A stretch of DNA of 64,000 bases from an uncultured Pelagibacteraceae bacterium. GTDB taxonomy: Bacteria > Pseudomonadota > Alphaproteobacteria > Pelagibacterales > Pelagibacteraceae. The notes beneath the pieces are model-generated. The model had not been told where the DNA came from and ran no database searches. It saw nothing but the letters and a program-made list of their open reading frames with translations. Position numbers and translations under genes: made by a program. The stretch's first letter is position 1; each line of letters opens with the position of its first letter. The stretch spans positions 62,001 to 126,000 of the forward strand of contig CACAFC010000001.1 of assembly GCA_902531765.1 (NCBI GenBank), given 5' to 3'. Shown piece after piece: positions 1-64,000 of this stretch.

Positions 1-684
1 ATGAATAATTTTATTAAACTCTCAAATATTTCCAAGTCTTTTACTCACCAAAAAAATCTAAGAGTTTTAAAAAAATTGACATATGATTTTAAACTTGGAA
101 AAATTTATTCTCTAATGGGACCCTCTGGCTCTGGAAAATCAACATTATTAAACTTGTTGTCATTAATCGATAGACCATCTGGTGGTATAATGAAATATGG
201 AAATAAACAAATTGATTTTGAAAATTCTAACTATAATGACATTTTAAGAGCTAATAAAATTGGAATTATTTACCAACAAGATAATTTACTTCCAGATTTC
301 ACAGCTTTAGAAAATGTATATTTAGCCAATCTATCAATAGAAAAAAATAAAGAAGTTTCTGTATCAAAATCAAAACAATTATTGAGAAAAGTCGGTTTAT
401 CAAATCGAATTTACCATTATCCTTCAGAACTTTCTGGTGGTGAAAAACAAAGAGTATCAATAGCTAGAGCTTTGATTAACGATCCTCAAGTTATCCTAGC
501 CGATGAGCCAACAGGAAGTTTAGATCTAAAAACAGCAAAAAGTGTTTTTGATATTTTAAAAAAACAAATAAATTCAAACCGATTGATAATCTTTGCAACT
601 CATAATAGATTTTTTGCTAAAAAGTCAGATTGCATGTTGGAAATAGTTAATGGTAGTATAAAAACCATTAATGCAAGAGTCTAA
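1..684 (+). CDS. lolD: Lipoprotein-releasing ABC transporter ATP-binding protein LolD
   Basis: Walker [10 protein letters not shown], signature LSGGEKQR, Walker B VILADEPT; followed by dnaE. Confidence 0.85.
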   Translation: MNNFIKLSNISKSFTHQKNLRVLKKLTYDFKLGKIYSLMGPSGSGKSTLLNLLSLIDRPSGGIMKYGNKQIDFENSNYNDILRANKIGIIYQQDNLLPDFTALENVYLANLSIEKNKEVSVSKSKQLLRKVGLSNRIYHYPSELSGGEKQRVSIARALINDPQVILADEPTGSLDLKTAKSVFDILKKQINSNRLIIFATHNRFFAKKSDCMLEIVNGSIKTINARV

Positions 685-3600
685 TTCTGAAAATTTTAAT
701 CATCTAAAAATACATACTCAGTTTTCTATTTGCGAAGGAGCTATTAAGATAGATGATTTAAAAGATATTTCTAAAGATAAAAAGTTAAAAGCTTTAGGTT
801 TGTGCGATACTTCCAATTTATGTGGTGCATTAGAGTTTGCTGAAAAATTATCTAAATCTGGGTCTCAACCAATAATTGGAACGCAAATCAATTTTAAATT
901 AAATGATACAACTGGTCTATTACCTTTATTTGCTTTAAATGAGGATGGGTACAAAACAATAATAAAGTTATCATCATTGTCTTTTCTAAAAAATGATGAC
1001 CTTTCTGATCCTCATTTAAATATAAATGAATTATTAAATAACACTGAAGGTGTAGCAATATTCTCCGGAACAATTAACGGTTTATTCGGACAATTATTTA
1101 ATAAGGGCAAATTTTCGGAAATTAGTGAAATTTTTTCAAAACTTAAAGCTAATTATGGAGATAGATTTTATATTGAAATTCAACGTCATGGTGATCAAAA
1201 TGAAAAAGAATTCGAAAAATTTAATTTAATAAGTTCAAAAAAATTAGATATTCCTTTAATCGCAACTAACGAGGTGTTTTACATAAATAAAGATATGCAT
1301 GAAGCACATGATGCATTGATTTGTATAAAAAATAAGACCTATGTTAATGAAAAAAATAGAGTTAGATTTAGTAACCATCATTACCTTAAAAGTAGTTCAG
1401 AAATGGTTGATTTATTCTTTGATTTGCCAGAGGCATTAGAAAATAATTATAATTTTCCGTTTCGATGCAACTTTAGACCTTTATCCTCTAAACCTATTTT
1501 ACCTAATATAAGTTCCGACAAAGGTATTAGTGCAGATGAAATCTTAAAAAAAGACTCATTAGATGGTTTTAATGAAAAATTTATAAAGATATTTAACTTA
1601 GAAAATAAAGATTTTGCATCTGACAAAAATTATTTGAAATATAAAGATAGATTAGATCATGAGTTAGAAATTATAATTAAAATGAATTATGCAAGTTATT
1701 TTTTAATTGTATCTGACTATATAAAATGGGCAAAAGAAAATGATATTCCAGTCGGGCCTGGTAGAGGATCTGGTGCTGGTTCTTTAGTCGCTTGGTGTCT
1801 TTCAATAACAGATGTTGACCCAATAAGATTTAACTTAATTTTTGAGAGATTTTTAAACCCAGATAGAATTTCAATGCCTGATTTCGATATAGACTTCTGC
1901 GAAGAAAAAAGAGATTTAGTTTTTGAATATTTAAAAAAAAAATATGAAAATAGCGTTGCTCATATAATTACATTTGGAAAATTAAAAGCTAGAATGGTTA
2001 TAAGAGATGTCGGACGCGTTTTAGGACTGGCTTATGGTTTTGTTGACAGTATATCAAAAATGATTCCATTCGATCCATCAAGGCCACAAAATCTTACAGA
2101 ATGTATTGCTGGAGAACCAAGACTTCAAAAATTAATAAATGAAGATAGCAGAGTAAAAAAACTTACAGATCTTTCGTTAAAATTAGAAGGATTAAATAGA
2201 AATGTTGCAACTCATGCCGCTGGTGTTGTGATCGCTGATAAAAAATTAACTGAAATAGTTCCATTATATAAGGATGCAACTTCTGACTTGTTGTTACCTT
2301 CAACACAATTTGACATGTATTCAGCTGAAAATGCAGGATTAATTAAGTTTGATTTTTTAGGATTAAAAACTTTAACAGTTATAAATAACACTCAAAAACT
2401 TATAAAAAAAAAAGATAAAAAATTTAATATTGAAAACATAAATTTTGAAGATCAAAAAGTTTTTGATCTATTGTCATCTGGCAAAACTGTTGGTTTATTT
2501 CAAATTGAAAGTGCTGGAATGCGCGAAGCATTGATGCAAATGAAACCAAATCATATAGAAGATATTATTGCCTTAGTAGCACTTTATAGACCAGGTCCAA
2601 TGAGCAATATACCAATTTATAATGATTGCAAACATGGAAAAAAGACACCCGATTATTTACATCCTTTACTTGAAGATATTTTACGACCTACATATGGAGT
2701 GATTATTTATCAAGAACAAGTAATGCAAATTGCACAAAAACTCTCTGGTTTTACAGCTGGTCAAGCTGACATTTTAAGGAGAGCGATGGGTAAAAAGAAA
2801 AGAGCTGAATTAGAAAAACAAAAACAAAGTTTTATTTCTGGTGCTGTAAACAATGGTATTAGCAAAGATGTTGCAGCAGGAATCTTTTTAAAAATTGAGC
2901 CATTTGCAGAATATGGATTTAATAAAAGTCATGCAGCTGCATATGCAATTATTTCCTATCAAACAGCTTATCTGAAAACTTATTATCCAAAAGAGTTTAT
3001 TGCTGCATCAATGACAATGGATATTTCTAATCAAAATAAATTAAGTGAATTTTATGAGGAATTAAAAAGATTGAAAATAAAAATAGTAAGACCAGACATA
3101 AATGAATGTTATGCAGATTTTAGAACAGACGGAGAAAAATTCTATTATGCATTAGGTGCTATTAAAGCTGTGGGATATGAAGCGGTCTCAAATATTGTTG
3201 AGGAAAGAATTAAAAATGGAAAATTTAGTTCTATTAATGATTTTTTAAACAGAGTAAATCCAAAAGATATCAACAAGTTACAATTAGAAGGTTTAGTAAA
3301 AGCAGGAGCTTTTGATAATATAAACTTAAATAGACAATCGTTATTTAATTCAATACCAAGCTTTATAACAAAATCAAAAAATATTTATGAAAATAGATCT
3401 GCCAATCAGATTGATTTATTTGGTGAAAATAATACTTCAGATAGTGAGGTGATAATAAAGATTGATGACTGGAAGTTTGAGGAAAGATTATCCAAAGAAT
3501 TTGAGTCAGTTGGCTTTTTTATTTCTGATCATCCTCTAAATCAATTTAAAGAAATATTTGTAGACTATAATATAAAAGACTACCTAAATTTTAATAATGA

Positions 3601-4087
3601 TAATGAAATAATTAATTCAAATATCGCTGCAACTTTATTAAAAATACAAGAGAGAAAAACTGCCAAAGGAAATCCTTATGCTGTTTTAAAATTAACTGAT
3701 CTAACTAGTGTTTTTGAATTATTCATTTTTTCTGAGGTTTTAGAAAAAAATCGTGATATTTTGAAAGAAGGGTCATCAATAATATTAACTTTGGCAAAAT
3801 CTGTTTCAGATGAAGAAAATCGTTTTAAGAGAATAAATGTTCAGAAAATAGCCTCACTTTCAGAGTTGATTAATAAACCAATCGAAGAGGTAATTTTTAA
3901 CTTAAAATCATTAAATGAATTAAACGAAATCTCAAAAATTATCCCAAAAGATGGAAATACAATTGTTAAAATTAAATTACGAGACCAAAATAATGAATTA
4001 GATTTTACACTTAAGAATAAGAGAAATATTGACAGAAAAATGTTAAATATAATTAGAAATAAAGAGATTTCTGCAATTATTCGATAA
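671..4087 (+). CDS. dnaE: DNA polymerase III alpha subunit
   Basis: 1138 aa; PHP-like N-terminus (HTQFSICEGA), PDFDIDFCEEKRD, GPGRGSGAGSLVAW, YGVIIYQEQVMQIA motifs; overlaps lolD by 14 bp. Confidence 0.96.
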   Translation: MQESNSENFNHLKIHTQFSICEGAIKIDDLKDISKDKKLKALGLCDTSNLCGALEFAEKLSKSGSQPIIGTQINFKLNDTTGLLPLFALNEDGYKTIIKLSSLSFLKNDDLSDPHLNINELLNNTEGVAIFSGTINGLFGQLFNKGKFSEISEIFSKLKANYGDRFYIEIQRHGDQNEKEFEKFNLISSKKLDIPLIATNEVFYINKDMHEAHDALICIKNKTYVNEKNRVRFSNHHYLKSSSEMVDLFFDLPEALENNYNFPFRCNFRPLSSKPILPNISSDKGISADEILKKDSLDGFNEKFIKIFNLENKDFASDKNYLKYKDRLDHELEIIIKMNYASYFLIVSDYIKWAKENDIPVGPGRGSGAGSLVAWCLSITDVDPIRFNLIFERFLNPDRISMPDFDIDFCEEKRDLVFEYLKKKYENSVAHIITFGKLKARMVIRDVGRVLGLAYGFVDSISKMIPFDPSRPQNLTECIAGEPRLQKLINEDSRVKKLTDLSLKLEGLNRNVATHAAGVVIADKKLTEIVPLYKDATSDLLLPSTQFDMYSAENAGLIKFDFLGLKTLTVINNTQKLIKKKDKKFNIENINFEDQKVFDLLSSGKTVGLFQIESAGMREALMQMKPNHIEDIIALVALYRPGPMSNIPIYNDCKHGKKTPDYLHPLLEDILRPTYGVIIYQEQVMQIAQKLSGFTAGQADILRRAMGKKKRAELEKQKQSFISGAVNNGISKDVAAGIFLKIEPFAEYGFNKSHAAAYAIISYQTAYLKTYYPKEFIAASMTMDISNQNKLSEFYEELKRLKIKIVRPDINECYADFRTDGEKFYYALGAIKAVGYEAVSNIVEERIKNGKFSSINDFLNRVNPKDINKLQLEGLVKAGAFDNINLNRQSLFNSIPSFITKSKNIYENRSANQIDLFGENNTSDSEVIIKIDDWKFEERLSKEFESVGFFISDHPLNQFKEIFVDYNIKDYLNFNNDNEIINSNIAATLLKIQERKTAKGNPYAVLKLTDLTSVFELFIFSEVLEKNRDILKEGSSIILTLAKSVSDEENRFKRINVQKIASLSELINKPIEEVIFNLKSLNELNEISKIIPKDGNTIVKIKLRDQNNELDFTLKNKRNIDRKMLNIIRNKEISAIIR

Positions 4088-4144
4088 TTTTAAGCTTGTT
4101 AAATAAAAAAAATCTTTGTAAATAGTCATTAAAATTAACAAAAA

Positions 4145-4217
4145 CGCACACAGTTTTTGGTTTTATACCTCCGGTCCTTTATTGGAAATTACTGTGGTGG
4201 CTTAACCGGGAAAAAAT
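4145..4217 (+). ncRNA. Candidate structured leader of rpsB (ribosomal protein S2 cis-regulatory RNA)
   Basis: 130-bp, relatively GC-rich intergenic region; CACAGT (4149-4154) pairs with ACTGTG (4191-4196), CCGGT (4171-4175) pairs with ACCGG (4205-4209); the helices interleave as a pseudoknot just upstream of the ATG. Confidence 0.75.
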
Positions 4218-5027
4218 ATGAAAATACCTAACGTTACAATTCAACAATTATTAGAAGCTGGGGTTCATTTAGGACACAAAACGCTTAGATGGAACCCAAA
4301 AATGAAAAAATATATTTTTGGCAAAAGAGATTCTATTCATATTATAGATCTAACTCAGACTTTAGAACTTACTAAAATTGCACTAGAAAAAATACATGAA
4401 GTTATATCAAATAATGGAAAAATATTATTTGTTTCAACAAAAAAACAAGCTTCAGAAGCTGTAGCAGAAGTAGCTAAAGAAACTGATCAATATTTTGTAA
4501 ATTATAGATGGTTAGGAGGAATGCTAACTAATTGGGGAACTATATCAAATTCAATAAAAAAACTAAAACAATTAGAATTAAATTTAGTTTCTGAAAATAG
4601 AGGTTTTACAAAAAAAGAACTTCTTAAAATGAGTGTTAAAAAGGACAAACTACAAAGATCATTAGGTGGAATCGCTGAGATGAAAAAGGTTCCTGATTTA
4701 GTATTTATTATAGATACAAATTACGAGTCACTTGCTATTCAGGAGTCAGTTAAACTAGGAATCCCGATTGTTGCAATTTTAGACAGTAATTCAAATCCTG
4801 ATGGTATTGATTATCCAATCCCAGGAAATGATGATGCTAGAAGAGCAATTGATCTATATTGTAATTTAATTAAAGAAACTATTGATTCAGCAAAAAGCTC
4901 AATTCCTGTAGTCGAAAAAAAAGATAGTGTAAAAAAAGATACTAAATCATCAAAAACAGTACAAGAAAAAGATAGAGAAAAATTAGAAGAAAAATTTAGT
5001 GAGAAAACGAAAGAGACAATTAATTAA
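4218..5027 (+). CDS. rpsB: 30S ribosomal protein S2
   Basis: [63 protein letters not shown]-rich C-terminal tail. Confidence 0.98.
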
Positions 5028-5028
5028 T

Positions 5029-5880
5029 ATGAGCGATGTTGAAAAAGTAAAAAAGTTAAGAGTTGCTACAGGAGCTGGTTTTAAAGACTGCAACTTAGCA
5101 ATAAAAGAAGCTAATGGTGATCTAGATAAGGCAGTGGAGATTTTAAGAGTAAAAGGAATTTCAAAAGCATCAAAAAAAATGTCAAGAGAAGCAAAAGAAG
5201 GTGTTGTTGCAATTAGTGGGGATGAGAAAAAGACCTCAATAATCGAAGTTAATTGCGAAACAGATTTTGTAGCAAAAAATGATGATTTTATAAATTTTGT
5301 GAAAGAGATAAGTGAATTAAATAATCAAAATGACTCTAATCTTGACAATCTAAAGAAAGCTAAAATGAAAAATGGTTCCTCTGTTGAGGATAATTTAGTT
5401 GCGTTGATTGCTAAAATCGGAGAAAAAATAACTATTGGACAAACAAAAACTATCTCAAACTCTTCGTCAACTAATTACCAATATTTACATACAGTGGTTA
5501 AGGATAACTTGGCAAAACTAGCTGTAATTGTCTCGTTGGAAACTAAAGAAAATTCAGAAAGTGTAAAAACATTTGGTAAACAATTATCAATGCATATTGC
5601 AGCTTCAAATCCTTTAGCTTTAGAGTCCAAATTAATTGACAAAGCAATCATTGACAAAGAGCAAGAATTAATAACAGAAGAACTAAAAAATTCAGGTAAA
5701 CCAGAGAACATAGCTAAAAAAATAAGTTTAGGAAAAATGAATAAATTTAAAGAGGAAAATGCTCTTATGACCCAGCCTTGGGTAATGGAACCAAAAAAGA
5801 AAGTTCAAGATGTTTTAGAAGATCTTGCTATTAATGGTTTAAAGATTAAGGAATTTAGCAGAATAAAAATAGGTGAATAG
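5029..5880 (+). CDS. tsf: Elongation factor Ts (ATG at 5029 preferred over the GTG at 4999 in the ORF track)
   Basis: [45 protein letters not shown]; follows rpsB. Confidence 0.96.
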
Positions 5881-6432
5881 ATGTTTGATGAAAAATCACA
5901 TAGCTTAAAAATGGATAAAGCTATTGAGGTGTTCTCTAAAGAGTTATCATCATTGAGAACTGGAAGAGCAAATGCAGCAATGTTAGATCTCGTTAAAGTA
6001 GATGTCTATGGTCAACAAATGCCCATTAATCAGGTTGGCAGCATAACAACACCTGAACCAAGAATGATTAATATTCAAGTTTGGGACCAAAATAATGTGA
6101 ACCTAGTAGATGCCGCTATCAAGAAATCAGAGCTTGGGTTAAATCCTCAAATTGATGGGCAATTAATCAGATTACCAATACCAGAACTAAATGAGGAAAG
6201 AAGAACAGAACTTAAAAAATTAATTAAGTCTATGGGCGAAAAATGTAAAATTTCAATTAGAAATATAAGAAGAGATGCTAATGAAGAACTTAAAAAACTT
6301 TTAAAATCAAAAAAAATTGGTGAAGATGAAGAAAAATCTTTCGAAAAAAATGTTCAGATAATCACCGATAAACATATAGCAATTGTTGACGAAAAAATTT
6401 CAACTAAAGAAAAAGAAATAATGACAATATGA
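5881..6432 (+). CDS. frr: Ribosome recycling factor
   Basis: ELSSLRTGRANAAMLDLVKVDVYGQQMPINQVGSI; IRNIRRDANEELKKL. Confidence 0.97.
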   Translation: MFDEKSHSLKMDKAIEVFSKELSSLRTGRANAAMLDLVKVDVYGQQMPINQVGSITTPEPRMINIQVWDQNNVNLVDAAIKKSELGLNPQIDGQLIRLPIPELNEERRTELKKLIKSMGEKCKISIRNIRRDANEELKKLLKSKKIGEDEEKSFEKNVQIITDKHIAIVDEKISTKEKEIMTI

Positions 6433-7103
6433 ACCCTTTAAAACATGTAGCCATTATCATGGATGGTAATGGGAGATGGGGTTTAAAGAATAAAAATTCA
6501 AGAAATGCTGGTCATAGAGCGGGCTTAAATACAGTAGAAAAAATCATAAAGGAAACTATTAAAAATGATATAAAATTTCTCACTCTATATGCTTTTTCAA
6601 CAGAAAATTGGAAAAGGCCTAAAAAAGAGATCAATTTTTTATTCAATCTTTTAGAAAATTTTCTTAAAGAAAAAATCGAGGAGTTAAATAACCAAAAAAT
6701 TAAATTAAAGATTGTTGGTAGAAAAAATTTCTCAACTAAATTGAATAGTCTATTAAACTTATCAGAAAAAAAAACCTCAAAAAATAATAGACTTCAAATA
6801 AATTTAGCTTTAAATTATGGATCAAAAGCCGAGTTAATTTATGCATTTAAAGAATTAGCAAAAAATAAAGAGTCAATTAATGAAAAAAATTTAAAAAAAT
6901 ATTTACAGACAAAAGATATACCAGATCCAGATATATTGATAAGAACAGGAAATACAAAAAGATTAAGCAATTTTTTATTATGGCAAGTAGCTTATTCTGA
7001 GATTTTTTTTGAAAAAAAGTTATGGCCTGATTTTAACGAAAAAGACTATTATAAAATAATCAAGAAATATAAGAGTATTAAAAGAAATTTTGGTAATATC
7101 TAA
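6429..7103 (+). CDS. uppS: Undecaprenyl diphosphate synthase
   Basis: HVAIIMDGNGRWG, GHRAGLNTVEKI, LTLYAFSTENWKRP, DPDILIRTGNTKRLSNFLLWQ. Confidence 0.96.
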   Translation: MNPLKHVAIIMDGNGRWGLKNKNSRNAGHRAGLNTVEKIIKETIKNDIKFLTLYAFSTENWKRPKKEINFLFNLLENFLKEKIEELNNQKIKLKIVGRKNFSTKLNSLLNLSEKKTSKNNRLQINLALNYGSKAELIYAFKELAKNKESINEKNLKKYLQTKDIPDPDILIRTGNTKRLSNFLLWQVAYSEIFFEKKLWPDFNEKDYYKIIKKYKSIKRNFGNI

Positions 7104-7774
7104 TGATTAAAGAAGTTGAAAAAAGAATATTGAGTTCACTCATTTTAATTCCATTATCAATATTCTTTATAATTCAAGGATCTATTTTTTTTGCTTTTTT
7201 TTTAATTATAGCATTTTTACTAACAAGTTATGAGTGGATAAAAATGTGTAGAAAATTTAATTCACTTAAAATCTTTGGAATTATTTTTTTATTTTTATCT
7301 TTTTTTTATGCGTTTGGATTTAGAGAAAATTTAGGTTTATATAATTTTTTATTTGTAGTTTTGATATGTATTCTTACGGATTTAGGTGGGTACATTTTTG
7401 GAAAAACTTTTAAAGGACCAAAATTGACAAAAATCAGCCCTAATAAAACTTACGCTGGAGTTTTTGGAAGTTTTTTTTGCTCATTAATAGTTGGGATATT
7501 AATGTTAAATAATTTTCCAATTTCTCTTGGAACTTTGACTGAAAATCAGATTTATTCCAGTTTTGATACTAATACTCAGCTATATTATCTTTTATTAATT
7601 TTATCGATTTCATTTATTAGTCAAATAGGTGACTTGACCATCTCATATTTCAAAAGATTAATGAAAGTTAAAGATACCGGTAAAATTATACCTGGTCACG
7701 GAGGATTACTTGATAGGATTGATGGTTTGATTTTTGTAATACCAATCTTTTATATATTTTTTAAATTATTTTAA
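7103..7774 (+). CDS. cdsA: Phosphatidate cytidylyltransferase
   Basis: multi-TM; ISPNKTYAGVFGS, QIGDLTISYFKRLMKVKDTGKIIPGHGGLLDRIDGL. Confidence 0.94.
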   Translation: MIKEVEKRILSSLILIPLSIFFIIQGSIFFAFFLIIAFLLTSYEWIKMCRKFNSLKIFGIIFLFLSFFYAFGFRENLGLYNFLFVVLICILTDLGGYIFGKTFKGPKLTKISPNKTYAGVFGSFFCSLIVGILMLNNFPISLGTLTENQIYSSFDTNTQLYYLLLILSISFISQIGDLTISYFKRLMKVKDTGKIIPGHGGLLDRIDGLIFVIPIFYIFFKLF

Positions 7775-8937
7775 TGAAAAAAAAAATAGCTATTTTAGGT
7801 TCGACAAGTTCAATCGGTAAGTCTTTATTAAATATAGTTAAAAAAGATAATAAAAATTTTAAGATAGAATTATTAACAGCAAATACAAATTATAAAGATT
7901 TAATTAATCAAGCGAAAAGATTCAATGTTAAGAATATAATTATAACTGATCCAAATAGTTTCAAAAAAACAAAAATAATTTGCAAAAATAAAGATATTAA
8001 TATTTTTCAAAACTTTGAAAGTTTAAAAAGAATTTTGCCAAAAAAAGTTGATTATGTAATGAGTGCTATCTCTGGAATTGGTGGATTATTACCTACATAT
8101 AAAGTAATTAATAGAACAAAATTAATTGCAATAGCAAATAAAGAAGCAATTGTTTGTGGGTGGCCACTTATTAAAAAAGAACTTAAAAAAAACAAAACTA
8201 AATTTATCCCAGTGGATTCAGAACATTTCTCAATTTTTTCACTTCTTGACGATACTAACAAAAATGAAATTGAAAAAATTTATATTACCGCTTCTGGTGG
8301 ACCATTCATTAATTTACCTAAAAATCAGTTTAAAAAAATTAAATTAAGAGATGCACTAAAACATCCTAATTGGAGTATGGGAAAAAAAATCACAATTGAT
8401 TCTGCAACATTAATGAATAAAGTTTTTGAAGTAATTGAAGCAAAAAATATATTTGATATTGGCTACGACAAAATCTCAATACTTACACATCCAAAATCAT
8501 ATGTTCACACAATAATTAAATTCAAAAATGGTTTAAGTAAATTCTTAATTCACGAACCAGACATGACAATACCAATTTATAATTCTATTTATTTTGAAAA
8601 AAGTAAAAATATTGTGTCAAGTCCTCTAGATTTTAAAACTCTCAATAATTTGAATCTTCAAAAAGTAGAAAAAAATAAATTCCCGTTAGTTAGAATACTT
8701 GATAAATTGCCAAAATATCCTTCATTATTTGAAACAGTTTTAATAACAATTAATGACTACCTAGTTTATAAATTTTTAGATAGAAAAATTAATTTTCAAA
8801 ATCTTACTAAATTGATTAATAAAATTTCAAATTTAAAAGAATTTCAAAAATTTAAGAAGATTAAGCCCAAAAATATAAAACAAATATATAATTTAAGAGA
8901 TTATGTTCATTTAAAATTAAATGCTTTAGGTATATAA
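7774..8937 (+). CDS. dxr: 1-deoxy-D-xylulose 5-phosphate reductoisomerase
   Basis: KIAILGSTSSIGKSLL, ANKEAIVCGW, PVDSEHFSIFS, TASGGPF, HPNWSMGKKITIDSATLMNK. Confidence 0.96.
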   Translation: MKKKIAILGSTSSIGKSLLNIVKKDNKNFKIELLTANTNYKDLINQAKRFNVKNIIITDPNSFKKTKIICKNKDINIFQNFESLKRILPKKVDYVMSAISGIGGLLPTYKVINRTKLIAIANKEAIVCGWPLIKKELKKNKTKFIPVDSEHFSIFSLLDDTNKNEIEKIYITASGGPFINLPKNQFKKIKLRDALKHPNWSMGKKITIDSATLMNKVFEVIEAKNIFDIGYDKISILTHPKSYVHTIIKFKNGLSKFLIHEPDMTIPIYNSIYFEKSKNIVSSPLDFKTLNNLNLQKVEKNKFPLVRILDKLPKYPSLFETVLITINDYLVYKFLDRKINFQNLTKLINKISNLKEFQKFKKIKPKNIKQIYNLRDYVHLKLNALGI

Positions 8938-8948
8938 AGCGAGTATTA

Positions 8949-11192
8949 ATGAATAAGTTTTTTTTAAAAATTATTTTTGTCTTTTTTTTCTTATCCTCTT
9001 TAGTAGGAGCTGAAACTTTGCAAAAAATCGATATTTCAGGGAACAAAAGAATTTCAGATCAAACTATAATTATTTTTTCTGAAATTGAAATCAATGAAGA
9101 AATTACAAAAAGCAAACTAGACGAAGTAATTAAAAGATTATATCAAACAAATTTTTTTAGAAATATAAATTTGAGTTTTGAAAACCAAACTTTGTTTTTA
9201 AAAGTTGAAGAGAACCCAATAATTGAAAATTTAGAAATCACCGGTATTAAAAAACAATCACTGGTTGAATTTATAAAAGATAAATTGCAACTTGGTGAGA
9301 TGAAATCTTTTGATGAAGAATTATTATCTGCTGATATTAATCTGATTTATAATATATTAAAAACTAATGGATATTATTTTGCTGATATTTCTAGTTCTAA
9401 AAATTTAGATAATGAATTAAATACCATCGATTTAAAGATTGATATTGAATTAGGTGAAAAAGCAAAAATTAAGAAAATTTTATTTCTTGGAGAGAAAGTT
9501 TTTAAAGAAAAAAGATTAAAAGAAGTAATAGTTTCAGAAGAGCATAAATTTTGGAAATTTATTTCAAGAAATGTCTTTATCAATCAAGAGTTGATTAATC
9601 TTGATAAAAGGCTTCTTTCAAATTACTTTAAGAATAATGGCTATTTCAATGTAATTATAGAAAATTCCTTTGTAGAGTTCGATAAAAATTCTAATTTTAA
9701 TTTAATTTTTAATATAAAACCTGGTAAAAAATATTTTTTCAATGATTTTTCATTAAATTTACCAACAAACTATGATGTTAGATTATTCGAAAAGATTACT
9801 AAAAAATTTCCTAAGTTAAAAGGTGATACTTACTCTCTTTTAAAAGTAAATGATCTATTAGATGATATTAATGATATAGCATTGTCAAAACAATATGAAT
9901 TTATTAATGCCTCAATTACAGAAAAAATTAATGGAGATAGAATAAATTTTATCATTAATATTTCTGAAAGTGACAAGTTTTATGTTGAAAAAATAAATAT
10001 AAATGGAAACTATAATACTTTAGAAGAAGTTATCAGAAATAACCTGATAATTGATGAAGGTGATCCTTTTAATGAAATTTTATTTAACAAATCAGTAAAT
10101 AACATCCAAAGCTTAGGAATTTTTAAAAAGGTAAAAACCGAGGTTAATGTTGGATCAAATGACTCGTTAAAAGAGATAGATATTAATGTAGAGGAGAGAC
10201 CAACAGGTGAAATTTCTTTAACTGCAGGTTTCGGTACAACTGGAGAAACAATCGGTGCAGGTATCAAAGAAAACAATTTTTTGGGTAAAGGAATTAAATT
10301 AAATACAAATTTAGAATTGACATCTGAGTCAATCAAGGGACAATTTGTTTATGCTAAACCAAATTTCAATTATACTGATAACACTTTATTTACGTCAATT
10401 AAAAGCTCTACATCAGATTTTTTGACAAATTCAGGTTACAAAACTTCTGAAATAGGTTTTTCTTTAGGAACTCAATTTGAACAATTCCAGAATATATTTC
10501 TAAGCCCAGAAATTGACTTTCTAATCGAAGATTTAGAAACTACAGATACAGCCTCATCCATTTTAAAAAAACAAGAAGGATCATATACAGATTTATATTT
10601 CAATTATTCAATTAATCAGGATTTGAGAGATAAAAAATTCAGAACTGAAAGAGGTTATGTTACAACTTTTTCACAAGAATTACCGCTAGTGTCAGACAAT
10701 GCTGAGTTATCTAATGCATTTGTAATAACTAATTATAAAAAACTTTCATCTACATCAAGCATGATTGGAAAAGCAAGCTTTTATGGAAAAACTATTAATG
10801 GATTAAATGACGATGTAAGAATATCCAAAAGGTTGAATGTTCCTTCCTCTAGACTAAGAGGCTTTCAGAGGGGCAAAGTTGGACCAGTTGAAAACAATGA
10901 CTATATAGGTGGAAATTATGTTACATCATTGAATTTTTCTGCAACTCTTCCAAATTTGGTCGAAGGCTTTGATAATCTTGATGTTGGAATATTTGTTGAT
11001 GCAGCCAATATATGGGGAGTAGACTATGATAGCTCTATTGACGATAAAAGTACGCTTCGTTCATCTACTGGTGTATTACTTAATTTAATGACACCAATAG
11101 GTCCTCTTAGTTTCTCTTTTGCAAATGCTTTATCAAAAGCTTCAACAGATAAAACTGAAACATTCAGATTTAATTTAGGAACTCAATTTTAA
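8949..11192 (+). CDS. bamA: Outer membrane protein assembly factor BamA
   Basis: signal peptide, POTRA repeats, C-terminal Omp85 barrel (RLRGFQRGKVGP, SFANALSK...FRFNLGTQF). Confidence 0.93.
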   Translation: MNKFFLKIIFVFFFLSSLVGAETLQKIDISGNKRISDQTIIIFSEIEINEEITKSKLDEVIKRLYQTNFFRNINLSFENQTLFLKVEENPIIENLEITGIKKQSLVEFIKDKLQLGEMKSFDEELLSADINLIYNILKTNGYYFADISSSKNLDNELNTIDLKIDIELGEKAKIKKILFLGEKVFKEKRLKEVIVSEEHKFWKFISRNVFINQELINLDKRLLSNYFKNNGYFNVIIENSFVEFDKNSNFNLIFNIKPGKKYFFNDFSLNLPTNYDVRLFEKITKKFPKLKGDTYSLLKVNDLLDDINDIALSKQYEFINASITEKINGDRINFIINISESDKFYVEKININGNYNTLEEVIRNNLIIDEGDPFNEILFNKSVNNIQSLGIFKKVKTEVNVGSNDSLKEIDINVEERPTGEISLTAGFGTTGETIGAGIKENNFLGKGIKLNTNLELTSESIKGQFVYAKPNFNYTDNTLFTSIKSSTSDFLTNSGYKTSEIGFSLGTQFEQFQNIFLSPEIDFLIEDLETTDTASSILKKQEGSYTDLYFNYSINQDLRDKKFRTERGYVTTFSQELPLVSDNAELSNAFVITNYKKLSSTSSMIGKASFYGKTINGLNDDVRISKRLNVPSSRLRGFQRGKVGPVENNDYIGGNYVTSLNFSATLPNLVEGFDNLDVGIFVDAANIWGVDYDSSIDDKSTLRSSTGVLLNLMTPIGPLSFSFANALSKASTDKTETFRFNLGTQF

Positions 11193-11713
11193 TGAAATCT
11201 TTTTTTATAAAGATAATAATTTTATTATTTTTATCAGTCAGTGTCTCAAATGCTAACGAGAACATTAGATTTATAGATATTAATTATATTATGAAGAATT
11301 CAGAGGCAGGAAAAACTTTAAATGGTATTATAGAGAATAAAAGTAAAAAAATTACTTCAGAATTAAATGATTTAGGTGAAAAAATTGAAACTAAGAAAAA
11401 GAAAATAATTTCTCAAAAAAATATACTTAAAAAAGATGAATATGAAAAGTTAGTAAAAAATTATGAAGATGAAGTTAAAAAGTTTAATAATATTAGATTA
11501 AAAAAGAATGAGGATTTTAACAAATATAGAATAAACTCACAAAAAAAAATTATTGAAGCTTTAAATCCTCTTATTACTGCTTTTCTTAAAAAAGAGTCTG
11601 TACAGATTTTATTACAAAAAGAACAGATAGTATTTGGAGATAATAAATTAGATATTACAGAAGAAATTCTTAAAATATTTAATGATAAACATAAAAAAAT
11701 TAAATTTGATTAA
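11192..11713 (+). CDS. OmpH/Skp-family periplasmic chaperone
   Basis: signal peptide, IRFIDINYIMKNSEAGKTL, coiled-coil rich, immediately downstream of bamA. Confidence 0.75.
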   Translation: MKSFFIKIIILLFLSVSVSNANENIRFIDINYIMKNSEAGKTLNGIIENKSKKITSELNDLGEKIETKKKKIISQKNILKKDEYEKLVKNYEDEVKKFNNIRLKKNEDFNKYRINSQKKIIEALNPLITAFLKKESVQILLQKEQIVFGDNKLDITEEILKIFNDKHKKIKFD

Positions 11714-11721
11714 AAATATTA

Positions 11722-12174
11722 ATGACTAAAGATAAATTAACAAAATCTGAAATAATTGAACTGTTGCCTCATAGGGAACCAATGCTACTTATAGATGAGC
11801 TGATTAATATAAAGCATCTTCACTCAGCAACAGCAATAATGAACGTTAAAAAAAATTCATTCTACGTAGATGGACATTTTCCAGGTAATCCAGTTTTACC
11901 AGGTGTCATGATTGTAGAAGCTTTTGGTCAAGCTGCTGCTGCCTTAACTGCTCATGGTATAGATAAAAAAGAATACGATAATAAATTAGTTTTTTTAATG
12001 AGTGTTGAAAAAGCGAGATTTAGAAATCCTGTGATACCAGATTGTAAACTTGAATTGAACATCGAAGCTGTAAGATCCCATGGAAGAGTTTGGAAATATA
12101 AGGGAGAGGCCTTTGTAGATGGCATAAAAATGTCTGATGCTCAATGGTCAGCTACAATTGTTGATAGGAAATAA
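11722..12174 (+). CDS. fabZ: 3-hydroxyacyl-ACP dehydratase FabZ
   Basis: LLPHREPMLLIDEL, GHFPGNPVLPGVMIVEAFGQAAA. Confidence 0.96.
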   Translation: MTKDKLTKSEIIELLPHREPMLLIDELINIKHLHSATAIMNVKKNSFYVDGHFPGNPVLPGVMIVEAFGQAAAALTAHGIDKKEYDNKLVFLMSVEKARFRNPVIPDCKLELNIEAVRSHGRVWKYKGEAFVDGIKMSDAQWSATIVDRK

Positions 12175-12228
12175 TTAGCAACAAATCTTGATAAGATTTT
12201 AAAGTAAGTTTTGATATTAAACTTATTA

Positions 12229-13206
12229 ATGATCAATCCTTTTTTTAAAAATACAGGCCCTCATTATATAAACTTTTTGCTGAAGACAATTAATTTAAAG
12301 AATGACAATTTGCCTGATGATAAAATTACAGATATTAAAGATCTTTATTCATCTAAAAAAAATGAAATAACTTTCCTTCACTCAAAAAAATACACTGATT
12401 TAGCAAAAGAAACTAAAGCTTCTTACTGCTTAACATCAAAAAACTTTCAATCATTTTTGCCAGATAGCTGTAAGGCGATTATCACTGACAAAGTTTTATT
12501 GCATACTGCTGAAATAACAAAAATTTTTTATCCAGACTCTATTTCTGATGACTATGATAACACTGTAAAAGATATAATTGATACAGATCTTAAAGATAAA
12601 GTTAAGTTTGGAAAAAATGTTCTTATTGGTGAAAATGTTAAATTTGGGGCAAATTGTTTAATTGGTCATAATTCAATCATAGAAAAAAATGTCAATATAG
12701 GTGATAATTGTTCTATAGGATCAAACGTAATTATTAGAAATTCATTAATTAAAAATAACGTTCACATTTTAGATGGATGTGTAATTGGGAAAAAAGGGTT
12801 TGGTTTTTTTCCAAATAAAGATGTTAATTTTAGATATCCTCAAATAGGTATTGTAATAATTGAGGATAATGTAGAAATAGGTTGCGGATCTACAATAGAT
12901 AGAGGCTCTCTTTCAAATACAATTATAGGAAAAAATACATATTTAGATAATCAAATACATATAGCACACAATGTTAAAATTGGTGAAAATTGTATTATTG
13001 CTGGACAAGTAGGTTTTGCAGGAAGCTCTACTTTAGGAAATAATGTTATGATTGGAGGTCAGGCAGGTATTTCAGGACATCTTAAGATTGGCAATAATGT
13101 ACAAATAGGTGGTGGTAGTGGCGTAATAAAAAACATTCCTGATAACTCTAGAGTGATGGGCTATCCAGCAAAAGATTTAAAAAACTTTATTAGAGAAAAT
13201 AAATGA
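12229..13206 (+). CDS. lpxD: UDP-3-O-acylglucosamine N-acyltransferase LpxD (ATG 12229 preferred; ORF track begins at TTG 12211)
   Basis: left-handed beta-helix hexapeptide repeats; GCGSTIDRGSLSNTIIG, DNQIHIAHNVKIGENCIIAGQVGFAGSS. Confidence 0.93.
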   Translation: MINPFFKNTGPHYINFLLKTINLKNDNLPDDKITDIKDLYSSKKNEITFLHSKKYTDLAKETKASYCLTSKNFQSFLPDSCKAIITDKVLLHTAEITKIFYPDSISDDYDNTVKDIIDTDLKDKVKFGKNVLIGENVKFGANCLIGHNSIIEKNVNIGDNCSIGSNVIIRNSLIKNNVHILDGCVIGKKGFGFFPNKDVNFRYPQIGIVIIEDNVEIGCGSTIDRGSLSNTIIGKNTYLDNQIHIAHNVKIGENCIIAGQVGFAGSSTLGNNVMIGGQAGISGHLKIGNNVQIGGGSGVIKNIPDNSRVMGYPAKDLKNFIRENK

Positions 13207-13979
13207 TAGATAAAACAGCTATAATAAATAAAAATGCAAAAATTCATTCAAACGTTAAGATTGGGCCCTATTCTGTCATTGGTCCTAATGTTGAAATTGG
13301 AGAGAATACAGAAATTCAATCTCATGTGAACATTACTGGAAATACTAAAATTGGAAATGGAAATAAAATTTATTCATTTGTTTCAATAAACGACCCCCAA
13401 GATTTAAAATATAATGGTGAAGAAACAATTTTATCTATTGGAGATAACAATAAAATAAGAGAGTATGTAACAATAAATCCAGGCACGATTGGTGGTGGAG
13501 GCATAACTACAATTGGAAACAATTGTTTATTTATGATTTCATCTCATGTAGCTCATGATTGTCAGGTAGGTAACAATGTAATTATAGCAAATAATGTGCC
13601 TTTAGGAGGTCACGCTATTATTGAAGATAACGTAGTTATAGGTGGAAACTCTGCTGTTCAACAGTTTACAAGAATTGGTAAAATGGCAATGATTGGAGGA
13701 ATGACTGGAGTGTTACACGATGTTATTCCTTATGGATTATCGACAGGCAATAGAAATTCGTTACAAGGGTTAAATTTAATAGGCTTAAGAAGAGCTAAGT
13801 TTGAAAATAAAGATATTTTAGGATTGAGTGAAGCATATAAAGAGATTTTCGCTAACAAAAATATCAATGAAAATATAAGTAAGTTAAATGGTTCATTTAA
13901 GGAAAATCCGTTAGTTAAAGAAGTAATAGAATTCATAACTAAGGATAAAAAAAGATCTATTTGTACCCCATTTTCATAA
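13203..13979 (+). CDS. lpxA: UDP-N-acetylglucosamine acyltransferase LpxA
   Basis: hexapeptide repeats; REYVTINPGT, HVAHDCQVGNNVIIANNVPLGGHA, GLSTGNRNSLQGLNLIGLRR. Confidence 0.95.
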   Translation: MIDKTAIINKNAKIHSNVKIGPYSVIGPNVEIGENTEIQSHVNITGNTKIGNGNKIYSFVSINDPQDLKYNGEETILSIGDNNKIREYVTINPGTIGGGGITTIGNNCLFMISSHVAHDCQVGNNVIIANNVPLGGHAIIEDNVVIGGNSAVQQFTRIGKMAMIGGMTGVLHDVIPYGLSTGNRNSLQGLNLIGLRRAKFENKDILGLSEAYKEIFANKNINENISKLNGSFKENPLVKEVIEFITKDKKRSICTPFS

Positions 13980-13980
13980 G

Positions 13981-14775
13981 ATGATAGGATTAATTTTTGG
14001 TGATACAGACTTTCCAAATAAAATACTTGAAACAATCAAAAAAAGAAAAATAAAGTATCTAATAATTGATTTATCTAAATCAAAGAAATTTAAAAAAGAT
14101 AGTAAATCTTATTTGGTTTCTATAGGTCAATTTGGTAAAATAATTAATATCCTTAAGGAAAATAACTGTAAAAAAGTCATATTTGCCGGGAAAGTTAACA
14201 AACCAAACTTTTCAAAATTAAAATTAGACCTTAAAGGAATTTATTACATTCCAAGAATTATCAAAGCATCCAAGCTTGGTGATGCTGCTATTTTGAAAGA
14301 AATTATCAAAATCCTTGCTCAGAATAAGATTAAAACTGAAAATTCACTTAAATTTAATCCAGAGCTGTCTCTTAAAAAGGGTAATTATTCAAAAATTAAA
14401 CCTAATAAATTGGATCAATTGGATATTAAAAAAGCAATTAAAACTTTAAATAGTTTGAGAGAATATAATTTTAGTCAAGGAGTTGTAGTTAGAAATAAAA
14501 AAGTTGTTGCTATAGAAGGCAAAGGTGGAACTAAAAAAATGCTCGAAAAAAGTAGAAACAAAAAATTTAGAAATTCTGGGGTTTTGGTTAAATTTGCAAA
14601 AAAAAAACAAGATCTAAGAATTGATTTACCTACTATTGGATTAAAAACTATTAAACAAAGTAAGACTGCAGGATTAAAAGGCATTGTTGTAAAAAGTAAA
14701 CAACATATATTTTTAGACAAGAATAAATGTATTAGCTTTGCTGATAAGAATAAAATGTTTATCTCAGTGAAATGA
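13981..14775 (+). CDS. lpxI: UDP-2,3-diacylglucosamine pyrophosphatase LpxI
   Basis: DUF1009-type sequence (GDAAILKEIIKIL, VAIEGKGGTKKMLEK, LPTIGLKTIKQSKTAGLKGIVVK) between lpxA and lpxB. Confidence 0.9.
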   Translation: MIGLIFGDTDFPNKILETIKKRKIKYLIIDLSKSKKFKKDSKSYLVSIGQFGKIINILKENNCKKVIFAGKVNKPNFSKLKLDLKGIYYIPRIIKASKLGDAAILKEIIKILAQNKIKTENSLKFNPELSLKKGNYSKIKPNKLDQLDIKKAIKTLNSLREYNFSQGVVVRNKKVVAIEGKGGTKKMLEKSRNKKFRNSGVLVKFAKKKQDLRIDLPTIGLKTIKQSKTAGLKGIVVKSKQHIFLDKNKCISFADKNKMFISVK

Positions 14776-15908
14776 AAAAAATTTTTATATTAACTGGTGA
14801 ACCTTCTGGAGATAGATTAGCATCCACAGTTATTAGTAAGCTCCAACAAAATCATCCTGAAATAGAATATTTAAGTGTTGGAGGCTCACATTTAAACAAA
14901 CTTGGTATCAAATCAATATATGATCTTAAAGAGATAACTCATATTGGTTTTACAAGTGTAATTTTAAATTTATTTAAAATCAGAAATAAAATGAATGAAA
15001 CTGTAAAAAAAATAATTGAATTTAATCCAGATATTTTATTTAGTGTTGATAGCCCAGATTTTACTCTTAGGGTTGCTGAAAAAGTAAAAAGTATAAATCC
15101 TAAAATCAAAACAATACACTATGTTGCTCCTCAGGTATGGGTATGGAGAGAGGGTAGGGTTAAGAATTTTAAAAAGTTTTTAGACCATGTTTTATTATTA
15201 TTCAATTTTGAAAAAAAATACTTTGATAAAGAAAATATTAAAAATACTTTCGTTGGTCATCCATTACTTGAAAATAAAGAGAATGTTAAAACAAATTTAT
15301 CAAATATAATTGATGACAATAAAAAAATTATATCTTTATTCGCTGGAAGCCGAACATCTGAAACTAATATTCTTTTACCAATTTTATTAGACTTCATTAA
15401 ATTAATGAATGAAAAATTCAATGAATACAATTTTGTTTTTCATGCAACTGATCAAAACAAAGATCTAATAAAAGATGAAATTAAAAAAACAAACTACAAC
15501 AATGTTGAAGTCATATCTGATGAGAATATAAAATCAAAAATACTATCAAACTCTGTATTTGCTGTAGCAAAATCAGGAACTGTTTCTCTTGAAATTTGTA
15601 ATGCAAAAGTTCCATCTATCATTATTTATAAAATGAATTTCGTAAATTTTTTGATTGTAAAATTTTTAGTAAAAACAAAATATGCTAATATAATTAATAT
15701 AATTAATCAAAAAGAAATAATTCCAGAATTAATTCAAAAAGAATGCAATTCAAAAGAAATTTTTAGATCTGTAGTATATTTTTTAAAAAACCCCGAGCTT
15801 ATGAAAAAACAAATTCTTGATGTGAGCAATACTTTAAATGAGATCAAATCTAAAACTTCTTCATCTTCAGAGGCTTCAGCGGTAGTTTCAAACTATCTTA
15901 GCGCTTAA
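14772..15908 (+). CDS. lpxB: Lipid-A-disaccharide synthase
   Basis: FILTGEPSGDRLAS, SVDSPDFTLRVAEK, HYVAPQVWVWREGRVK, FVGHPLLE, LFAGSRTSE. Confidence 0.95.
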   Translation: MKKIFILTGEPSGDRLASTVISKLQQNHPEIEYLSVGGSHLNKLGIKSIYDLKEITHIGFTSVILNLFKIRNKMNETVKKIIEFNPDILFSVDSPDFTLRVAEKVKSINPKIKTIHYVAPQVWVWREGRVKNFKKFLDHVLLLFNFEKKYFDKENIKNTFVGHPLLENKENVKTNLSNIIDDNKKIISLFAGSRTSETNILLPILLDFIKLMNEKFNEYNFVFHATDQNKDLIKDEIKKTNYNNVEVISDENIKSKILSNSVFAVAKSGTVSLEICNAKVPSIIIYKMNFVNFLIVKFLVKTKYANIINIINQKEIIPELIQKECNSKEIFRSVVYFLKNPELMKKQILDVSNTLNEIKSKTSSSSEASAVVSNYLSA

Positions 15909-17285
15909 TCGTTTTTGAACTTCTTCTTTTCCTAATGACAAAATAATATCATATATACCAGGTCCAAACTTTGAACCAGTTAGTGCAATTCTTAGTGGTT
16001 GTCCAACACCTTTAAAATTTGTGCCATGCGATTTTATAAGCTCGTTTACTATTGGTTCTAAAATTTCTCTAGAAGGCAGGTCTATTTTTTCAAACTGACT
16101 CTTAAAATCAGAAATTACTTTTCTAGCTTTATCGTCAATTAATTTAAGATCATCTTTATTAAAATCTACCTTGTCTTTTATAATATATTGACCATTATTA
16201 AATATATCCTCCAAAGTTTTTGCTTTATTTTTTAGGAAGGTAAGAGATTTTTTAATCTTATCTTTTTTATCTGATTGAATTTCACTTTTATATAATTTGC
16301 AATATTCAGTTAATTGGTTGAATAAATCATCCTCATCAATATTCTTAATATAGTGTTCATTCATTGATAAAATTCTACTTATATCAAGTTTAGAGGGAGA
16401 TTTACCGACACCTTCTAAATTAAAAAATTTTATACTTTCCTCTAATGTGAATATTTCTTTATCTTTGTAAGACCAGCCTAATCTTAAAAGGTAGTTTCGA
16501 AGAGCATCTGGCATGATACCTATTTTGGAATAATCATTTAATGTAGAAGCTTGATCTCGCTTTGATAGTTTCTTTCCCTCTATTGTATGTATCAATGGTA
16601 TGTGAGCAAATGAGGGTAAATCCCATTTCATGGCTTGATAAATTTGTATTTGTTTGAAGGTGTTTATTTTATGATCGTCACCTCTAATAATATGTGTCAT
16701 ATTCATTTGGTGATCGTCTACGGATGCAGATAAATTATATGTAGGGGTCCCGTCATTTCTTAAGATAATAAAATCTTCGATTGTATTATTATCAACCTCA
16801 ACATCACCTTGAACCAAATCTTTCAAAATTGATGTCCCATCAATCTTACTTTTAAATCTTATGACAGGTTTAATATCTTTGGGAGCATCAGATTCTTTTT
16901 TATCTCTCCATTTTCTGTCATAAATATAAGGAATCTTTTTTTGTCTAGCTCTTTTTTTTTGTTCTTCTATTTCTTCACTTGAACAATAACATTTATATGC
17001 ATGACCATTCTTAAGAAGCTCATTCGCAACTTTAATGTGGTTGTTTACTTTTTCTGATTGAATATATTCTTCTCCATCATAGTTGATACCAATCCATTTA
17101 AGAGATTGTATTATTTGATCTTTATATTCATCTTTAGATCTTTCTTTATCTGTATCTTCCACCCTTAAATAAAATTTTCCATTGTGATTTTTGGAGTATA
17201 ACCAATTAAATAAAGCCGTTCTAACACCACCAATATGTAATGCACCAGTAGGTGAGGGAGCAAATCTAGTTGCTACTTTTTTCAT
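15888..17285 (-). CDS. gltX: Glutamyl-tRNA synthetase
   Basis: TRFAPSPTGALHIGGVRTALFNWLYS, GKKLSKRDQAS (KMSKS equivalent). Confidence 0.97.
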   Translation of the reverse strand: MKKVATRFAPSPTGALHIGGVRTALFNWLYSKNHNGKFYLRVEDTDKERSKDEYKDQIIQSLKWIGINYDGEEYIQSEKVNNHIKVANELLKNGHAYKCYCSSEEIEEQKKRARQKKIPYIYDRKWRDKKESDAPKDIKPVIRFKSKIDGTSILKDLVQGDVEVDNNTIEDFIILRNDGTPTYNLSASVDDHQMNMTHIIRGDDHKINTFKQIQIYQAMKWDLPSFAHIPLIHTIEGKKLSKRDQASTLNDYSKIGIMPDALRNYLLRLGWSYKDKEIFTLEESIKFFNLEGVGKSPSKLDISRILSMNEHYIKNIDEDDLFNQLTEYCKLYKSEIQSDKKDKIKKSLTFLKNKAKTLEDIFNNGQYIIKDKVDFNKDDLKLIDDKARKVISDFKSQFEKIDLPSREILEPIVNELIKSHGTNFKGVGQPLRIALTGSKFGPGIYDIILSLGKEEVQKRLSAKIV

Positions 17286-17307
17286 TAAAATGGTTTAGAC
17301 TATTTTT

Positions 17308-17985
17308 TTAGAAGTTTCTATATAAAGATACTAATACACCCTGAACTTTTACTCTATCAGGTCCAAATATTTTAGTTTCGTAATTTTTGTTGGCACTTTC
17401 TAAAGCAACAACTTTACCTTTTTTCCTAATTCTTTTTAACATTGCTTCATGCTCATCAATTAAAGCAACAACAATTTTTCCATTATCAGCTGTATCTGTT
17501 CTTTTAATAATTACTGTATCACCCTCATGAATTCCAGCTTCAATCATCGAGTCCCCTTGAACTTTTAAACCAAAATAGTCTCCATTTTTCTCTAAATTAC
17601 TTGGTAAAGGTATTCTTGAAACCTCATTTTGAATAGCTTCAACAGGTGTTCCAGCAGCAATTTTTCCTAAAACTGGCACCTCAGTATCATCTGATGATAA
17701 ATTTTCCTCGTCTAAACCACCTTTAATAACACTTGGTGAAAAATTGTTATAAATGTCATTTGCAGAGGCCGTTTCTGGCAATTTAATTACTTCTAATGCT
17801 CTTGCTTTATGAGCAAGTCTTTTAATAAAACCTCTTTCTTCTAAAGCACTTATAAGTCTATGAATTCCAGACTTAGATTTAAGGTTTAATGAAGCTTTCA
17901 TTTCTTCATAAGAAGGAGAAACACCAGAGCTTCTCAACTTCTTGTTGATGAATAAGAGCAGGTTTTTTTGTTTTTTTGTTAGCAT
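17308..17985 (-). CDS. lexA: LexA repressor
   Basis: N-terminal wHTH, VPVLGKIAAGTPVEAIQNE cleavage-region motif, GDSMIEAGIHEGDTVIIKR, Ser/Lys dyad region. Confidence 0.96.
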   Translation of the reverse strand: MLTKKQKNLLLFINKKLRSSGVSPSYEEMKASLNLKSKSGIHRLISALEERGFIKRLAHKARALEVIKLPETASANDIYNNFSPSVIKGGLDEENLSSDDTEVPVLGKIAAGTPVEAIQNEVSRIPLPSNLEKNGDYFGLKVQGDSMIEAGIHEGDTVIIKRTDTADNGKIVVALIDEHEAMLKRIRKKGKVVALESANKNYETKIFGPDRVKVQGVLVSLYRNF

Positions 17986-18009
17986 AAGAACAAATATCGT
18001 ACAAAATCT

Positions 18010-18024
18010 GTTCTACAAAAGTTC
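18010..18024. promoter_or_regulatory. Alphaproteobacterial-type SOS box (GTTC-N7-GTTC) upstream of lexA
   Basis: GTTCTACAAAAGTTC exact match, 25-39 bp upstream of the lexA start. Confidence 0.85.
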
Positions 18025-18073
18025 TTTTCAATTCACAATAGTAAAAAATGCAATAAAATAGGGAACTATTTGA

Positions 18074-18865
18074 CTACAGAACTGAGAAAATAGAATTATT
18101 TTCCAAATTTTTCAAAAGTGATTCACCAATTAGAAAAGTTTTAATAGATGTTTTATTAGAGAGTTCTAATAGTTCATCTTTATTTTTAATTCCACTTTCA
18201 GAAATTAATGGACCTTTATGATTAACTAAAACATCATGAATATCAAAAGTTGTATTTATATCGGTTTTAAGTGTCTTTAAGTTCCTATTATTGATGCCAA
18301 TTAATGCATCTTCAAATTTTAAAGCTTGTTTTGCCTCTTTGACTGTATGTACCTCAACTATAACAGATATATTTAATTTTAATGCTTCCTCATATAACTC
18401 ATTAGCAAGGCTTTCACTTACACCAGCTAATATAATCAAAATTGCATCTGCTCCGTGACTTTTTGCTAATGGAATTTGAAATTTATCCACAAAAAAGTCC
18501 TTACAGAGAATTGGTAAATTAACATTTTGTTTGATTTTATTTATATGTGTTAAATTTCCTAAAAAAAAATTTTCTTCAGTCAAAACTGATAAACAAGTAG
18601 CTTTATTATCATTATATATATTAGCTATTTTAACAGGGTCATAATCATTTATGATTACACCTGCAGAAGGACTAGCTTTTTTGATCTCAGCAATAATTGA
18701 AAATTTGTTTTGCTTAATATTTTTTTTAATTTTTTCTTTAAAATTAACAAAAGTTTTATTTTTTTCTATTAATTCATTTAATGTGTCTATTGAAAAATTT
18801 TTTTTAGAATTTTCAATTTTTTCTATTTTTTTTTTAATAATCTTTTCGAGTATATTTTCAGACAT
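18074..18865 (-). CDS. trpC: Indole-3-glycerol phosphate synthase
   Basis: FSIIAEIKKASPSAGVI, ILCKDFFVDKFQIPLAKSHGADAILII, IGINNRNLKTLKTD, ISESGI. Confidence 0.96.
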   Translation of the reverse strand: MSENILEKIIKKKIEKIENSKKNFSIDTLNELIEKNKTFVNFKEKIKKNIKQNKFSIIAEIKKASPSAGVIINDYDPVKIANIYNDNKATCLSVLTEENFFLGNLTHINKIKQNVNLPILCKDFFVDKFQIPLAKSHGADAILIILAGVSESLANELYEEALKLNISVIVEVHTVKEAKQALKFEDALIGINNRNLKTLKTDINTTFDIHDVLVNHKGPLISESGIKNKDELLELSNKTSIKTFLIGESLLKNLENNSIFSVL

Positions 18866-19850
18866 TTTGAATTTTTTCTAAATGTTGGATTACTTTATTT
18901 GATAAAATATGTTTTCTGGCGTTGTTATAAGCTTCGCTAAAATCTTCGTGAGTTTCATTTACAATTAATCCGGCTGCAGTATTTAAACATACGGCTTTAG
19001 AAAAATCATTATCCTTACCCTCAAATATTTCAATCATTTTATTTGCATTGAATTTTGCATCATCTCCAATTAGATTTTCAAATTTATCTGCATTTACATT
19101 AAATTCTTTCGGATCAATGATAATTTCAGATATAACATTGTTTTTTAATTGAATAATATTTGTTTTAGCATATGGTGAAATTTCATCTAAACCATCTTCA
19201 CTATTAACGATCCATGCAAATTTAATATCTAAATTTTTTAAAGCATTAGCAAATGTTTTTAATAGTTTTTTTTCAAAGACACCAACAACTTGTCTTTTTA
19301 CTAAGGCTGGACTACTTAAAGGACCAATCATATTAAAAATTGTTCTTTTGCCAATTTTTTTTCGAGTGGGGCCAACATACTTCATTGCACTATGGTAATT
19401 AGGAGCAAACATGAAACCAAAATTATTTTTACTAATTTGAGCCTCAATATTTTCTGGTTCTAAATTAATGTTAATATTTAGAGCTTCTAAAACATCTCCA
19501 GATCCACATTTAGAGGACACTGCTTTATTTCCGTGTTTTGCTACTTTAACACCCATACTGGCGAGTAATAATGCAGAGGCAGTAGAAATATTAAGCGTAT
19601 TCATTCCATCACCACCCGTTCCGCATGTATCAACACAATTATCTACATTTACTCTTTTTGACTTATCTCTAAGCACGTAAACACCACCAGCAATTTCATC
19701 TGAAACTTCACCTTTAGCTGACAAGAGCGTTAAAAAATCAAATATTTCATGTTCGTTTGCTTTACCCTCCATCAATAATTCAAAAGCTGCCTTACTTTCT
19801 TCAAAAGAGAGATCTTCTTTATTCTTAATTTTATCTATGAATTGTTTCAT
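18858..19850 (-). CDS. trpD: Anthranilate phosphoribosyltransferase
   Basis: DTCGTGGDGMNTLNISTAS, VAKHGNKAVSSKCGSGDVLEALN, GPTRKKIGKRTIFNMIGPLSSPA. Confidence 0.97.
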   Translation of the reverse strand: MKQFIDKIKNKEDLSFEESKAAFELLMEGKANEHEIFDFLTLLSAKGEVSDEIAGGVYVLRDKSKRVNVDNCVDTCGTGGDGMNTLNISTASALLLASMGVKVAKHGNKAVSSKCGSGDVLEALNININLEPENIEAQISKNNFGFMFAPNYHSAMKYVGPTRKKIGKRTIFNMIGPLSSPALVKRQVVGVFEKKLLKTFANALKNLDIKFAWIVNSEDGLDEISPYAKTNIIQLKNNVISEIIIDPKEFNVNADKFENLIGDDAKFNANKMIEIFEGKDNDFSKAVCLNTAAGLIVNETHEDFSEAYNNARKHILSNKVIQHLEKIQNV

Positions 19851-19855
19851 TGATT

Positions 19856-20425
19856 TTAAATTCTAATAAAATTTTTTAAAATTTTAATACCTAATTTAGT
19901 TTTAATACTTTCAGGGTGAAATTGCACTCCATGAACATTATATTTTCTATGTTGAACACCCATAATTAAACCATCTTTACTCTCAGCTGTGATTTCAAGG
20001 TGTTTTGATAGTGATTTTTTATCAATAATTAAGCTGTGATAGCGTGTTGCTTCAAATGATTTTGGAAGATTTTTTAAAATTCCTAGTTTTTTTGAGATTA
20101 TTTTACTTGTTTTACCATGCATTAGTCTTTTAGCTTGAACAATTTTAGAACCAAATACTTGTCCTATTATTTGATGCCCAAGACAAACTCCAAGTATTGG
20201 GATTTTTTTATATAAAGATTTTACTATCTTTAAACAATTACCTGATTGATTAGGATTACCTGGACCTGGTGAGATTACAATTTTATTATATTTTTTTTTT
20301 AATATTTGATTAGATGTAATCTGATCATTTCTTATAACATCTACCCTCACTTTCAATGATGATAAGTAATGATAAAGATTGAAAGTAAAACTATCGTAAT
20401 TATCTATAAGAATTATTTTTTTCAT
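19856..20425 (-). CDS. trpG: Anthranilate synthase component II (glutamine amidotransferase)
   Basis: [43 protein letters not shown]. Confidence 0.95.
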   Translation of the reverse strand: MKKIILIDNYDSFTFNLYHYLSSLKVRVDVIRNDQITSNQILKKKYNKIVISPGPGNPNQSGNCLKIVKSLYKKIPILGVCLGHQIIGQVFGSKIVQAKRLMHGKTSKIISKKLGILKNLPKSFEATRYHSLIIDKKSLSKHLEITAESKDGLIMGVQHRKYNVHGVQFHPESIKTKLGIKILKNFIRI

Positions 20426-21882
20426 TTTAAAGCATTAATCAAAGCTTTCGCTTTATTTACAGTTTCTTCATACTCTTTTAAAGGTTTGCTATCAGCAACA
20501 ATTCCAGCACCAGCTTGAACATAGAATTTATTTTTTTTAGCTACAGCTGTTCTTAAAGCTATACAAGTATCAAATTCACCATTTGCTGAAAAATAACCAA
20601 TACCACCAGCGTAAACTTTTCTCTTAGTTGTTTCTAATTCATCAATTATTTCCATAGCTCTAATTTTTGGTGCGCCAGAAACAGTTCCCGCAGGAAAACC
20701 AGCTAGAAGTGATTTAAATTTTGAAAACTTCTTATCATATTCACCGATGACATTAGATACTATGTGCATTACATGAGAATATTTCTCAATAATAAAGCTT
20801 TCAGTTACTTTTACAGTATTAATTTTTGAAACTTTGCCAGCATCATTTCTGCCTAAATCCAATAACATTAAATGCTCTGAAAGCTCCTTTTTATCTTGAA
20901 GAAGATCTTTTTCATAAAAACGATCCTCACCCAATGTTTTACCTCTAGGTCTTGTTCCAGCGATTGGTCTTACAGTGATTTTGTTATCTCTTAGTCTCAC
21001 CAGTATTTCTGGGCTAGCACCAATAATTTGAAAATCATTGAAATTGAAAAAAAACATAAAAGGTGAAGGGTTAGTTACTCTAAGTTTTTTATAAATATCA
21101 ATTGGTTTTTTTGTTAGCTTAGCTTCAAATCTTTGACTTAAAACTACCTGAAATATATCTCCTAATTTAATATATTCTTTTGCTTTATTGACCATTTGCA
21201 AAAATCTATTTTTAGAAGTGTTTGATTTAACTTTAATATTTCTTGATTTAAGCTCAGTTCTATAATGTAAATTCTTAATTGATGATTGAATAATCAATCT
21301 AAAAAGATCTGATCTTACCTCATCATATTTTTTTTGATAATCTATAATTTTTTCATCTTTATAGATATTTCTTATATAGAAAATTTCTTTTTTTAAATTA
21401 TCATGAATTATAAGTATTCTTGGTCTTAGAAGTCTTACATCAGGTATACTAAGATCATCCTTACAATTGTTCGGAATTTTCTCAATATATCTTATAGAGT
21501 CATAAGAAAAATATCCCGAAATTAAAGAACAAATTTTTGGTAAACTTTTAGGTGTTTCAAATTTAAATTCTTCAATAATTTTTTCGATTAAATTTTCTGG
21601 TTTATCTTTAAGTTTGACTTTTTTTTTATTTTTAATCAAATAAGAATTATTATTCTTAAATTCCCATATCTTATCAGGATTTTTTCCAAATATAGTGTAT
21701 CTTCCTTTGATTTTACCTTTTTCTACTGACTCAAATATAAAGCTATTTTTTTCACTTAAAAAATTATCTATTAAATTTGAAATCTCTTCATCACCTTTGA
21801 TTTTTTTTGAAGTATATATAATCTGATTTTTATTGCTTCTATGTCGAAACTTAAAATCTTTGAAGCTTCGATTTATGTTCAT
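20422..21882 (-). CDS. trpE: Anthranilate synthase component I
   Basis: GDIFQVVLSQRFEA, RPIAGTRPRGKTLGED, FPAGTVSGAPKIRAMEIIDELE. Confidence 0.96.
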   Translation of the reverse strand: MNINRSFKDFKFRHRSNKNQIIYTSKKIKGDEEISNLIDNFLSEKNSFIFESVEKGKIKGRYTIFGKNPDKIWEFKNNNSYLIKNKKKVKLKDKPENLIEKIIEEFKFETPKSLPKICSLISGYFSYDSIRYIEKIPNNCKDDLSIPDVRLLRPRILIIHDNLKKEIFYIRNIYKDEKIIDYQKKYDEVRSDLFRLIIQSSIKNLHYRTELKSRNIKVKSNTSKNRFLQMVNKAKEYIKLGDIFQVVLSQRFEAKLTKKPIDIYKKLRVTNPSPFMFFFNFNDFQIIGASPEILVRLRDNKITVRPIAGTRPRGKTLGEDRFYEKDLLQDKKELSEHLMLLDLGRNDAGKVSKINTVKVTESFIIEKYSHVMHIVSNVIGEYDKKFSKFKSLLAGFPAGTVSGAPKIRAMEIIDELETTKRKVYAGGIGYFSANGEFDTCIALRTAVAKKNKFYVQAGAGIVADSKPLKEYEETVNKAKALINALK

Positions 21883-23294
21883 TGAAAGAAATTCTTAACT
21901 CGTTCTATTGTTTTTTGGTTTAAAGTAACATTATATCTACTATTAAGATATAGATCATAAGACTTTAACATATTATTTTTTAAATTCGAATTTTGTTTAT
22001 TTGTATAATCTATAATTTCATTGTTATTATCAATTAGTTCAACTTGGTAATCTTTGACTTTAGCCAAGTAAATGTTTTCTTTTTCATCATTTATTAAAGT
22101 GAATGAATTAATTGGTAAAGAATATAAAATTTTGACTGCGTTAATATCAAATTTTTTGTTGTCTCTTATTGAATTTAATTTTGCTGTTTTGATATTTTGT
22201 TGGCCCATTTGTATAAATTCGTTATCATTAAATTCATTATTCTTAATTTTTTCTATTAAATTAGTATTGTAATCAAATTTATTCTTCTGAAAAATTAAAT
22301 CTAAAATATCTTCTTTAGTTTGACCGTTTGTTATATCGGGCTCTCTACTTTCATTTTTTTGAATTTTGTATAAAACATAATCATCACCTAATTCAAAAAT
22401 ATCAAAATCAGTTCCTTTTAATTCAAAAATTTTTTTTTCAACTTCATTTTTATCAGATGAAAATAAAAAATCTTTAACTTTTGTGGATTTAAGATTAAGA
22501 TTTGAAACAATTGAGTTGAATGGAACTTCGTTAGAAATATCAATCTCAATTTGGTCAATTTTATCAAAAAAAGATTGATTAAATTCATCTACACCTATTA
22601 AATTTTTTGGATTAATTATTGAGTATTCAAAATCAAGATAATCAACTTTTAAATTCTCTTTATTTTCCTCTAGGAATTTTTTTAAATCATTATCAGTAAA
22701 ATCACCTTTTTTTTTATAGAATTTATCCAAGTTAATGAAATCTATTTCTAATTTTTTATTTTCCTCTTCATAAAGCTTTTTTACTAAAAACTTTGGTGAA
22801 ACAGTTCCGGCACCTACAAAACTGAACAAGTTTTTTTGTAATTCACGATTTTTAAGACGTAATTCAAACTGCGGTGCTGATTGATTATTTTCAAGTAAAA
22901 ACTTTTCATATTTAAGTCTTTGAAAATTTCCTTGATCATCTAGAAAATTTTTATTTTTTTTAATCATTTTAAGTAGTGTTTCTTTTGAAATAATCAAATC
23001 ATATTCCCTAATTTCTAGATCTAAAATTTTTGTCGAAACCAATCCAGACAATAATTCCTCAATAATATTATTATTTAAATTTTCTCTTATTGTCTCCTGA
23101 GGAATTCCAGAATTATTCAAGTAATCAATAAATTCTTCCGTAGAAACTTTAGACTCATTTATTTCAACAATTGAGTTTGTATTTCCACTACTGAACATAC
23201 TTCCCATACCCCAAAAAACAAAAGGAATGATCATTATGAAAACTAATATCCCAGCAAACTTTGTTTTGGCAAAATTTCTAAAACTACCTATCAT
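21879..23294 (-). CDS. PpiD/SurA_N-like membrane-anchored periplasmic folding factor, short form
   Basis: N-terminal MIGSFRNFAKTKFAGILVFIMIIPFVFWGMGSMF anchor typical of PpiD; SurA-like N domain; parvulin domain not apparent. Confidence 0.7.
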   Translation of the reverse strand: MIGSFRNFAKTKFAGILVFIMIIPFVFWGMGSMFSSGNTNSIVEINESKVSTEEFIDYLNNSGIPQETIRENLNNNIIEELLSGLVSTKILDLEIREYDLIISKETLLKMIKKNKNFLDDQGNFQRLKYEKFLLENNQSAPQFELRLKNRELQKNLFSFVGAGTVSPKFLVKKLYEEENKKLEIDFINLDKFYKKKGDFTDNDLKKFLEENKENLKVDYLDFEYSIINPKNLIGVDEFNQSFFDKIDQIEIDISNEVPFNSIVSNLNLKSTKVKDFLFSSDKNEVEKKIFELKGTDFDIFELGDDYVLYKIQKNESREPDITNGQTKEDILDLIFQKNKFDYNTNLIEKIKNNEFNDNEFIQMGQQNIKTAKLNSIRDNKKFDINAVKILYSLPINSFTLINDEKENIYLAKVKDYQVELIDNNNEIIDYTNKQNSNLKNNMLKSYDLYLNSRYNVTLNQKTIERVKNFFQ

Positions 23295-23350
23295 TACTAT
23301 ATAAATTTATTGATCTATAAAAAGCAAACCTATAGATTAAATTTCAGTAG

Positions 23351-24088
23351 ATGACAAATAAATATATGTATTTTATCGCAAATTGGAAAATGTTCGGTGG
23401 ATTAAGTACATTAAATTCACTTACTAAAGTAATTAAATTTTTGAAAATTTTTAAAAAGTCAAAAAATACTAAAATAATTTATTGCCCACCAAATATATTA
23501 ATTCACCCAATGTTTAAGAGGGTCATGAATTCCAAAATTCAAGTTGGTGCTCAAAATTGTCATGAAAGTCTTACATATGGTGCTTCAACGGGTTCTATAA
23601 ATTCTATGATGTTAAAGAATGTTGGAGCCAAATATGTTATTCTGGGTCATTCAGAAAATCGTGAGTCTGGTGAGACAGATAAATTAATTAATACTAAGAT
23701 TAAAGCAGCAACTAAATCAGGTTTAAAAGTTATTTTTTGTATCGGTGAAACTTTAGGTCAAAAAAGAAAAAAAATTACCAACAAAATTTTATTAAAGCAA
23801 ATTACATTAGGTCTGCAAAAAGTTAAGAGAAGAAAAAATATTGTTATTGCTTATGAGCCTGTGTGGTCAATTGGGACAGGTGTTATACCTAAATCAGATG
23901 ACTTATTTAGAACTATTAATTTTATTAAAAAGAAAGTTAAAAATATCAAAGTTTTATATGGTGGTTCGGTAAATCCAAAAAATATAAATGAATTAAAATT
24001 AATAAAAAATATTGATGGATTTCTAATAGGAGGAGCTTCACTAGATCCCAAAAAATTTATTGATATAATCAAAAAAACATATAATTAA
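23351..24088 (+). CDS. tpiA: Triosephosphate isomerase
   Basis: ANWKMFGG, YVILGHSENRE, IVIAYEPVWSIGTG, VLYGGSVNPKN, GFLIGGASLDP. Confidence 0.96.
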   Translation: MTNKYMYFIANWKMFGGLSTLNSLTKVIKFLKIFKKSKNTKIIYCPPNILIHPMFKRVMNSKIQVGAQNCHESLTYGASTGSINSMMLKNVGAKYVILGHSENRESGETDKLINTKIKAATKSGLKVIFCIGETLGQKRKKITNKILLKQITLGLQKVKRRKNIVIAYEPVWSIGTGVIPKSDDLFRTINFIKKKVKNIKVLYGGSVNPKNINELKLIKNIDGFLIGGASLDPKKFIDIIKKTYN

Positions 24089-24093
24089 CCCTC

Positions 24094-24387
24094 ATGGAAA
24101 ACATATTGTTAGTTTTAAATATCATTCTAGCTTTAGTTTTAGTTTTGTTAGTTTTAATGCAAAAATCTGAAGGTGGAGCTCTTGGAATCGGAGTTTCTCA
24201 GGAAAACATGATGTTTTCAAAGTCAGCAGGAAATTTCATGACAAAAGCAACCGGTGTTGTTGCAACTCTGTTTATCATATGCAGTTTAGCTTTAACGATC
24301 GTATCTAGAGGTGATTTAACACCTTCTAGCTCAGTTTTAGATCAAGTTGAAGAAGATACACCAACGATCCCAGAAAATAATAATTAA
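24094..24387 (+). CDS. secG: Preprotein translocase subunit SecG
   Basis: two TM segments, LVLMQKSEGGALG; between tpiA and pyrG. Confidence 0.9.
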   Translation: MENILLVLNIILALVLVLLVLMQKSEGGALGIGVSQENMMFSKSAGNFMTKATGVVATLFIICSLALTIVSRGDLTPSSSVLDQVEEDTPTIPENNN

Positions 24388-24418
24388 TACTTTTCATTTA
24401 CTTTTTTATTAGCTATAA

Positions 24419-26865
<2,447 letters not shown>

Positions 26866-26871
26866 AAATAA

Positions 26872-28128
26872 GTGAGTAAAATTTCAAAAGTAAAAGCCCG
26901 ACAAGTTTTCGATAGTAGAGGTAATCCGACAATAGAAGCTGAGGTTTTTGTCAAAAACCAAAGTGCAATTGCAATTTGCCCCTCAGGTGCATCGACAGGA
27001 ACTTATGAAGCTTTCGAAAAAAGAGATAAAAACAATAAAAGATACTTAGGAAAAAGTGTTCTGAATGCAATTAATTTAGTCAACACTAAAATCTCAAATA
27101 AACTTAAAGGTCAAAGTGTACATAATCAAGAGAGAATAGACTCTATAATGATTAATTTAGATGGAACTAGACAAAAAACAAAGTTAGGAGCTAATTCTAT
27201 ATTAGCTGTATCAATGGCAGCAAAAAAACTTTCAGCAAAAATTAACAAACAACCATTGTATAAAACTTTCCTAGTAAAAAATAATTATAAATTACCTTTT
27301 CCACTTATGAATATAATTAATGGTGGAGCACATGCTAATAATGGTTTGAGAATTCAAGAATTTATGATTAGACCAGATCGTGCAAAAAATTTTTCTGATG
27401 CGATGAGAATTTGTTTTTTGGTGATTAAAAATTTAAGTAAGATTATTGAGAATAAAGGATTATCTACATCTGTTGGAGATGAGGGCGGATTTGCACCAAT
27501 GATTTACAATAATAATCAAGCGTTAGATTTAATTGTTTCAGCTATTAAGAAGTCAGGTTTTTTAAACGGTAAAGATGTTTCAATCTGTTTGGATGTAGCT
27601 GCAAATGAATTATATAAAAAAAATAAGTACTCTATTCATTCTAAAAGTTATATTTCTGTGGAAAAATCTATTCAAGAATATAAAAAAATGATTAATAAAT
27701 ATAAGATTAAATCAATCGAAGATCCTTTCGCAGAGAGTGATTGGATGTCATGGAGCAAGTTAATGAAATCCCTTCAAAAAGTGCAGATTGTCGGTGATGA
27801 TCTTTATGTTACAAATCTTGAGCGACTTAAGAAGGGTTTTTTAAATTTATCATCAAATGCAATTTTAATTAAACTTAATCAAATCGGCACTGTTTCAGAG
27901 ACTTTAGATGTAATTAGATTTGCTCAAACTATAGGATTTAAAACAATCATTTCGCATAGATCTGGTGATAGTGAAGATACATTTATTGCTGACCTAGCAG
28001 TGGGTACTAATTCTAACCAAATTAAAACAGGATCTTTAGCTAGATCAGAAAGAGTTGCTAAATATAACCAATTATTACGTATAGAAGAAGAACTTGGAAA
28101 AAAAGCTAGAATGAATAAGATTCATTAA
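26872..28128 (+). CDS. eno: Enolase (GTG start)
   Basis: KARQVFDSRGNPTIEAEV, PSGASTGTYEA, VGDEGGFAP, SHRSGDSEDTFIADLAVG. Confidence 0.97.
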   Translation: MSKISKVKARQVFDSRGNPTIEAEVFVKNQSAIAICPSGASTGTYEAFEKRDKNNKRYLGKSVLNAINLVNTKISNKLKGQSVHNQERIDSIMINLDGTRQKTKLGANSILAVSMAAKKLSAKINKQPLYKTFLVKNNYKLPFPLMNIINGGAHANNGLRIQEFMIRPDRAKNFSDAMRICFLVIKNLSKIIENKGLSTSVGDEGGFAPMIYNNNQALDLIVSAIKKSGFLNGKDVSICLDVAANELYKKNKYSIHSKSYISVEKSIQEYKKMINKYKIKSIEDPFAESDWMSWSKLMKSLQKVQIVGDDLYVTNLERLKKGFLNLSSNAILIKLNQIGTVSETLDVIRFAQTIGFKTIISHRSGDSEDTFIADLAVGTNSNQIKTGSLARSERVAKYNQLLRIEEELGKKARMNKIH

Positions 28129-28436
28129 TGCTTCAAAGATTAAAAAAAAATTATTTCATACTTATATCAGTTTTTCTAATTATATATTTTTTCTTCAATC
28201 TTTTATCAGGTGAAAGAGGATTAATTTCCTACTATGAAAAAAAACAAATTTTAAATGATTTAAAAATTAAGGAATTATCATTAAAAAATCAAATAAATGA
28301 CTTGGATTTTAAGAATTCATTATTAAGTGACAATCTAGATCTTGATTATATTGAAACTTTAATTAGAGAAAGATTCTTATTTGGAAAAAAAAATGAAAAA
28401 ATCTATATTATAAAAAAAGATGACACAAAAAATTAA
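28128..28436 (+). CDS. FtsB/DivIC-family septum protein
   Basis: short, single N-terminal TM plus coiled coil, located after eno as is usual for ftsB. Confidence 0.75.
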
Positions 28437-29352
28437 ACCAAGACATCCTGAAAAAATAAAAAATCCAATTAATCCTATTAAGAAAAAACCTGAATGGATT
28501 AGATCTAAACTATATAATAGTAGAGAATTTTTTTTAACAAAATCAATTGTAAATAAAAATAATCTCGTAACAGTTTGTCAGGAAGCAAATTGTCCAAATA
28601 TAACCGAGTGTTGGAGCAAAAGACATGCAACCTTTATGATAATGGGTAATACATGTACAAGAGCTTGTGCTTTTTGTGATGTAAAAACCGGTAAACCAGA
28701 AAAATTAGATAAGTTAGAACCAATCAAGATATCTCAAGCTGTTAAAAAATTAGATCTAAAACACGTTGTAATAACTTCAGTTGATAGAGATGATTTGGAT
28801 GATGGTGGCTCAAATCATTTTTATGAAGTTATAAATCAAACAAGAAAAACTAATCCTAATACAACTATCGAAGTTTTGACGCCTGATTTTTTAAGAAAGG
28901 GTGATGCTTACAAGAAAGTACTAGAAGCTAATCCAGATGTTTTTAATCATAATATTGAAACTGTTCCCAGTCTTTATCTAAAAGTAAGACCTGGCTCAAG
29001 ATATTTTGCATCTCTTGAACTTTTAAAAAATGCGAAAAAAATGAATAAGAAGGTTTTTACAAAATCAGGAATTATGGTTGGTTTAGGTGAGACCAGAGAT
29101 GAAATTTTACAAGTAATGGATGATTTAAAATCTGCGGATGTAGATTTTTTAACAATTGGACAGTATTTACAACCATCAGTAAAACATTTTCCATTAGATA
29201 GATATTATAAACCTGAAGAGTTTAAAGAATTAGGTGATATTGCAAAAGCAAAAGGTTTTTTATTAGTCTCTTCATCTCCTTTAACAAGATCTTCATATCA
29301 TGCAGATGAAGACTTCGCCAAACTTCAACAAAATAGATTAAAAAGTCATTAA
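28420..29352 (+). CDS. lipA: Lipoyl synthase
   Basis: [50 protein letters not shown]-terminus. Confidence 0.97.
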
Positions 29353-29810
29353 TGCCAAAAGCTTCAGTTAAGCGATTAATTGAATGTAAAAAAAAAGATC
29401 TAATTGATTTAGTTTTGGATATTGAAAAATATCCAGAATTTGTCCCATTCTGTTACGATGCAAGAATATGTGAAAATAAAAATGAAGGTGATTTAACAAA
29501 AATAATTGCAGATTTAACAATAGGTAAAGGACCATTTAAAGATACTTATAAAAGCGACGTGGTTTTTAATAGAAAGGAAGACTCAATATTTGTTAAGAAT
29601 ATAGAGGGGCCTCTGAATCATTTATCCAATAATTGGATTTTTGTAGATAAAGAGAATGGAATTACCGAAGTTTCTTTTGATATTGATTTTGAAATCAAAA
29701 ATAAATTTTTAAATTCTTTAATGATAGTATCTTTTCAATTTGGATTAGAGAAAATAGCTGATGCATTTCAAAAAAGAGCAGAAAAGTTATTTAGCAGCTC
29801 TAAGAACTAG
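29352..29810 (+). CDS. RatA/COQ10-like START-domain protein (ubiquinone-binding family)
   Basis: LVLDIEKYPEFVPFCYDARI, FKDTYKSDVVF; lipA neighbour as in other alphaproteobacteria. Confidence 0.8.
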   Translation: MPKASVKRLIECKKKDLIDLVLDIEKYPEFVPFCYDARICENKNEGDLTKIIADLTIGKGPFKDTYKSDVVFNRKEDSIFVKNIEGPLNHLSNNWIFVDKENGITEVSFDIDFEIKNKFLNSLMIVSFQFGLEKIADAFQKRAEKLFSSSKN

Positions 29811-30248
29811 ATTTAAGGCCTTTTTTACAGTAGCTTTTTGTATTAAGGATCTTTTTTTACTTTTAAATAAACACTTAATTATTTGGATTTTATTTCCCTT
29901 TTTAAGGCCAATATAAACTAAGCCCACAGGTTTTTTTTTGGTTCCACCTCTAGGTCCCGCTATACCAGTAATTGAAACATTGATATTGGTTTTTGAAATT
30001 CTAGATAAATTATTAACCATTGCATAACAACATTCGTAGCTCACAGCACCAAATCTCTTAATAATATTTTTATTAACTCTTAAAATCTTAATTTTTGCTT
30101 GATTAGAGTAGGTGATCAAACCTAAGCTAAATATTTTTGATGCACCACTTATTGAAGTTATAGCACTTGCTAATAATCCACCAGTGCATGATTCTACAAC
30201 CGATATTTTAATTTTTTTTCTAATTAATAATTTGATTAATGATTTCAT
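29787..30248 (-). CDS. CinA C-terminal domain protein (NMN amidohydrolase-like, PncC); internal ATG 30248 preferred
   Basis: VVESCTGGLLASAITSISGASKIF, SITGIAGPRGGTKKKPVGLVYIG. Confidence 0.88.
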   Translation of the reverse strand: MKSLIKLLIRKKIKISVVESCTGGLLASAITSISGASKIFSLGLITYSNQAKIKILRVNKNIIKRFGAVSYECCYAMVNNLSRISKTNINVSITGIAGPRGGTKKKPVGLVYIGLKKGNKIQIIKCLFKSKKRSLIQKATVKKALNLVLRAAK

Positions 30249-30751
30249 TACACAAAATAACTGCTTAAAACCATAAAACAAATTAAAGATAAAACAACAT
30301 AAAATCCTGCAATTACATCATCCATAATTACACCAAAACTATTTTTGAAGTTTTTATCAAAAAAACTTACAGGAAATGGTTTTGCAATATCAAAAAATCT
30401 GAATAACACAAAACAAATACCGTAAAAAATTAAAGCTTCATTTGGTGATTTTTCTGTGCCATGTGAAATTTCATAAAGATAAATCGGAATCGATTGACCA
30501 ATAAACTCATCAATAATTACTTCTTTGGGATCTTTATTTTCATTATCTTTAATATGATGTGCTACAGCTGAAAAAGATAAAATGAAAACAACTACTAAAA
30601 ATATTAATACTATGTTTGAAGGTAAATTGAATATGTGAAAAAAAATGTAAAGAATAATTACTGTGGCTAAAGATCCAAAAGTACCTGGAATTTTTGGAAC
30701 TTTACCCAAACCAAACATTGTAACGAACAAAGTATTAATAGTTTTAATCAT
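30248..30751 (-). CDS. pgpA: Phosphatidylglycerophosphatase A
   Basis: GLGKVPKIPGTFGSLATV, VIIDEFIGQSIPI, RFFDIAKPFP, GVIMDDVIAG. Confidence 0.92.
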   Translation of the reverse strand: MIKTINTLFVTMFGLGKVPKIPGTFGSLATVIILYIFFHIFNLPSNIVLIFLVVVFILSFSAVAHHIKDNENKDPKEVIIDEFIGQSIPIYLYEISHGTEKSPNEALIFYGICFVLFRFFDIAKPFPVSFFDKNFKNSFGVIMDDVIAGFYVVLSLICFMVLSSYFV

Positions 30752-31850
30752 ATTTTGTTATTGAAATAATTACTTCACACGCAATAGCTTTTTCTTTTCC
30801 AATCAAACCAAGTTTTTCAACTGTTTTACCTTTTAAATTTATTAAATCTTTTTTCAACATCATCATTTTGGATATAGAGTTAATGATATAATCTCTGTAT
30901 TTTGATACCTTAGGTTGTTCACAAATCAAATTTATATCTAAATTATTTATAAAAAAATTTGATTTATAAAGACTTTCAATGACTGGTTTTAATATTTTTG
31001 GAGATCTAATATCTTTATATTTTTTTGTGTTAGGAAAAAAGAATCCAATATCTTTATTTCTCATTGCACCTAAAATGGCATCTATGATTGAATGTAAGAT
31101 AACGTCTCCATCTGAGTGTCCTTTCAATCCTGAGTGAAAAGGTATCTTAGCACCACCTAAATAAAGCTTTTTGTTTTTAACTAATCTATGAATGTCAAAA
31201 CCAATTCCAAAAAAAGTTTTATTTAATTTTACATCACTTTTAAAAGTGATCTTATTATTAGTATTTTCTCCTTTTATTAATTTTATTTTTCTATTTTTAT
31301 TGATAAATAAAGTCGCCTCATCTGTAATTTTATTTTTTTCATTAATTGCAAGTTCGTATAATTTTTTAAATTTAAATGCTTGTGGTGTTTGAGTTAGATA
31401 AGTGTTTTCTCTATTAAGATTATATAATTCATTTTTTACTTTATATTTTATTGTATCTTTAGAATTTATATATGGAATTACAGCTATATTTTTTTTTAAA
31501 TGATTTAATAGTTGTTTTAACAATTTTATAGTAAAATCTGGTCTCGCAGCATCATGAATAAGAACGTTATTAGGTTTATACTTTTTAAGATATTTTAAAG
31601 CTATTAAAGATGAGTCAGATCTTTCTTTACCACCCCTTATTATTTTGACTGAGTTATGAATTTTTTTTTTTTTAAGATGTTTAATGTTGTTAGTTACAAC
31701 TAAAATTTTTTTAAATAGCCTAGAATTAACTGATTTTTCAATAGAGTGATCAATAATTTCTTTATTTTTATAATTGTAGAATTGCTTAGGTATTTTTTTA
31801 TGAAATCTCTTACTTTTTCCAGCAGCTAATATTACAAAATAGTTGTTCAT
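30744..31850 (-). CDS. ispDF: Bifunctional IspD/IspF (MEP cytidylyltransferase / MECDP synthase)
   Basis: IspD ILAAGKSKRF, VLIHDAARP, plus IspF GIGFDIHRL, GHSDGDVILHSIIDAILGA. Confidence 0.94.
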   Translation of the reverse strand: MNNYFVILAAGKSKRFHKKIPKQFYNYKNKEIIDHSIEKSVNSRLFKKILVVTNNIKHLKKKKIHNSVKIIRGGKERSDSSLIALKYLKKYKPNNVLIHDAARPDFTIKLLKQLLNHLKKNIAVIPYINSKDTIKYKVKNELYNLNRENTYLTQTPQAFKFKKLYELAINEKNKITDEATLFINKNRKIKLIKGENTNNKITFKSDVKLNKTFFGIGFDIHRLVKNKKLYLGGAKIPFHSGLKGHSDGDVILHSIIDAILGAMRNKDIGFFFPNTKKYKDIRSPKILKPVIESLYKSNFFINNLDINLICEQPKVSKYRDYIINSISKMMMLKKDLINLKGKTVEKLGLIGKEKAIACEVIISITKYD

Positions 31851-31876
31851 TCCTTTAAATACTATAATTCTTAAAT

Positions 31877-33655
31877 ATGGTTGAATTTTTGAAAAAAAAT
31901 ATTTTCATAATTTTCCTATCTAGTATTACACTATTTTTAGGATTTTTAACTTTTTTAACATTTATAGACAGAAGTTTTATTGAATTAAATCAAAATAATT
32001 TACAATATTTATTGCTTGTAAATATTTTATTACTTTTATCATTATTCGCATTCATTTTCTTTGAGGTTAAAAAATCTATTCGAAATGATATTGATAAAGA
32101 TGGTTTAAAATCGAATAAAAAATATATTACTTATTTTTCACTTTTCACATTAATACCTTCAATATTAATTTCAATTTTTTCACTTTTTTTATTTTCCTTT
32201 GCACTTGAAAAATATTTCGATAAAAAAGTAACAACTGTCGTAAATAATTCCTATGAACTTGCCAAAAGTTATGTTGAGGAGGTAAGAAATAAGATTGAAT
32301 CTGATATTATATTAATTGCCTTTGACACAAACAAAAGTTCTAAATTTTTAAATGACAATAAAAATGAATATATAAGGTTTTTAAAAACTCAAAGATTGAT
32401 TAGAGATATTGATGAAATACATATCATTGATCAAAATAAAAAATTACTATTTACCAATTTAGATGATCGTACAAAATATATTCCTCCAATAGATAAAACA
32501 CTAAAACTTGTATTAGATGATGATAGACCTCTTAAAATAATAAATGCTCCTGAAAACATCTCAGCCGCTATAATGAGACTTCAAGCTTTTGATAACAGAT
32601 TTTTATATATTGTAAAATATCTTGATAAAGATATATCAAAATATTTAAATGAGTCTCAGGAGGCGATTAATTTTTATTATACTGTTGAGGAAAGAAGTAC
32701 AGGTATAAAAATTTCTTTTGCAATAATATACATAATTATAGTTACTCTTTTACTTTTCATATCAATTACTATTGCTATTAGATTTTCTTCAAGATTTTTT
32801 AGGTCTATAAATAATCTAATTTCTGCATCTACCGCAATAGGAGAAGGTGATTTAACTACAAAAGTTCCTGAGATAAAAACAGATAAAGATTTGGAAATTT
32901 TAAATAAAAATTTTAATTCAATGATTGTTAGATTAAAAAATCAGCAAGATAAATTGATTATTAATGAAAGATATGAAGCATGGGGTAATCTTGCAAGAAA
33001 ATTAGCTCATGAAATAAAGAATCCTCTTACTCCAATTCAATTATCAATCGATAGAATAAAAGAAAAATATATTCAACAAGTTGATAAAAATGAAAAAGAT
33101 AATTTTGAGGAAAATTTGAAAATTATAAATAATCAGATTAAACAAATAGGTAATTTGGTTAATGAATTTTCTGATTTTGCCAGAATGCCTAAGCCAGTTT
33201 TAAAAAAAAATGATTTAATTAAGATAATTCATGAAAATATCAAATTATTATCTGAAATTGACCATTCGATTAAAATTAATTTAGATAATAAGAGTCCTTC
33301 AATCTTGTTAGAGTGTGATAAAGAACAAATTAGTAGAGTAATATTTAATTTGATTAAAAACTCTGTTGAAAGTATCCAGCAAAAAGCTGAAAACACCAGT
33401 AATTTCGATAAAATTATTACTATTGAAATTTTTGAGAGAAATAACCAAATCTATATTATAATTAAAGACAGTGGGTTAGGTTTTGAAAATATTAAAAATA
33501 ATATTAAAGATATTTTAAACCCTTACTTTACTACAAAAAAAAATGGTACAGGATTAGGTCTTTCGATAGTAAATAAAATTATTAATGATCATAATGGTGA
33601 AATAAATTTTGTTTCGATTCCAAATGGAGCAAAAATAGAAATTATATTTAATTAA
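31877..33655 (+). CDS. ntrY: NtrY-like sensor histidine kinase
   Basis: multi-TM N-terminus, HAMP, H-box ARKLAHEIKNPLTPIQLSIDRIKEKY, HATPase GTGLGLSIV; followed by ntrX. Confidence 0.9.
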   Translation: MVEFLKKNIFIIFLSSITLFLGFLTFLTFIDRSFIELNQNNLQYLLLVNILLLLSLFAFIFFEVKKSIRNDIDKDGLKSNKKYITYFSLFTLIPSILISIFSLFLFSFALEKYFDKKVTTVVNNSYELAKSYVEEVRNKIESDIILIAFDTNKSSKFLNDNKNEYIRFLKTQRLIRDIDEIHIIDQNKKLLFTNLDDRTKYIPPIDKTLKLVLDDDRPLKIINAPENISAAIMRLQAFDNRFLYIVKYLDKDISKYLNESQEAINFYYTVEERSTGIKISFAIIYIIIVTLLLFISITIAIRFSSRFFRSINNLISASTAIGEGDLTTKVPEIKTDKDLEILNKNFNSMIVRLKNQQDKLIINERYEAWGNLARKLAHEIKNPLTPIQLSIDRIKEKYIQQVDKNEKDNFEENLKIINNQIKQIGNLVNEFSDFARMPKPVLKKNDLIKIIHENIKLLSEIDHSIKINLDNKSPSILLECDKEQISRVIFNLIKNSVESIQQKAENTSNFDKIITIEIFERNNQIYIIIKDSGLGFENIKNNIKDILNPYFTTKKNGTGLGLSIVNKIINDHNGEINFVSIPNGAKIEIIFN

Positions 33656-35011
33656 ATGAGTGTAGAAATATTAATTGTTGATGATAATTCAGATATAAGA
33701 AATATCTTGAACGATCTTATTGAAGACGCAGGCTATAAAACGCGATTAGCTGCAAATTATAATCAGGCTTTAAATGAAATTGACAAAAAAATGCCAGATG
33801 TTGCTATACTTGATGTTAAGTTAGATAAAGGTGATAATGATGGTATACAACTTCTAACGCATATAAAATCAAAAAATAATGATGTGCCTGTAATTATGAT
33901 TTCAGGACACGCAAATATAGAGATGGCGGTTAACTCATTAAAGCATGGGGCATTTGAATTTGTTGAAAAACCTTTTGATAAAGCAAGATTATTAAATTTT
34001 ATAAGTAGAGCTGTTGAAAATTTAAATTTGAAAACACAGAACAAAGAATACGAAAATAAACTTTTTTCTTCTTATGAATTAATCGGTGACAGTAAAAATA
34101 TTATAAATATAAAGGACCAAATTGAAAAAATTTCCATCACTGAAAGTAGGATCTTTATTAATGGTCCTTCAGGTTCTGGAAAGGAACTGATTGCACGAAA
34201 AATACACAAAAACTCAAAAAGAAAAAACAAACCCTTTGTAATAATTAATGGTGCTTTACTAGATAATGATAAATATGACTTAGAGTTATTCGGGGAAGAA
34301 AAAAATGATGGATCTATATCTTACGGTGCATTAGAGAAAGCAAATAAAGGAACACTTCTAGTAGATCAGGTTTCAGAAATACCACTAGCAATACAATCAA
34401 AAATTTTGAGAGTTTTAACAGATCAAAAATTTAAAAGAGTAAACGGTAATAATGATATAAATGTTGATGTAAGACTAATTTGTTCATCTAGTAAAGATCT
34501 TAAACAAGAGGTAGAATTAGGTAATTTCAGAGAAGATTTATTTCACAGATTAAATGTATTTGAAATTAATATTAAACCATTAAGTGAGAGAATTTCAGAT
34601 ATACCATTACTTATAAAGTATTTCTCAAATAAAATTTCTGAAAGTTATAATATCAAAAATTTAGAAATTGATGAAAATAATAGTTATATTTTGAATCATG
34701 ATTGGCATGGAAATGTAAGAGAATTAAGAAATTTAATTGAGAGAATTGCAATATTACAACCTAATACTCAAGAAAAAGTTTCGAATATTATTAAAGAGTC
34801 TTTAAAATCTGGAGTAAATACCAGCAGATTTAATGAAAATAGTTTGTCTGTGCCTTTAAAAGAGGCTAGAGAAAAGTTTGAAAAAGAGTATTTAAGTCTT
34901 CAGCTTAAAAAGTTTAATGGAAATATATCTAAAACGGCCACTTTTGTTGGTATGGAAAGAAGCGCTCTACATAGAAAATTGAAGGGTCTAGGGATAAAAG
35001 AATTTAATTAA
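33656..35011 (+). CDS. ntrX: NtrX-like response regulator (REC, AAA+, Fis-type HTH)
   Basis: EILIVDDNSDIR receiver, NGPSGSGKELIARKIH Walker A, C-terminal FNGNISKTATFVGMERSALHRKLKGLGI. Confidence 0.9.
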   Translation: MSVEILIVDDNSDIRNILNDLIEDAGYKTRLAANYNQALNEIDKKMPDVAILDVKLDKGDNDGIQLLTHIKSKNNDVPVIMISGHANIEMAVNSLKHGAFEFVEKPFDKARLLNFISRAVENLNLKTQNKEYENKLFSSYELIGDSKNIINIKDQIEKISITESRIFINGPSGSGKELIARKIHKNSKRKNKPFVIINGALLDNDKYDLELFGEEKNDGSISYGALEKANKGTLLVDQVSEIPLAIQSKILRVLTDQKFKRVNGNNDINVDVRLICSSSKDLKQEVELGNFREDLFHRLNVFEINIKPLSERISDIPLLIKYFSNKISESYNIKNLEIDENNSYILNHDWHGNVRELRNLIERIAILQPNTQEKVSNIIKESLKSGVNTSRFNENSLSVPLKEAREKFEKEYLSLQLKKFNGNISKTATFVGMERSALHRKLKGLGIKEFN

Positions 35012-35012
35012 A

Positions 35013-36404
35013 ATGAATATTATTATTTGTGGTGCTGGAAGAGTAGGTTTCACTATTGCTAAATTACTTAGTGAACAGGGTCACTCTATTACTGTTATTG
35101 ATCAATCAAGTGAGGATATACAAAAAATTAATGACTCACTTGATGTAAAAGCAATTGTTGGTAAAGCAACTTATCCTTCAATACTTGAAAAAGCAAATGC
35201 AGCTGAAACTGATATGATAATTGCAGTTACTAGAAATGATGAAATTAATATGCTAATTTGTCAAATAGCATACTCTATTTTTAATATTCCAAAAAAAATT
35301 GCTAGAATTAGATCTCAGGATTATTTAAATCCAAAGTTTACTAGGGTTTATAATAAAGAAAACTTACCGATTGATGTAATAATTTCACCAGAAATTGAAA
35401 TTGCAAGATCAATACAAAGAAAATTAGAAGCACCAGGCGCTCTAGATAGCGTCCCATTTGCTGAAAAACAAATCAGACTTTTAGAGATACTAATTAAAGA
35501 TAATTGTAAATTAATAGGTTTAAAGTTAAATGAATTAACAAATAAATTTCCAAATTTGGATGCAAACATAATTGCAATTATTAGAGAGGATAAATCTTTT
35601 ATTCCAAAAAAAACAGATCAAATAAAAGAAAATGATAAAATTTATGTGATAATAAATTCATCTCAAATGGCAGAAACTTTAGAGGCCTTTGGTCATACTG
35701 AAAAAATATCTAAAAAAATTTTGATAATTGGCGGAGGTAATATTGGTTATAATCTTGCTAAAAATATTGAGGAAACATTAGAGGGTGTGAGAGTAAAAAT
35801 TGTAGAAAAAGATAAATTACGATCAGAGTACCTTGCTAATGAACTGAATAATACGATTGTGATTAATGGTAATGGATTAGATGAGGAAGTTTTATCAGAG
35901 GCAAATCTTGATGAAGCAGAAACAGTTCTAGCACTTACCAATGATGATGAAGATAATTTGATGGTGAGTGTTCTTATTGAAAAATTTGCTAAAGATCAAA
36001 AAGATATTGAAGATAAAAGAACAATGGCTCTTATCAACAAACCAAACTATTCTCTTTTACAGTCTTCATTAAAAATTGATGATTTAATTGATCCAAGAAT
36101 GAATACAGTTTCAAGTATTTTAAAACATATTCATAAAGGGACAATTGAAAATGCTTATACAATTTCAAATGGTGAGTATGAGGTAATTGAGGCAGAGATA
36201 ATTGAGTCTTCAGAATTGATTAATAAAGAATTAAAGAATTCAAATTTGCCAGAAGAAATAAGAATCGGAGCTATTTTAAGAAACAAGAAGGTAATTATTC
36301 CAAAGTCAGATTTTGTTTTTAAAAAGGATGATCAAATTGTTTTAATTGTGAAAAAAGATGCAATTGGGGTTGTAGAAAATCTTTTTAGACTTAGCTCTGT
36401 TTAA
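35013..36404 (+). CDS. trkA: Trk system K+ uptake regulatory protein TrkA
   Basis: two RCK modules: IIICGAGRVGFTIAKLL and ILIIGGGNIGYNLAKN. Confidence 0.95.
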   Translation: MNIIICGAGRVGFTIAKLLSEQGHSITVIDQSSEDIQKINDSLDVKAIVGKATYPSILEKANAAETDMIIAVTRNDEINMLICQIAYSIFNIPKKIARIRSQDYLNPKFTRVYNKENLPIDVIISPEIEIARSIQRKLEAPGALDSVPFAEKQIRLLEILIKDNCKLIGLKLNELTNKFPNLDANIIAIIREDKSFIPKKTDQIKENDKIYVIINSSQMAETLEAFGHTEKISKKILIIGGGNIGYNLAKNIEETLEGVRVKIVEKDKLRSEYLANELNNTIVINGNGLDEEVLSEANLDEAETVLALTNDDEDNLMVSVLIEKFAKDQKDIEDKRTMALINKPNYSLLQSSLKIDDLIDPRMNTVSSILKHIHKGTIENAYTISNGEYEVIEAEIIESSELINKELKNSNLPEEIRIGAILRNKKVIIPKSDFVFKKDDQIVLIVKKDAIGVVENLFRLSSV

Positions 36405-36408
36405 TTGA

Positions 36409-37815
36409 ATGTTTAAATTACAGATTAAATATTTAAGCTTTTTTTTTGGTATTGTTTCAATATTTTCTTTTTTTAATATTCTTTATTCCTACTATTTTAA
36501 TCTATATTTAAATTTAGATACTTATTATTTTACTTTAATAGCATCATCTATTTTATTTATAACTTTTTTTAAATTTGGAAAATATGATATCAAATCTAAT
36601 ATTTTTCAGAGAATATTAACCATTTTTTTAGGTTATATATTAATACCTTTAGTTTTATCAATTCCATTTTATTTCAGTATTTACAATTTAACTTTTTCAA
36701 ATTCTTTTTTTGAGGCAATATCAGGATTTACATCTACCGGTTTTACAGTTTTTGAAAATATAAAACTTATTGATCAAAGTCTAATTATCTGGAGATCATC
36801 TACTCAATGGATAGGAGGTCTTTATTTTTTATTTTCTATAATCTATTTAATAGATATTTATGATGACAGTTTTAAAAAAACTTTAACAAATTTTATATCA
36901 TTTAATAGTTCAGAAATTTTGAAACAAGCAGCTAAAATTTTTATTTTATATTCATCATTGACGATATTAATATTTATAGTTTTAAATATTTTTTCTATAA
37001 GAACTTTTGACTCATTAAATTTATCTTTAACAATAATTTCATCAGGTGGTTTTTTACCTGTGAACGAATTATCAACTATAATCAAAGAAAATGCTCAAAT
37101 AATTATATTTTCATTGTTGATGCTTTTTTCATTTTTTAGTCTTTTTTTCTCATACAATCTAATTTTTTTAAGAAAAAAAAATATTAATTTTTTTTATGAA
37201 GATCTACACTTATTTGTTTATTTATTAATTGTAACTACTATTTTTTTTCTTTTTTTTAGTTTCAATAATGATTTTCTTATAAATCTTTTTGCAATAATTA
37301 GCAGTATGACTAATATTGGTTTTTCATTAAGTTCTGGCCAAGAAAATTTGAACTTTATATTTCTAATATTGGTAATTATCGGTGGATCTTTTTTTTCAAC
37401 AAGTTCTGGTTTAAGATTTATAAAGATTTATTCATTGTTTAAGTTTTCTATAAATCAAATTTTATCTTTTAGTAGACCTAAAAATGTTTTTATGAATAGG
37501 TTAATTTTCACAAAAATTAATTTTAATCTCGATGAAATAAATAAATATTTTCTTACAATAATAATATTTATTTTATCTTTATTTATATTAACTTCATTAC
37601 TAAGCATAAGTGGAATAACATTTGTTAACTCTTTCAAGTTAGCAATTTTAACTTTAATGAATACTGTCAACTCCTCAATCTATGGTTTAAAAGAATTTGA
37701 TTTTTATAATCTTCAATTATTTAGTAAATATTGTCTTATTTTCTTCATGATTGTAGGTAGGATTGAGTTATTAACAATTTTACTTCTAATAAAAAAATTC
37801 CTTTTTAAAAATTAA
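36409..37815 (+). CDS. trkH: Trk/Ktr K+ uptake membrane protein
   Basis: multi-TM with FEAISGFTSTGFTVFENI and RSSTQWIGGLYF filter-type motifs; adjacent to trkA (TTG start). Confidence 0.92.
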   Translation: MFKLQIKYLSFFFGIVSIFSFFNILYSYYFNLYLNLDTYYFTLIASSILFITFFKFGKYDIKSNIFQRILTIFLGYILIPLVLSIPFYFSIYNLTFSNSFFEAISGFTSTGFTVFENIKLIDQSLIIWRSSTQWIGGLYFLFSIIYLIDIYDDSFKKTLTNFISFNSSEILKQAAKIFILYSSLTILIFIVLNIFSIRTFDSLNLSLTIISSGGFLPVNELSTIIKENAQIIIFSLLMLFSFFSLFFSYNLIFLRKKNINFFYEDLHLFVYLLIVTTIFFLFFSFNNDFLINLFAIISSMTNIGFSLSSGQENLNFIFLILVIIGGSFFSTSSGLRFIKIYSLFKFSINQILSFSRPKNVFMNRLIFTKINFNLDEINKYFLTIIIFILSLFILTSLLSISGITFVNSFKLAILTLMNTVNSSIYGLKEFDFYNLQLFSKYCLIFFMIVGRIELLTILLLIKKFLFKN

Positions 37816-37847
37816 CTTATTATTGTATATGTAAGATTAATTTTGAT

Positions 37848-37924
37848 GCGCCCTTAGCTCAGCTGGATAGAGCATCGGTTTTCTAAACCGAGGGTCGGAG
37901 GTTCGAATCCTCCAGGGCGCGCCA
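37848..37924 (+). tRNA. tRNA-Arg(TCT), CCA encoded
   Basis: GCGCCCT/AGGGCGC acceptor, anticodon loop TTTCTAA, GGTTCGAATCC T-arm, CCA at 37922-37924. Confidence 0.97.
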
Positions 37925-38043
37925 GACATCATTTTTTCGCTGATATATTTATATAATTATTATCTTGACTTGAATTTCATAGGGTCAAAATATCTAATAA
38001 ATTCCTCTTGAAGAGTATTTTTGAACATGCTTAAATTGTTAAT

Positions 38044-38080
38044 ATTCAAAAGTAATTTTGAATTATTTGTTAACAAATAA
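38044..38080. promoter_or_regulatory. Two adjoining perfect dyads upstream of the amino-acid binding-protein gene
   Basis: ATTCAAAA-gtaa-TTTTGAAT (38044-38063) sharing one T with the 18-bp palindrome TTATTTGTTAACAAATAA (38063-38080). Confidence 0.6.
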
Positions 38081-38099
38081 ATAAACAATAGGAAGAAAT

Positions 38100-39140
38100 A
38101 TGTTTAAATACTTAAAACAATTAACTTCTTTAGTTGCTATGGTAGCTGTGTTGTTCACTTTTACAACAGAGTCTATGGCTGCTAAAAAATCAAAAACACT
38201 TAAAAACACTCAAAAAAAGGGTTTTGTAAGATGTGGAGTATCTCAAGGTCTTCCAGGATTTTCTAATGCTGATGCTGCAGGAAATTGGACTGGTGTTGAC
38301 GTTGATGTATGTAGAGCGGTAGCTGCTGCAGTGTTAGGTGATGCAAACAAAGTTAAGTTTACACCACTAAGTGCTAAAGAAAGATTTACAGCTTTAACTT
38401 CTGGTGAGATTGATATCTTATCAAGAAACACAACTTGGACTCTTTCTAGAGATGCTGATATCGGACTTACTTTCGTAGGTGTGAACTTTTACGATGGACA
38501 AGGTTTCATGGTAAGAAAAAGTTCAGGTATTACTTCAGTAGACCAATTCAAAAATGGTATCTCAGCTTGTACAAACATTGGTACAACAACTGAGTTAAAT
38601 ATGAGAGACTTCTTTAATTCAAGAGGGATCAAATATGAGCCGGTTGCGTTTGAAAAAGCTGATGAAGTTGTAGCTGCTTATGATGCTGGTAGATGTGATA
38701 CATACACTACTGATAAATCTGGTTTAGCTGCTCAAAGAACTAAAATGAAAAACCCTGATGAACACATTGTTCTACCAGAGACTATTTCTAAAGAACCTTT
38801 AGGACCAGTTGTTAGACAAGGTGACTCAGTATGGGAAGATATCGTAAGATGGTCTTTGAACACTATGATCGAAGCAGAAGAGTACGGTATTACCTCAGCT
38901 AATGCAGACTCAATGAAAACTTCAGACAACCCGCAAATCAAAAGACTTGTTGGTGCTGAAGGTGAAATGGGTGCAGCATTCGGTTTAGATAATGAGTGGA
39001 ACTTAAGAATTATCAAACAAGTTGGAAACTATGGTGAAAGTTATAAGAGAAATATAGCTGACACTGGTATTTTACCAGACAGAGGTCCAAATGAATTATG
39101 GACTAAAGGTGGTATTTTATACGTTCCACCATCAAGATAA
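38100..39140 (+). CDS. aapJ: General L-amino acid ABC transporter substrate-binding protein (AapJ/YhdW family)
   Basis: signal peptide; GFVRCGVSQGLPGFSNADAAGNWTGVDVDVCRAVAAAV; followed by two permeases and an ATPase. Confidence 0.93.
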   Translation: MFKYLKQLTSLVAMVAVLFTFTTESMAAKKSKTLKNTQKKGFVRCGVSQGLPGFSNADAAGNWTGVDVDVCRAVAAAVLGDANKVKFTPLSAKERFTALTSGEIDILSRNTTWTLSRDADIGLTFVGVNFYDGQGFMVRKSSGITSVDQFKNGISACTNIGTTTELNMRDFFNSRGIKYEPVAFEKADEVVAAYDAGRCDTYTTDKSGLAAQRTKMKNPDEHIVLPETISKEPLGPVVRQGDSVWEDIVRWSLNTMIEAEEYGITSANADSMKTSDNPQIKRLVGAEGEMGAAFGLDNEWNLRIIKQVGNYGESYKRNIADTGILPDRGPNELWTKGGILYVPPSR

Positions 39141-39160
39141 TTTAAGTTATAAATGAATTA

Positions 39161-39193
39161 AAAAGGGCTAGATTTTTCTAGCCCTTTTTTTTA
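39161..39193 (+). terminator. Intercistronic Rho-independent terminator between aapJ and aapQ
   Basis: AAAGGGCTAGA-TTTT-TCTAGCCCTTT followed by a T run. Confidence 0.9.
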
Positions 39194-39216
39194 TAAACTC
39201 ATATATTATCCCAATT

Positions 39217-40368
39217 GTGAATTTTAAACTCAAAGATATAGTTCCACAATTAATTACAGTATTAGCTGTAGTCTTAGTATTTGGTTTTTTTACATATAAT
39301 GCCCAGGTTAATATGGAAAACAGGGGTATTGATTTCGGTTATGGCTTCTTATCTCAAGAGTCGTCGTTTGATGTTCAATTTTCTTTAATTGAATATGACG
39401 GATCTCATTCTTATTTTAGAGCTTACTTAGTTGGTTTATTAAATACTATCTTAGTATCTGTTATTGGAATTATTTTCGCAACAATACTTGGTGTGATAGT
39501 TGGGATTGCACGATTGTCTCCTAATTATTTGATCAATCAGTTTGCAGCTTTTTATGTTGAATTTTTTAGAAATATTCCATTACTTTTACAAATATTTTTT
39601 TGGTACTTTGCTGCATTAAGAGCTCTGCCACTCCCACAAGATGCTGAACCAATGTTTGGAGTAACATACCTAACAATAAAAGGTTTATTTGTTCCAGCTT
39701 TTATATGGCAAAATTTTAATATTTTCTTTTATTCGCTAGTAGCTGCAATTATAGCAATAATTGTAATTAAAACTCATGCAAAAAAAGTCCAAGAGACACA
39801 GGGTAAACAAATACCTGTTTTATTAATTTCTTTAGGTCTAATTTTAATTTTACCTTTATTGAGCTTTTTAATTGGTGGTGTAAGATTATCTTTTGAAGTT
39901 CCAGTTTTAAAACAATTGGCAACCACATCGTTTATTTATGAAGGTGGTGTAAGTTTACCACCAGAATTAATTGCTTTAACATTATCATTATCCTTATATA
40001 CAGCAACATTCATAGCAGAATGTGTAAGAGCAGGTATCCAAGGTGTAGGTAAAGGTCAAAAAGAGGCTGCTGCTTCAATTGGTTTAACTCCAAATCAAGT
40101 ATTGAAACTAGTAGTTATGCCACAAGCTTTAAGAATAATAATACCTCCAACTACTAATCAATATTTAAATCTAACTAAAAACTCTTCTCTAGCAGCAGCA
40201 ATAGCTTATCCTGATTTGGTACTCGTTTTTGCAGGTACAGCATTAATGCAGACTGGTAAAGCAATCGAAATTGTATCAATTACCATGTTCACTTATTTAA
40301 CTTTAAGCGTCTCAATTTCAATATTGATGAATTGGTATAATAAAAAAATAGCAATAACGGAAAAATAA
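39217..40368 (+). CDS. aapQ: Amino acid ABC transporter permease (AapQ/YhdX family), GTG start
   Basis: multi-TM; EFFRNIPLLLQIFFWYF, ECVRAGIQGVGKGQKEAAASIGLTPNQ EAA loop. Confidence 0.92.
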   Translation: MNFKLKDIVPQLITVLAVVLVFGFFTYNAQVNMENRGIDFGYGFLSQESSFDVQFSLIEYDGSHSYFRAYLVGLLNTILVSVIGIIFATILGVIVGIARLSPNYLINQFAAFYVEFFRNIPLLLQIFFWYFAALRALPLPQDAEPMFGVTYLTIKGLFVPAFIWQNFNIFFYSLVAAIIAIIVIKTHAKKVQETQGKQIPVLLISLGLILILPLLSFLIGGVRLSFEVPVLKQLATTSFIYEGGVSLPPELIALTLSLSLYTATFIAECVRAGIQGVGKGQKEAAASIGLTPNQVLKLVVMPQALRIIIPPTTNQYLNLTKNSSLAAAIAYPDLVLVFAGTALMQTGKAIEIVSITMFTYLTLSVSISILMNWYNKKIAITEK

Positions 40369-41810
40369 TGTCTAAAATTAATTTTTTAAAGCCTGATAAA
40401 GAAAACTTAAATACCTTTTTATATTTAGGCTCTTTCTTATTTCTTATTAGTGTTTTAGATGTTTCTTTAAATTCATTTTTCAGTTTAAATATCACAGGTT
40501 TTTTGCCTGGTTTTTTAAGTTTTTTATTACCACTCATATTAGGATTCGTTGGGCTTTATTTCATTAGAATAGAATTAAGTGGCAATAAAAAATTGGATTT
40601 ATTGAACAAAAATATTAATACAAATAATTTTAACGCTGTTTTATCTTTGTTAATTATATTCATAATCATTAAATCGATACCACCTATATTAAGCTGGTTT
40701 TACATTGATGCTAGTTTCGCAGGGGACTCAAAGGATGTTTGTACAGGATCAGGGGCTTGTTGGACATATATCAAAGTTTGGATGAGAAGATTTATGTATG
40801 GAATGTATCCAAATGCAGAACAATGGAGAATTAATCTATCATTTATAGCTCTAGCTTTACTTGGTTCTGTTGGATATTTTACGACAGATAGATTTAAGAA
40901 ATATTTAACTCTTTATTACGTAGTAATATATCCTTTTATTGCTTTTTTATTCATTTTTTTCTTTATTTCTGGGGGCCCAGTTTTTTTTGATTTTTCTTAT
41001 GGAATAATTGCTGCAATCTTATCAATAATTCTTGGTTTTTTTATTCCAAACAGATTTAAATTTTATTACTTTTTAATTGTTCCTTTCACTTTGTATGTTT
41101 TATTAAAATATTTCATATTTTATGAGGAATTAATTGAATTAGGAAAATTAGATGGTTTAAATTGGGTAGAAACTGGAGCTTGGGGCGGTTTATCTTTAAC
41201 TTTTATAATTTCTTTTTTCTGTTTAATATTCTGTTTTCCAATTGGTATGGCTTTTGCCCTTGGTAGAAGATCTGGATTTCCATTGATTAGGTACATTTCG
41301 GTAGGTTTCATAGAATTTTGGAGAGGTGTTCCTCTTATAACTGTTTTATTCATGTCTGCTGTAATGTTTCCAATGTTCTTACCTGAAGATTTTTTTATAG
41401 ATAAATTAGTTCGAGCGATAATAGCAATTTCGCTATTTGAAGCTGCTTATGTTGCAGAGGTTATTAGAGGTGGATTACAAGCATTACCCAGAGGACAGTA
41501 TGAAGCTGCAAAATCATTAGGAATGGGTTATTGGAAAATGCACATATTTGTAATTTTACCTCAAGCTTTAAAATTAGTCATCCCAGGAATTGCTAATACA
41601 TTCCTTGCTTTAGTTAAAGATACACCATTAATATTTGTTGTGGGTTTGCTAGAAATAGTTGGAATGTTAAATTTAGCCAAAACTAATCCAGAATGGTTAG
41701 GTTTTGCTATGGAAGGTTATGTTTTTGCTGCAATAATTTTCTGGATTATTTGTTATGCTATGAGTAAATATAGTTATAATTTAGAACAAAAATATAAAAC
41801 AGATAGATAG
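40368..41810 (+). CDS. aapM: Amino acid ABC transporter permease (AapM/YhdY family)
   Basis: EFWRGVPLITVLFMS, EVIRGGLQALPRGQYEAAKSLGMGYW EAA loop. Confidence 0.92.
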   Translation: MSKINFLKPDKENLNTFLYLGSFLFLISVLDVSLNSFFSLNITGFLPGFLSFLLPLILGFVGLYFIRIELSGNKKLDLLNKNINTNNFNAVLSLLIIFIIIKSIPPILSWFYIDASFAGDSKDVCTGSGACWTYIKVWMRRFMYGMYPNAEQWRINLSFIALALLGSVGYFTTDRFKKYLTLYYVVIYPFIAFLFIFFFISGGPVFFDFSYGIIAAILSIILGFFIPNRFKFYYFLIVPFTLYVLLKYFIFYEELIELGKLDGLNWVETGAWGGLSLTFIISFFCLIFCFPIGMAFALGRRSGFPLIRYISVGFIEFWRGVPLITVLFMSAVMFPMFLPEDFFIDKLVRAIIAISLFEAAYVAEVIRGGLQALPRGQYEAAKSLGMGYWKMHIFVILPQALKLVIPGIANTFLALVKDTPLIFVVGLLEIVGMLNLAKTNPEWLGFAMEGYVFAAIIFWIICYAMSKYSYNLEQKYKTDR

Positions 41811-41816
41811 AAAAAT

Positions 41817-42551
41817 ATGTCAGATAGCATTATCCAAATAAATAACATGAACAAATGGTTTGGAGATTTTCAAGTTCTAAAAGGAATTAATTTAGAAGTA
41901 AAACCAAAACAAAAAATTGTTGTTTGTGGCCCTTCAGGATCTGGTAAGTCAACTTTAATTAGATGTATTAATAGACTAGAAGAACATCAAGAGGGTGAGA
42001 TTGTAGTAGATGGAACTACATTAACTGAAGACACTAAGAACATTGAACAAATTAGAGCAGAAGTTGGTATGGTTTTTCAACAATTTAATTTGTTTCCACA
42101 TTTGTCAATCTTAGATAATTGCACTTTAGCTCCGATTTGGGTTAAGAAAATGCCAAAAAAAGATGCAGAGGAATTAGCACTAAAACATTTAGAAAGAGTT
42201 CAAATATTAGATCAAGCTCAAAAATATCCAGGACAACTGTCTGGTGGTCAACAACAAAGAGTAGCTATTGCCCGTGCTTTATGTATGGAGCCAAAAATAA
42301 TGCTGTTTGACGAACCCACATCAGCTTTAGACCCAGAAATGATTAAAGAAGTACTTGATGTGATGGTTAATCTTGCAAAACAAGGTATGACAATGATCGT
42401 TGTAACTCACGAAATGGGTTTTGCTAAAGAAGTTGCTGATCAAATGATATTTATGGATGAAGGAATGATAGTAGAAAAAGCGGATACTAAAGAATTTTTC
42501 GCCAATCCTAAGAGTGATAGAACCAAACTTTTCCTAAGCCAGATACTATAG
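41817..42551 (+). CDS. aapP: Amino acid ABC transporter ATP-binding protein
   Basis: [53 protein letters not shown]. Confidence 0.95.
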
Positions 42552-42700
42552 ATACCAGTAATTTCAAGGAATATTTATTAAATAAAAGCCTAAGTATTAC
42601 TTGACATATTTTCTGCATAAGGGGTATTTCCAAAAAAATAAAAAAATAAAATTGTTGCAGTAAAGATTAAAAACTTGTTCAATCAATTTTTTAATAAAAA

Positions 42701-42716
42701 TTAAGAGGGGTCTTAA
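42701..42716 (+). promoter_or_regulatory. Hairpin/palindrome spanning the RBS and start codon of the XRE regulator gene
   Basis: TTAAGA-GGGG-TCTTAA; ATG begins at 42716. Confidence 0.6.
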
Positions 42717-43084
42717 TGGAAGATAATTTTAATAAGCATTTAGGCAACAAGCTTAAGCTTAGAAGGTTAGCTTTAGGTTTAACACAAACAAAAGTAGCAA
42801 AAGCAATCAACGTCACATTTCAACAAATACAAAAATACGAAAAAGGCACTAACGGAGTTAGTTCGATAAGATTATTACAGTTATCAAATTATCTTAAAGT
42901 TCCAATAAACTATTTCTTTGAAGATTTTTCAGAATACTTAGTTAATTTAGAAAAATCTCAAGAGGGACATATGAATGTGAATTATAATTTCTTAGTTAAA
43001 TTATATTCTGAACTTAATGCTGATCAAAAATTGAAATTTAGTAAATCGTTACAGGTTTCAAACAATATTTCAAAAGTTGGATAA
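42716..43084 (+). CDS. XRE-family helix-turn-helix transcriptional regulator
   Basis: LRRLALGLTQTKVAKAINVTFQQIQKYEKGTNGVSSIRLLQLSNYLKVPINYFF. Confidence 0.9.
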   Translation: MEDNFNKHLGNKLKLRRLALGLTQTKVAKAINVTFQQIQKYEKGTNGVSSIRLLQLSNYLKVPINYFFEDFSEYLVNLEKSQEGHMNVNYNFLVKLYSELNADQKLKFSKSLQVSNNISKVG

Positions 43085-43088
43085 AATT

Positions 43089-43164
43089 TGGCTCCTCGGG
43101 CAGGACTCGAACCTGCGACCAATTGATTAACAGTCAACTGCTCTACCAACTGAGCTACCGAGGA
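43089..43164 (-). tRNA. tRNA-Asn(GTT), CCA encoded
   Basis: reverse complement TCCTCGGTAGCTCAGTTGGTAGAGCAGTTGACTGTTAATCAATTGGTCGCAGGTTCGAGTCCTGCCCGAGGAGCCA. Confidence 0.97.
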
Positions 43165-43213
43165 ATGTAAAAAGCAAACTTACTTTTTTTTTTAATTAAA
43201 ACAAGATTTTTTT

Positions 43214-43287
43214 TGGAGGCAACGCCCGGAATCGAACCGGGATACAAGGATTTGCAATCCTCTGCGTAACCATTCCGCCACGTTGCC
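43214..43287 (-). tRNA. tRNA-Cys(GCA), CCA encoded
   Basis: reverse complement GGCAACGTGGCGGAATGGTTACGCAGAGGATTGCAAATCCTTGTATCCCGGTTCGATTCCGGGCGTTGCCTCCA. Confidence 0.97.
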
Positions 43288-43410
43288 TTGTGTTTTAGAT
43301 GATAGCTACATCAGTTTTATATTAAATTTTTAAGATTAGTCTATCAAATAACGTTTTAATTTGATTATTGTTAATTTAGATTAATAAATTATAAACTAAC
43401 TATATCCAAG

Positions 43411-46035
43411 ATGAGTGATAAATATATACATTCCAATGTAGAACATAAGATCTATTCGTATTGGGAAAAAAACAAACTATTTAAACCTCAAAAAAACTCT
43501 AAAAAATTTTCAGTTGTAATTCCGCCACCAAATGTAACAGGAAGTTTACATATGGGACATGCTTTAAATAACTCGATACAAGACATGCTTGTTCGATATT
43601 ACAGAATGAATAATTATGAAACTTTATGGCAACCAGGTACAGATCATGCTGGTATTGCAACCCAAGCACTTGTTGAGAGAAAACTTGAAAACGAAAATCA
43701 AAATAAAAATACATTAGGAAGAGAAAAGTTTATAGAAAAGGTTTGGGATTGGAAAAATCAATATGGAGATATAATTATCAATCAATTAAAAAAACTTGGC
43801 TGTTCATGTGATTGGTCCAGAAATGCATTTACCATGGATGAAAATTTATCAAAATCTGTAATTAAGGTGTTTGTCGAGTTACACAAAAAGAAATTGATAT
43901 ATAAAGCAGAAAAATTAGTCAATTGGGATACAGTATTAAAAACTGCAATTTCAGATTTAGAGGTAGATCAAAGAGAAATGAACTCTAAGATTTACTACAT
44001 TAGATACCCAATAGATAAATCATCAGAGTATATCACTATAGCCACAACTAGGCCCGAAACTATGCTTGGGGATACAGCTATTGCAGTTAATCCAAAAGAT
44101 AAAAGATACAAAAGTTTTGTCGGTAAAACAGTTACTATACCTATTGTAGGTAGAAAAATTAAAATAATTAAAGATAATTATGCAGACCCAGAACAAGGAA
44201 CAGGAGCATTAAAAATTACCCCAGCGCATGATTTCAATGATTATGATGTAGGACAGAGAAATAAACTTGAAATAATAAATGTTTTTACTGAAGAGGGTAA
44301 AATTAATGAAAATGCACCGAAAGATTATGTAGGTTTAGATAGATTTGATGCTCGTAAAAAAATATTAAATGAACTTAAAGAAAAAGATTATTTTGTTAAA
44401 GAAGAAAATATAAAAAATAAAGTTCCTTATGGAGATAGATCTAATTCTGTTATCGAACCTTTTTTAACTGAGCAATGGTTTGTTGACGCAAAAAAATTAG
44501 CTATCAAAGCAAAAAAAATTGTTAAAACAAAAAAAACAAATTTTTTTCCAAATAACTGGTCGAAAACTTATTTTCAATGGATGAATAATATTGAGCCCTG
44601 GTGTGTTTCTAGACAGCTGTGGTGGGGTCATCAAATACCAGCATGGTATGGACCTGATAATAAAATATTTGTTGCTTTAAATGAAAAAGAAGCAAGCAAG
44701 CAAGCTAAGAAGCATTACAAAAAAGACGTAAAATTAGTTAGAGATCCTGATGTATTAGATACTTGGTTTTCTTCAGGTTTATGGCCGTTTGCAACTTTAG
44801 GATGGCCAGATAAAAAAGATTTCGTAAAGAAATTCTATCCAACCACAGTTTTAGTAACTGGTTTTGATATAATTTTTTTCTGGGTTGCAAGAATGATTAT
44901 GTTTGGAATGGAATTTCTTAATAAAGAGCCTTTTAAAGATATCTATGTTCACGCTTTAGTAAGAGATGAAAAAGGACAAAAAATGTCTAAATCTAAAGGT
45001 AATGTAATTGATCCTTTAGACTTAATCGAAAAATATAGTGCAGATGCTTTAAGATTTACTTTGCTTTCAATGGCTTCACCTGGAACAGATGTAAAACTTT
45101 CTGAGGATAGAGTAAAAGGTTATAGAAATTTTTTAAATAAATTGTGGAATGCAAATAATTTTTTGATCACAAATAATTGTGATTTTAAAAAGACTGATAA
45201 AGTTCCCAAAACTACTTTAAATATCAATAAATGGATTTATTCTGAATTGATAAAAATAAAAGACAAAATCCAAAAGAATATAAAAGACTATCGATTTGAT
45301 GAGGCAGCCAAAAATGCTTATCAATTTGCTTGGCATTCATATTGTGATTGGTATATCGAACTTTCAAAAACAATCTTATATTCAGATGATGAGAAGTCAA
45401 AAAGAGAGGTAAAAGAGGTATCAGCTTATGTTTTTAAACAAATACTTATTATGCTTCATCCATTTATCCCATTTGTTACTGAGGAAATATGGTTAAAAAA
45501 TAAATTTGATAAATCGAATAAGAATTTTCTTATGTACAAAAACTGGCCATCGGGGAAAGTCAAAAAAGATAAATCTCAAAAAGATGTGGAGAAAATCATC
45601 AATATTATCTCAGAACTTAGATCGTTTAAAAATGAGTTAAATGTTAGACCAGGTTCTTTTGTAGATCTTTCCATGAACAAAATAGCTAAAAAAAATCGTT
45701 CTTTGATGGATAATAATGAAATAATCTTAAAAAAACTTGGTCGTATCAATAATTTTTTTGAAAAGGATCAAGATAGACCTTCTGCTACTCTTGTAATTTC
45801 GGGTGATATTTTTAAGATTTATTTTGATGAAAATGTTGATTTAAGTTTAATTAAAGAAAATTTACAAAAAAGACAAACAAAATATCAAGATGAATTAGAT
45901 AAGATTTCACAACGATTATCAAACAAAGGATTTATCGATAGGGCACCAAAAAATATTGTTGAACAAGAAAAAACTAACTATAGTAACTTAAAAAATGATA
46001 TCAAAAAAATATCTTTAACAATTGAGAGTTTATAA
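43411..46035 (+). CDS. valS: Valyl-tRNA synthetase
   Basis: [50 protein letters not shown]. Confidence 0.98.
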
Positions 46036-47753
46036 TGCGGAAATTTAATAAGAAAAAGTTACCAAGTCGACATACATCTTTAGGACCCGACAGAGCTCCT
46101 CATAGATCTTTTTATTATGCAATGGGTGAAACAGAAAAAGATGTTGCTAAACCTTTTGTTGGGGTTGTATCAACATGGAACGAGGCAGCTCCTTGTAATA
46201 TTGCTTTAATGAGACAAGCTCAGTCTGTTAAAAAGGGTGTAAGAGCATCAGGTGGAACACCACGAGAGTTTTGTACAATTACCGTTACAGACGGTATTGC
46301 TATGGGTCATGAAGGAATGAAATCTTCATTAATATCAAGAGAAGTTATTGCTGACAGCGCTGAATTGACTGTAAGAGGTCATTGTTATGATGCATTAGTG
46401 GGTATTGCAGGTTGTGATAAGTCATTACCAGGTTTGATGATGTCGATGGTTAGATTAAACGTTCCAAGTGTATTTATTTATGGTGGCTCAATATTACCAG
46501 GAAAATACAAAGGCAAAGATGTGACTGTCGTAGATGTTTTTGAAGCAGTTGGAAAACATTCATCAGGACAAATGTCCGCAAAAGAATTAAGAAAATTAGA
46601 ATTAGTTGCATGTCCAACAGCCGGAGCTTGTGGGGGACAATTTACTGCTAACACTATGGCATGTGTATCTGAAGCTATTGGTTTAGCACTACCTTATTCA
46701 GCTGGAACACCAGCGCCATACGAAGAACGAGATAAATATGCAAAAGCAAGTGGGCGAATGGTTATGGAATTATTAGCTAAAAAAATTAAACCCAGAGATA
46801 TTGTTACAAGAAAAGCTTTAGAAAATGCTGCAACAATTGTTGCTGCAACAGGTGGATCAACAAATGCAGGTTTACATTTACCGGCAATAGCAAATGAAGC
46901 TGGTATTAAATTTGATTTAATGGATGTTGCAAAAATATTTAAAAGAACTCCATATCTTGCCGACTTAAAACCAGGTGGAAAATATGTTGCTAAAGATATG
47001 TGGTTAGCAGGTGGAGTACCAATGCTTTTAAAAACTCTTTATGAAGGTGGATATATACACGGTGATTGTATGACTGTTACAGGTAAAACAATGAAAGAAA
47101 ATTTAAAGGGAATTAAATTTAATCCTAAACAAAAAGTAATGAGATCATTTAAAAATCCATTATCTCCAACAGGTGGTGTAGTTGGTTTAAAAGGAAACTT
47201 AGCTCCTGAGGGAGGAATTGTTAAAATTGCTGGACTTAAAAAATTACAATTTACTGGAAGAGCAAGATGTTTTGATAATGAGGAAAGTGCAATGAAAGCA
47301 GTTCAAAGCAGAAAATATAAAGATGGTGATGTAATTATTATTAGATATGAAGGACCAATTGGTGGACCAGGTATGAGAGAAATGCTTTCAACAACAGGTG
47401 CAATTTATGGACAAGGTAAAGGAGAAAAAGTTGCTTTAATAACTGATGGACGTTTCTCTGGAGCAACTCGTGGATTTTGTGTAGGCCATGTAGGACCAGA
47501 AGCTGCATTAGGTGGACCAATCGCTCTATTACGGAATGGAGATATTATTGATATTGATGCAAAGAAGGGAACAATTAATGTTCGATTAACTAGAGCACAA
47601 TTAGCTTCAAGAAGAAGAAAATGGAAGGCTAGAAAATCTGATTTTGGATCAGGAACTCTTTGGAAATACGCACAAACTGTAGGACCTGCATATTTAGGAG
47701 CACCAACACATCCAGGTAAGAAAAACGAAGTTAAGGATTATTCAAAAATTTGA
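46035..47753 (+). CDS. ilvD: Dihydroxy-acid dehydratase
   Basis: [81 protein letters not shown]. Confidence 0.97.
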
Positions 47754-48943
47754 TGAAAATTCGCCCAGTCATTTTATGTGGTGGAGCTGGCACAAGACTT
47801 TGGCCTAAAGCTAAAAAACATCAAGCGAAACAATTTATAGATTTTGGTAATTGGACTTTGTTGGGTAAAACTTTAGAGAGAGTTAAAGCATCTATATATG
47901 ATGCTCCAATTATTAGTACTAATGCAAAATATTTAAAACAAGTAAAACAACACCTAAAGAAACACAAAATAAGAAAATTTAAGATAGTTTTAGAACCAGC
48001 TAAAAGAAATACAGCACCAGCTATTTTAAGTACGGCATTAATAAAGGATATACCTAACCAACAACCTTTAATGTTCTTAGCAGCCGATCATTTGGTAGAA
48101 AAGGTTGGAATATTTAATAAAGCTATAAAAAAAAACCAAAAGAAACTTACTCATAATAATATTTTTATCTTTGGAATTAAGCCTACAATGCCTTCAAGTG
48201 AATTTGGCTATTTTTTAACAAAAAATACTAAAGTAACTAGATTTATAGAAAAACCAAAAGAGGCTAAAGCTAAACAAGTAATTAGTAAAAAAGGTTATTG
48301 GAATTCTGGAATGTTTTATTTGAGAAAAGATTCAATAATTAATAATTTCAAGAAATACCAACCGAATATTTATCGAAATTGTAATAAAGCAGTATTAAAA
48401 GCAAACTATAGAAATAATGTTTATTATTTAAACAAACAAGCATTCACCAAAGCAAATGCAAAGTCTTTTGACTATGCAATATTAGAAAAAACCAAAGATA
48501 TAAATGCTATCAAATTAGATATTCCTTGGTCTGATTTAGGATCTTGGAAAGAAATTTGTAAGATGTATGGGCGAAATAAGAGATATTATTACAAAAAGAA
48601 GAATGTATTTCATAGACCTTGGGGAAGGTATGTGAATCTATTTAATGGTAAGGAATTCTTAATTAAAGAATTATATGTAAAACCTAAAGGTATATTAAGT
48701 CTTCAGAAACATCATCATAGAGCTGAACACTGGGTAGTTACTCATGGCAAACCTAAAATTACGTTAAATAAAAAATATTTTACCATGAAACCTGATGAAA
48801 CTATTTTTATTCCATTAGGTGCAATCCATAGAATAGAAAACCCATATAAAAAACCAGTAAAAATAATTGAAGCACAAGTAGGCTCAATTTTAAAAGAAAC
48901 TGATATAGTTAGATACCAAGATATTTATGGAAGAATAAAATAA
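47753..48943 (+). CDS. manC: Mannose-1-phosphate guanylyltransferase (with C-terminal mannose-6-P isomerase-like cupin)
   Basis: PVILCGGAGTRLWPKAK, FLAADHLVE, FIEKPKEAKAKQ, C-terminal FHRPWGRYVNL...SLQKHHHRAEHWVV. Confidence 0.9.
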   Translation: MKIRPVILCGGAGTRLWPKAKKHQAKQFIDFGNWTLLGKTLERVKASIYDAPIISTNAKYLKQVKQHLKKHKIRKFKIVLEPAKRNTAPAILSTALIKDIPNQQPLMFLAADHLVEKVGIFNKAIKKNQKKLTHNNIFIFGIKPTMPSSEFGYFLTKNTKVTRFIEKPKEAKAKQVISKKGYWNSGMFYLRKDSIINNFKKYQPNIYRNCNKAVLKANYRNNVYYLNKQAFTKANAKSFDYAILEKTKDINAIKLDIPWSDLGSWKEICKMYGRNKRYYYKKKNVFHRPWGRYVNLFNGKEFLIKELYVKPKGILSLQKHHHRAEHWVVTHGKPKITLNKKYFTMKPDETIFIPLGAIHRIENPYKKPVKIIEAQVGSILKETDIVRYQDIYGRIK

Positions 48944-49831
48944 TTATTTTACTAAAAAATTAATTTTTTTATTTGTTTTTGAAATTTTTATTTCTTCAAA
49001 ATTACCAAAATTATCACCATCTATCTGAACGGGTATTTTATCATCGACACCTTCAAATTTAATATCATTATTATATTTTGTAATTACTGATTTTGATTTT
49101 TCAAGATTTCCATAAATAGCTATTAAGTATATGTAATATAATAATTTTAACCGAGTTAAGTCCCTAAAAATATAGGTAACAATTTTATCATCAAAAATAT
49201 TTGTTTTCGCTATTGTATGGTGGCCCGCATAGTATTTACTATTAGAACATATTATCCAATCTGCCAAAAAAGTTTCATTATTTATTGATGTTTTGATTTT
49301 TTTGTTCCTCATAAATAAAAATTTTTCAAAACCTTTTATTGCAAAAATTAACTTTCCCATTATCTTCTTAATTGAAGAATCAATCGATTGTACTATTTGA
49401 GCATCCCATCCTAAACCTGCCATTAAAACAAAATATTTCTCATTTATTTTGATTAAATTAGATTTATCAAAATTGTTTGATGTTAAAGTTTTTGCAATTT
49501 GTTTAATATTTTTAGTCATACCTAATTCTGCTTGTAAAATATTAGCTGTACCTGCAGGAATATATCCAATTGCAAAATCTTTATTTAAATCAAAATTATT
49601 TTTTATTAATTCATTAATTGCAAATGAAACTGATCCGTCACCTCCAGCTAATAACAGCCTGTTATAGCCACGATTCGATAAATCTTTTATAATTTTTGAT
49701 GCATGAGTCTCATTTTTAGTTTCGTAAAAATCAACTAAGTGTTGTTTTTGAATTTCTTTATAAATTTTTTTAATAAAATTCGACTTTCTTCCACCAGCAG
49801 ATTTCTTATTATATATTAAACAAAACTTCAT
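48944..49831 (-). CDS. Diacylglycerol kinase family lipid kinase
   Basis: LIYNKKSAGGRKS, LLAGGDGSVSFAINELIKN, GYIPAGTANILQAELGM. Confidence 0.88.
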   Translation of the reverse strand: MKFCLIYNKKSAGGRKSNFIKKIYKEIQKQHLVDFYETKNETHASKIIKDLSNRGYNRLLLAGGDGSVSFAINELIKNNFDLNKDFAIGYIPAGTANILQAELGMTKNIKQIAKTLTSNNFDKSNLIKINEKYFVLMAGLGWDAQIVQSIDSSIKKIMGKLIFAIKGFEKFLFMRNKKIKTSINNETFLADWIICSNSKYYAGHHTIAKTNIFDDKIVTYIFRDLTRLKLLYYIYLIAIYGNLEKSKSVITKYNNDIKFEGVDDKIPVQIDGDNFGNFEEIKISKTNKKINFLVK

Positions 49832-49915
49832 ATTTTAATAATTCTGTAACATTAAAGTGTACAAATAATTTAATGATTCTAGTTATAAGCGAATCAATTA
49901 TAAAAACAAGTAAAT

Positions 49916-50737
49916 ATGAAAAATAGTGCGCCTTTATTAAAATACAAAAGTATTTTTATTTCAGACTTACACCTTGGAACAAAAGGTTGCCAAGCTAATA
50001 AAATTTTAGAGTTTTTTAAAAACTCAAGGTCTGAAAATTTATTCTTAGTTGGAGATATTGTTGATGTTTGGGCTATGCAAAAGAATTTTTATTGGCCTCA
50101 AGAACACAATGACGTCATTCAAAAAATTTTAAGAAAAGCTAGACATGGTACTAAAGTTTTTTACATAATGGGTAATCATGACGAAATGTTTAGAAAATTT
50201 ATCCCAATGAATTTTGGTGACATTCATTTAATAAATAGAGTTGTGCATGAGACCAATTTAGGAAAAAAATACCTAGTAGTTCATGGTGATGCTTGGGATG
50301 GTGTTATGAAACATGCTAAATGGCTCTCAAAATTAGGTTCGATTGCTTATGAATTACTTTTAAAATTCAACAATCTAATTAATTTTTTTAGAAAATTAAG
50401 AGGTAAAGAATATTGGTCTCTTGCAAAATTTTTAAAATACAAAGTTAAAAACGCTGTAAAATATATTGGTGAATATGAAAAAACAGTTTCTGAATATGCT
50501 AAAAGAAAAAAATACGATGGTATAATTTGTGGACACATTCATCATGCTGAAGATCAAGATTTCGATGGTGTAAATTATTTGAATTGTGGAGATTGGGTTG
50601 AGTCTTGTACTGCACTTGTTGAGAATTATGACGGTACTTTTGAAATATTATATTGGGATAAATTAAGGAAAAATTATTTAATTTCTGAAAAAAATTTAGA
50701 AGAAATAGGCACCAAAGATCTCAAAGTTGCCTCTTAG
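49916..50737 (+). CDS. Metallophosphoesterase, PlcP-like phospholipase C / LpxH-like superfamily
   Basis: FISDLHLGTKG, LVGDIVDVW, GNHDE, VVHGDAWD, GHIHHAEDQ; next to a glycosyltransferase and the pho/pst cluster. Confidence 0.82.
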   Translation: MKNSAPLLKYKSIFISDLHLGTKGCQANKILEFFKNSRSENLFLVGDIVDVWAMQKNFYWPQEHNDVIQKILRKARHGTKVFYIMGNHDEMFRKFIPMNFGDIHLINRVVHETNLGKKYLVVHGDAWDGVMKHAKWLSKLGSIAYELLLKFNNLINFFRKLRGKEYWSLAKFLKYKVKNAVKYIGEYEKTVSEYAKRKKYDGIICGHIHHAEDQDFDGVNYLNCGDWVESCTALVENYDGTFEILYWDKLRKNYLISEKNLEEIGTKDLKVAS

Positions 50738-50739
50738 TT

Positions 50740-51747
50740 ATGAAAATTTTAATTGCTACAGATGCATATTTTCCACAAGTAAATGGTGTTGTAAGAACCT
50801 TACATGAAACAGGCAATGTATTAAAAGAACGAGGTCATAGAATAGAATATGTTACACCTGACTTATTTTTTACTTTTCCGATGCCGAAATATAATGAAAT
50901 AAGACTATCTATTAATGTATGGCCAAGAGTTGGTAGTTTAATAAAGAAAATCAATCCAGATGCAATTCATATCGCTACCGAAGGCCCGATAGGGATTATG
51001 GCAAGAAGATATTGTTTAAAAAATAATCTAAAGTTTACTACGAGCTTTCATACAAGATTTGATAAATATCTAAAACTTTACTTTCCTATTATACCAGCAA
51101 AATGGGCCGAAAAATTTTTAGCAAATTTTCATAACAAGGCTGAGAGAATTTTAGTAACAACAGAATCTATGAGAAAAGAATTAATCGATATAGGTATAGA
51201 TGATAATAAAATGATTACTTGGACTAGAGGAGGAAATCATGGAGCTTTTAAGAACCCGAAAAAAATTGATTTACCTCATAAAAGACCTATTTGGATTTAT
51301 GTTGGAAGAGTTGCAGTTGAAAAAAACATAAGAGCTTTTTTAGAATGTGATTTAGAAGGTACAAAATTAATAATTGGAAAAGGACCTGATTTAAAAAAAT
51401 TAAAAAAAGAATTTCCTAAAGATATTTTTTTAGGAGAAAAAACAAATGGTGAATTAGCATCACATTTTGCATCTTCCGATGTTTTTGTATTTCCAAGTAA
51501 AACAGATACATTTGGAATTGTAGTTACAGAAGCTTTAAATTGTGGAACACCTGTTGCTGCATATCCTGTTCCAGGTCCTAAAGATATATTTGAAGGATCC
51601 AAAATAAATTGTTTAGATGATGATCTTAAAGTTTCAGCCCATAAAGCTTTGAAAGTTGATCGAAATGATTGTCTTGAATTTGCAAAAAGATTCACTTGGG
51701 AAGAAACAGCAAAAATATTTTTTAATAATATTTCACCAAATCATTAG
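50740..51747 (+). CDS. GT4-family glycosyltransferase (candidate glycolipid synthase partner of PlcP)
   Basis: ATDAYFPQVNGVVRTL, FTTSFHTRFDKYL, WIYVGRVAVEKNIRAFLE, PSKTDTFGIVVTEALNCGTPVAAYPVPGP. Confidence 0.85.
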   Translation: MKILIATDAYFPQVNGVVRTLHETGNVLKERGHRIEYVTPDLFFTFPMPKYNEIRLSINVWPRVGSLIKKINPDAIHIATEGPIGIMARRYCLKNNLKFTTSFHTRFDKYLKLYFPIIPAKWAEKFLANFHNKAERILVTTESMRKELIDIGIDDNKMITWTRGGNHGAFKNPKKIDLPHKRPIWIYVGRVAVEKNIRAFLECDLEGTKLIIGKGPDLKKLKKEFPKDIFLGEKTNGELASHFASSDVFVFPSKTDTFGIVVTEALNCGTPVAAYPVPGPKDIFEGSKINCLDDDLKVSAHKALKVDRNDCLEFAKRFTWEETAKIFFNNISPNH

Positions 51748-51811
51748 TTAATTTTTCTCAATTTGTTTGCATTAGAAAGTGTAATGATGCAAAATTAACC
51801 TATCTAAATTT

Positions 51812-52954
51812 ATGGAATATTTCGTCATTCTACTTATAGTTGTTATAATTTATCTTCTATATTTACTTAATCAAAAAAAAAATAAATCAATAAATACCGC
51901 TACAATAATTAATAAAAGAGAAGAAAAAACCAAAAGAATAATTATTGATGAGCTTGAAGATCAGTTTTTTGCATTAAATAAATTTAATATAATTAAATAT
52001 GCTAATCCAAGTGCATTAAAAAGATTTGGAAGTAGTTTAATTGATAAAAACATATCTTCTGTAATTCGAAAGCCAGAATTAATAGAAAATATTGAAAAAG
52101 CCATCGTAGAAAATAAAACCAAAAATATTGATGTTGAAATAGACCTGCCATCATATCAGTTTTATAAAATTTATATTATTCCTGGCCCAACTCATTTATT
52201 TACTGAACCAGATTCTGTTGTGTTATTTTTAAAAGATTTTACTGAAATTACAAAAGCACAAAAATTTAAAACTGATTTTGTAGCAAATGTAAGTCACGAA
52301 TTAAAAACTCCTTTAATGGCAATAAAAGGATCATTAGAAACAATTGAAGGCCCAGCGTCTGATGATGAAAAAGCTAAAAAAAAATTTATGAAAATTTTAT
52401 CTGAGCAATCAACAAGGATGGAAAGTTTAATTAATGATCTATTAATTCTTACGCGGATTGAACTTGATGAACATATAAGACCTACTTCAATAGTAAATAT
52501 TAATGAACTCTTTGAGACTATTATTAGTAATTTTGAAATTGTTTTAAAAAAGAAAAATATAACTGTTAAAAATCAATTAACAGATACATCAAATGTTATA
52601 GGTGATGAAAAAAGATTAAATACAGTTTTTTCTAATCTTTTAGATAATTCAATAAAATATTCTCCAGAAAATAAAAATATATATATTTCTAAAAATGAAA
52701 ACAGTAACAAACTATTAGAAAAGAATACAATGATTAGTATTAAAGATGAAGGTTATGGCATTCCCCATGCACACATTTCACGTGTTACAGAAAGATTTTA
52801 CAGGGTTGACATAGAACAAAGTAAAAAAGTTGGTGGAACTGGTTTAGGATTAGCTATTGTTAAACACATAATTACGCAACACAGAGGTGATTTTGAGATT
52901 CTTTCAGAGGTTGGTAAAGGTACTGAAATTAGAATATATTTGCCTTCGAAATAA
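51812..52954 (+). CDS. phoR: Phosphate regulon sensor histidine kinase
   Basis: N-terminal TM, PAS-like region, DFVANVSHELKTPLMAIKGSLETIEG, VGGTGLGLAIVKHI; precedes pst operon. Confidence 0.9.
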   Translation: MEYFVILLIVVIIYLLYLLNQKKNKSINTATIINKREEKTKRIIIDELEDQFFALNKFNIIKYANPSALKRFGSSLIDKNISSVIRKPELIENIEKAIVENKTKNIDVEIDLPSYQFYKIYIIPGPTHLFTEPDSVVLFLKDFTEITKAQKFKTDFVANVSHELKTPLMAIKGSLETIEGPASDDEKAKKKFMKILSEQSTRMESLINDLLILTRIELDEHIRPTSIVNINELFETIISNFEIVLKKKNITVKNQLTDTSNVIGDEKRLNTVFSNLLDNSIKYSPENKNIYISKNENSNKLLEKNTMISIKDEGYGIPHAHISRVTERFYRVDIEQSKKVGGTGLGLAIVKHIITQHRGDFEILSEVGKGTEIRIYLPSK

Positions 52955-53049
52955 AAATTTAAAAAAAACTTCATTTTACAACCCTTATTTGAGAAAACTT
53001 TAACATTTCTTTGATTGATTCGTGTATAGATTTTATTTAGAGTTTTATA

Positions 53050-53658
53050 ATGATTAAAATACTCAAAAATATTTTAATATTTTTTTATTTAATCTTGTTT
53101 TTCACAACTAGTGTATATTCAAAAGACCTTTCTACTCTTTTACGTACTCAGCAATTAACAGTTTTTGACATAGGTATTTTTAGATTAGAAGAGGACTTAA
53201 AGAGTTCTTATCCTGCTGTAAAGAAACATAAAGATGTGCCTCATGAAGATATATATATGGATGTTGTCAGTTCCTATTGGAGAAATACAGTAGATTTAAT
53301 TGTTTCAATCCCAGTAAATGAAAATCTAAAAAAAGAGAATTATATGTCAGACTCATTTAGATGTAGAAATATATTTAATTCAGTAAGAGATCATTTGTTG
53401 AGAAACGAAAATTTAAGTAATTATAGGTTTACTATGGCAACTAGTTACTTAACATCTGTTTTTTCTACTCCAAGCACATGGCCAAGATGGCGATACGATC
53501 AAAGCGTCTTAGAAGAATTAGTTAATTTAGTGAAACTTGAGGTTATTTTGAGACCTACAACTGAGCTTGCTTTTAAAGATAAAGTTAACCCTGTTTCTTG
53601 TAAAGGTGGTTTAGAAACAGAAAATGATGAGATTATAATCTCAATGAAATACAACTAA
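53050..53658 (+). CDS. Exported protein of unknown function in phosphate cluster
   Basis: 202 aa with N-terminal signal-like segment FFYLILFFTTSVYSKD; no family recognised; between phoR and pstS. Confidence 0.75.
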   Translation: MIKILKNILIFFYLILFFTTSVYSKDLSTLLRTQQLTVFDIGIFRLEEDLKSSYPAVKKHKDVPHEDIYMDVVSSYWRNTVDLIVSIPVNENLKKENYMSDSFRCRNIFNSVRDHLLRNENLSNYRFTMATSYLTSVFSTPSTWPRWRYDQSVLEELVNLVKLEVILRPTTELAFKDKVNPVSCKGGLETENDEIIISMKYN

Positions 53659-53670
53659 AAAGTTATCTTT

Positions 53671-53698
53671 TTAACAAAAGTGTAACAATTTTGTAATA
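53671..53698 (+). promoter_or_regulatory. Candidate Pho box upstream of pstS
   Basis: TTAACA (53671), GTAACA (53682), GTAATA (53693): three similar hexamers at exact 11-bp spacing. Confidence 0.6.
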
Positions 53699-53767
53699 TT
53701 AAAGATTCAATAAATTTATACGAGTCTGTCATCTTTATATTAATTAATAACGAAAGGATTAAAGATA

Positions 53768-54799
53768 ATGAAAAAACTAACTATAGTGATCGCTTCTTTA
53801 GTTGCTTTATCAATAGCAACTGTTGCTCAAGCAAGAGATCAAATTAAGATAGTTGGTTCTTCTACGGTATTCCCTTATGCAACAGTTGTTGCTGAAAGAT
53901 TTGGTGGTACAGGATTTAAAACTCCTGTAATCGAATCTACTGGTACTGGTGGTGGAGCTAAACTATTCTGTGCTGGTGTAGGTGAACAACATCCAGATAT
54001 TACAAACGCATCAAGAGCTATGAAAGATAAAGAAAAAGCTCTATGTAAGAAAAATGGTGTAAATGAAATCGTTGAGATCGTAATTGGTAACGATGGTATT
54101 ACATTAGCTTACAGCAAAGATGCAAAACCAGTAAACTTTACTAAAGAACATTTGTATTTAGCACTAGCTGCTCATACAGTTGTTGATGGTAAATTAGTTC
54201 CAAATATTTATAAAACTTGGGACCAAATTGACTCTAGTTTACCAAAACAAAAAATTTCAGTGATGATCCCACCAGGAACATCAGGAACTAGAGATGCTTG
54301 GAATTCTTTAGTAATGAAAAAAGGTATGACTAAAGAAGCTAAAGCTCTTTATAAAGCTGGTTTTGAAGCTGGAAATAAAAAATACAAAAAACCTCAAAAA
54401 CTTTACAGAGAAGATGGTGCTGCTATTGAAGTTGGAGAAAATGATAGTTTAATCATCCAAAAGTTAACTCAAGATAAAGATATGTTTGGTTTCTTTGGTT
54501 TCAGTTATTTCTTAGCTGCAAAAGATAAATTACAAGCAGCAAGTATTGATGGCGGACAACCATCATTGAAGTCTATTCAAGACTACAGTTATGCTGTTGC
54601 TAGACCTTTATTCTTCTACGTGAAAAAAGCTCACGTTGGAGTAATTCCAGGCTTACATGAGTTTGTGAAAGAATTCACAACTAAGAAAGCTATTGGAAAA
54701 GGTGGTTACTTAGCAGACATTGGTTTAGTGCCATTAGATTCTAAATTGTATAAAACAACTAGAACTAATGCTACGAAGCTAGTTGCTATGGGTAATTAA
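53768..54799 (+). CDS. pstS: Phosphate ABC transporter substrate-binding protein
   Basis: signal peptide, IKIVGSSTVFPYATVVAERFGG, ESTGTGGGAKLFCAGVGEQHPDITNASRAMK. Confidence 0.95.
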   Translation: MKKLTIVIASLVALSIATVAQARDQIKIVGSSTVFPYATVVAERFGGTGFKTPVIESTGTGGGAKLFCAGVGEQHPDITNASRAMKDKEKALCKKNGVNEIVEIVIGNDGITLAYSKDAKPVNFTKEHLYLALAAHTVVDGKLVPNIYKTWDQIDSSLPKQKISVMIPPGTSGTRDAWNSLVMKKGMTKEAKALYKAGFEAGNKKYKKPQKLYREDGAAIEVGENDSLIIQKLTQDKDMFGFFGFSYFLAAKDKLQAASIDGGQPSLKSIQDYSYAVARPLFFYVKKAHVGVIPGLHEFVKEFTTKKAIGKGGYLADIGLVPLDSKLYKTTRTNATKLVAMGN

Positions 54800-54822
54800 T
54801 TATTCCTCAGTTAACAAATAAT

Positions 54823-54856
54823 TAAAAGGGGGGTCTCTTTAGACCCCCTTTTTTTT
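54823..54856 (+). terminator. Intercistronic Rho-independent terminator between pstS and pstC
   Basis: AAAAGGGGGGTCT-CTTT-AGACCCCCTTTTTTTT. Confidence 0.92.
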
Positions 54857-54891
54857 GAAATAAGAGTAAAGTCCTCAATAAAGGAGATTGT

Positions 54892-56277
54892 TTGAACTTA
54901 ATATTGTTTACATTTATTGTTCTTCTAGGTTTCACAAGTTATTATTTTGGACGGAGAAAAGCATATACAATTCAATCTACAAATAAAAGATTAACTGCAT
55001 TACCACAATTTTATGGTTATTATCTTGCAATTTGGTGTGCAATACCAGCATTTATAATTTTTTCTTTATGGGCAATTTTTGAGCCCACAATTGTAAAACT
55101 ATTAATTTTGAGTGATTATTCAAATCAAGGTTATCTTGATGATGAATTAAATTTAATTTACGAAAAAACAAAAGCATTATCTCGAGGTCAATTCACTGGA
55201 GAAATTACACCTTTTATTGAGGCTTCAGCTGAAAAATATTTAAGTCTTCGATCAATAGCTCAAAGTTCAAAAGTTGTTATAGTATTATCTGCAATTATTG
55301 CCTCTGTTGCTTATGCTTATAAAAGAATTTCATCTAATTCTAGAACAAGAGAACCAGTTGAAAAATTTTTGAATGCAGTTTTATTTACAGCTTCTTTAGC
55401 TGCAATATTAACTACTGTTGGAATAGTTTTCTCACTTATATTTCAAACTATAGATTTTTTTAAAGTAATTCCATTATTTGATTTTGTCTTTGGAACTCAC
55501 TGGTATCCAGCAAAAGCTTTTGTAAGAGATTCTTCTGAGGCTTTAGATCCTACAATGTATTCTGACACTTTTGGAGCAGTCCCAATTTTTGCAGGTACTT
55601 TTTTTATCGCTTTTATAGCTATGTGTGTTGCTATCCCAATTGGATTAATGAGTGGAATTTATTTAGCTGAATATGCATCAACTAAAGTTAGACAATACGC
55701 AAAACCTTTAATTGAAATTTTAGCTGGTATACCAACAGTTGTTTATGGTTTTTTTGCTGCACTAACTGTTGGACCATTTTTGAAAGAATTAGGAACCTCA
55801 ATGGGTCTTGAAGTTTCAGCTGAAAGTGCTTTAGCAGCTGGAGGGGTAATGGGTATTATGATCATACCATTTATTTCAAGTTTAAGTGACGATGTAATTA
55901 CTAGTGTGCCTCAAAGCTTAAGAGATGGGAGTTACGCTATGGGGGCAACTAAATCAGAAACAATTAAGAGAGTTATTTTTCCTGCAGCATTACCAGGTAT
56001 AGTTGGATCCATTTTACTTGGCGTTTCAAGAGCTATTGGAGAAACAATGATAGTTGTTATGGCCTCAGGTTTAGCTGCTAATTTAACTTTAAATCCTTTA
56101 GAATCTACTTCAACAATTACAGCACAAATTGTGGTCATTCTAATTGGTGATCAAGCTTTTGGCGACCCAAAAACGCAAGCTGCTTTTGCTTTAGGTATGT
56201 CATTATTTTTAGTAACACTTTGTTTAAATATTGTGGCCTTAAGAGTGGTTAAAAAATATAGAGAGAAATATGAATAA
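54892..56277 (+). CDS. pstC: Phosphate ABC transporter permease PstC (TTG start with AAGGAG upstream)
   Basis: multi-TM; IGLMSGIYLAEYAST, EILAGIPTVVYGFFAALTVGP, SRAIGETMIVVMASG. Confidence 0.93.
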   Translation: MNLILFTFIVLLGFTSYYFGRRKAYTIQSTNKRLTALPQFYGYYLAIWCAIPAFIIFSLWAIFEPTIVKLLILSDYSNQGYLDDELNLIYEKTKALSRGQFTGEITPFIEASAEKYLSLRSIAQSSKVVIVLSAIIASVAYAYKRISSNSRTREPVEKFLNAVLFTASLAAILTTVGIVFSLIFQTIDFFKVIPLFDFVFGTHWYPAKAFVRDSSEALDPTMYSDTFGAVPIFAGTFFIAFIAMCVAIPIGLMSGIYLAEYASTKVRQYAKPLIEILAGIPTVVYGFFAALTVGPFLKELGTSMGLEVSAESALAAGGVMGIMIIPFISSLSDDVITSVPQSLRDGSYAMGATKSETIKRVIFPAALPGIVGSILLGVSRAIGETMIVVMASGLAANLTLNPLESTSTITAQIVVILIGDQAFGDPKTQAAFALGMSLFLVTLCLNIVALRVVKKYREKYE

Positions 56278-57538
56278 AAATAAAGAACAATTATTAAATA
56301 AAAGATACAAAGCTGAACAGAGATTTCGCTTATACGGTCAAAGTGCGATTTTTATGGCACTTTTATTTTTAACAATCTTTATTTTTAAAATTTTTTCAAC
56401 TGGGTATTCTGCTTTTCAGAAAACTTGGCTCATTGTTCCAGTAACTTTTGATGCTGAATTAATGATGTTAGACCAAAATCCTTCTAATGAGGATTTACAG
56501 GATGCTGATTATTACGATATAGCATTAAAATCAATGGCTGATTTAGATCCAAACGCCAATGAAGATCAAGAAAATGAATTGAAGAGAATGGTGTCTTATT
56601 TTTTTGAAAAAGAAATTAAAAATGAACTTTTAAATGACCCTAATTTAATAGGAAAAACAAAAGAAGTTTATCTAACTGCTTCAGATGATTTAGACCAAGT
56701 CTTTAAAGGAAATTATCCAAGAGATTTACCTGAAGACCAAAGAAGAGTAAGCGATTATCAATTAAAAATTTTTGATCAACTTGTTGCAAATGGTAAGGTT
56801 GAAAGTAAATTTAATATAAGTTTTTTTACAAATGCTGACTCAAGAGAAGCAGAGCTAGCTGGAATAGCAAGTTCATTTATGGGCTCAATTTTTTCTATAC
56901 TTGTTTGTTTAATGATAGCTTTTCCTGTAGCGGTTCTAGCGGCAATCTATCTTGAAGAATTTGCCCCTAAAAATAGATTTACTGATTTTATTGAAGTAAA
57001 TATAAATAACTTAGCAGCAGTTCCATCTATAGTTTTTGGTCTATTAGGGTTAGGAGTTTTATTGGCTATATTTCAACTACCAAGGTCTACCCCATTAGTT
57101 GGAGGTATCACTTTGTCCTTAATGACCTTACCAACAATAATCATAGCTGCCAGAGCATCTTTAAAAGCAGTTCCGCCAAGTATAAGAGAGGCAGCACTTG
57201 CTATGGGAGCCAGTCGAATGCAAACCACAATGCATCATACCGTTCCTCTTTCTATGCCTGGTACATTATCAGGAACAATAATTGGTTTAGCTCAAGCTTT
57301 AGGAGAAACCGCACCCCTCATTTTAATTGGAATGGTTGCTTTTGTTAACACGATACCTGGATCACCTATGGATCCTGCTGCAAGTTTACCAGTTCAAATT
57401 TATATTTGGGCTGAAAGTGCTGAAAGAGGATTTGTAGAAAAAGTCTCGGCATGTATAATGGTCTTACTTGGTTTTTTAATAACAATGAATTTATTTGCCC
57501 AAATAATTAGACATAAATTTGAAAAAAAATGGAGTTAA
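56270..57538 (+). CDS. pstA: Phosphate ABC transporter permease PstA
   Basis: [54 protein letters not shown]; long N-terminal periplasmic insert. Confidence 0.94.
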
Positions 57539-57539
57539 A

Positions 57540-58295
57540 ATGATAAAGATTAAAGCAAAAGATGTTGATGTTTTTTACGGAAAAAAACAAGCACTCTTTA
57601 ATATAAGTTTAGATATTGAGGAAAATCAAGTAACGGCATTAATTGGTCCATCTGGTTGTGGTAAATCAACTTTCCTAAGATGTCTTAATAGAATGAATGA
57701 TGTAATTGATATCTGCAGTGTTAAAGGAGAAATTTTAATTAATGACTTTAATATCAATGATAAAGGTTGTGATGTAGTAAGACTAAGAGAAAAAATTGGT
57801 ATGGTTTTTCAAAAACCTAATCCTTTCCCAAAAACTTTATATGAAAATGTATCTTACGGTCCAACAATTCATGGTATAGCTCAATCAAAACAAGAAATGG
57901 ATGAAATTGTTGAAACTAGCTTAAAAAAAGCTGCACTATGGGAAGAGGTAAAAGATAGGTTGCATGAACCTGGAACTGGATTATCTGGAGGGCAACAGCA
58001 AAGACTTTGTATTGCTAGAGCAATTTCTGTAAAACCTGAAGTTATATTAATGGATGAGCCTTGTTCAGCATTAGATCCTATAGCAACAGCACAAATTGAA
58101 GAATTGATTGATGAATTAAAAAAAGAGCACACAATAATAATTGTAACTCATTCTATGGCTCAAGCTGCACGTGTCTCTCAAAATACAGGTTTTTTTCACT
58201 TAGGACAATTGATAGAACATGGATCTACTGATAAAATATTTAAGAATCCTGATAATACAAAAACGCAGGACTATATAACCGGGAGGTTTGGATAA
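57540..58295 (+). CDS. pstB: Phosphate ABC transporter ATP-binding protein (ATG 57540 preferred over upstream 57519)
   Basis: [58 protein letters not shown]. Confidence 0.97.
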
Positions 58296-59002
58296 TGTCT
58301 GAAGCACCACATACAGTTAAATCTTACGAAGAAGAACTAAAAAATCTTAATGCTAATATCATTAAAATGGGAAGTGCATGTGAGGATGCTTTAGGTAAAG
58401 CCATTCAAGCCATCACAACAAGAAATAGTGACTTTGCGGAAGCAGTAATCCAAGATGATGAAAAAATAGATAAATATGAATCTTTGATTGAACAACAAGT
58501 TGTAAATTTAATTGCTTTGAGACAACCTATGGCAATTGATTTAAGAGAGACAGTAACAGCTTTGAAAATGTCTTCAGATTTAGAAAGAATAGGTGATTTA
58601 GCAAAAAATATATCAAAGAGAACACTTTTGCTTAATGAAAATCTTCCCAAAAATTTAGTGGATGCATTAAATAGAGTATCTACCGGTGTTCAAAAACAAT
58701 TAAAATCAACATTAGACGCTTATCTAGAAAGATCTGCGCCAATGGCAGTAAATGTTTGGGAAGGTGATGAGCAAATAGATGATCTTACAAATCTTTGTAT
58801 GCAAGAAGTTATAAAATATCTTAAAGATCATGAAAAAAATTTAGAGGATGGAACTCACTTGTTGTTTGTGACCAAAAACGTTGAGCGTATTGGTGATCAT
58901 ACTACAAATGTTGCAGAACAAATTTATTATTTAGTTAAAGGTGAATATTTAGAAGGTGATAGACCCAAAGGCACCGAGCCAATTGTAACTGGAGAAAATT
59001 GA
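58295..59002 (+). CDS. phoU: Phosphate signalling protein PhoU
   Basis: SDLERIGDLAKNISKRT and VERIGDHTTNVAEQIYYLVKG repeats. Confidence 0.96.
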   Translation: MSEAPHTVKSYEEELKNLNANIIKMGSACEDALGKAIQAITTRNSDFAEAVIQDDEKIDKYESLIEQQVVNLIALRQPMAIDLRETVTALKMSSDLERIGDLAKNISKRTLLLNENLPKNLVDALNRVSTGVQKQLKSTLDAYLERSAPMAVNVWEGDEQIDDLTNLCMQEVIKYLKDHEKNLEDGTHLLFVTKNVERIGDHTTNVAEQIYYLVKGEYLEGDRPKGTEPIVTGEN

Positions 59003-59005
59003 TCA

Positions 59006-59689
59006 ATGTCAGCTCATGTTTTCATAGCTGAAGATGAATCATCAATTGTTAGTTTGTTAAAGTACAATCTTGAAAAAGAAGGTTACAAAGTTAGTTATTC
59101 AGAAAATGGAGAAGATGCTCTTAAACAAATAAAATCAAAACAGCCAGATTTAATATTAATGGATTGGATGTTACCTGAATTATCTGGTGTTGAAATTTGT
59201 AAAAACTTAAAAAAAGACAATAAGTTTAATGATATTCCCATCATTATGTTAACTGCAAAAGGGGAAGAGGAAGATAAATTAAAAGCATTTGATACTGGTG
59301 CAGATGACTATGTAACTAAACCGTTTAGTCAAAAAGAATTAAATGCTAGAATTAGATCTTTATTAAGAAGATCTAAGCCTCAATCATCATCAGACATTGT
59401 AGAATTTACTGATTTAAGAATAGACCGAGTTACAAAAAGAGTTTATAGAAAAGATAAAGAAATTAATTTAGGCCCGACTGAATTTAAACTCTTAGATTTT
59501 TTTATCAAAAATCCAAAAAGAGTTTATTCAAGAGAACAACTTTTAAACAATGTTTGGGGGGAAAATATATATGTTGAGTCTAGAACAGTAGATGTTCATA
59601 TTAGAAGATTAAGACAAGCAATTAACATCCAAAATACAAAACCTTTAATTAGAACAGTGAGATCAGCTGGTTATTCTTTAGAGTCTTGA
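59006..59689 (+). CDS. phoB: Phosphate regulon response regulator
   Basis: receiver VFIAEDESSIVSLLKYNL, LMDWMLPELSG; OmpR-type wHTH GPTEFKLLDFFIKNPKRVYSREQLLNNVWG. Confidence 0.94.
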   Translation: MSAHVFIAEDESSIVSLLKYNLEKEGYKVSYSENGEDALKQIKSKQPDLILMDWMLPELSGVEICKNLKKDNKFNDIPIIMLTAKGEEEDKLKAFDTGADDYVTKPFSQKELNARIRSLLRRSKPQSSSDIVEFTDLRIDRVTKRVYRKDKEINLGPTEFKLLDFFIKNPKRVYSREQLLNNVWGENIYVESRTVDVHIRRLRQAINIQNTKPLIRTVRSAGYSLES

Positions 59690-60195
59690 AGATCTTTGGG
59701 TCTTATAAATTCTTTTAATACTCCTTTTTTTTCAACTTCATTCCAGGATTTAATATCAAACTCAATTTTAGCAAAGGCTGCAGTTGGGAATTTATAATCC
59801 ATTAGTTTAAAATTATTCGTATTATGATTTTTTGTAAGATTTCGTACTAAATTTTTCACTGATGGTTCATGATTTATAATCAAAATTGATTTATATTCAC
59901 TGGATATTTCTTTAATTTTTTTTGTAATTACATTCTCATCAACTAAATATAAATCTTTTGAAAAATTAACCTTTTTTGGTTTACTAATTTTCTTGGATAA
60001 AATTTGAAAAGTTTTTTTTGTTCTTTTTGATGATGAAATTAATGCATAATCAAATTTAAATTTTTTTTTAACAAAAAATTCACACATTATTTTTGCGTTT
60101 TTCTTGCCTCTTTTACTGAGTGGTCTATCAAAATCATTAATACTTAAATCTTCCCAACTGGATTTAGCGTGTCTCATGACGTATAATTGATACAT
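59671..60195 (-). CDS. SixA-like phosphohistidine phosphatase (histidine phosphatase superfamily); internal ATG 60195 preferred
   Basis: LYVMRHAKSSWEDLSINDFDRPLSKRGKKNA, IINHEPSV. Confidence 0.88.
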   Translation of the reverse strand: MYQLYVMRHAKSSWEDLSINDFDRPLSKRGKKNAKIMCEFFVKKKFKFDYALISSSKRTKKTFQILSKKISKPKKVNFSKDLYLVDENVITKKIKEISSEYKSILIINHEPSVKNLVRNLTKNHNTNNFKLMDYKFPTAAFAKIEFDIKSWNEVEKKGVLKEFIRPKDLQDSKE

Positions 60196-60208
60196 AAAAT
60201 CTAAATAT

Positions 60209-62365
60209 ATGACTGCTTTAAAAAAACAACATAAAGAAGAGTTGAAATCTAAATATATAAATAGAGAGCTTTCTTGGTTAAAATTCAACGATAGAGTACT
60301 TCTAGAAGCACAAAATACTGAAAATCCTCTTTATGAAAGAGTAAAATTTTTATCAATTGCTGGGTCTAATCTAGATGAATTTTTTATGGTCCGTGTTGCA
60401 GGATTATTTAGTCAAATAAAACAAGAAGTTGACTCACTAAGTTCTGATGGTTTGACACCCGAGGAACAAATGGATGAGGTAGTTCTTGAAACCAAGAATC
60501 TATTAAAAAAACAGAACAAAATTTTTATGCAACTGATTATGGAATTAAAAAAAAACAATATCAGTTTAGTTAAACCAGTTAATTTAAATACTAAGAATAA
60601 AAAAAAACTTCTAGAAATATTTAAAGAAGAGATTTACCCTTTATTAACACCATCAGCAATTGACCCTGCACATCCATTTCCATTTATAATCAATCAAGGA
60701 AGAGCAATTGTAATGAAGTTAAGAAAAAAAAATAAAAAAAGGATTCTAAACTCAATAATTGTTATACCAAAAGCATTATCTAGATTTATCGAAATAGAGT
60801 CTTCAAAAAATCATAAGAAGTTTGTTATTATCGATGATGTGATCAATTTTTTTGCTAATGAAATTTTTCCAGATCATGATTTAGAAAAGAAAATGATTTT
60901 TAGAGTAATAAGAGATAGTGATGTAGAGATTCAAGAGGAAGCAGAAGATTTAGTTAGATCTTTTGAATTGGCTTTAAAAAGACGTAGAACGGGTGATATT
61001 GTTCGTTTAGAGGTTCTTGAAAATAGTGATAATGAATTGATAAGATTTATAACTAATAAATTAGATATAAATCCTGACTATATTTATGATGTTGTTGGCC
61101 TTGTTGGAATTCAAGATATAGATCAAATATGTAAAGTAAAAAATCCAAAATTAAGATTTAAACATTTTACGCCTAGAGAGGTTGAAAGATTTAAAGAATA
61201 TAATGATAATTTTTTTGAAACTATTAAAAAAAAAGATTTAGTTGTTCATCATCCTTTTGAAACATTTGACTCAGTAATTGAATTTTTAAACCAAGCAGCA
61301 AATGATAAAAAAGTTATAGCTATAAAACAAACTCTATATAGAACAACTCTAGACTCACCTATTGTTAAAGCTTTAATAACCGCCGCAGAAAATGGAAAAA
61401 CAGTAACTGCCTTAATTGAAATTAAAGCTAGATTTGATGAGGAAGCTAATATTCAACTATCAAGAAGTTTAGAAAAAGTAGGTGTCCAAATTGTTTATGG
61501 TTTTGCTAAATATAAAACCCATGCAAAATCATCATTAGTTTTAAGAAGAGAACAAGGAAAAATACAAACTTATTTTCATTTGGGAACCGGCAATTATCAT
61601 CCTGTAAATGCTAAAATTTATACTGATTTATCTTTATTTAGTTGTGATAAAAAGATGGCCTCTGATGTTGAGAAATTTTTTAATTATGTAACCGGATACG
61701 CAAAACCAAAAAATCTAAATAAAATTTCTATTTCGCCAATTAATATGAGGCAAACTTTAAATGAAAATATTGATGCTGAAATTAGAAATTCTAAAAATGG
61801 GAAATTTGCAGCTATTTGGGCAAAAATGAATTCATTAGTAGATCCAGAAATTATTGATAAATTTTATGAGGCTTCAAATGCTGGTGTAAAAATTCATCTA
61901 TTTGTGAGAGGTGTTTGTTGTTTAAGACCAGGAGTTAAAAATAGATCAGAAAACATAGTTGTAAAAAGTATCATAGGAAGATTTTTAGAGCATTCTAGAA
62001 TTTATTGTTTTAGTAACGGTACTAAAAAAATGCCTAATAGAAATGCAAAAGTATATATTTCGTCAGCTGATTTAATGCCGAGAAATTTAAATCGAAGAGT
62101 AGAACTTCTAGTCCCAATTGAAAATGAGACTGTTCATGAACAGATTTTAGATCAAATAATGTTAGCAAATTATCTTGATACTAATCAGAGCTGGGAACTT
62201 GAAGCTGATGGTAATTATAAAAAAATTAAATATAGTAAGAGCGATTCCTTTTCAGCTCATGAATATTTTATGAATAATCCGAGCTTATCTGGAAGGGGTA
62301 AAGCTAAATTAAAAATGCAGCCTAAACAACTGCACTTAAGATTGATAAAAAGTGGAAGTAATTAA
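60209..62365 (+). CDS. ppk: Polyphosphate kinase 1
   Basis: YINRELSWLKFNDRVLLEAQ, GSNLDEFFMVRVAG, LYRTTLDSPIVKALITAAENGK, THAKSSLVLRRE, HLGTGNYHPVNAKIYTDLSLF. Confidence 0.97.
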   Translation: MTALKKQHKEELKSKYINRELSWLKFNDRVLLEAQNTENPLYERVKFLSIAGSNLDEFFMVRVAGLFSQIKQEVDSLSSDGLTPEEQMDEVVLETKNLLKKQNKIFMQLIMELKKNNISLVKPVNLNTKNKKKLLEIFKEEIYPLLTPSAIDPAHPFPFIINQGRAIVMKLRKKNKKRILNSIIVIPKALSRFIEIESSKNHKKFVIIDDVINFFANEIFPDHDLEKKMIFRVIRDSDVEIQEEAEDLVRSFELALKRRRTGDIVRLEVLENSDNELIRFITNKLDINPDYIYDVVGLVGIQDIDQICKVKNPKLRFKHFTPREVERFKEYNDNFFETIKKKDLVVHHPFETFDSVIEFLNQAANDKKVIAIKQTLYRTTLDSPIVKALITAAENGKTVTALIEIKARFDEEANIQLSRSLEKVGVQIVYGFAKYKTHAKSSLVLRREQGKIQTYFHLGTGNYHPVNAKIYTDLSLFSCDKKMASDVEKFFNYVTGYAKPKNLNKISISPINMRQTLNENIDAEIRNSKNGKFAAIWAKMNSLVDPEIIDKFYEASNAGVKIHLFVRGVCCLRPGVKNRSENIVVKSIIGRFLEHSRIYCFSNGTKKMPNRNAKVYISSADLMPRNLNRRVELLVPIENETVHEQILDQIMLANYLDTNQSWELEADGNYKKIKYSKSDSFSAHEYFMNNPSLSGRGKAKLKMQPKQLHLRLIKSGSN

Positions 62366-63863
62366 AAGTAAAAATAGTTTAAAATTAAAACAGGCAAAAT
62401 TAGCTATAATAGACATTGGATCAAACTCTATAAGAATGCTAATTTATGAGGATTTCAGTTCTTCTCGTGTGCCTTTTTTTAATGAAAAAGCAGTTTGTGA
62501 ACTTGGAAAAAACTTGGATAAATCGAAAAAACTTCACAGATCTGGTACCGAATATGCTTTAAAAGTTTTAAAAAGATTTTCTGAAATTTTAAATGTTTCA
62601 AAAATCACAAATCTAAAGATTATTGCAACAGCAGTTATAAGAGAAGCAACTGATACAAAACCATTTATTGATGAAGTTGAAAAACTTTTTAAAACTAAGA
62701 TTAATATATTATCAGGCGAAGAAGAAGCTACATGCACTGCTGAGGGAGTAAAAATAGGTTTTGAAAATGTTGATGGATTAGTTGCTGACCTTGGGGGTGG
62801 TAGTTTGGAGTTAGCCCGAGTTGAAAACAATATAGTAACCAATAAAACTTCATTACCTGTTGGTGTTTTAAGATTAATGAATAATCCTATAGTTAAAAAA
62901 AGAAATCTAGCAAAATATATTAAAAAATTATTAAGAGATGAAAAATGGCTCTCAAAAAAGAAGTTTAATAATTTATATTTAGTTGGAGGTACTTGGCGTG
63001 CATTATTTAAATTACATCTTTTTCAAAATAATCATCCAGTACATATAATTCATCAATATAGTATTGATAACAATGTTTTATCTAAGTTTGTTGAAAAAAT
63101 TTCTTCTTTTAATAAATCCAAACTTAAAACAGTTGAGTATATTTCAAAATCTAGAACACCATATTTACCTTATAGCTGTATTATACTTGATGAAATTATG
63201 AAAGTTTCAAATCCAAAAAAAATTATTTGTTCTATCAGTGGTTTGCGTGAAGGATCTTTATCAATTGACCATTTTAAAGATGTAAAAGAATCTGAAATCT
63301 TTTACAAAGCAATTGAGAAGTTTGCGCAAAAAAGAGGTGATTTAGGATCAAATTATAAAAAATATTATGATTTTATTCAGCCAGTTTTTGAAGGTAATGA
63401 GCACTTTAATAAGAAATTATTATATCTGGCATGTGTATTAAGTCATATGGATTGGGGATTGGGAGCATTTCAAAAAGCTGAATTGGTATTTCAAGAAACA
63501 ATAAATACTCCTTTACTTAGATTGACTCATAAAGAAAGAATACAATTAGCTTTGTCATGTTATTGGCGGTACTGTAGTATCAAGTATAATCCAAAGATGG
63601 AGTATCTAACTTTTTTAAATAATAATGAAATTTTTTCAAGCAAACAAGTTGGAGCAGCATTGAGATTTTCACAATCATTGACCTCGATATCTACGATATT
63701 TCTTGAAGAGTTTAAATTGTATAAAAGAGGTAATGCTGTATTTTTAAAAATTCCATCACAACATCAAGAAATAATCTCAAAACAAGTTACCAAAAGATTT
63801 AAAGCTCTTGCTAGAGAATTATTTTTAGAGCCAAGAGTAATTTATTCTAATAATTCAAAATAA
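62352..63863 (+). CDS. ppx: Exopolyphosphatase / Ppx-GppA family (GTG start, overlaps ppk)
   Basis: LAIIDIGSNSIRMLIYE, ATAVIREATD, NILSGEEEA, VADLGGGSLELARV. Confidence 0.94.
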   Translation: MEVIKSKNSLKLKQAKLAIIDIGSNSIRMLIYEDFSSSRVPFFNEKAVCELGKNLDKSKKLHRSGTEYALKVLKRFSEILNVSKITNLKIIATAVIREATDTKPFIDEVEKLFKTKINILSGEEEATCTAEGVKIGFENVDGLVADLGGGSLELARVENNIVTNKTSLPVGVLRLMNNPIVKKRNLAKYIKKLLRDEKWLSKKKFNNLYLVGGTWRALFKLHLFQNNHPVHIIHQYSIDNNVLSKFVEKISSFNKSKLKTVEYISKSRTPYLPYSCIILDEIMKVSNPKKIICSISGLREGSLSIDHFKDVKESEIFYKAIEKFAQKRGDLGSNYKKYYDFIQPVFEGNEHFNKKLLYLACVLSHMDWGLGAFQKAELVFQETINTPLLRLTHKERIQLALSCYWRYCSIKYNPKMEYLTFLNNNEIFSSKQVGAALRFSQSLTSISTIFLEEFKLYKRGNAVFLKIPSQHQEIISKQVTKRFKALARELFLEPRVIYSNNSK

Positions 63864-64000
63864 ACTGAAGTTAATTAAACTTTAATAATAAGTAAATATT
63901 TCTGTAACTTAATCTTTGTAAAAGGAGTTTCAAAGTTTAAATGTTCGTTATTTCTTCCCTTGTTTAAATTTTGTTAATTAACTACTTTCCTCCTTCTCTT

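Follow-up and report, generated by a model that had tools for sequence, protein, structure and literature searches.

The analysed stretch of DNA, 64,000 nucleotides of an uncultured Pelagibacteraceae bacterium and called the window below, carries the rpsB and tsf genes downstream of dnaE, which ends at 4087. A promoter-like motif and a structured RNA leader lie between dnaE and rpsB. The features of this region are the following.

4096 to 4101, forward strand: candidate -35 element TTGTTA, a conserved SAR11 motif
4119 to 4124, forward strand: candidate -10 element TAAATA, after a 17 nt spacer, also a conserved SAR11 motif
4145 to 4154, forward strand: 5' strand of stem P1, CGC-A-CACAGT with the bulged A4148, assigned by inspection and covariation
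4159 to 4169, forward strand: hairpin P2, GGT/ACC, 3 bp (4159-4161 with 4167-4169), extended to 4-5 bp in certain relatives
4171 to 4175, forward strand: 5' strand of the pseudoknot, CCGGT, in junction J2-3, assigned by conservation and from Meyer et al. 2009
4176 to 4185, forward strand: hairpin P3, CC/GG, 2 bp (4176-4177 with 4184-4185), 3 bp in one related clade
4190 to 4199, forward strand: 3' strand of P1, with ACTGTG at 4191-4196 and then GTG
4205 to 4209, forward strand: 3' strand of the pseudoknot, ACCGG, at -13 to -9 relative to the rpsB start codon
4210 to 4217, forward strand: A-rich spacer of 8 nt with no Shine-Dalgarno (SD) motif, in a genome whose 16S anti-SD is canonical
4218 to 5027, forward strand: rpsB, ribosomal protein uS2, 269 aa
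5029 to 5880, forward strand: tsf, elongation factor Ts, following rpsB in the same direction

Further downstream, the tsf-frr junction (5880-5881) lacks the pyrH gene (UMP kinase) that usually separates the two. TIGR02075 gave no above-cut-off match in the source genome or in 10 others of its family, some of them complete (e.g., G011, apparently HTCC1062), while pyrH is located within 3 kb of the leader in 3/3 genomes of a second SAR11 family.

A preliminary description of this DNA had proposed two interleaved helices, CACAGT (4149-4154) with ACTGTG (4191-4196) and CCGGT (4171-4175) with ACCGG (4205-4209), placed 8 nt before an ATG at 4218. All of these coordinates proved exact to the base, and the GC-rich patch that it pointed out has 41% GC, compared to 28% for the window. 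The proposed H-type pseudoknot stood as far as the interleaving is concerned, but the fold is not a bare H-type: P2 and P3 are enclosed by P1, forming a three-stem junction closed by the pseudoknot, and P1 is also longer than the six pairs first described. It continues past the bulged A4148 by C4147-G4197, G4146-U4198, and C4145-G4199, the second of which is unpaired in 11/87 relatives and is better named an internal mismatch. U4190 has a partner, position 4155, in relatives only.

We aligned 87 distinct SAR11 leaders and scored 20 structure pairs. Standard pairs occupied 95.2% of the pair cells, and 10 of the 20 pairs changed on both sides at least once; none of 500 shuffles was as high in pairing or in two-sided changes, and when the partners were displaced by 1-3 columns, pairing fell to 28-52%. 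On the rpsB coding-sequence tree, 20 compensatory events were detected, versus 0-3 for the slid controls. P1 contributed 18 of these 20 events, with two-sided changes in 7/10 of its pairs. The P2 and P3 cells were paired in 92% and 91% of cases, respectively, with little covariation in either. Covariation, which the preliminary description had named as the check on its two helices, is strong for the first of them and modest for the second, the pseudoknot, where it consists of one compensatory change in SAR11 and a two-pair flip between Alpha- and Gammaproteobacteria.

The pseudoknot was paired in 99.1% of cells in the 87 leaders, a value that includes four spurious broken cells from two rows of the alignment A1 (L066 and L078) that are one column off at the junction. 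CCGGT/ACCGG is present in 180/183 Alphaproteobacteria (SAR11 included) and in 151/153 SAR11 sequences. The compensatory change was found in the SAR11 leader L047 (CCTGT/ACAGG), and GGGGT/ACCCC is present in E. coli and 29/30 sampled Gammaproteobacteria, where two of the C-G pairs seen in Alphaproteobacteria are replaced by G-C. A pattern search for further pseudoknot variants (TGGNGGNNNAACDGG) was too loose, returning mostly unrelated sites, and was abandoned.

The near-invariance of the pseudoknot in SAR11 makes pairing and sequence conservation hard to separate there. The fold could be real and CCGGT/ACCGG still be kept mainly as sequence contacts for uS2/bS1, the pseudoknot contributing little; both strands are almost invariant in the 183 Alphaproteobacteria, and the SAR11 leader L173 (genome G159) has lost the outer pair uncompensated (CCGGT/ACCGA). 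The compensatory L047 and the two flipped pairs of Gammaproteobacteria argue against this explanation, which we consider improbable. Still less probable is that the RNA alternates between the pseudoknot and another hairpin, UCCGGU/AUUGGA (4170-4175/4181-4186), which the energy model favours and which is part of the minimum-energy fold predicted for this single leader sequence: across SAR11 the hairpin is paired in 74.6% of cells, compared to 99.1% for the pseudoknot, and was rejected on these numbers.

The promoter-like motif is conserved. It reads TTG-N18/19-GTA and, searched as TTG-N17..20-GTA, was detected in 66/86 SAR11 rpsB upstream regions, compared to 3.9 in shuffles (maximum 10); the motif was found by comparison of these regions, and a standard sigma-70 consensus scan missed it. 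The motif suggests that transcription probably starts near 4131, ~14 nt before P1, in which case the mRNA would open with the leader. We found no terminator between the leader and rpsB. A stand-alone small RNA instead of a leader would fit the type given by Rfam (Gene; sRNA) and the ncRNA feature tff/T44 annotated in E. coli. To this possibility we give very little weight, considering the absence of a terminator before rpsB, the end of the element, which in SAR11 always lies 6-10 nt ahead of the start codon, and the link to rpsB wherever it was checked.

A perfect 6 bp helix interleaved with a perfect 5 bp helix turns up in 19% of dinucleotide shuffles and at 29% of window positions. If 7 or more G-C pairs are required, a level reached at 4145-4217, the frequencies fall to 0.6% of shuffles and 0.09% of positions. 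The folding energy computed without the pseudoknot is unexceptional (z -0.36), and single-sequence energy is uninformative here. Since the 6+5 bp pattern is weak against chance and the energy ordinary, the case for the leader rests on the comparative evidence. RNAalifold, applied to the SAR11 leader alignment A1, returned only two competing pairs besides the pseudoknot helix, missing P1 because the program cannot draw P1 and the knot together. Chance complementarity in AT-rich DNA, suggested by the frequency of such helices in shuffles (19%) and the unremarkable energy, is already refuted by the strong covariation, together with order-wide conservation, and its probability is negligible.

A model built from the SAR11 leaders matched 167/198 SAR11 genomes and 136/149 good assemblies, with one match per genome among the genomes listed; the Rfam model RF01815 at E up to 0.1 matched 109/198. 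A search for the RpsB protein covered 20 of the 31 genomes with no match, and rpsB was absent from all 20 assemblies, while the control search recovered rpsB in 7/7 genomes, distant ones included. Among the genomes tested, none had rpsB without the leader, and the leader was always upstream of rpsB in all SAR11 genomes where both could be checked. For the class Alphaproteobacteria, RF01815 matches at E up to 0.01 were detected in 128/192 genomes. One SAR11-model match, L175 (G126:C48:10086-10182), is 97 nt long, compared to the usual ~76 nt, with its 5' half altered or enlarged.

The best Rfam match of the locus is the rpsB model RF01815 (4145-4226, 34.3 bits, E 4e-5). The covariance search put forward in the preliminary description accordingly gave the expected family, at a score under the gathering cut-off of 40 bits. 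None of the 198 SAR11 genomes passes this cut-off (SAR11 maximum, 39.4 bits), and the leader of G011 scores 33.3 bits. The failure to pass reflects the RF01815 cut-off and not biology, since G011, apparently the very organism that the motif was described from, fails as well. The S2 leader that the preliminary description ascribed to Meyer et al. 2009 is real: the paper reports the rpsB leader motif in the dnaE-rpsB gap of 'Ca. Pelagibacter ubique', built of P1, a three-pair P2, a two-pair P3, and a five-pair pseudoknot that joins J2-3 to the extension on the 3' side of P1 (PMC2704228). In G011 our match is located at 873211-873292, in the published HTCC1062 gap (873155-873283), with rpsB starting from 873284. 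The motif has also been noted in the SAR11 strain HIMB5 (PMC6429828). The element at 4145-4217, directly upstream of the rpsB ATG at 4218 as in its relatives, with a long covarying P1, a three-stem junction with short P2 and P3, and a five-pair pseudoknot, has exactly the published anatomy. It is an ordinary member of the already published S2 leader class, to which the preliminary description had assigned it.

The less familiar, SAR11-wide and lineage-specific point is the compaction of the leader against the start codon. The spacer between pseudoknot and start codon measures 6-10 nt (median 8) in 139 leaders from the SAR11 family of the source genome and 8-10 nt in 14 leaders of the second SAR11 family. 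In 30 other Alphaproteobacteria it measures 9-23 nt (median 17), and in 31 Gammaproteobacteria 14-46 nt (median 23). An SD-like motif was detected in the spacer in 7/139 leaders of the first SAR11 family, 0/14 of the second, and 29/30 of the other Alphaproteobacteria. The 3' strand of the SAR11 knot (-13 to -9) occupies the usual place of the SD. SD loss at rpsB is in keeping with weak SD usage overall: an SD-like motif stands in the usual place in 8/56 window genes (14%), counted on uncurated start codons, versus 3-4/56 (5-7%) for control stretches. The loss should not be over-read, because SD usage in the window is weak in general.

What stands before rpsB is a structured, conserved leader, fixed in position and preceded by a conserved promoter-like motif. 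We interpret it, with a probability of roughly 85%, as the SAR11 version of the cis-acting uS2 leader on the rpsB-tsf mRNA, repressing via uS2 feedback. The E. coli leader mediates repression of rpsB-tsf translation by excess uS2, for which bS1 is required (reviewed in PMC10931766). By analogy, uS2 would be the ligand, repression the outcome, and bS1 the cofactor in SAR11 too. The upstream promoter would produce a transcript starting ~14 nt before P1, and the RNA would fold into P1, two tiny stems, and the pseudoknot returning the 3' tail to the junction. When uS2 exceeds the 30S supply, it would bind and stabilise the fold, which in E. coli involves the help of bS1. The stabilised fold would block 30S docking around the start codon, decreasing rpsB translation and, by coupling, that of tsf.

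The geometry suggests that the pseudoknot, once stabilised by uS2, would stand directly in the way of a 30S subunit at the start codon. Sequestration of the initiation region, as the preliminary description had it, is something we infer: the 3' strand of the knot lies at -13 to -9, with no base pairs to an SD or to the start codon itself. Repression in E. coli requires a conserved bulge that is distant from the ribosome-binding site (RBS), the RBS is located outside the operator, and the mechanism is unsettled (PMC10931766). Direct 30S blocking is not simply transferable from E. coli, because the RBS is outside the operator there. For the compacted SAR11 leader, with the pseudoknot in the SD place, we tentatively suggest that repression may be a direct exclusion of 30S at an SD-less start, a possibility that we rate as rather less than even. 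If this is true, SAR11 would have a simpler version of a mechanism unsettled in E. coli.

SAR11 is among the most abundant groups of ocean bacteria, with very small genomes and few regulators, and nearly every sampled species has this RNA element on S2. At the RF01815 cut-off the entire order goes undetected, apparently even HTCC1062, from which the motif was first described, so genome annotations will lack the leader. The short SD-free arrangement offers a small natural model for studying how uS2 acts on the mRNA that encodes it.

Comparison with known systems relates the leader to three RNA elements. The t44 element, the E. coli rpsB-tsf operator (RF00127), is likewise located upstream of rpsB-tsf, with a P1 beginning CACACAC..., a GUGGAGGC.UAAC end, and a GGGGU/ACCCC pseudoknot in the corresponding place. 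In E. coli it differs by longer stems and by 24 nt with an SD (AGAGG) between the pseudoknot and the start codon, and it has been experimentally tested. The RF00127 model had no match in the source genome; E. coli scores 83.5 bits. RF01815 and RF00127 look homologous, yet they have no common clan, and both are typed sRNA. The SAM-V riboswitch (Meyer et al. 2009) also places a SAR11 pseudoknot within about ten nt of a start codon, where it would close the start site by comparable physical means; its sequence, gene, and ligand differ, and the likeness is one of layout only. With the rpsB motif itself (RF01815) the leader has in common the gene, the gap, the bulged A in P1, the short P2 and P3, the pseudoknot between J2-3 and the P1 tail, and the conserved CCGGU and AACCGG. 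The SAR11 members are distinguished in this class by scores of at most 39.4 bits, a very short P2 and P3, and a pseudoknot 6-10 nt from the start codon, mostly with no SD.
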